This document shows positions 1-21,828 of a DNA stretch of 21,828 nt, in pieces; position 1 is the first letter of the stretch; every line of letters begins with the position of its first letter. The notes below the pieces were generated by a model that worked only from the letters and a program-made list of their open reading frames with translations, was not told the DNA's origin and did not search any database. A program made the translations under genes and the position numbers. This stretch comes from a virus. The DNA is taken from IMG/VR virus record IMGVR_UViG_3300007734_000467, positions 1 through 21,828 of that record, one strand, 5' to 3'.

Positions 1-1
1 A

Positions 2-307
2 AGAAATAGGATTACTTTTAATACTAAAACAAGCGTTTCTGATGACGCAGGAGGGTTTGTGAATACTTTAGTACCATATTACACTTGCTGGGCTGAATTG
101 GTCACTAATACCAATTCTAGGACTAATATAGCAGGTAAGGATAGTATCAATGATGGAGCTACATTTAGAATCAGATATACAACAGGCAAGGTGTTTAATA
201 ATGCTCTTGTAATAACTTGGAAGTCAAGGACTTATATGATTAACTCTATTATCAACGAAGCTGACTTGAATCAATATTATTTAATAGGTTGTGCAACACT
301 TAAGTAA
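2..307 (+). CDS. Head-tail adaptor / head-closure protein (5' truncated)
   Basis: The frame is open to the window edge, so the true start lies to the left; a GTG at 59 is only an internal candidate. The visible 101 residues read like the short beta-rich head-tail joining proteins (SPP1 gp16 / HK97 gp10-adjacent class). There is an N-terminal RITF strand, a DDAGGFVNT turn, a CWAEL segment, then an RIRYT strand and a C-terminal Y-x-I-x-x-I strand ending in LIGCATLK. Such proteins close the portal and give the tail its docking surface. Its stop overlaps the next ATG by one base (TAATG), implying translational coupling with the gp10-like gene. Family assignment rests on pattern and position only. 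Confidence 0.7.
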   Translation, partial: RNRITFNTKTSVSDDAGGFVNTLVPYYTCWAELVTNTNSRTNIAGKDSINDGATFRIRYTTGKVFNNALVITWKSRTYMINSIINEADLNQYYLIGCATLK

Positions 308-747
308 TGAATGCATTTAGCGTAAAGGTAAAAGGGCTTGATTTTTTAGAAAAAAGAATTAAAAATGCTCATAATAAAATAGCAGAGCAATACACAAAAA
401 TTATTGATGAATCTGTTATAGAAATAGCTAGATTAGCTGAAACTAAAGTGCCAAGAGGTAAAACAGGGATGTTAGCTGGATCTATTGGGTATAGTTTGTA
501 TAATGTTGCATCAGGAGCATCAGTATATGCTTCAATTCATTATGCTCCTTATGTTGAATTTGGCACAGGAGAAAACTATTTTATTCCATCATATCCAAAT
601 ATAAATAGAAGCAAATTAGAGGATTACGCTTTTACATTTAAAAGAAAAAAGCAGGTTATAGGAAGGCCTCATAAGCCGTTTATGTTTAATTCTTATAGTG
701 AGGTTTATACAAAAATGCTTAGTAAATTAAGGAAAATAAAAATATAA
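307..747 (+). CDS. HK97 gp10-like tail completion protein
   Basis: This 146-residue protein has the family signature: an N-terminal helix-rich part, a K-V-P-R-G-K-T-G-x-L segment near residues 48-57, and the A-P-Y-V-E-F-G-T-G motif near residues 80-88. Family members join the head-tail interface between the head-closure protein and the tail terminator. The length is normal (120-160 residues). The ATG shares its A with the upstream TAA. The following gene encodes the terminator-like protein, the usual order in long-tailed phages. Confidence 0.85.
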   Translation: MNAFSVKVKGLDFLEKRIKNAHNKIAEQYTKIIDESVIEIARLAETKVPRGKTGMLAGSIGYSLYNVASGASVYASIHYAPYVEFGTGENYFIPSYPNINRSKLEDYAFTFKRKKQVIGRPHKPFMFNSYSEVYTKMLSKLRKIKI

Positions 748-758
748 ATATATTTCAT

Positions 759-766
759 TAAATTTG
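759..766 (+). promoter_or_regulatory. TAnnTTTG -7-like element
   Basis: TAAATTTG lies in the 26-bp gap before the ATG at 774 and matches the Bacteroidetes -7 consensus exactly. No TTG is seen at the -33 position, and the element ends only 7 bases before the ATG. It could be an internal late promoter giving a nearly leaderless message, or chance in AT-rich DNA. Confidence 0.35.
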
Positions 767-773
767 TACCAAA

Positions 774-1202
774 ATGAAGGACTGCGGATATACACTAAGG
801 AAAGCTTATTTCGATAAGTTTATCTCGGCTTCCTACTCATTAGCTGCTTATGATACCATAGCACCTGATACAGTAGAACCTCCTTATTTGATTATCAGTA
901 GTCAGACACAAGCGGACAATAGTAATAAACAAAGCTTTGCTTTTAATGTTACTATCCAATTTGACATAGTTTATAGGACTTTTAAAGCAGGAGAAGTAGG
1001 GCAGAAAACTGTTGATACTTATGCAAATGAATTATTAGATATAGTAGGTGTTAGACCACCAAATTATCCTAATACCGCACCTGACTTTAAAATAGTCACT
1101 TGTAAGATTGGTAGTAATATTGCTACCTTTGACTATGTGGATGAGGCATATGTGTTTAGAAGGGTTATAACAATGGAACATTTCGTGAATCAATTAACAT
1201 AA
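774..1202 (+). CDS. Tail terminator / tail completion protein (gp17-like)
   Basis: This 142-residue protein has the layout of the small tail-terminator family: an N-terminal helix, a PPYLIIS strand (residues 37-43), a second strand pair F-N-V-T-I-Q-F-D-I-V-Y (residues 57-67), a helix (VDTYANELLDIV), and a final strand DEAYVFRRVITMEHFV. These proteins cap the tail tube and attach it to the head. It sits directly between the gp10-like gene and the major tail protein gene, as expected. The ATG at 774 is the only reasonable start; upstream is AT-rich with no Shine-Dalgarno site. Family identification is by pattern and synteny. Confidence 0.65.
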   Translation: MKDCGYTLRKAYFDKFISASYSLAAYDTIAPDTVEPPYLIISSQTQADNSNKQSFAFNVTIQFDIVYRTFKAGEVGQKTVDTYANELLDIVGVRPPNYPNTAPDFKIVTCKIGSNIATFDYVDEAYVFRRVITMEHFVNQLT

Positions 1203-1218
1203 TATAAAATAAAATAAA

Positions 1219-1674
1219 ATGGCAACAACAGGTGTATTTAACGGAACTTCATTAGTAGTTCTAATTGGAACTGAAGTAATAGGATACGCAACATCTTGTT
1301 CTTTAAGTTTAGCTATCGATGCTCCAGACGCTTCTACTAAACAAAGTTTAGGATGGGCTGATGAAATCGGTGGACAAAGGTCTTGGTCTTTAACAACTGA
1401 TGGCTTAGCTACAGTAGTTCCAGGAACAGTTGCTACTTATGTAACTACTGCTGAATTAAACGCTTTAGCAATCGCTAGAACTGCGGTTACAGTTAAGTTT
1501 ACAACAGTAGATAACTCAACAGTTGGTGGTATTACTCCAGTTTCAGGAGATGTGATTTATTCAGGTTCAGCATTTATCGAGAGTGTAGATATGACTGCTG
1601 ATATGGAGAATCCAGTTACATATTCAGTTTCTTTCAAAGGAACAGGAGTATTGACTATCGCAACCAACGCATAG
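1219..1674 (+). CDS. Major tail (tube) protein
   Basis: This 151-residue protein begins MATTGVFNGTSLVVLIG and contains ATSCSLSLAID, QRSWSLTTDGL (residues 53-63) and a C-terminal YSVSFKGTGVLTI strand. That is the pattern of TP901-1/lambda gpV-like tail tube subunits, which polymerise as hexameric rings around the tape measure. The gene lies between tail terminator and tail assembly chaperone, the standard position. Relative to many neighbours it uses more GC-containing codons (GGA, GCT, GTT), as expected for an abundant structural protein. A paralogous domain occurs in the 390-residue protein at 6342-7514. Confidence 0.85.
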   Translation: MATTGVFNGTSLVVLIGTEVIGYATSCSLSLAIDAPDASTKQSLGWADEIGGQRSWSLTTDGLATVVPGTVATYVTTAELNALAIARTAVTVKFTTVDNSTVGGITPVSGDVIYSGSAFIESVDMTADMENPVTYSVSFKGTGVLTIATNA

Positions 1675-1698
1675 TAAAAGCAAACCAAAACCAAAAAT

Positions 1699-2070
1699 AT
1701 GAGAGGACAATTTGAATTAACTCTTTCCGATGGAAAGAAGGTATCATTACGTTTCTGCACATGGAGTCTTAAAAGATTCTGTCAGTTACAAAAAATAGGA
1801 CCTTCTGATATAGGGGAGGCTTTAAGTGGAGAAACATCTCTTGATGCTATTGTTAATCTTTTAAGAGCTGCTGCTGAATATCCATTATATAAAGAAGGAA
1901 TCACTCCAACTTTTACTGAAATGGAAGTGTGTGATTGGATAGATGACATGGGTGGTATGAGTGGAAAACAATTCCAAGATGTTATGGCAGCTTTAGGGGA
2001 TAGTTTAAATAGCGGATTAGATGACAAGCCAACAAAGCCAACTAAAAAAGATGGAGTAAAAAAAAATTAG
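1699..2070 (+). CDS. Tail assembly chaperone, short form (gpG-like)
   Basis: This 123-residue protein corresponds to lambda gpG: it sits between the major tail protein and tape measure genes, has an RFCTWSLKRFCQLQ segment, and a hydrophilic Lys/Asp-rich tail (residues 108-123). The gene ends on a run of nine A (2058-2066) followed by TAG. Ribosomes slipping back one base there continue into the next frame and make a long form of about 226 residues (see 2064-2378). The chaperone binds the tape measure during tail assembly and is not in the finished virion in known systems. Start: ATG after the A-rich leader at 1680-1698. Confidence 0.75.
   Translation: MRGQFELTLSDGKKVSLRFCTWSLKRFCQLQKIGPSDIGEALSGETSLDAIVNLLRAAAEYPLYKEGITPTFTEMEVCDWIDDMGGMSGKQFQDVMAALGDSLNSGLDDKPTKPTKKDGVKKN
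2058..2064 (+). other. -1 ribosomal frameshift slippery heptamer
   Basis: A_AAA_AAA in the zero frame of the 1699 gene (codons 2059-2061 and 2062-2064), inside a run of nine A, immediately before the in-frame AAT TAG. A -1 slip joins it to the open frame at 2064-2378. Programmed -1 frameshifting is well established for tail assembly chaperones; the exact slip efficiency here is unknown. Confidence 0.75.
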
Positions 2071-2378
2071 AGTGGATTGATATAGAAAGATATACAATGG
2101 GGGAGTGTCAAATACTTCCCCATTTGTTTTGGGAGATGACCATGGCTGAATTAGATTTTGTGTGGTATGGGTATAGACACAAAGAAGAGCAAGATTGGGT
2201 AAAAATAAGATGGCAAACAACTTTACTTATTAATATACAACTTCCTAAAGGGAAGAAAGTTAAACCCAAAGACCTACTTGAACTAGATTGCGATAATCGT
2301 AACTTTGTGAAACAAAGAGTGATGACAAAAGAAGAGTTAGATAATCTTCTTGAAAAGTATAAAATTATAAATCCATAG
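2064..2378 (+). CDS. Tail assembly chaperone, frameshift extension (gpT-like)
   Basis: Read in the -1 frame from the slippery run, this gives KLEWIDIERYTMGECQ and then about 90 further residues: an aromatic/acidic segment FWEMTMAELDFVWYGY (residues about 22-37 of the extension), a basic middle and a Lys/Glu-rich end. The M-T-x-x-E-L...GY...E pattern is typical of gpT-like chaperone C-termini. An ATG at 2097 would give a 93-residue free protein. However, the frame is open from the slip site through that ATG, and WIDIERY upstream of it reads as normal coding sequence, so fusion is the better model. It ends two bases before the tape measure gene. Confidence 0.75.
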   Translation, partial: KLEWIDIERYTMGECQILPHLFWEMTMAELDFVWYGYRHKEEQDWVKIRWQTTLLINIQLPKGKKVKPKDLLELDCDNRNFVKQRVMTKEELDNLLEKYKIINP

Positions 2379-2380
2379 AT

Positions 2381-4390
2381 ATGGCAGATAATCAAATGGT
2401 TAAAATAGAGTTTGATTTTGATTTAGGCAATGTTCCTGCATCAGCTAAGAAGTTTTCTCAATATTTAAAAACTATTGGTGTTGAATTAGACTTTACTAAA
2501 AAAAGTGTAAAAGCTTTAGGTGATGGAATAGACCAGACTGCTAAAAAAATGAATGATGGAGCTAATTCTGTTAAAAAATCAAATCAGCAATGGACTAATT
2601 TTGCTTTAATTATACAAGATTTACCTTATGGATTTAGGGGTATTCAAAATAACCTTCCTGCGGTTTTAGGTGGCATAGCAGGTGTAGCTGGTCCCATATA
2701 TTTATTAGGATCTGCGGTAGTGGCTTTTTTTGCTGCCGTAGATAATGGAATGATTAAATTTGGCAATAGTACAAAAACTGCTGAAGGATATTCTAAAGCA
2801 TTTGCATCTACATTAGCAGAAGAGTCAACTAAATTAGAGTCGTTATATAGGGTTTCTACTGATTCTAATAAAAGTATGTCAGATAGACTTGAGGCAGCTA
2901 AAGAATTAAAAAATGAATATCCAGGCTTATTGGGTAAATATTCTGAAGAGCAAATAGCACTCGGAAATGCAAAGGAAGGGTATATAGAATTAACTAAGAC
3001 TATATCCATGTATGCAAAAGCAAAGGCTGCCGAAAAAATGATAATAGATATTACTGCTAAATCATTAGAAAATGAATATAAGATAAATAAAATTATAGCT
3101 GACGCTGGTCCTGAACCTAGAAGATATCAAGGAAATAGAACTACAAGTGCTTATTTATTGTATCAAGCTAAAATATTTAATCAAACTAAAGATTTAAGAG
3201 CAGAACAAGCCCAATTATCAGATGAAAATAAATATTATACTAAAATTTTAGATGACAATGTTAATGCAATGTCAAGGCTTAATGCTGCTCAAGATGATGG
3301 AAAAAAGAATACTAAAAAATTAGAAGATGGAACAATAAATCTTTTAAAAGCAAAGCAACAATATTATAAAGATGATGTTATAATGTATGCTGCTTATGAA
3401 CAAGAGATATTAAGAAGAGAGGAGGATTTGGCTGCAAAACAAGCTCAAATAGACGGAAAAAGTGCTTATGATATAGAAAATATACATAAAACTTACGAGC
3501 AATTAAGATTAAATTCTGCTGAAGTAGCTGGAAATAAAATATTAGATGTACAAAGAAAATTAGGAGAAGAAGAGGGAAAGGAGAATGAAAAGATTGCAGA
3601 AATGCAACAACAAGGCAGAGAGTTAATTGCCAAGTCTATTTTAAAAATTAATAAAGATTTTGCTGAACAAGAAAAGAAGGATTACAAAGATAGAATTGAC
3701 CAATTTTCTCAATATTATAATAATTTAATTGATTTTGCTACAGGAAATAGGCTTGAACAAAAAGCTATCTATGAACAACAATTATTTGATTTAGATAACT
3801 TATTGTATAATAATTTAATAACTTGGGATGATTATTATAAACTATTGGGTGATTTAACTAAAGCGTGGGCTAATAATAATAAAGCAATCGTTAATGAAGC
3901 TTTTGCTAATTTATTGGAAATTGGAAATGGTATAATGTCTGCTTTAGGAGGATCATTAGATATGTTAATTAGTAAAGGTGCATCATTAGGAGAAGTATTA
4001 ACTTCTGCGTTTCAAGATTTATTAAAACAATTATTAAAAGTAACTATTGCAGCAGGTATTGCAGTTGCTTTAATAGCTATTCTTTTTCCAGGTAAATTAG
4101 CTCAAGCAGGTGGAGCAATGAAACTGTTTAGTGGATTGTTTAGTCAAGGAATGGGATTAGGTAAAAACTTATTTGCTCAACCTACTGCAAATGGAGGTGT
4201 GTTTAGTGGACCTTCTTATAGATTAGTAGGAGAATATCCTGGTGCTAAAAATAACCCTGAGGTAGTAGCTCCTTTAGATAAATTGAAGTCTATGATTGGT
4301 GGAGGAGGAAGTGGAGAGTTTGTTTTAAGAGGAAATGATTTAGTTTTAGCTTTGCAACGTTCTAATTCATCTTTAACACTTAGAAGATAA
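2381..4390 (+). CDS. Tail tape measure protein
   Basis: This 669-residue protein is the longest before the tail tip genes and directly follows the chaperone pair. The N-terminal part (1-70) is helical. Residues about 85-121 form a Gly/Ala-rich hydrophobic stretch (GGIAGVAGPIYLLGSAVVAFF). Residues about 130-500 are charged and helical with many Lys/Glu/Gln, suited to coiled coil. Residues about 553-570 form a second hydrophobic segment (TIAAGIAVALIAILF), then a Gly-rich C-terminus. Tape measure proteins fix tail length (about 0.15 nm per residue, so roughly 100 nm here, an inference) and are ejected ahead of DNA. No lysozyme or peptidase motif is visible. Confidence 0.88.
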   Translation: MADNQMVKIEFDFDLGNVPASAKKFSQYLKTIGVELDFTKKSVKALGDGIDQTAKKMNDGANSVKKSNQQWTNFALIIQDLPYGFRGIQNNLPAVLGGIAGVAGPIYLLGSAVVAFFAAVDNGMIKFGNSTKTAEGYSKAFASTLAEESTKLESLYRVSTDSNKSMSDRLEAAKELKNEYPGLLGKYSEEQIALGNAKEGYIELTKTISMYAKAKAAEKMIIDITAKSLENEYKINKIIADAGPEPRRYQGNRTTSAYLLYQAKIFNQTKDLRAEQAQLSDENKYYTKILDDNVNAMSRLNAAQDDGKKNTKKLEDGTINLLKAKQQYYKDDVIMYAAYEQEILRREEDLAAKQAQIDGKSAYDIENIHKTYEQLRLNSAEVAGNKILDVQRKLGEEEGKENEKIAEMQQQGRELIAKSILKINKDFAEQEKKDYKDRIDQFSQYYNNLIDFATGNRLEQKAIYEQQLFDLDNLLYNNLITWDDYYKLLGDLTKAWANNNKAIVNEAFANLLEIGNGIMSALGGSLDMLISKGASLGEVLTSAFQDLLKQLLKVTIAAGIAVALIAILFPGKLAQAGGAMKLFSGLFSQGMGLGKNLFAQPTANGGVFSGPSYRLVGEYPGAKNNPEVVAPLDKLKSMIGGGGSGEFVLRGNDLVLALQRSNSSLTLRR

Positions 4391-4392
4391 TA

Positions 4393-6339
4393 ATGGCATA
4401 CGGACAAAAATATCAAATTACATACGCAACTAGGGCTGACAAAGATGTAGTGGTTAAGATATGGCAAGATAGCTACACAGGAAGCCTTATTTCGCTTCAA
4501 GGGGTAGATGTGAACCTTCAGTACATCCCACAATCAGACGATCCATTTGAGCCTATATTTGCCTCACAAATGGGTATTTCAGTAGACTTTACTGATAATA
4601 CTTCTGATATGATAGATTTTACCAATATTAATGATAGGTATCTATATGTAGAGATGTTCGTTAATGGGGTTATAGAATGGGTTGGTTTTATTATAAACGA
4701 TGATGTTTCTATATCATACTCTACAGGAAGGAAGATAGTATCTTTTAATGCTACCGATGGATTAGGTATGTTAAAAGATATTAGATTTCCTATTGATGTT
4801 TTTTCAAGTTGGTTAGGTTGCAATGAAACGCAAAATACTCTTTTTTTAATGTCAGCTTGTTTTAATGCTATAGGATTTAAGGACAATAGGAATATAATTA
4901 CAATGTGTTCTTATTTCGCAGCAGGAATGGATACAAGAGCAGCATATTCTTATGCTGATCCATTTAGACAAACTTATCTTCCATATAGAACCTTTATAGA
5001 TTCAGCAGGTGAATTTAGTTTTTGTTTAGATATTTTAAGCGATATAGCAAGGTCTTTTGGATGTAGAATATTCCAGGCTAAAGGCAAGTGGTGGGTAGTA
5101 GCAATTAATGAATTTGCTTCAACAAATGCTTATTACACAGAGTATAATACTTCATTAGTTTATGTAAATAATGGAGATGGTAATCAGATGAATACATCTA
5201 GCACTATTCAACCATATGTTGGTAATACATCTAGTTTATATTTTATCAATAATAGCCAATTAAAACTATTAAAGAAAGGTTATAATAAAGTTATATCAGA
5301 AAATTCAGCTAATATAGCATCTAACTATATGGCTAATGCTAATTTAAAGCAATTAACTAGCGGTGTTGCTGATTTTTGGACTTTGGAAGTAGGACCAGAT
5401 TCCACTATTACAGTTATTCAAGATGCCGAAAGCGAATACAATACATTTGAACTTGTAAATGGAGTCACTCCTGCTACTACTTATGCTAGAATCCAAAGTG
5501 ATTATATGCCACAAGTAAGGCAAGGAGATTGTGCTCAGTTTTCAATGACAATACAAACTATGGTAACTACTGCGGTAATTGGTACTATAGATATTAGGAT
5601 TGTAAGCGGAGCTACTACATGGTATTTAAAAAGTGATTCTACTTGGCAAAATACCCCAACTGCTTATAGTGCTTATTCTACTTTAAAAGGAGATGTAGCA
5701 GAACCATTTTCTTTAACGATATCTACTGCACCATTTCCAGCAGGAGGTCAATTAAGCTTCAAATACAGACTTGAAGAAGGAACTGTAACAAGTTTATTCA
5801 TTGGCAATTTTAAACTTCAATTAAAGTCTAATATTGACAAATATCGATATCAAGGATATATCATAGATACTGACCAATATGTCAAATCAATAAATATCCC
5901 TTATGGATTCTTTGGGGGTGATGTAGGAGTAGGAGAATATCCATCACAAGTAGGTGTATTATTGTTATCAGATGGTACACAAGCGGATATATGGAGAAGA
6001 TATGGGAAAGACACAGTTAACTATTTTGGTACTCTACAAGAGTTGCTAATTCAACAATACATAAACGTATTTGGTAAAAACATCATTAACGTAGATTGTA
6101 ATTTGAGTAGCTTTTATACTAGCAATACTAACTATCCTTTATTGGATGGCTCTAAAATATTCTTTGCTACAGATGATGATCCTGCAAGTATTAATATAAG
6201 CGGTAATTCATATATGCTAGGAAACTGCACTATAACTTATCCAACTGACCAAACTCAAGCCACTTTGCTTTATATATCAAATACCGATATAACTTGCACA
6301 AAAGAAACAAAATACTTTTATCAAACGACTAATTTTTAG
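4393..6339 (+). CDS. Distal tail / baseplate-hub-like protein
   Basis: This 648-residue protein directly follows the tape measure gene, where distal tail and hub proteins are encoded. The N-terminal 120 residues are beta-rich and include WVGFIINDDVSISYSTGRK followed by VSFNATDGLGMLKD. I recognise this segment as common in tail proteins of Bacteroidetes siphophages. The middle (230-330) is mixed and the C-terminal third is again beta-rich. No enzymatic motif is seen. Its likely role is joining the tube end to the fibres. Two bases separate it from the neighbours on each side, so it is part of one late transcription unit. The exact homology to Dit or gp27-like folds is not provable by eye. Confidence 0.6.
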   Translation: MAYGQKYQITYATRADKDVVVKIWQDSYTGSLISLQGVDVNLQYIPQSDDPFEPIFASQMGISVDFTDNTSDMIDFTNINDRYLYVEMFVNGVIEWVGFIINDDVSISYSTGRKIVSFNATDGLGMLKDIRFPIDVFSSWLGCNETQNTLFLMSACFNAIGFKDNRNIITMCSYFAAGMDTRAAYSYADPFRQTYLPYRTFIDSAGEFSFCLDILSDIARSFGCRIFQAKGKWWVVAINEFASTNAYYTEYNTSLVYVNNGDGNQMNTSSTIQPYVGNTSSLYFINNSQLKLLKKGYNKVISENSANIASNYMANANLKQLTSGVADFWTLEVGPDSTITVIQDAESEYNTFELVNGVTPATTYARIQSDYMPQVRQGDCAQFSMTIQTMVTTAVIGTIDIRIVSGATTWYLKSDSTWQNTPTAYSAYSTLKGDVAEPFSLTISTAPFPAGGQLSFKYRLEEGTVTSLFIGNFKLQLKSNIDKYRYQGYIIDTDQYVKSINIPYGFFGGDVGVGEYPSQVGVLLLSDGTQADIWRRYGKDTVNYFGTLQELLIQQYINVFGKNIINVDCNLSSFYTSNTNYPLLDGSKIFFATDDDPASINISGNSYMLGNCTITYPTDQTQATLLYISNTDITCTKETKYFYQTTNF

Positions 6340-6341
6340 AT

Positions 6342-7514
6342 ATGGCATCAGTAATTAATGGAACGAACATAGTCTTATACGAATACGATAGCAATGCTAT
6401 CTATTACTTCAATGGAGGTACTGCACAAGGCACTTTTGATGGTGTTGCTTGTAAGCAAATGAGTAGAACTCAAGTAAGTGGAACGGCTACAGATTTTACT
6501 AAAACAGGAGCAGGAACTATTGTATCTTTTATTACTGATGCTAATGATCCAGGAGTAACAACCATTCCTACAGGAACATGGAGCTTTACGGCTTATGCTT
6601 CCATATTAACCTCTTTTACAGGAGCTAAGTTTAAATACGAGCTTTATAAATATAACGGAACTACTTTGACTTTATTGTTTACTTCTAACGAAACAACTTT
6701 AACCTCTACGGCTACTACTTTATACACGACTACGATGTCAGTAACAAACACTACCATATCTGCAACAGATAGATTGGCTATTAAAGTGATTTATACAGGC
6801 ACTACAACCAATCAGATTACTTTTAATACTCAAGGTTCAAACGTATCTAAAGTAACCTCTTCTATAGCCCTAGGAACTCCAATGGGAGCATCTACAAGTT
6901 GTTCTTTTGAGGCATCTACCGAACAAGTAGAAGTTACCTCACAATCTTCAGCTTGGTTTAAAGAGTTTAAAAATGATGTACAAACTTGGACTGTGAGTTG
7001 TGATGGATTTATAGCCTTAACTGGATATTCTTATTTGGCTTTAATGCAAAAACAATTAAATAGAGAAAGTGTAGCTTTTAGATTTTCTATTAATAACGAT
7101 AATGCAGATGGATCAGGAACTTATGGCTATAGCGTAATAAGTGGTAATACTAATATTACTTCATTAAGTTTAAGTGCTCCTGTAGAAGGTGCATCTACTT
7201 ATTCTTTGTCTTTACAAGGAACTGGAGCTTATACTATAAGCGGAACTCAAGTCATTGATGGTGGTACTTCAGTATCTACTTCAGGGGTTAGTTCAGCTCC
7301 ATTTATCGCTTCAGGAGGTGAATATACCATCACATTCGTGGGTGGTATTGGTAAGGCTTTAATATCCCTTACAAGAGGTGGTATTGAGGTAAGAACCATT
7401 AATACATCAGGTGCTCCAACAGGTGAAGATGTGACCTTTAACTCTTTAACAGGAGTGCTTACCTTTGCAAGAGCATTAGAAGCAGATGAGTTCGTAAGAG
7501 CTACTTTTTCTTAA
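6342..7514 (+). CDS. Tail-tube-like protein with inserted beta domain
   Basis: This 390-residue protein starts MASVINGTNIVLYE, matching the start of the major tail protein (MATTGVFNGTSLVVL). From residue 182 it resumes the tube-domain pattern: ASTSCSFE (compare ATSCSLSL), QTWTVSCDGF (compare RSWSLTTDGL) and YSLSLQGTGAYTI (compare YSVSFKGTGVLTI). Residues about 15-178 are an insert rich in Thr/Ser/Tyr with GTWSFTAYAS and ATDRLAIKVIYTG. It resembles the beta-sandwich domains found in tail fibre and adhesin-like proteins. Residues 300-390 form another beta-rich domain (GEYTITFVGGIGKALISLTRGG). I infer a ring at the distal tube end that presents a binding domain. The gene lies between hub and fibre genes. 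Confidence 0.6.
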   Translation: MASVINGTNIVLYEYDSNAIYYFNGGTAQGTFDGVACKQMSRTQVSGTATDFTKTGAGTIVSFITDANDPGVTTIPTGTWSFTAYASILTSFTGAKFKYELYKYNGTTLTLLFTSNETTLTSTATTLYTTTMSVTNTTISATDRLAIKVIYTGTTTNQITFNTQGSNVSKVTSSIALGTPMGASTSCSFEASTEQVEVTSQSSAWFKEFKNDVQTWTVSCDGFIALTGYSYLALMQKQLNRESVAFRFSINNDNADGSGTYGYSVISGNTNITSLSLSAPVEGASTYSLSLQGTGAYTISGTQVIDGGTSVSTSGVSSAPFIASGGEYTITFVGGIGKALISLTRGGIEVRTINTSGAPTGEDVTFNSLTGVLTFARALEADEFVRATFS

Positions 7515-7532
7515 TATTTTAACTTTATATAG

Positions 7533-10500
7533 ATGGCAAATCAATTACAGATTACTGGGGACACCAAGGTCAAGAGTTTAAGTGGGGTTTTAACAGGCAC
7601 AAGTGGTTTAGTAGGTTCAGTTCCACTCGGTGCAGCCAATGGTGTGGCAACCCTTGATAGTGGTGGTAAAGTACCTGTATCTCAATTACCTTCATCGGTA
7701 GTAACTTATTTGGGTACTTGGAACGCTGCTACGAATACTCCAACCTTAACGAATGGTGTAGGGGATGCAGGGGATATGTATATATGTAATGTTGCAGGAA
7801 CTGTGAACTTCGGTGCTGGTCCTGTTACTTTTGCAGTAGGGGATTGGGTGTTATACGGAAGTGGAACTTGGCAAAAATCAAACGGACAAAATGGAACAGT
7901 TACTTCAGTAGGTGCTTCTATTACAGGAAATGCTATTGGGTTAACAGGTTCTCCGATAACTACGGCAGGAACTTTAGCTTTTGCCTTTGCAGGTACTTCA
8001 GGTCAATATGTGAATGGTGCAGGAAATTTGACCACATTTCCGACTTTAATTACGAGCATAGGTTTATCTATGCCAAGTGCATTTAGTGTCGCTAATTCGC
8101 CTCTAACGGCTAATGGGAGCATAAATGTAACAGGTGCAGGAACTGTATCTCAATACATAGATGGAACAGGTGCTTTACAAACTTTTCCTGCTTTAACAGG
8201 GTATGTACCTTATACAGGTGCAACTACCGATGTGGATTTAGGAACGCACGTTTTAAACGCACAAGCATTACACGTTAAGGGAACGGCAGGAGCAGGTCAT
8301 TTAGGGTTAAAACATCAAACGGCAAGCCCAACAGGTAGTGCGAATGAAAGTTTAATCTTTGCGGATGTTAATGGTAATTTAGGATGGTTAAACGGAAACT
8401 TATATTTAACGACTTTAGTTTCTAATGCAAACACCGCTAATAGAAGTTATACTTTTCCTAATGCAAGTGGAACTTTGGCTTTAACAAGCGATATATCTTA
8501 TCCTGTTACTTCGGTATTCGGTAGAACAGGAGCAGTAGTTGCAACTAGCGGTGATTATACAACTGCACAAGTTACCGAAAGTGGTAACCTTTACTTTACT
8601 GATTCAAGGGCAAGATTAGCTTTATCATTTGTTGCAGGTAGTGGTGCTTATAATTCTACAACAGGAGTTATAACGATACCTACAAATAACAATCAAATTA
8701 CTAATGGTGCAGGATATACCACTAATGTAGGTACAGTTACAAGCGTGGCTGCAACAGGTGGCACAGGAATATCAATAACAGGTAGCCCAATTACTACAAG
8801 TGGCACAATAACAATTACTAATACTGCACCTGACCAAACAGTTGCTATAACTGCAAGTACAGGAATTAGTGTAACAGGAACTTATCCAAACTTTACTATA
8901 ACAAATACAAGTCCTTCAAGTGGGGGAACAGTTACATCGGTAGCTGCTTTAACAATAGGAACAAGCGGAACGGATTTAAGTTCAAGTGTTGCAAATAGTA
9001 CAACAACTCCTGTAATTACTTTAAATGTACCTACTGCGAGTGCAACAAATAGAGGTGCATTATCAAGTGCGGATTGGACAACATTTAACAATAAGCAGGG
9101 AGCAATAACATTAACTACAACAGGAACAAGTGGTGCTGCGACATTTAGTGCAAACACTTTAAATATTCCTAACTATGCTCCCGATTTAAGTGGTTATGTA
9201 ACATTAGCTACAACTCAAACGATTAGTGGTGCAAAGACTTTTACTAATAATGTTACGATAAGACCAACAAGTGGTTATAATGCTTATTTTCAAACAAGCG
9301 GTACTGCATTAAGAATAAATTATTTAAACGATGCTTTATCTGCAAATGTAAGTGCAGCATATAGGGCAACTGATTTTGTTTGGCAAAAGGGGGATGGAAC
9401 TGATGTATTAAAATTAGATTCAACAGGCAATTTAGGTTTAGGTGTTACACCGAGTGCGTGGGGTTCTGGATATAGTGCAATACAAAATAAAGTTACAAGT
9501 TGGTTTGCCACATCTTCAAGAGATGCAAATTTTGGTACAAATGTTTTTGTAAACACTTCAGGTAATTATGCTTATATAGAAACTGCGATTGCATCATTAT
9601 ATACACAATATCAAGGACAACATTCTTGGCAAACCGCTCCTTCAGGTACGGCAGGTGCAGCTATTACTTTCACCCAAGCTATGACCTTAACGGCAGCAGG
9701 TAGATTACTTTTAGGAACTACTACTGAATCAACATACTTGCTAGATGTAAACGGAACGGGTAGGTTTAGTGGGAATGTTGTTTTAAGTGGTAGTGATTCA
9801 AGGTTTAATGGTGGTGATTCGGTTGGTAGATTAATTTTATCAAATTCAAATACAACTACTTACATAGGATTGTATGGTGCAACACATCCAACAATACCTT
9901 ATGTAATGTCATTTGTAGTAAATAGTGCTGCTGCTTTAACCATAGCCTCAACAGGTGCAGCTACATTTAGTTCAAGTGTAACAACAGGGGGTGATATAAA
10001 TGCAAATACATCAACCGCAGCATTAAAAGTATATGGATATCAAGTAGCCAAATATTCTTACTTTGGATATTCATCAGGTTATCCTGGAGTAATAATTGGT
10101 AGTTCGGGTTCTCAATCTTTATTTTTTAACGTTGATGTAAGTGCTAATCCAAGTGGAGCATTTAGCGGTAATGGTAGTGAATATGTATGGAGAAATTCAG
10201 GTACATTCTTAACACCTAATGCTTCAAATAATGGTTATAATAAATTATTTGATTGGGGTACAAGTGGTCAAATGACAATATATAATGCAGCTACATTTAG
10301 TTCAAGTGTAACGGCAACAAGTGGAGTAATAGAAAGTGGTGGTTTAAATATAAAAGGAACAGGTGCAACTGCTAAACCTGATATGTTAAGATTATCTAAT
10401 GCTTCAGCAGGTGCTTATTATTGGGATATTTGGAGAGATAATACAACAGGATATTTAAACTTTGGTGGTGCAACAGGTGGAAGTGTTTCTACATTTTTAA

Positions 10501-10934
10501 CAATAAAAGATGTTTCAGGCAATGTAGGTATAGGTACTACAAGTCCTTCTGATTTATTAGATATTTATGCAAGTTCAGGAACTCCTGCTATTAGATTATC
10601 AGGAGCAGGAGCAGGAACAAATACATATAGAATTACAGGTCAATTAGTAGGTGTAAGTAATACAGGATTTGGAATATACGATAGTACAAATTCTACTTAT
10701 AGATTAGTAATAACAGGAACAGGCAATGTATTAATAGGAACTACTACTGATGATGGAACTAAATTAAGAGTAAATGGAGCAATCAAAACTGCTGGGTTTG
10801 GCTCTACAACGGCAAGAACTTGGAAACTTGGAGAATTAGTAACGGCAACTGTAATAGGAGTAAATACAACAGGATATTTAACTGTTGAAGTAAACGGAAC
10901 ACAATATAATTTAGCATTAGCAAATTTGGCTTAA
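7533..10934 (+). CDS. Tail fibre / receptor-binding protein
   Basis: This 1133-residue protein has a repetitive Gly/Ser/Thr/Asn-rich composition typical of trimeric phage fibres. GTVTSV units occur near residues 120, 400 and 464, each followed by T-G-S-P-I-T-T-[AS]-G-T. Bead-like G-[NR]-[VL]-x-[IL]-G-[TV]-T units occur near 631, 722, 995 and 1063, often followed by LLDVNG or KLRVNG. ATFSSSVT occurs twice (about 809 and 919). A segment near residue 220 (YVPYTGATTDVDLG) is common in phage fibres. No intramolecular chaperone (S74) Ser-Lys motif is evident, and the C-terminus ends in a short beta segment (YLTVEVNGTQYNLALANL). It should recognise the host surface. Confidence 0.82.
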   Translation: MANQLQITGDTKVKSLSGVLTGTSGLVGSVPLGAANGVATLDSGGKVPVSQLPSSVVTYLGTWNAATNTPTLTNGVGDAGDMYICNVAGTVNFGAGPVTFAVGDWVLYGSGTWQKSNGQNGTVTSVGASITGNAIGLTGSPITTAGTLAFAFAGTSGQYVNGAGNLTTFPTLITSIGLSMPSAFSVANSPLTANGSINVTGAGTVSQYIDGTGALQTFPALTGYVPYTGATTDVDLGTHVLNAQALHVKGTAGAGHLGLKHQTASPTGSANESLIFADVNGNLGWLNGNLYLTTLVSNANTANRSYTFPNASGTLALTSDISYPVTSVFGRTGAVVATSGDYTTAQVTESGNLYFTDSRARLALSFVAGSGAYNSTTGVITIPTNNNQITNGAGYTTNVGTVTSVAATGGTGISITGSPITTSGTITITNTAPDQTVAITASTGISVTGTYPNFTITNTSPSSGGTVTSVAALTIGTSGTDLSSSVANSTTTPVITLNVPTASATNRGALSSADWTTFNNKQGAITLTTTGTSGAATFSANTLNIPNYAPDLSGYVTLATTQTISGAKTFTNNVTIRPTSGYNAYFQTSGTALRINYLNDALSANVSAAYRATDFVWQKGDGTDVLKLDSTGNLGLGVTPSAWGSGYSAIQNKVTSWFATSSRDANFGTNVFVNTSGNYAYIETAIASLYTQYQGQHSWQTAPSGTAGAAITFTQAMTLTAAGRLLLGTTTESTYLLDVNGTGRFSGNVVLSGSDSRFNGGDSVGRLILSNSNTTTYIGLYGATHPTIPYVMSFVVNSAAALTIASTGAATFSSSVTTGGDINANTSTAALKVYGYQVAKYSYFGYSSGYPGVIIGSSGSQSLFFNVDVSANPSGAFSGNGSEYVWRNSGTFLTPNASNNGYNKLFDWGTSGQMTIYNAATFSSSVTATSGVIESGGLNIKGTGATAKPDMLRLSNASAGAYYWDIWRDNTTGYLNFGGATGGSVSTFLTIKDVSGNVGIGTTSPSDLLDIYASSGTPAIRLSGAGAGTNTYRITGQLVGVSNTGFGIYDSTNSTYRLVITGTGNVLIGTTTDDGTKLRVNGAIKTAGFGSTTARTWKLGELVTATVIGVNTTGYLTVEVNGTQYNLALANLA
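9956..9982 (+). repeat. 27-bp direct repeat, copy 1 (copy 2 at 10286-10312)
   Basis: The two stretches are identical over 27 bases, begin TGCAGCTACATTTAG, lie exactly 330 bp (110 codons) apart in the same frame and encode AATFSSSVT. Identity at the third codon positions means recent duplication or recombination within the fibre gene. Confidence 0.8.
10286..10312 (+). repeat. 27-bp direct repeat, copy 2
   Basis: Second copy of the in-frame fibre repeat; see 9956-9982. Recombination between the two would remove 110 residues while keeping the frame. Confidence 0.8.
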
Positions 10935-10952
10935 CAATTTAAAAAAATAAAA

Positions 10953-11237
10953 ATGAAACAAATCAACCCAGTTACAAGTTGGATAAATGGACAATCCGTT
11001 CAAGCAACTATTTTAAACGCCTATGCTATTAATGTAGCATTAGGAGTATCAGCAAATTTTTACTATGCTCTTTTAGATGAGAATTTAGGAATGGTAGCAC
11101 AAGGTAATTTAACAATGACAGGCGAAGCATACACACAATGGACTGTGGATTCTTATGCTTGGGATTGGATTGCTGAGCAACTTAACCTTACAATCGTAGG
11201 CGATTATGTACCTCCTGTTGCTGAAGTAACCGAATAG
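10953..11237 (+). CDS. Hypothetical protein downstream of tail fibre
   Basis: This 94-residue protein has a beta-rich pattern: VTSWINGQSVQATILNAYAINV, then FYYALLDENLGMVAQGNLTMTGEAY, then WDWIAEQLNLTIV and an acidic Pro/Val end. Small proteins of this kind often follow fibre genes in Bacteroidetes phages; they may be fibre-associated or assembly factors. I do not recognise a named family. Start is ATG 10953 after an A-rich leader (10936-10952). It shares the late transcription unit with the fibre. Confidence 0.6.
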   Translation: MKQINPVTSWINGQSVQATILNAYAINVALGVSANFYYALLDENLGMVAQGNLTMTGEAYTQWTVDSYAWDWIAEQLNLTIVGDYVPPVAEVTE

Positions 11238-11248
11238 TCCTAATTTTG
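11218..11248 (+). promoter_or_regulatory. Bacteroidetes-type promoter (TTG-N20-TAATTTTG)
   Basis: TTG at 11218-11220 and TAATTTTG at 11241-11248 are 20 bases apart, within the usual spacing for -33/-7 elements of Bacteroidetes sigma factor. Transcription would begin just before the ATG at 11263. It may give the post-fibre and lysis genes their own promoter. Confidence 0.45.
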
Positions 11249-11262
11249 GCAAAACCAATATT

Positions 11263-11496
11263 ATGAAAACAGCAATGCAAGAGTTAATGCAAATAATTGA
11301 TATTAAATCAATGGTGCATAATGACAAAGAAGTATTAATGATATTATCCAATTTAAAAGCCCACGCTATTGGCTTACTTGAAAAAGAAAAAGAGCAGATA
11401 ATGACTGCTTATGGTCAAGGTTTATTTGGAGAAGAAACAACTCATTCAATATCAGCATACGCAAAACAATACTACAACCAAACCTATAACAATTAA
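11263..11496 (+). CDS. Small conserved phage protein (MKTA...EKEQI family), late copy
   Basis: This 77-residue protein has the layout MKTAMQEL, a helix, LLEKEKEQIMTAYGQGL, then YYNQTYNN. The pattern EKEQI-x-x-AY-x-x-GL followed by YY-x-x-T-[YF]-N is familiar from many Flavobacterium-type phages and prophages; function unknown. A second member is encoded on the opposite strand at 17154-17417 in the early module. It is probably cytoplasmic, helical and soluble. The gene is preceded by a plausible own promoter (11218-11248). Confidence 0.6.
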   Translation: MKTAMQELMQIIDIKSMVHNDKEVLMILSNLKAHAIGLLEKEKEQIMTAYGQGLFGEETTHSISAYAKQYYNQTYNN

Positions 11497-11498
11497 CC

Positions 11499-11506
11499 TA
11501 TATTTG
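11499..11506 (+). promoter_or_regulatory. TAnnTTTG -7-like element
   Basis: TATATTTG lies in the short gap between 11496 and the ATG at 11525. It matches the -7 consensus, but no TTG is seen at -33. Weak support. Confidence 0.35.
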
Positions 11507-11524
11507 TAAAAAATAAACCACAAT

Positions 11525-11911
11525 ATGAAGTACAATCAACTCAACACCCTAGTCGCATCAATTAATGCGGTTATTGGTAATCAGGAAACAAAAGTTCAAA
11601 AGAAACTATTTAAGATTTATGAAAAAGTCAAATCCCACCACGAAAGCTATCAAGCCCAAGTTGAAGAACTCCGCCTTGATAACGCATCAACCGATGACAA
11701 AGACATTCTTTTATTGGATGAAAAAAATGGCTACAAGTTTACTAAAGAAGCTATCAAGAAGCTAACTGCTCAGGTAACTGAATTAGGAAACAAAGAGTTT
11801 GATTTTGCTCCTATTCCTGTAATTAACACACAAGGATTAGAAAACTTTACATTCTTAGAAGATTGGGTTAATGGAATCACATTTGTTAAAGAAGAAGAAG
11901 AAGAATTGTAA
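11525..11911 (+). CDS. Hypothetical helical protein upstream of lysis cassette
   Basis: This 128-residue protein is mostly helical: residues 1-55 carry regular hydrophobic spacing with many Lys/Gln/Glu, residues 75-90 form a second helix, and residues 92-118 contain FDFAPIPVINTQGLENFTFLEDWVNGITF. It ends in EEEEEL. No known family is recognised. Its stop overlaps the next ATG (TAATG), so it is translated together with the membrane protein that follows. Confidence 0.6.
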   Translation: MKYNQLNTLVASINAVIGNQETKVQKKLFKIYEKVKSHHESYQAQVEELRLDNASTDDKDILLLDEKNGYKFTKEAIKKLTAQVTELGNKEFDFAPIPVINTQGLENFTFLEDWVNGITFVKEEEEEL

Positions 11912-12501
11912 TGTCGTTCGTTAAGAACAATATCTTATTCATAGCCATAATGCTTTTAGTGTTGTGGCTATATTTTTTGCTTAAACCTAAGCAAGTAGAC
12001 ACTCCTTTTGATCCATCTAAATACAAAAAAGTAGTTACTATTCACGATACTATGTACAAAAATATGTACATAAATATGTACAAAAAAGGAGATTCTATCC
12101 CTTATAAAGTTTTAGATACCATTTATACGCATATATCCGATACGATACGCATTGTATCCGATTATAACCAAGTAAAGGCTTATTCTGACACTATTAAGAA
12201 AGATTCTAATATCTTTGTCATAGATGATACTATCAGTCAAAATAGGATCATTTCAAGGGGGTTTAAAGCCAAAATAACCGAAAAAACCATCTTAACTAAA
12301 GAGTTCTACGCTGAAAAACCTAGGTATACCCTTTTTTGGGGTATTAGAGGCGATTTTAGACCATCTAATGGCTTGGAAGTACTAAGTCCTTCCTTGATGC
12401 TAAATGCCAAAAATAAGGCTCTAATAGGCTTTAGTGTAGATATTAGTAAAAATTATAATGTTGGCTACTCAGGTAGCATATATTTAAAGTTAGGAAAATG
12501 A
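11911..12501 (+). CDS. Membrane-anchored spanin-like protein
   Basis: This 196-residue protein has one N-terminal membrane segment (residues about 7-24, ILFIAIMLLVLWLYFLL) followed by a long periplasmic part. That part contains repeated D-T-I/M-Y and S-D-T-I units (residues 46-92), then KITEKTILTKEFYAEKPRY and a beta-rich C-terminus (LFWGIRGDF ... GYSGSIYLKLG). The layout resembles the DUF6808-like proteins of Bacteroidetes phages and would suit a spanin: an inner-membrane anchor, a stalk and an outer-membrane-interacting end. Position just before holin-like genes and the endolysin supports a lysis role. No lipobox is visible. The call is an inference. Confidence 0.5.
   Translation: MSFVKNNILFIAIMLLVLWLYFLLKPKQVDTPFDPSKYKKVVTIHDTMYKNMYINMYKKGDSIPYKVLDTIYTHISDTIRIVSDYNQVKAYSDTIKKDSNIFVIDDTISQNRIISRGFKAKITEKTILTKEFYAEKPRYTLFWGIRGDFRPSNGLEVLSPSLMLNAKNKALIGFSVDISKNYNVGYSGSIYLKLGK
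12052..12087 (+). repeat. Three tandem 12-bp repeats (ATGTACAwAAAw)
   Basis: ATGTACAAAAAT, ATGTACATAAAT and ATGTACAAAAAA follow one another and encode MYKN-MYIN-MYKK in the stalk of the spanin-like protein. Each carries the 6-bp palindrome TGTACA. Confidence 0.85.
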
Positions 12502-12716
12502 TGCAGTTTATTAAGAAAATGATTTCAAATGACAAGGAGGTATCCTCTAAAAGAGTAGCAGGATTATTCGCCTTATTGAATGGTGTAGTGTTAGCTTATT
12601 TGTCTATTAAGTACGATATTAAAGAGTGGTCATTTAATGGCTTACTTACTTTCTCAGGGGTTGCCTTGGGTTTAACAACAATTAATCAAATCTTTGAAAA
12701 AAAACCTGATGCATAA
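12498..12716 (+). CDS. Holin-like small membrane protein
   Basis: This 72-residue protein has a basic N-terminus (MMQFIKKMISNDKEVSSKR), then two hydrophobic segments (about 20-38 VAGLFALLNGVVLAYLS and about 48-64 FNGLLTFSGVALGLTTI) and a charged C-terminus. Size, two membrane segments and position between a spanin-like gene and the M15 endolysin fit a class II-type holin. It overlaps the previous stop (ATGA). Small holins share little sequence, so the role is inferred from context. Confidence 0.55.
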   Translation: MMQFIKKMISNDKEVSSKRVAGLFALLNGVVLAYLSIKYDIKEWSFNGLLTFSGVALGLTTINQIFEKKPDA

Positions 12717-12936
12717 TATTACAGATTCTACTGAAATATCTTCAGTTGGTGTAGCTTCCACAGCTATCTCTTGGTTATCGTTTATGGAAGTGGTTAAGGT
12801 AAGTCCTTATACTCAATTAATCGTGAATATTCTTTCCATAATTTGGTTGTCATTACAAATCTATAATTTCGTAAAGACAAAATTGATTAGCAAGTCAACT
12901 AAAAATAGAAAGAATGCAAATCACAACTCACTTTAG
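12709..12936 (+). CDS. Second small membrane protein of the lysis cassette
   Basis: Reading from ATG 12709 gives 75 residues beginning MHNITDSTEIS; an in-frame TTG at 12694 is a less likely start. There are two hydrophobic stretches (about 15-27 VASTAISWLSFME and about 34-52 TQLIVNILSIIWLSLQIYNF) and a basic tail rich in Lys/Asn/Ser. It overlaps the holin-like gene by 8 bases and the endolysin gene by 23 bases. It could be an antiholin or second holin; Bacteroidetes phages often carry such pairs. The assignment is by context. Confidence 0.5.
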   Translation: MHNITDSTEISSVGVASTAISWLSFMEVVKVSPYTQLIVNILSIIWLSLQIYNFVKTKLISKSTKNRKNANHNSL

Positions 12937-13372
12937 CCTAGCAGAGTTTACTCGTTCTGAATCTGCTAAAAGACATGGAGTATCTAATGATCCGACTCCT
13001 GAGCATCTAATGAATATTACAGTTTTATGTAACCAGGTATTAGAGCCTGTAAGAGTTAAGTTCGGTCCACTAAACATTTCTAGTGGATATAGAAGCAAAG
13101 TATTAAACCATTATATAGGAGGAGCATTAAGCTCACAACATTGTGAAGGCAAAGCTGCTGACATTGACCAGGATGATATGCCTAACTCTAGCAACGTAGA
13201 AATATTCCATTTTATCAAAAATAACCTTGAGTTCGACCAATTAATTTGGGAGATGGGAGATACAAGTAAACCTGATTGGGTTCATGTATCTTATAATGAT
13301 GGTAAGAATAGAAAACAAGTATTGAGAGCTTTAAAGGTAAATGGAAAAACAGTTTACTCTGCATTCAAATAA
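12914..13372 (+). CDS. Endolysin, peptidase M15 (D-Ala-D-Ala carboxypeptidase-like)
   Basis: This 152-residue protein carries the zinc-peptidase signature of the M15 family: SGYRS (57-61), S-Q-H-C-E-G-K-A-A-D (residues 74-83) with ligands His76 and Asp83, and D-W-V-H-V-S (121-126) with ligand His124. It would cleave peptide cross-links or stems of peptidoglycan. There is no signal peptide, so export must depend on the holin-like proteins just upstream. Length is normal for the single-domain phage form; no cell-wall-binding domain is present. The ATG overlaps the upstream gene by 23 bases. Confidence 0.88.
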   Translation: MQITTHFSLAEFTRSESAKRHGVSNDPTPEHLMNITVLCNQVLEPVRVKFGPLNISSGYRSKVLNHYIGGALSSQHCEGKAADIDQDDMPNSSNVEIFHFIKNNLEFDQLIWEMGDTSKPDWVHVSYNDGKNRKQVLRALKVNGKTVYSAFK

Positions 13373-13390
13373 CTAACCAACCCAACCAAT

Positions 13391-14098
13391 ATGAGCAAAA
13401 CCAAAAATGTGGGGATCATAGGCGATACCCACTTCCCATTCTGTCATCCTAAATACCTCGATTTTTGTTATGAGGTTTTTAACAAGTTCCAATGTTCTGA
13501 AATAGTCCACATTGGAGATGAGGTAGACAATCACGCTATTTCTTATCACGAAACCAATCCCAATGGAGAATCTGCCTCCAAAGAAGCCCAATTAGCCCTA
13601 CAACAATTAAATGTTTGGTACAAGCGTTTTCCTAATGTAAAAGTCTGCATAGGTAACCATAGTGCCCTACACAAAAGAAAAGCCATTACAAGCGGTTTGC
13701 CGAGCCGTTTTATTAAATCCTATGAAGATGCTTGGGAAGCTCCTAGAGGCTGGAAATGGGCTTTAGAATGGGAAATGGATGGGGTTTTATATACCCATGG
13801 TACAGGTTCATCAGGACAAGCAGGAGCTATTAATAGAGCAAGAGATTGTAGGCAATCTACTGTTATAGGTCATATTCACTCCTTTGGGGGAGTTTTGTAC
13901 TCCTCAAGTGATAAGGATATGATATTCGGTATGAACGTAGGTTGTGGCATCGATATTAATGCTTATGCAATGGAATATTCACGACCTTTCCCCAAAAGAC
14001 CAACACTTGGCTGCGGAGTGGTTTTAGATAGCGGAAGAATTGCTATATTCGTACCCATGCCACTAGGCAGCAAGATAATTAGGTTACCCAAAAAATAG
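13391..14098 (+). CDS. Calcineurin-like metallophosphoesterase
   Basis: This 235-residue protein shows the full metal-binding set: G-D-T-H (11-14), G-D-E-V-D (42-46), G-N-H (88-90), T-H-G (135-137) and G-H-I-H (160-163). Enzymes of this fold hydrolyse phosphomonoesters or phosphodiesters, including nucleic acids and nucleotides; the substrate here cannot be read from sequence. It stands apart from replication genes, just after the endolysin, with an A/C-rich leader (13373-13390). A late-expressed nuclease/phosphatase acting in packaging, host nucleotide handling or defence evasion is possible but unproven. Confidence 0.85.
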   Translation: MSKTKNVGIIGDTHFPFCHPKYLDFCYEVFNKFQCSEIVHIGDEVDNHAISYHETNPNGESASKEAQLALQQLNVWYKRFPNVKVCIGNHSALHKRKAITSGLPSRFIKSYEDAWEAPRGWKWALEWEMDGVLYTHGTGSSGQAGAINRARDCRQSTVIGHIHSFGGVLYSSSDKDMIFGMNVGCGIDINAYAMEYSRPFPKRPTLGCGVVLDSGRIAIFVPMPLGSKIIRLPKK

Positions 14099-14130
14099 AT
14101 CATAGTTAGTAAACACAAGAGTGTGTATTG

Positions 14131-14145
14131 TATTGATAATCAATA
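14131..14145. promoter_or_regulatory. 15-bp perfect palindrome, possible operator
   Basis: TATTGAT-A-ATCAATA is a perfect inverted repeat with one central base in the 92-bp gap after the phosphoesterase gene, about 37 bp upstream of a TAAATTTG element. Symmetry and position suit a repressor or activator site; its AT-only arms also allow chance. Confidence 0.3.
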
Positions 14146-14181
14146 TGGTATGCACTTTTTATTTCTATAACAATTAAAATG

Positions 14182-14189
14182 TAAATTTG
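14182..14189 (+). promoter_or_regulatory. TAnnTTTG -7-like element at a start codon
   Basis: TAAATTTG ends one base before the ATG at 14191. If active, the transcript would begin at or after that ATG, so it would serve the gene starting near 14315 or 14321, or the ATG would be read leaderlessly. No -33 TTG is seen. Confidence 0.3.
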
Positions 14190-14190
14190 T

Positions 14191-14349
14191 ATGAGCAATC
14201 AACAACCTGACGAAGTAATCAAAAGTTTGAAGTTAGAACAAAGAATCCTAGAACAACGATTAAACGAGGTCATGATGAAGCTGAGATTAATCATTATAAA
14301 AGAAAGTGCTAAAGATGTTAATGCACATCGTACAATTAACAGAAGATGA
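14191..14349 (+). CDS. Small helical protein (52 aa)
   Basis: This short ORF reads MSNQQPDEVIKSLKLEQRIL and continues through a single predicted helix with Leu/Ile at heptad-like spacing (residues 8-37), ending HRTINRR. It suggests a short coiled coil and no membrane segment. It overlaps the next gene by about 30 bases, which is the packing style of this genome. No family is recognised; confidence is moderate because of its size. Confidence 0.5.
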   Translation: MSNQQPDEVIKSLKLEQRILEQRLNEVMMKLRLIIIKESAKDVNAHRTINRR

Positions 14350-14581
14350 TAGCTATGAGTATGGCGATGGTGTTGAGCAAACCAATGCTCACATTAATAT
14401 TAATTTAGTGGAGTCTGTTACAGATGATGATGAATACGAAGATAGATGCTTTGTATATATGCAATCCCAAGACTACTTCTACATAAACGAGAGTTCAGAT
14501 TCATTTATAACTAGGTATCAGGCTATGCTTTACGGAAGTATCCTTACCAAGTTTTACGATAATACAAATAGGCAATCATAA
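14315..14581 (+). CDS. Small acidic hypothetical protein
   Basis: Starts at ATG 14315 or ATG 14321 (MHIVQLTEDD) are preferred over the GTG at 14306. The product of 86-88 residues is strongly acidic: EDDSYEYGDG, VESVTDDDEYEDR, then a beta/aromatic segment FVYMQSQDYFYINESS and a helix. An acidic small phage protein could mimic DNA or bind a basic partner, but nothing in the sequence proves this. It is the last gene of the + strand operon before the terminator. Confidence 0.55.
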   Translation: MLMHIVQLTEDDSYEYGDGVEQTNAHININLVESVTDDDEYEDRCFVYMQSQDYFYINESSDSFITRYQAMLYGSILTKFYDNTNRQS

Positions 14582-14611
14582 GAAGCTCTCATAGTTGGTG
14601 GTTTTTGGTTT

Positions 14612-14643
14612 ACCTACTCCTTAAAAAAGAGTAGGTTTTTTTT
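14612..14643 (+). terminator. Rho-independent terminator of the late operon
   Basis: Stem ACCTACTC (14612-14619) pairs with GAGTAGGT (14629-14636) around an A-rich 9-nt loop, followed by a run of eight T (14636-14643). It lies 31 bases after the last + strand stop. Confidence 0.88.
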
Positions 14644-14671
14644 GGTAGTTATTTAGTAATTATTACCTTTG
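14641..14671 (+). promoter_or_regulatory. Bacteroidetes-type promoter (TTTG-N19-TACCTTTG)
   Basis: TTTG at 14641-14644 and TACCTTTG at 14664-14671 match both consensus elements with the favoured 19-base spacing. No coding ORF follows before the hairpin at 14707-14730, which points to a small RNA. The -33 box overlaps the T-run of the preceding terminator. Confidence 0.45.
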
Positions 14672-14677
14672 AGTCTT

Positions 14678-14737
14678 GAAGGACATACGCATAATAAAGG
14701 AAAATCAAGCCTAGGTTTCTACCTGGGCTTCTTTATT
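14678..14737 (+). ncRNA. Candidate small RNA between converging operons
   Basis: Predicted from a spaced promoter (14641-14671) and a terminator-like hairpin: AAGCCTAGGT (14707-14716), loop TTCT, ACCTGGGCTT (14721-14730) with one G-U pair, followed by CTTTATTATA. The 5' half (about 14678-14706) is purine-rich and unpaired except for possible CTTGA/TCAAG contact. The hairpin also reads as a weaker terminator on the other strand, so it could simply be a third terminator. Confidence 0.35.
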
Positions 14738-14739
14738 AT

Positions 14740-14770
14740 AAAAAACCCCCACCTTATTTAAGGGTGAGGG
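14740..14770 (-). terminator. Rho-independent terminator of the early operon
   Basis: On the - strand the stem CCCTCACCCTT pairs with AAGGTGGGGG around loop AAAT (with one bulged C and one G-U pair). A run of six T follows (14745-14740). It lies 24 bases after the stop of the last - strand gene. Confidence 0.85.
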
Positions 14771-14794
14771 ATAACTATTAACACAAAACACAAA

Positions 14795-14977
14795 CTATTT
14801 TTTTCTATACTCTTGAATAGCATAAGTCATCAACGCTATTAACGTAAGCACATATAATGCTCTTGATATCCAATGCCAGTTAAGTGGATTAAATTCACCT
14901 AATACAAAAGCATAAGGCAAATATACTACTACCAATAATACTAACAAATTAAGAGTGAAATCTTTTATAGTTTTCAT
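14795..14977 (-). CDS. Small membrane protein (two segments)
   Basis: This 60-residue protein has hydrophobic segments at about 8-25 (TLNLLVLLVVVYLPYAFVLG) and about 37-53 (ISRALYVLTLIALMTYAI), a short loop (EFNPLNWHW) and a basic end (QEYRKK). It is the last gene of the early operon and overlaps the upstream stop by one base (TAATG). A membrane role such as superinfection exclusion or a holin-like function is possible; no family is recognised. Confidence 0.6.
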   Translation of the reverse strand: MKTIKDFTLNLLVLLVVVYLPYAFVLGEFNPLNWHWISRALYVLTLIALMTYAIQEYRKK

Positions 14978-15228
14978 TAGAATGGTAATTTTTCTTTTGG
15001 TTTACCATCAGCCTTCCAAGTATCAAGCTCGATATAAAATCCAGCTTCACCTGGAGTAGCTCCTTTTTTTTCTTTGATTAAGATATTGCACCAACCATTG
15101 TTAGTTCCTGCAAAATCATTCATCTTTTTTAAATCATCTGGTCCGAATGAAACTTTTTTAAATTCACCGAACGCTGTTTTCATAGTCTGTGATCTGCCTA
15201 AGAAAACCTTTTCTTTACCTGCTGCCAT
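14977..15228 (-). CDS. Conserved hypothetical phage protein
   Basis: This 83-residue protein reads GRSQTMKTAFGEFKKVSFGPDDLKKMNDFA in its first half, then WCNILIKEKK ... GFYIELDTWKADGK with a C-terminal LPF. The pattern GRSQT...FGEF-x-KVSFGP is one I associate with small early proteins of Bacteroidetes phages, often near replication genes. The beta pattern and short acidic/hydrophobic C-terminus are reminiscent of single-strand DNA-binding accessory proteins, but that is speculation. Start follows the leader AATCAAAAATAAACAAC. Confidence 0.6.
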   Translation of the reverse strand: MAAGKEKVFLGRSQTMKTAFGEFKKVSFGPDDLKKMNDFAGTNNGWCNILIKEKKGATPGEAGFYIELDTWKADGKPKEKLPF

Positions 15229-15246
15229 GTTGTTTATTTTTGATTA

Positions 15247-15849
15247 TTAATTAATTCTATTTCCTTTTTTTATATTTTCTATTGCAAACATAGGTTGTAA
15301 GTTGCTATAATGACAATATTTTGCAGTTTCATAAATATCAAGCCAATTTATTTTAGATAATGGATAAATATGATCTATGTGCCAAACCTTACCATAATTT
15401 TCCCAAGACATTCCTATTTTAAACTGTATTTGAATATATTTTTTAAGATATTCAGAATCACAACCAAGCATATCCGTAGTTCTAAAATTTTTATTATTAC
15501 CTGAATTTTTAACCGCCTTATTATGCCTATCTCTTAATGTTCTGATTAATTTATATGAAGAGTCGTTTTTTATCCTTCTTTTTTTATATAAATTATCATA
15601 AGCTATTTCTTTTGTTTTATTTTTTAAATACCTATTCCTTCTTCTATTTGATTCTTTTTCCTTATTTTTTAGTCTATATGTTTTATGTCTATTATTCGTG
15701 CATAGTTTACAAATATTAGAAATACCATCGTATTTACTTTTATTCTTAGGAAAAGAATCTATATTTTTATGATTTTTACAATCACTACAAATTTTTAATC
15801 CATTGTTGTCATAAGACATTTTGGGATATGGTTTACCTTTTGGATACAT
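15247..15849 (-). CDS. HNH endonuclease with N-terminal zinc finger
   Basis: This 200-residue protein has a Cys4 zinc-binding module (C21-x-x-C24 and C47-x-x-C50), a long Lys/Arg-rich middle (55-115), and a C-terminal HNH core. The core contains W-H-I-D-H (156-160), Y-S-N-L-Q-P (181-186) and E-N-I-K-K-G-N (191-197). Free-standing HNH enzymes of this kind usually behave as homing endonucleases, cutting DNA at a specific site and spreading by repair. The gene is more AT-rich than its neighbours and sits between two small early genes. This suggests recent insertion. Confidence 0.85.
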   Translation of the reverse strand: MYPKGKPYPKMSYDNNGLKICSDCKNHKNIDSFPKNKSKYDGISNICKLCTNNRHKTYRLKNKEKESNRRRNRYLKNKTKEIAYDNLYKKRRIKNDSSYKLIRTLRDRHNKAVKNSGNNKNFRTTDMLGCDSEYLKKYIQIQFKIGMSWENYGKVWHIDHIYPLSKINWLDIYETAKYCHYSNLQPMFAIENIKKGNRIN

Positions 15850-15854
15850 AATAA

Positions 15855-15926
15855 TTATTTACCTTGTCCACGACTTGGTTTGGGCTTAGGAGAATGCTTG
15901 TTATAACTTTTTTTCGCTTTACCCAT
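15855..15926 (-). CDS. Very small basic protein (23 aa)
   Basis: This short ORF starts 8 bases inside the end of the VRR-NUC gene (AAATGGGTAAA, where the TAA is that gene's stop). It reads MGKAKKSYNKHSPKPKPSRG then QGK. Nine of 23 residues are basic or histidine, with no acidic residue. It ends 5 bases before the HNH gene's ATG. The overlap and clean end suit a translated gene; a nucleic-acid-binding tail-like peptide is possible. Small size limits certainty. Confidence 0.4.
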   Translation of the reverse strand: MGKAKKSYNKHSPKPKPSRGQGK

Positions 15927-16290
15927 TTTGCGTTTTCCGAAGTTCACCTTCGATGAGTTCCCACTCGTATGTTTCGCCATCTTTAAATATGTTAATTATG
16001 ATTCTTTCATCCCTTATCTGCTTACATAACATTGCTATTCCTCCTGCATAAGCTAACTCATTTAAGAACATCAACTGCTCAGATGATATTTTATCGCCTA
16101 TTGCTTTTACTTCACAAGCAACGAATGTGCCATACTTCTTGCTATAACCAATAATATCAGGTACTCCTTTTCTTCCTATAAACGTTCTACCTCTAACGGC
16201 AAGGTTATTATTCCTCCATACATCATTGCCATTATCTCTTAAATACTCTAACATCATTTTGGTTAGTTCACTAGCTGTGTGGTATGCCAT
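15919..16290 (-). CDS. VRR-NUC domain nuclease
   Basis: This 123-residue protein contains the catalytic set of the VRR-NUC branch of the PD-(D/E)XK fold: R-K-G-V-P-D-I-I-G-Y (40-49, Asp45), A-C-E-V-K (58-62, Glu60 and Lys62), then S-S-E-Q-L-x-F-L (69-76). Phage members are stand-alone, about 100-130 residues, and are thought to act on branched DNA such as Holliday junctions. This fits the replication/recombination module. A TAATTTTG element lies just upstream (16296-16303). Confidence 0.85.
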   Translation of the reverse strand: MAYHTASELTKMMLEYLRDNGNDVWRNNNLAVRGRTFIGRKGVPDIIGYSKKYGTFVACEVKAIGDKISSEQLMFLNELAYAGGIAMLCKQIRDERIIINIFKDGETYEWELIEGELRKTQNG

Positions 16291-16295
16291 AAGTT

Positions 16296-16303
16296 CAAAA
16301 TTA
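16296..16303 (-). promoter_or_regulatory. TAnnTTTG -7-like element
   Basis: On the - strand TAATTTTG lies five bases upstream of the ATG at 16290, in the 35-bp gap between two genes. No TTG at the -33 distance. Possible internal early promoter for the VRR-NUC gene. Confidence 0.3.
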
Positions 16304-16325
16304 CATAAATATATTTAATATATAA

Positions 16326-16697
16326 TTAGTACCATCTGATTAATTCCTCGGTTGGCATCTTTACATATTTGATTCCATCCTTCTCTTTGGTTTCTCCAAT
16401 GCGAAAATATCTTCTAGCTTTAGCCCTTAAAAACTCTGCTCTAATAAATACTATCCTATCTCTTAAATCTAAGTTAAACGCAAAGAACTCAGCTCTACTA
16501 TCTGCTATACCACTAGGTAACCCATTGTTCTCATACTCTAGTAAAAAATACTTTTTCTTTAGTGCTTCAGTTTGGTGAATCACGATTATCTTGGTGTTCT
16601 TAGCGAATAGTTTAATAGCCTGGTAAGTTCCATCCTTAGCCTTAGCTTGCTCTATTTCAAACTTCCGTCTATTTCTATATCCTCTGCGTTGCCCCAT
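16326..16697 (-). CDS. Hypothetical protein, possible PD-(D/E)XK-like remnant
   Basis: This 123-residue protein starts MGQRRGYRNRRKFEIEQAKA and has a central LLEYENNGLPSGIADSRAEFFAF (residues 52-74) followed by RIVFIRAEFLRAKARRYF. The motif E-x-x-x-G-x-P-S-G-I-x-x-[ST]-x-A-[DE] resembles one in small phage endonuclease-like proteins, but the usual upstream Glu/Asp-Lys catalytic pair is not clear. It overlaps the upstream gene by 46 bases in another frame. Function uncertain; basic N-terminus suggests nucleic acid binding. Confidence 0.5.
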   Translation of the reverse strand: MGQRRGYRNRRKFEIEQAKAKDGTYQAIKLFAKNTKIIVIHQTEALKKKYFLLEYENNGLPSGIADSRAEFFAFNLDLRDRIVFIRAEFLRAKARRYFRIGETKEKDGIKYVKMPTEELIRWY

Positions 16698-16993
16698 TTT
16701 TTAATAGTTTTAGATTCTCTAATCTCGAAAGAATCTGTGTCATTTAAATCAGAAGCTATCAAGATTTTTAGAACCAGGTAGTCACAAAAGTCTAAGTCCA
16801 TAGTTTCTTTGCCAATCTTAATCTTTACTCCATCACCATGCTCTTTGATATGACCATAAGCTGTACCTTTTAATCTATCAGCCCATTCAGGACTATTAGA
16901 ATAAAATACAATCCTTTTGTCATCTTCATACATAATATCATAATCATGCTCTAATCCTTCACCCATGTTGTTTTCAACGTAAACTTGTTTCAT
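16652..16993 (-). CDS. Hypothetical acidic early protein
   Basis: This 113-residue protein begins MKQVYVENNMGEGLEHDYDI and includes a beta-rich stretch RIVFYSNSPEWADRLKGTAYGHI and a helix DYLVLKILIASDLND. It ends IKKWGNAEDIEIDGSLK. It is rich in Asp/Glu. No family is recognised. Start follows the leader ATAAACAAATAAC directly, matching other early genes. The last 46 bases are shared, in another frame, with the next gene. Confidence 0.55.
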   Translation of the reverse strand: MKQVYVENNMGEGLEHDYDIMYEDDKRIVFYSNSPEWADRLKGTAYGHIKEHGDGVKIKIGKETMDLDFCDYLVLKILIASDLNDTDSFEIRESKTIKKWGNAEDIEIDGSLK

Positions 16994-16994
16994 G

Positions 16995-17066
16995 TTATTT
17001 GTTTATTAATTTATAAAATAATTTCTTTAATAATTCCCAAATAAATATTATTAATAGATATTTCAT
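16995..17066 (-). CDS. Candidate membrane micropeptide (23 aa)
   Basis: The ATG overlaps the TGA of the upstream 42-residue gene (ATGA), and the stop lies one base before the next gene's ATG. The peptide is MKYLLIIFIWELLKKLFYKL then INK: a hydrophobic N-terminal half and a basic amphipathic second half, consistent with membrane insertion. The tight overlap on both sides supports translation, but the peptide also falls in a very AT-rich stretch where hydrophobic codons come easily. Confidence 0.35.
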   Translation of the reverse strand: MKYLLIIFIWELLKKLFYKLINK

Positions 17067-17191
17067 TTGAATTTTTTTATAAGTATTAAAACTATTGCTA
17101 TTAAACCTAATGTTCCCAAAAGGAATAGGCCTATTAATGCACCTAAAATGAGCCTAGTAAACTCTATCATTATCAGTAGTAGTTCTTTCAT
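17063..17191 (-). CDS. Small single-span membrane protein (42 aa)
   Basis: The ORF reads MKELLLIMIEFTRLILGALI, then GLFLLGTLGLIAIVLILIKK, then FK. There is a long hydrophobic stretch (residues about 13-38) and a basic end (KKFK), so one membrane span with a cytoplasmic Lys-rich tail is likely. It starts inside the end of the 17154-17417 gene, and its ATG follows AACCAAAACAATAACA. That is the same leader as the starts at 17652 and 17417, here embedded in another reading frame, which is good evidence for a real start. Confidence 0.6.
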   Translation of the reverse strand: MKELLLIMIEFTRLILGALIGLFLLGTLGLIAIVLILIKKFK

Positions 17192-17417
17192 TGTTATTGT
17201 TTTGGTTAAATGTTATTTCATAATAATTTTTAGGTGTAACATTTTTTGAATCAATTAAACCATTTAAATATGCTAAATCAATTTGTTCTTTTTCTAATTC
17301 CCTTGCCTTGTTTTGTATTCTTATTTTTCTACCCATATATTCTTTTTTTGACAATTTTTCATAATCCATCATTAAATCAAATTGTTCTTTTAATAGCCAA
17401 TCTATTGCAGTTTTCAT
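17154..17417 (-). CDS. Small conserved phage protein (MKTA...EKEQI family), early copy
   Basis: This 87-residue protein reads MKTAIDWLLKEQFDLMMDYEKL, then ARELEKEQIDLAYLNGLID, then YYEITFNQN and an Asn/Thr-rich tail. It shares the start MKTA, EKEQI-x-x-AY-x-x-GL and YY-x-x-T-[YF]-N with the late gene at 11263-11496, so the two are probably paralogues. Function unknown; helical and soluble by appearance. The start is preceded by the leader AACCAAAACAAATAGA, which also encodes the last codons of the upstream gene. Confidence 0.65.
   Translation of the reverse strand: MKTAIDWLLKEQFDLMMDYEKLSKKEYMGRKIRIQNKARELEKEQIDLAYLNGLIDSKNVTPKNYYEITFNQNNNNERTTTDNDRVY
17192..17210 (-). promoter_or_regulatory. 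Repeated A-rich translation-start leader
   Basis: AACCAAAACAATAACA before the ATG at 17191. Related leaders precede the starts at 16993, 17417, 17652 and 18022 (core AAACAAATAAC). They contain no Shine-Dalgarno sequence and appear to be the start signals used in this operon. Confidence 0.5.
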
Positions 17418-17418
17418 T

Positions 17419-17652
17419 CTATTTGTTTTGGTTAAGTATTTGTTCTTTCATCCATTTAGCACCATATTTAATTCCATTATCATATACCCTATACATATCA
17501 GTATCAGGTGAAGCAGTAAATTTTTTCTCTATCTCCTCATCACTTGGTAGTTCTATTGGTGTTAATGAATCTAAAACATCCATATAAGATTGATTTGTTG
17601 TATGAACCAATCTCATTGCAATATTTACTTGTTCTTCTGTATATAGTTTCAT
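17419..17652 (-). CDS. Small conserved early protein (GAKWM type)
   Basis: This 77-residue protein starts MKLYTEEQVNIAMRL, has an acidic middle (PIELPSDEEIEKKF) and ends NGIKYGAKWMKEQILNQNK. The YTEEQV start and the GAKWM-x-x-[QK]-I end are familiar from many small early proteins in Bacteroidetes phages; function unknown. It follows a 124-bp gap that can fold into two hairpins (17679-17760). One base separates its stop from the next gene's ATG. Confidence 0.65.
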   Translation of the reverse strand: MKLYTEEQVNIAMRLVHTTNQSYMDVLDSLTPIELPSDEEIEKKFTASPDTDMYRVYDNGIKYGAKWMKEQILNQNK

Positions 17653-17672
17653 AGGTTATTTGTTTTGGTTAA

Positions 17673-17760
17673 GTATCAGATACATCTCCCTGAGTCTTAA
17701 GCCTGATGGGTGGTGTATCATTGTGTATATACTTCGCTGGTTTCAACTCCATGTATATAC
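17673..17760 (-). other. Structured intergenic region (two predicted hairpins)
   Basis: The 124-bp gap 17653-17776 has no ORF. It contains two copies of the palindrome GTATATAC (17725-17732 and 17753-17760), which can pair with each other around an inner TGG/CCA stem. A second hairpin pairs GATACA with TGTATC (17714-17719 with 17679-17684) and CCC with GGG inside. A short palindrome GTATC-A-GATAC lies at 17673-17683. It could be a 5' leader structure for the gene at 17652 or a set of operators. No promoter box is seen. Confidence 0.4.
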
Positions 17761-17776
17761 CTAGATTTTTTTTATA

Positions 17777-18022
17777 TTATTTAACTTCTTCATAAGTCTG
17801 TTCAAAAATATCTGGTTTGCAAGGATAAAATTCACCCTTAACTCCCTTGATAATATAATCACCTGCACTTGCTAACATATTACCCTCTAATGTTTCAATT
17901 ACCACTCCAGTCAACGGATGTGCTTTTATTTTATCTCCACAAAATCCAATTAAAGCATCTATGTTATCTTCTGTTAACTGAACTGCTTCTATTACTATTG
18001 GTTTTTTTCTATACTGTGGCAT
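17777..18022 (-). CDS. Conserved phage protein (GDYIIKGVKGEFYPCKPDIF family)
   Basis: This 81-residue protein starts MPQYRKKPIVIEAVQLTE and ends in GDYIIKGVKGEFYPCKPDIF followed by EQTYEEVK. This C-terminal pattern is very widespread in small phage proteins from several bacterial phyla, always of unknown function. Beta-rich, soluble. Start follows the leader AAAAACAAATAACCT, which overlaps the last codons of the upstream HTH gene. Confidence 0.75.
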   Translation of the reverse strand: MPQYRKKPIVIEAVQLTEDNIDALIGFCGDKIKAHPLTGVVIETLEGNMLASAGDYIIKGVKGEFYPCKPDIFEQTYEEVK

Positions 18023-18025
18023 AGG

Positions 18026-18235
18026 TTATTTGTTTTTATTAATTACGTATTTATTTTCATCAAAATCAATATCAAATATCTTTATCCATCTATAAAGGGA
18101 TCTATCCGTTATACCTATCTTATTAGCAGCCTCTTTAATTGTTTTAGAACAATCTAATGCTTTTATGGCAAGTATTTTATGATGGTCGTGTATGTTTAGG
18201 TTTTCTATCATATTTTCTTTATGCATAATCTTCAA
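18026..18235 (-). CDS. Fis-like helix-turn-helix protein
   Basis: This 69-residue protein may start at 18235, 18226 or 18211; the last gives 61 residues and reduces overlap with DnaB. Residues about 26-56 read AIKALDCSKTIKEAANKIGI then TDRSLYRWIKIF, the pattern of Fis-type HTH (A...A-x-x-x-G-I-[ST]-x-R-[ST]-L-Y-R). It is small enough to be only the DNA-binding unit. It probably regulates transcription of this operon or recruits machinery to DNA. It overlaps the end of the DnaB gene by 17 bases. Confidence 0.7.
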   Translation of the reverse strand: MKIMHKENMIENLNIHDHHKILAIKALDCSKTIKEAANKIGITDRSLYRWIKIFDIDFDENKYVINKNK

Positions 18236-19553
18236 ATTTCATTGTTTCAGGTAAAAATCTTAATGCTATGTTTTTGGTACTTCCATGCCTGTTCTTCTCC
18301 ACTTTACAAACCACTAAATCCTTTGGAGAATATTCCTTACCTCCAATCTCAATAGCTTCAGTCATTTCATAGTAAGCAGGTCGCATGAGCATAATAACCG
18401 CATCAGCATCTTGTTCAATCGATCCTGATTCTCTTAGGTCAGATAACTGAGGCATCTTATCTCCCCTTTCCTCTACTCTACGAGATAATTGAGATAGGGC
18501 GATAATAGGTACTTCCAACTCCTTAGCTAGGGCTTTTAGGCTTCTACTAATGTAGCTCACCTCTTGCTCTCTGTTTTGGTTTGATTTGCCTGTTCCACTC
18601 ATTAGTTGGAGGTAATCAATAAAAATCACCTTGATTCCATACTTCTGTTTCATGATGGTGGCTTTAGCTCTAAGTTGGGTTACACTTATACCGCCCATAT
18701 CTTCAATATGTATGGGGGAAGTTAATAACAAGTCATCTGTCTTTAAAAGTTGCTTTCTCTGAGCATCCGTCAAATTATTCATTCTAAGCCATTTTAAGGG
18801 CAGTTCCGAACTGATTGACTCTAACCTTTCAACTAACTGCTCGGAGCTCATTTCTAGGCTAAAAATAGCCGTAGGAACGTTATTTATACAAGCTAGTTGG
18901 TAGATACTAGAAAGCATGAAGGCTGTCTTACCCATTCCAGGTCTTGCAGCTACGATTACTAGGTCAGGTTTAACCCATCCGCATAGGGTGTTGTTTAGCT
19001 CATTAAACCCTGTGTTATAGCCCAATAAAGCCCCATTTTGAGCTGTATCACGAGAATAATTGAGCGATAAAATGATATCTTCCATCATCTTTTCGTAGAT
19101 ATTACCAAACTCTTGCAGTTGGATAAGTTTTTTGCTCATCTCAGCCATAAAGTCTATGGTTTCTACCTGACCGCCTACCGCCCCATTCATCATTTCTCGC
19201 CCCAGCTCGACCAGGATTCTTCTTTTATATAACTCTATAATTAACTCTATATGGGTGTTTAGGTGAGCAGTTGTTACCACATCTTTAGTTAACTCAGAAA
19301 GATAGTAAGCATTTACTTGATCCGTTAGTTTATTATCTACTAATCTTTGGAATACAGTAGTTAAGTCTATCTGAATGTTCTTATCATACATCTCTTTAAT
19401 GACTCTAAACACCGTTTGATGTTTATAGTCGTAAAATATATCCTCTTTTAAGTAGTTGATAACCAATGACAAAGACTTTTTGTCTATCAGTAGCGAACCT
19501 AAGATATTCCTTTCTACTTCTATATTTTTAGGTAAGTCTATTACTTGTATCAT
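18219..19553 (-). CDS. dnaB: Replicative DNA helicase, DnaB family
   Basis: This 444-residue protein has the two-domain DnaB layout. The N-terminal domain covers about 1-150 (IEVERNILGSLLID at the start). The RecA-like domain contains Walker A A-R-P-G-M-G-K-T (203-210), F-S-L-E-M (231-235), Walker B V-I-F-I-D-Y-L-Q-L (309-317), S-Q-L-S-R (354-358), D-L-R-E-S-G-S-I-E-Q-D (372-382) and the arginine-finger region K-N-R-H-G (420-424). It unwinds DNA at the phage fork as a hexamer. Its ATG overlaps the upstream stop (ATGA). Length is normal; no intein or other insertion is seen. Confidence 0.95.
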   Translation of the reverse strand: MIQVIDLPKNIEVERNILGSLLIDKKSLSLVINYLKEDIFYDYKHQTVFRVIKEMYDKNIQIDLTTVFQRLVDNKLTDQVNAYYLSELTKDVVTTAHLNTHIELIIELYKRRILVELGREMMNGAVGGQVETIDFMAEMSKKLIQLQEFGNIYEKMMEDIILSLNYSRDTAQNGALLGYNTGFNELNNTLCGWVKPDLVIVAARPGMGKTAFMLSSIYQLACINNVPTAIFSLEMSSEQLVERLESISSELPLKWLRMNNLTDAQRKQLLKTDDLLLTSPIHIEDMGGISVTQLRAKATIMKQKYGIKVIFIDYLQLMSGTGKSNQNREQEVSYISRSLKALAKELEVPIIALSQLSRRVEERGDKMPQLSDLRESGSIEQDADAVIMLMRPAYYEMTEAIEIGGKEYSPKDLVVCKVEKNRHGSTKNIALRFLPETMKFEDYA

Positions 19554-19795
19554 AGTGCTTCTATTTCTTGTTTAACTTCTTTCCAAAATAATAATTCATT
19601 TGAATCCGTATAAGAATAATATCCTGTTTCAGGGTTATATATTGCTCTATGTTGATGGTCAATATTATAAATCTGCACAATCAATTCATTTACTGTTATC
19701 AATGCACATTGTTTGGCTTTAAATTCATAATCGCATTCTCTACAACTAAATGCCATAGATTCAACTAATTGAAATGCTTTTTCTTTTGGTGTCAT
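19550..19795 (-). CDS. Small conserved phage protein
   Basis: This 81-residue protein reads MTPKEKAFQLVESMAFSC, then KAKQCALITVNELIVQIYNI, then a Tyr-rich stretch and WKEVKQEIEAL. The pattern K-x-x-A-x-x-L-V and K-x-C-A-L-I-x-V-x-E-[LI]-I is common in small proteins of Bacteroidetes phages near replication genes; function unknown. It is linked by ATGA overlaps to the genes on both sides (19795 and 19553). So it is co-translated with the replication protein and DnaB. Confidence 0.7.
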   Translation of the reverse strand: MTPKEKAFQLVESMAFSCRECDYEFKAKQCALITVNELIVQIYNIDHQHRAIYNPETGYYSYTDSNELLFWKEVKQEIEAL

Positions 19796-20406
19796 TTTAG
19801 TTTAATTTTTGTGTTTGTAGTATCTGTGTTATACTTTGATGAGTTCCTTTTCCATGTTCTTACTGCTGCTTTCCAATCCTTCATAGGATTTTTACTTACT
19901 AACCAACCTCTAGCTTCATTAAAATCACAAAAATATTCTCCATCCAAATTGAAATTTATTTCTTTAGCATAATCGGTTACTTCTTTAGCAGTAGGTTTAA
20001 TAAATTTTTTTTCTTTATATATCTTATTAGTATTATTAATAGATGTATTATTAATCAATGTATTATTATCCTTCGCCTTTTCCGAATACCCCTCTTCGGT
20101 ATTCCGAATACCCCCATCGATTTTCCGAATAGGTATAGTAGGTGTTAAAATCCTTTGTTTTACTTGTTTTCCTTCGTACAAAAGAAAGGTGGTTATATAA
20201 CCCTTACTAACCAAAGAAGCTATCATTTCACTTACCCTTGAATTGCTTAAATTAAAAAACTCACCGAAATATCCATTGGAAGCAAAGCATCCTTTTTCTG
20301 CATCTAAACTATCTATCTCAACTAATAACAGCTTTTCCATCCAAGTAAGGTTATGATCTAACCATACATCCTTAGGAATCCATACACCTTTAAAATCTCT
20401 ATTCAT
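19792..20406 (-). CDS. Replication protein with N-terminal winged helix (helicase loader/initiator-like)
   Basis: This 204-residue protein has an N-terminal HTH_36-type domain: W-M-E-K-L-L-L-V-E-I-D (22-32), then CFASNGYFGEFFNLSNSRVSEMI (40-62) and LVSKGYITTFLLYEGK. A low-complexity Asn/Ile/Thr linker spans about 113-131. The C-terminal DnaD/DnaT-like part ends ARGWLVSKNPMKDWKAAVRTWKRN (165-188). Proteins of this layout recruit DnaB to the origin, and dnaB lies two genes downstream. The linker coincides with repeated DNA (20030-20131) resembling an origin, as in lambda O. The start has no Shine-Dalgarno sequence. Confidence 0.75.
   Translation of the reverse strand: MNRDFKGVWIPKDVWLDHNLTWMEKLLLVEIDSLDAEKGCFASNGYFGEFFNLSNSRVSEMIASLVSKGYITTFLLYEGKQVKQRILTPTIPIRKIDGGIRNTEEGYSEKAKDNNTLINNTSINNTNKIYKEKKFIKPTAKEVTDYAKEINFNLDGEYFCDFNEARGWLVSKNPMKDWKAAVRTWKRNSSKYNTDTTNTKIKLK
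20030..20068. repeat. Three tandem 15-bp AT-rich repeats
   Basis: GTATTATTA begins at 20030, 20045 and 20060, an exact 15-bp period, with AT-rich spacers. On the coding strand it encodes the Asn/Ile/Thr-rich linker. Candidate DNA unwinding element. Confidence 0.75.
20081..20131. repeat. Three iterons (TCCGAATA), spacing 22 and 21 bp
   Basis: TCCGAATA at 20081-20088, 20103-20110 and 20124-20131, each preceded by T; on the - strand TATTCGGAA. The middle copy is part of a perfect 15-bp palindrome, GGTATTC-C-GAATACC (20098-20112). Two copies are read in one frame (IRK, IRN) and one in another (YSE), so conservation is at DNA level. Confidence 0.7.
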
Positions 20407-20416
20407 ACGTTTAGTT

Positions 20417-21055
20417 TTATACCCATTGACTAGCCATTGCTTTAGCTATTCCTGGAAATGTTTTACTTCTTAATGTTCTTCTTTGTTCTTTATTCAATCC
20501 ATGTTGCATAAAAGCATCAGCATACCATTGAGGTTGTCTTTTTTCTTTGCCTGTTTTTTTATCAATCCACGTAAAAAATTCGCCTTTTGAAACAATGTTT
20601 GTTGGTTTTAATAAAGGTAAATTTTTAAGCCAAAGACAAGTTGATTTACTTGCAGAATCGCCAAACCAATATGGTTGTATTATTTGATCTGGTTTTCTAA
20701 TTTTACTACTAATTACACTTATAGGGTTTTCAATAGCTATTTTAAAAATATCTACGTTCATTAATTTTCGTACAAAATCTAAAGCTTCCATTTGATTATC
20801 GTATCTTTCTTTATTAATCGAACCATCCTTATTATAAAGCCATCTAGCACCACTAACCGATAAATATGTACATGGTGGATGTGCTATCATTAAATCGTAC
20901 CCCCCCCCAACAACATTAAAAACATCATCTTGAATATGCCATTCAGGGTGTCCACCACTACATGGTAAAATATCACAACTAAATGCCTCGTGTCCTAATA
21001 ATCTAAATTCTTTTGCTACAGTTTGGCTTTCTTCACAAGCTACTAATACTTTCAT
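20417..21055 (-). CDS. Phage DNA cytosine-methyltransferase-like protein
   Basis: Read from ATG 21055 (MKVLVACEESQTVAKEFRLL) it is 212 residues; the longer frame to 21100 runs through a terminator and is not used. Motifs: A-C-E-E-S near the N-terminus in place of the usual glycine-rich SAM loop, H-P-P-C (59-62) like motif IV with Cys62, and I-E-N-P (108-111) like the motif VI Glu-Asn. The end is basic (EQRRTLRSKTFPGIAKAMA). Such short proteins are common in phages and usually annotated as methyltransferases. They lack an obvious target-recognition domain, and activity is unproven. A G9 run encodes Gly50-52. Confidence 0.75.
   Translation of the reverse strand: MKVLVACEESQTVAKEFRLLGHEAFSCDILPCSGGHPEWHIQDDVFNVVGGGYDLMIAHPPCTYLSVSGARWLYNKDGSINKERYDNQMEALDFVRKLMNVDIFKIAIENPISVISSKIRKPDQIIQPYWFGDSASKSTCLWLKNLPLLKPTNIVSKGEFFTWIDKKTGKEKRQPQWYADAFMQHGLNKEQRRTLRSKTFPGIAKAMASQWV
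20900..20908 (-). repeat. G9 homopolymer inside the methyltransferase gene
   Basis: Nine C on the + strand (nine G in the coding strand) encode three glycines just before the catalytic-like HPPC motif. Such a tract stands out in AT-rich DNA and is prone to slippage. Confidence 0.95.
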
Positions 21056-21060
21056 AAAAT

Positions 21061-21143
21061 AAAAAAAGCCCATCGGATTTGCTGGTAGTTGCAGTACCAA
21101 CGCCTCCTAGGGCAAAAAGTTCTAAATGAGTCTGCAACACTCA
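21061..21143 (-). ncRNA. Kissing-loop RNA / attenuator upstream of the methyltransferase gene
   Basis: Read on the - strand, hairpin 1 is TGAGT-loop-ACTCA (21143-21127) with 7-nt loop GTTGCAG (21138-21132). Hairpin 2 is GTTGGTA-loop-TACCAGC (21101-21081, one G-U pair) with 7-nt loop CTGCAAC (21094-21088). The two loops are perfect complements. Hairpin 2 is extended by GGA/TCC and GCCC/GGGC pairing (21113-21110 with 21071-21068) and followed by seven T (21067-21061), making it a terminator. A TATATTTG box lies just upstream. It could be a free small RNA or control read-through into the methyltransferase and replication genes. Confidence 0.6.
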
Positions 21144-21146
21144 CAA

Positions 21147-21154
21147 CAAATATA
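21147..21154 (-). promoter_or_regulatory. TAnnTTTG -7 element upstream of the kissing-loop RNA
   Basis: TATATTTG on the - strand directly after the stop of the upstream gene; transcription would start at about 21143-21140, at the base of hairpin 1. A TTG lies 14 bases upstream, shorter than the usual 19, so the -33 box is doubtful. Confidence 0.4.
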
Positions 21155-21370
21155 CTAAACTTCCTTAGCAATCCTAAAAACCACCTTTCTATTTTCTACC
21201 ATAAATCTCTTACGAGCCATAGGGTTAAGTGATTCTCTGATTACTTGAGCTGCTATCTTAGTCTTGCGACTAGCTAAAGCTGCTGATTTAAAAATAACCT
21301 CTTCTCTCGTGTCAGTATAAACCATTCTAATGGCTACTGAGTTCTCTAATCCTTTTATCTCACCTGGCAT
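21155..21370 (-). CDS. Small hypothetical basic protein
   Basis: This 71-residue protein begins MPGEIKGLENSVAIRMVYTD and has a Lys/Arg/Ala-rich helix AALASRKTKIAAQVIRESL (31-49) and the end KRFMVENRKVVFRIAKEV. The basic surface could bind nucleic acid; no family is recognised. It overlaps the previous gene by 11 bases and ends exactly at the promoter-like box of the kissing-loop RNA. Confidence 0.6.
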   Translation of the reverse strand: MPGEIKGLENSVAIRMVYTDTREEVIFKSAALASRKTKIAAQVIRESLNPMARKRFMVENRKVVFRIAKEV

Positions 21371-21650
21371 CTTCTTTTGGTTTATAGTGGTTTTTTAGTC
21401 CTTTAATAAATGATTGATTGGTTTCGTGGAACTCCCTTTTAGAAAAATAATCCTCATCTATCTCCCCACCATCCATTGAATTGGGGTAGATGAGTATGTC
21501 ATCATCGTAAAAGTTACGGACTCTACCTGTCTTGTAACATACCACTTTCCAAATGGTGTTTGTATCAGTTCCGTAATCAATCCATGCGATGCATTTTCCA
21601 TATCCTAAAGGGGTTAAAACATCAATCGTGTTCTTTAGTTGATGTATCAT
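21360..21650 (-). CDS. Conserved hypothetical phage protein
   Basis: This 96-residue protein reads MIHQLKNTIDVLTPLGYGKC, then IAWIDYGTDTNTIWKVVC, then TGRVRNFYDDDILIYPN and a charged C-terminus. The segments V-L-T-P-L-G-x-G-K and V-R-N-F-Y-D-D-D-I give a small beta-barrel-like pattern seen in early proteins of related phages; function unknown. Its ATG overlaps the stop of the upstream gene by one base. Confidence 0.7.
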   Translation of the reverse strand: MIHQLKNTIDVLTPLGYGKCIAWIDYGTDTNTIWKVVCYKTGRVRNFYDDDILIYPNSMDGGEIDEDYFSKREFHETNQSFIKGLKNHYKPKEDAR

Positions 21651-21811
21651 TATTTATCTTGATTTATTTCATACATATATCTTGCTGTTTCTTCATCAGG
21701 TAATAAATTGCAAAATAATGTTACCTCGCAGGTTGGTACTGCATTGTGTTCATCAGTTACAACAGTTTTAATCGTTCCATATAGCTTTTCGCCACTAGGA
21801 GTAACAATCAT
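21650..21811 (-). CDS. Hypothetical protein at the window edge (start uncertain)
   Basis: From ATG 21811 the ORF gives 53 residues: MIVTPSGEKLYGTIKTVVTD, then EHNAVPTCEVTLFCNLLPDE, then ETARYMYEINQDK. The frame stays open upstream to the window edge (21828), reading INHQH before this Met. The real start may therefore lie outside the window. It overlaps the next gene (TAATG). No family is recognised. Confidence 0.5.
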   Translation of the reverse strand: MIVTPSGEKLYGTIKTVVTDEHNAVPTCEVTLFCNLLPDEETARYMYEINQDK

Positions 21812-21828
21812 GTGTTGATGGTTTATAT

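Follow-up and report, generated by a model that had tools for sequence, protein, structure and literature searches.

RNA I and RNA II of ColE1 are transcribed from opposite strands, have three loops, and exert primer control, and their 7-nt loops pair over the full length. The c4 RNA of phage P1 is a small phage RNA from a leader that belongs to an antirepressor-operon immunity system, in which control is by termination. The CI RNA of P4 binds to separate sites and thereby halts its replication operon (PMC4825925), the pT181 attenuators respond to a separate antisense RNA, for which orthogonal specificities are possible (PMC3753616), and the pRNA of phi29 uses four-base intermolecular loops in the packaging motor (PMC7357161). 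In none of the last three, P4 CI, pT181, and phi29 pRNA, do both partner loops belong to a single short RNA that terminates itself.

The element analyzed here is predicted to have this arrangement. It lies on the minus strand, from position 21154 down to 21061, of a viral stretch of 21,828 nucleotides (IMG/VR record IMGVR_UViG_3300007734_000467, positions 1 to 21,828), hereafter called the window. The Flavobacterium sigma-A box TAnnTTTG occupies positions −12 to −5 (PMC9723704); in the window, the box is followed by TTGT, with a 4-nt spacer between the −7 box and the predicted +1. From the published box position, +1 was placed at 21142, which gives an RNA of about 82 nt. The features of the element and its neighborhood are as follows.

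21155 to 21370, minus strand: upstream open reading frame of 71 amino acids, stop codon abutting the promoter, a variable cassette in relatives
21147 to 21154, minus strand: sigma-A −7 box TATATTTG (TAnnTTTG), from the sequence
21142, minus strand: predicted transcription start +1 (G), placed by the 4-nt spacer; it opens the 4-bp GAGT/ACTC core of hairpin 1
21127 to 21143, minus strand: hairpin 1, TGAGT, loop GTTGCAG (21132-21138), ACTCA, from the sequence; 5 of 5 pairs covary
21114 to 21126, minus strand: A/U-rich linker of 13 nt from hairpin 1 to the terminator hairpin, from the sequence
21068 to 21113, minus strand: terminator hairpin H2 with apical loop CTGCAAC (21088-21094), from sequence, folding, and covariation
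21088 to 21138, minus strand: loop-loop (kissing) helix, 21132-21138 with 21088-21094, 7 bp, all Watson-Crick, from covariation
21061 to 21067, minus strand: U7 tract, predicted 3′ end of the RNA, from the sequence
20417 to 21055, minus strand: DNA methyltransferase (phrog_757), first gene after the terminator, with its ATG at 21055, 6 nt past the U tract
19792 to 20406, minus strand: replication initiation/DnaD-like protein (HTH_36; phrog_270, phrog_428)
18219 to 19553, minus strand: DnaB replicative helicase (PF03796, E = 1e-87)

H2 is built from an outer stem GCCC (21113-21110)/GGGC (21071-21068), a middle stem GGA/TCC (21107-21105 with 21077-21075), and an inner hairpin GTTGGTA/CTGCAAC/TACCAGC (21101-21081). 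Together with U7, it has the form of an intrinsic terminator, a G+C-rich hairpin followed by a U tract, and the element as a whole has the two apical loops with compensatory changes that mark a kissing-loop RNA. The parts named in the original prediction (hairpins, loops, GCCC/GGGC base, T7, and promoter box) are all present, on the minus strand and with loops complementary at 7 of 7 positions, and the gene order is indeed terminator, methyltransferase, replication protein, DnaB; for the second hairpin, the GCCC/GGGC base and the inner stem had been recognized, but the third stem, GGA/TCC, had been overlooked.

As in pT181, loop-loop pairing is combined with an intrinsic terminator between the promoter and the replication-initiator gene (here read from sequence only); unlike in pT181, where the antisense RNA is separate, it is the sense RNA that carries the partner loop. 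With the P4 CI and P1 c4 RNAs, the element shares the character of a putative small RNA from a replication or antirepressor leader with short complementary segments and a presumed control by termination, and it heads replication operons in most carriers. However, those RNAs pair with separate upstream or downstream segments, whereas both segments here are apical loops of one RNA of about 80 nt, the predicted end of which is an intrinsic terminator of its own. Separate targets beyond the RNA, as known for P4 CI and P1 c4, were not apparent: loop-complementary sites elsewhere in the phage genomes were not enriched (44 observed versus 36 expected), and loop 2 is therefore taken as the partner of loop 1. 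We know of no earlier description of a terminator loop that is the covarying kissing partner of the transcript's first hairpin, and this holds even if the pairing occurs only in cis.

The structure is strongly supported by compensatory evolution. In an alignment of 15 sequences with 25 pairs, 96.5% of the cells were paired, compared to 64% in shuffled and 32 to 42% in slid alignments, and 23 of the 25 pairs had double changes; the 7-bp loop-loop helix was 100% Watson-Crick, with covariation at six of its seven positions. Furthermore, in an independent ortholog group (n = 5), three of eight loop-loop pairs were altered on both sides while pairing stayed at 100%. Because the homologues covary, the complementarity of the loops is real and beyond chance, and the proposed RNA, in which a promoter precedes two hairpins that kiss through perfectly matched 7-nt loops and a terminator follows, is thereby strongly supported. 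Uncompensated loop changes, which had been named as evidence to the contrary, were looked for across about 30 loop types and were absent, with the exception of a short contig from a bacterial assembly (G335), in which six of seven loop bases pair. The 7-nt loops usually read N-U-N-N-N-A-N, and both partners do so because the pattern is self-complementary. Mimicry of an anticodon loop was considered for this pattern and rejected: apart from the self-complementarity, each position is obeyed by only 15 to 16 of 20 types, and we treat the pattern as kissing-loop geometry.

With a promoter-blind descriptor, the window site scored 43, a value reached by 0 of 400 dinucleotide shuffles of the window (40 was attained by 2 of 400). 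In a scan that required the loops and was likewise blind to the promoter, a T[A/T]nnTTTG box was found upstream of every match scoring at least 40 and of none below 38, which is the level of shuffled sequence, although a score of 41.5 was attained in one of three shuffles. The folding z score of the window element, with the loop-loop pairs left uncounted, was −2.2. Rfam 15 gave no family at gathering score in the window or six relatives and nothing meaningful at E ≤ 10, in agreement with the earlier remark that the element matches no named riboswitch or phage RNA, and a search of the literature on Flavobacterium phages for such an RNA returned nothing relevant. The RNA constitutes a new family without an Rfam match, and in kind it would be a kissing-loop leader/attenuator RNA.

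About 100 copies were collected from metagenomic phage contigs, isolated phages (Flavobacterium phages 11b, sniff9-1, tooticki, hattifnatt, and elemoA and Olleya phage Harreka_1), and two bacterial assemblies, in one of which the copy is integrated. The plan is constant: a TAnnTTTG promoter, a 5′ hairpin that begins no more than a few bases from the predicted +1, a linker rich in A/U, and an intrinsic-terminator hairpin whose apical loop is complementary to that of hairpin 1 over 6 to 9 bases, mostly 7 to 8. Counting the relaxed scan and other elements, there are about 30 different loop pairs, nearly all perfect, with predicted duplex energies mostly between −7 and −12 kcal/mol. In most members, each of the two terminator arms that flank the loop is about 18 to 21 nt long, and 18 to 32 nt separate loop 1 from the terminator base (33 distinct elements). 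The longest predicted hairpin-1 stem starts at most 2 bases from +1 in 25 of 43 distinct promoter-RNA combinations, and the predicted +1 is a G in 28 of them. Linker length was not correlated with terminator length (Spearman −0.23, p = 0.20); a strict intramolecular geometry might demand that the two scale.

Part of the members were gathered by a descriptor that demanded loop complementarity, and therefore, the claim that the loops match rests on covariation and on three sets obtained otherwise. Loci found by methyltransferase homology only have, in the same place, GTCGGAT/ATCCGAC (L003), GTAGGAT/ATCCTAC (L004), and GTAGGAG/CTCCTAC (L060). A covariance model without a loop-loop term found the new elements GGACGAG/CTCGTCC, ATTGCAG/CTGCAAT, and ATGGTAC/GTACCAT, as well as GTCTCAC/GTGAGAC at E = 0.018, all with loops that are perfect partners. 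Isolated phages were located via their replication protein, and the RNA was then read in the intergenic gaps: sniff9-1, tooticki, and hattifnatt have two copies each (GTCGTCG/CGACGAC and GTGAGACG/CGTCTCAC), Harreka_1 has GTGGTGG/CCACCAC, and 11b has, in a reading by eye, CGGGCAGG/CCTGCCCG. The element of elemoA (TGAGAGC) came from the relaxed scan. The copy regarded as integrated (G127; C1, ~415.5 kb; L286:9532-9700) is so regarded since its contig is bacterial and 1.1 Mb in size; a phage-type replication gene follows shortly downstream. Read by eye, the loop of its 5′ hairpin, ATTGACAC, has its pairing partner, TGTCAAT, within a terminator hairpin that is very long. A covariance-model search of 395 Bacteroidota genomes gave no matches, although with 11 candidates scored per genome, it was too shallow to define the distribution outside phages. 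Bacterial loci around methyltransferase homologues did not contain the RNA, and no element was seen in Flavobacterium phage 6H or in the stretches of Cellulophaga phages phi18:1 and phi19:3 that were inspected.

In most elements, the U tract is 7 to 20 nt from the next start codon. Relatives of the window have the order RNA, methyltransferase or HNH endonuclease (optional), initiator (four unrelated types), and DnaB; a second, distant set has the order RNA, ORF of ~70 amino acids, MAEDKK-type replication protein, and primase/helicase or loader. The RNA heads two unrelated kinds of replication operon in unrelated phages, a location that is usual, not universal: some copies precede an HNH endonuclease gene, a ParB-like gene, or a methyltransferase gene without replication genes (L060), and second copies are placed before HNH endonuclease genes. 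Two copies with the loops GTACCAG/CTGGTAC (L178:14427-14519 and L152:3680-3790) lie at the end of the early region, before small homing-endonuclease-like ORFs. In the loci L082 to L132, one and the same slot before a conserved DnaB holds four unrelated initiators (MNHNW.., MNRDFKG.., MNTG.., and MEHHFN..).

RNA alleles differ between otherwise similar phages. Over 250 nt upstream and 400 nt downstream of the RNA, the flanks of L100 and L129 are 96.4% and 98.8% identical, whereas the RNAs are 52.6% identical and differ in their loops; for L110 and L091, the flanks are 96 to 99% identical, the RNAs 86.6%, and three of seven loop positions are changed on each side. The information that loop type has in common with the type of the downstream initiator is 1.23 of 1.79 bits (0 of 2,000 shuffles), and with the upstream gene it is 0.26 bits (52 of 2,000 shuffles), descriptive values in which kinship is ignored. 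Descriptively, then, the RNA allele tracks the downstream initiator gene and not the upstream gene, a coupling that could be simple linkage. In every record that has two copies (G019, L225, the lillamy/mumin group, and G040), the two loop pairs differ. Per site, the loops diverge only ~1.3 to 2 times as much as the rest of the RNA, though every change needs a change in the partner. Such diversity of the loops points to an RNA switch that gives phage replication a specificity tag of its own. L100, L103, L104, and their relatives, which are near-identical phages, carry interchangeable cassettes immediately before the same promoter of the RNA, either the 71-aa ORF or one of two kinds of DNA methyltransferase.

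We give about an even chance to the view that the element is a self-contained, self-terminating attenuator RNA that usually heads a replication operon. In our model, the host RNA polymerase would start at TAnnTTTG, and hairpin 1 would form at the extreme 5′ end of the transcript. Some 80 to 105 nt further on, the polymerase would reach the intrinsic terminator, with an apical loop exactly complementary to that of hairpin 1; there, the majority of transcripts would end, as a stable small RNA with a hairpin at either end, and read-through would feed the initiator and helicase genes a few nucleotides downstream. The frequency of read-through may be tuned by pairing of the loops, either inside the nascent RNA or between released and nascent RNA, or both. 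Since the loops are private to each allele, control would be phage specific, akin to a copy-number or incompatibility tag, and a released RNA able to engage nascent leaders of the same type would have what a dosage- or identity-sensing attenuator needs. The sequences show the promoter, the structure with its terminator architecture and covarying loops, the location, the diversity of alleles, and the coupling to the initiator gene; from these, we infer transcription, termination mostly at the U tract, an effect of pairing on read-through, and pairing in trans; we also infer the direction of regulation and the balance of cis and trans pairing. Sequence-specific control of the attenuator by loop pairing, in cis or between copies, by analogy with the copy-number RNAs of plasmids or immunity RNAs of the P4 type, is the best reading of our analysis. 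The original prediction had left the choice between an attenuator, a free small RNA, and a dimerizing RNA open; the position at the head of operons and the coupling to the initiator gene favor an attenuator or trans-acting regulator.

The minimum-energy fold of the window element already holds the terminator, inspection revealed no antiterminator pairing, and loop pairing leaves the terminator stem intact. Attenuation by a leader peptide was rejected because hairpin 1, with its start near +1, does not leave space for an ORF. A more specific version of the attenuator, in which the released RNA is a trans-acting compatibility tag that pairs with nascent leaders of the same type, so that its dosage sets the expression of the replication genes, is put forward tentatively. 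All linkers are long enough for purely intramolecular pairing; thus, an intramolecular lock is compatible with the data, and trans action is not required. If the RNA did act in trans, loop alleles would define compatibility groups among Bacteroidota tailed phages, tailed phages would have a plasmid-style copy-number system based on RNA dosage, and ready orthogonal RNA switches would be at hand for Bacteroidota, where genetic parts are scarce. In any case, the family is widespread, its carriers are phages of Flavobacterium-like bacteria that include isolated, culturable ones, the literature searched held no mention of it, and a single scaffold with about 30 natural, orthogonal loop pairs, placed for the most part before replication genes, amounts to a testable design.

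The conservation of shape and dimensions, but not of sequence, would also be expected of a free-standing structural small RNA, in which the kissing loops merely lock the fold by joining the 5′ and 3′ hairpins. The locked fold might be recognized by a host or phage protein or protect the RNA, and the site before replication genes would be a convenient gap; the sterically possible intramolecular pairing in all members and the copies before nonreplication genes are consistent with this. We nevertheless regard it as rather unlikely, as it leaves unexplained the exchange of alleles between near-identical flanks, the coupling to the initiator, and the repeated placement of the RNA as the first element of replication operons of two unrelated kinds. 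An RNA for superinfection immunity or exclusion, like P4 CI RNA or P1 c4, in which one phage's RNA would pair with the leader of a superinfecting phage that has identical loops and would shut off that phage's replication operon, would make the alleles immunity groups. The replication-operon leader, the allele diversity in the same backbone, the integrated copy ahead of a replication gene on the 1.1-Mb bacterial contig, and the precedent of P4 (PMC4825925) argue for it; with no integrase identified in the window, many carriers that may be lytic, no separate target sites, and a termination that would here be intrinsic, we consider it improbable.

Much less credit is due to an RNA that acts at the replication origin, as a primer or ori-activating transcript whose loop pairing controls an RNA-DNA hybrid as in ColE1. 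The 7-nt loops that pair over their whole length are indeed alike, and the element adjoins initiator and helicase genes, but the two opposite-strand RNAs, the three loops, and the primer control of ColE1 are not seen here, the terminator U tract is strong, replication genes are distant from some of the copies, and two copies occur in some phages. Even less plausible is an RNA that forms dimers or oligomers for packaging as phi29 pRNA does: two mutually complementary loops on one phage RNA, covarying between phages, are common to both, but the element sits with early replication genes and not with packaging genes, pairs over 7 to 8 bp instead of 4, lacks a three-way junction, and has no Rfam match. 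Finally, chance hairpins beside a promoter and a terminator that are ordinary by themselves are refuted by the homologues, with their covarying, nearly always perfect loop pairs that shuffles do not reproduce.

In the window, the reading frame of the methyltransferase stays open upstream as far as a TTG within the terminator hairpin (20417-21100, minus strand; 227 aa). An N-terminal extension from this TTG through the terminator was rejected: between relatives, the RNA covaries in its pairs and has frame-breaking indels that are not multiples of three, which argues for the ATG at 21055 as the true start. In the same gene, a tract of some nine C, which are G on the coding strand, at ~20900-20908 stands out in this A+T-rich phage and may be a site of slippage or phase variation or a weak point of sequencing. 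Two further early-region ORFs (14977-15228 and 15247-15849, minus strand) adjoin an HNH/endonuclease-VII-like gene (phrog_1035).
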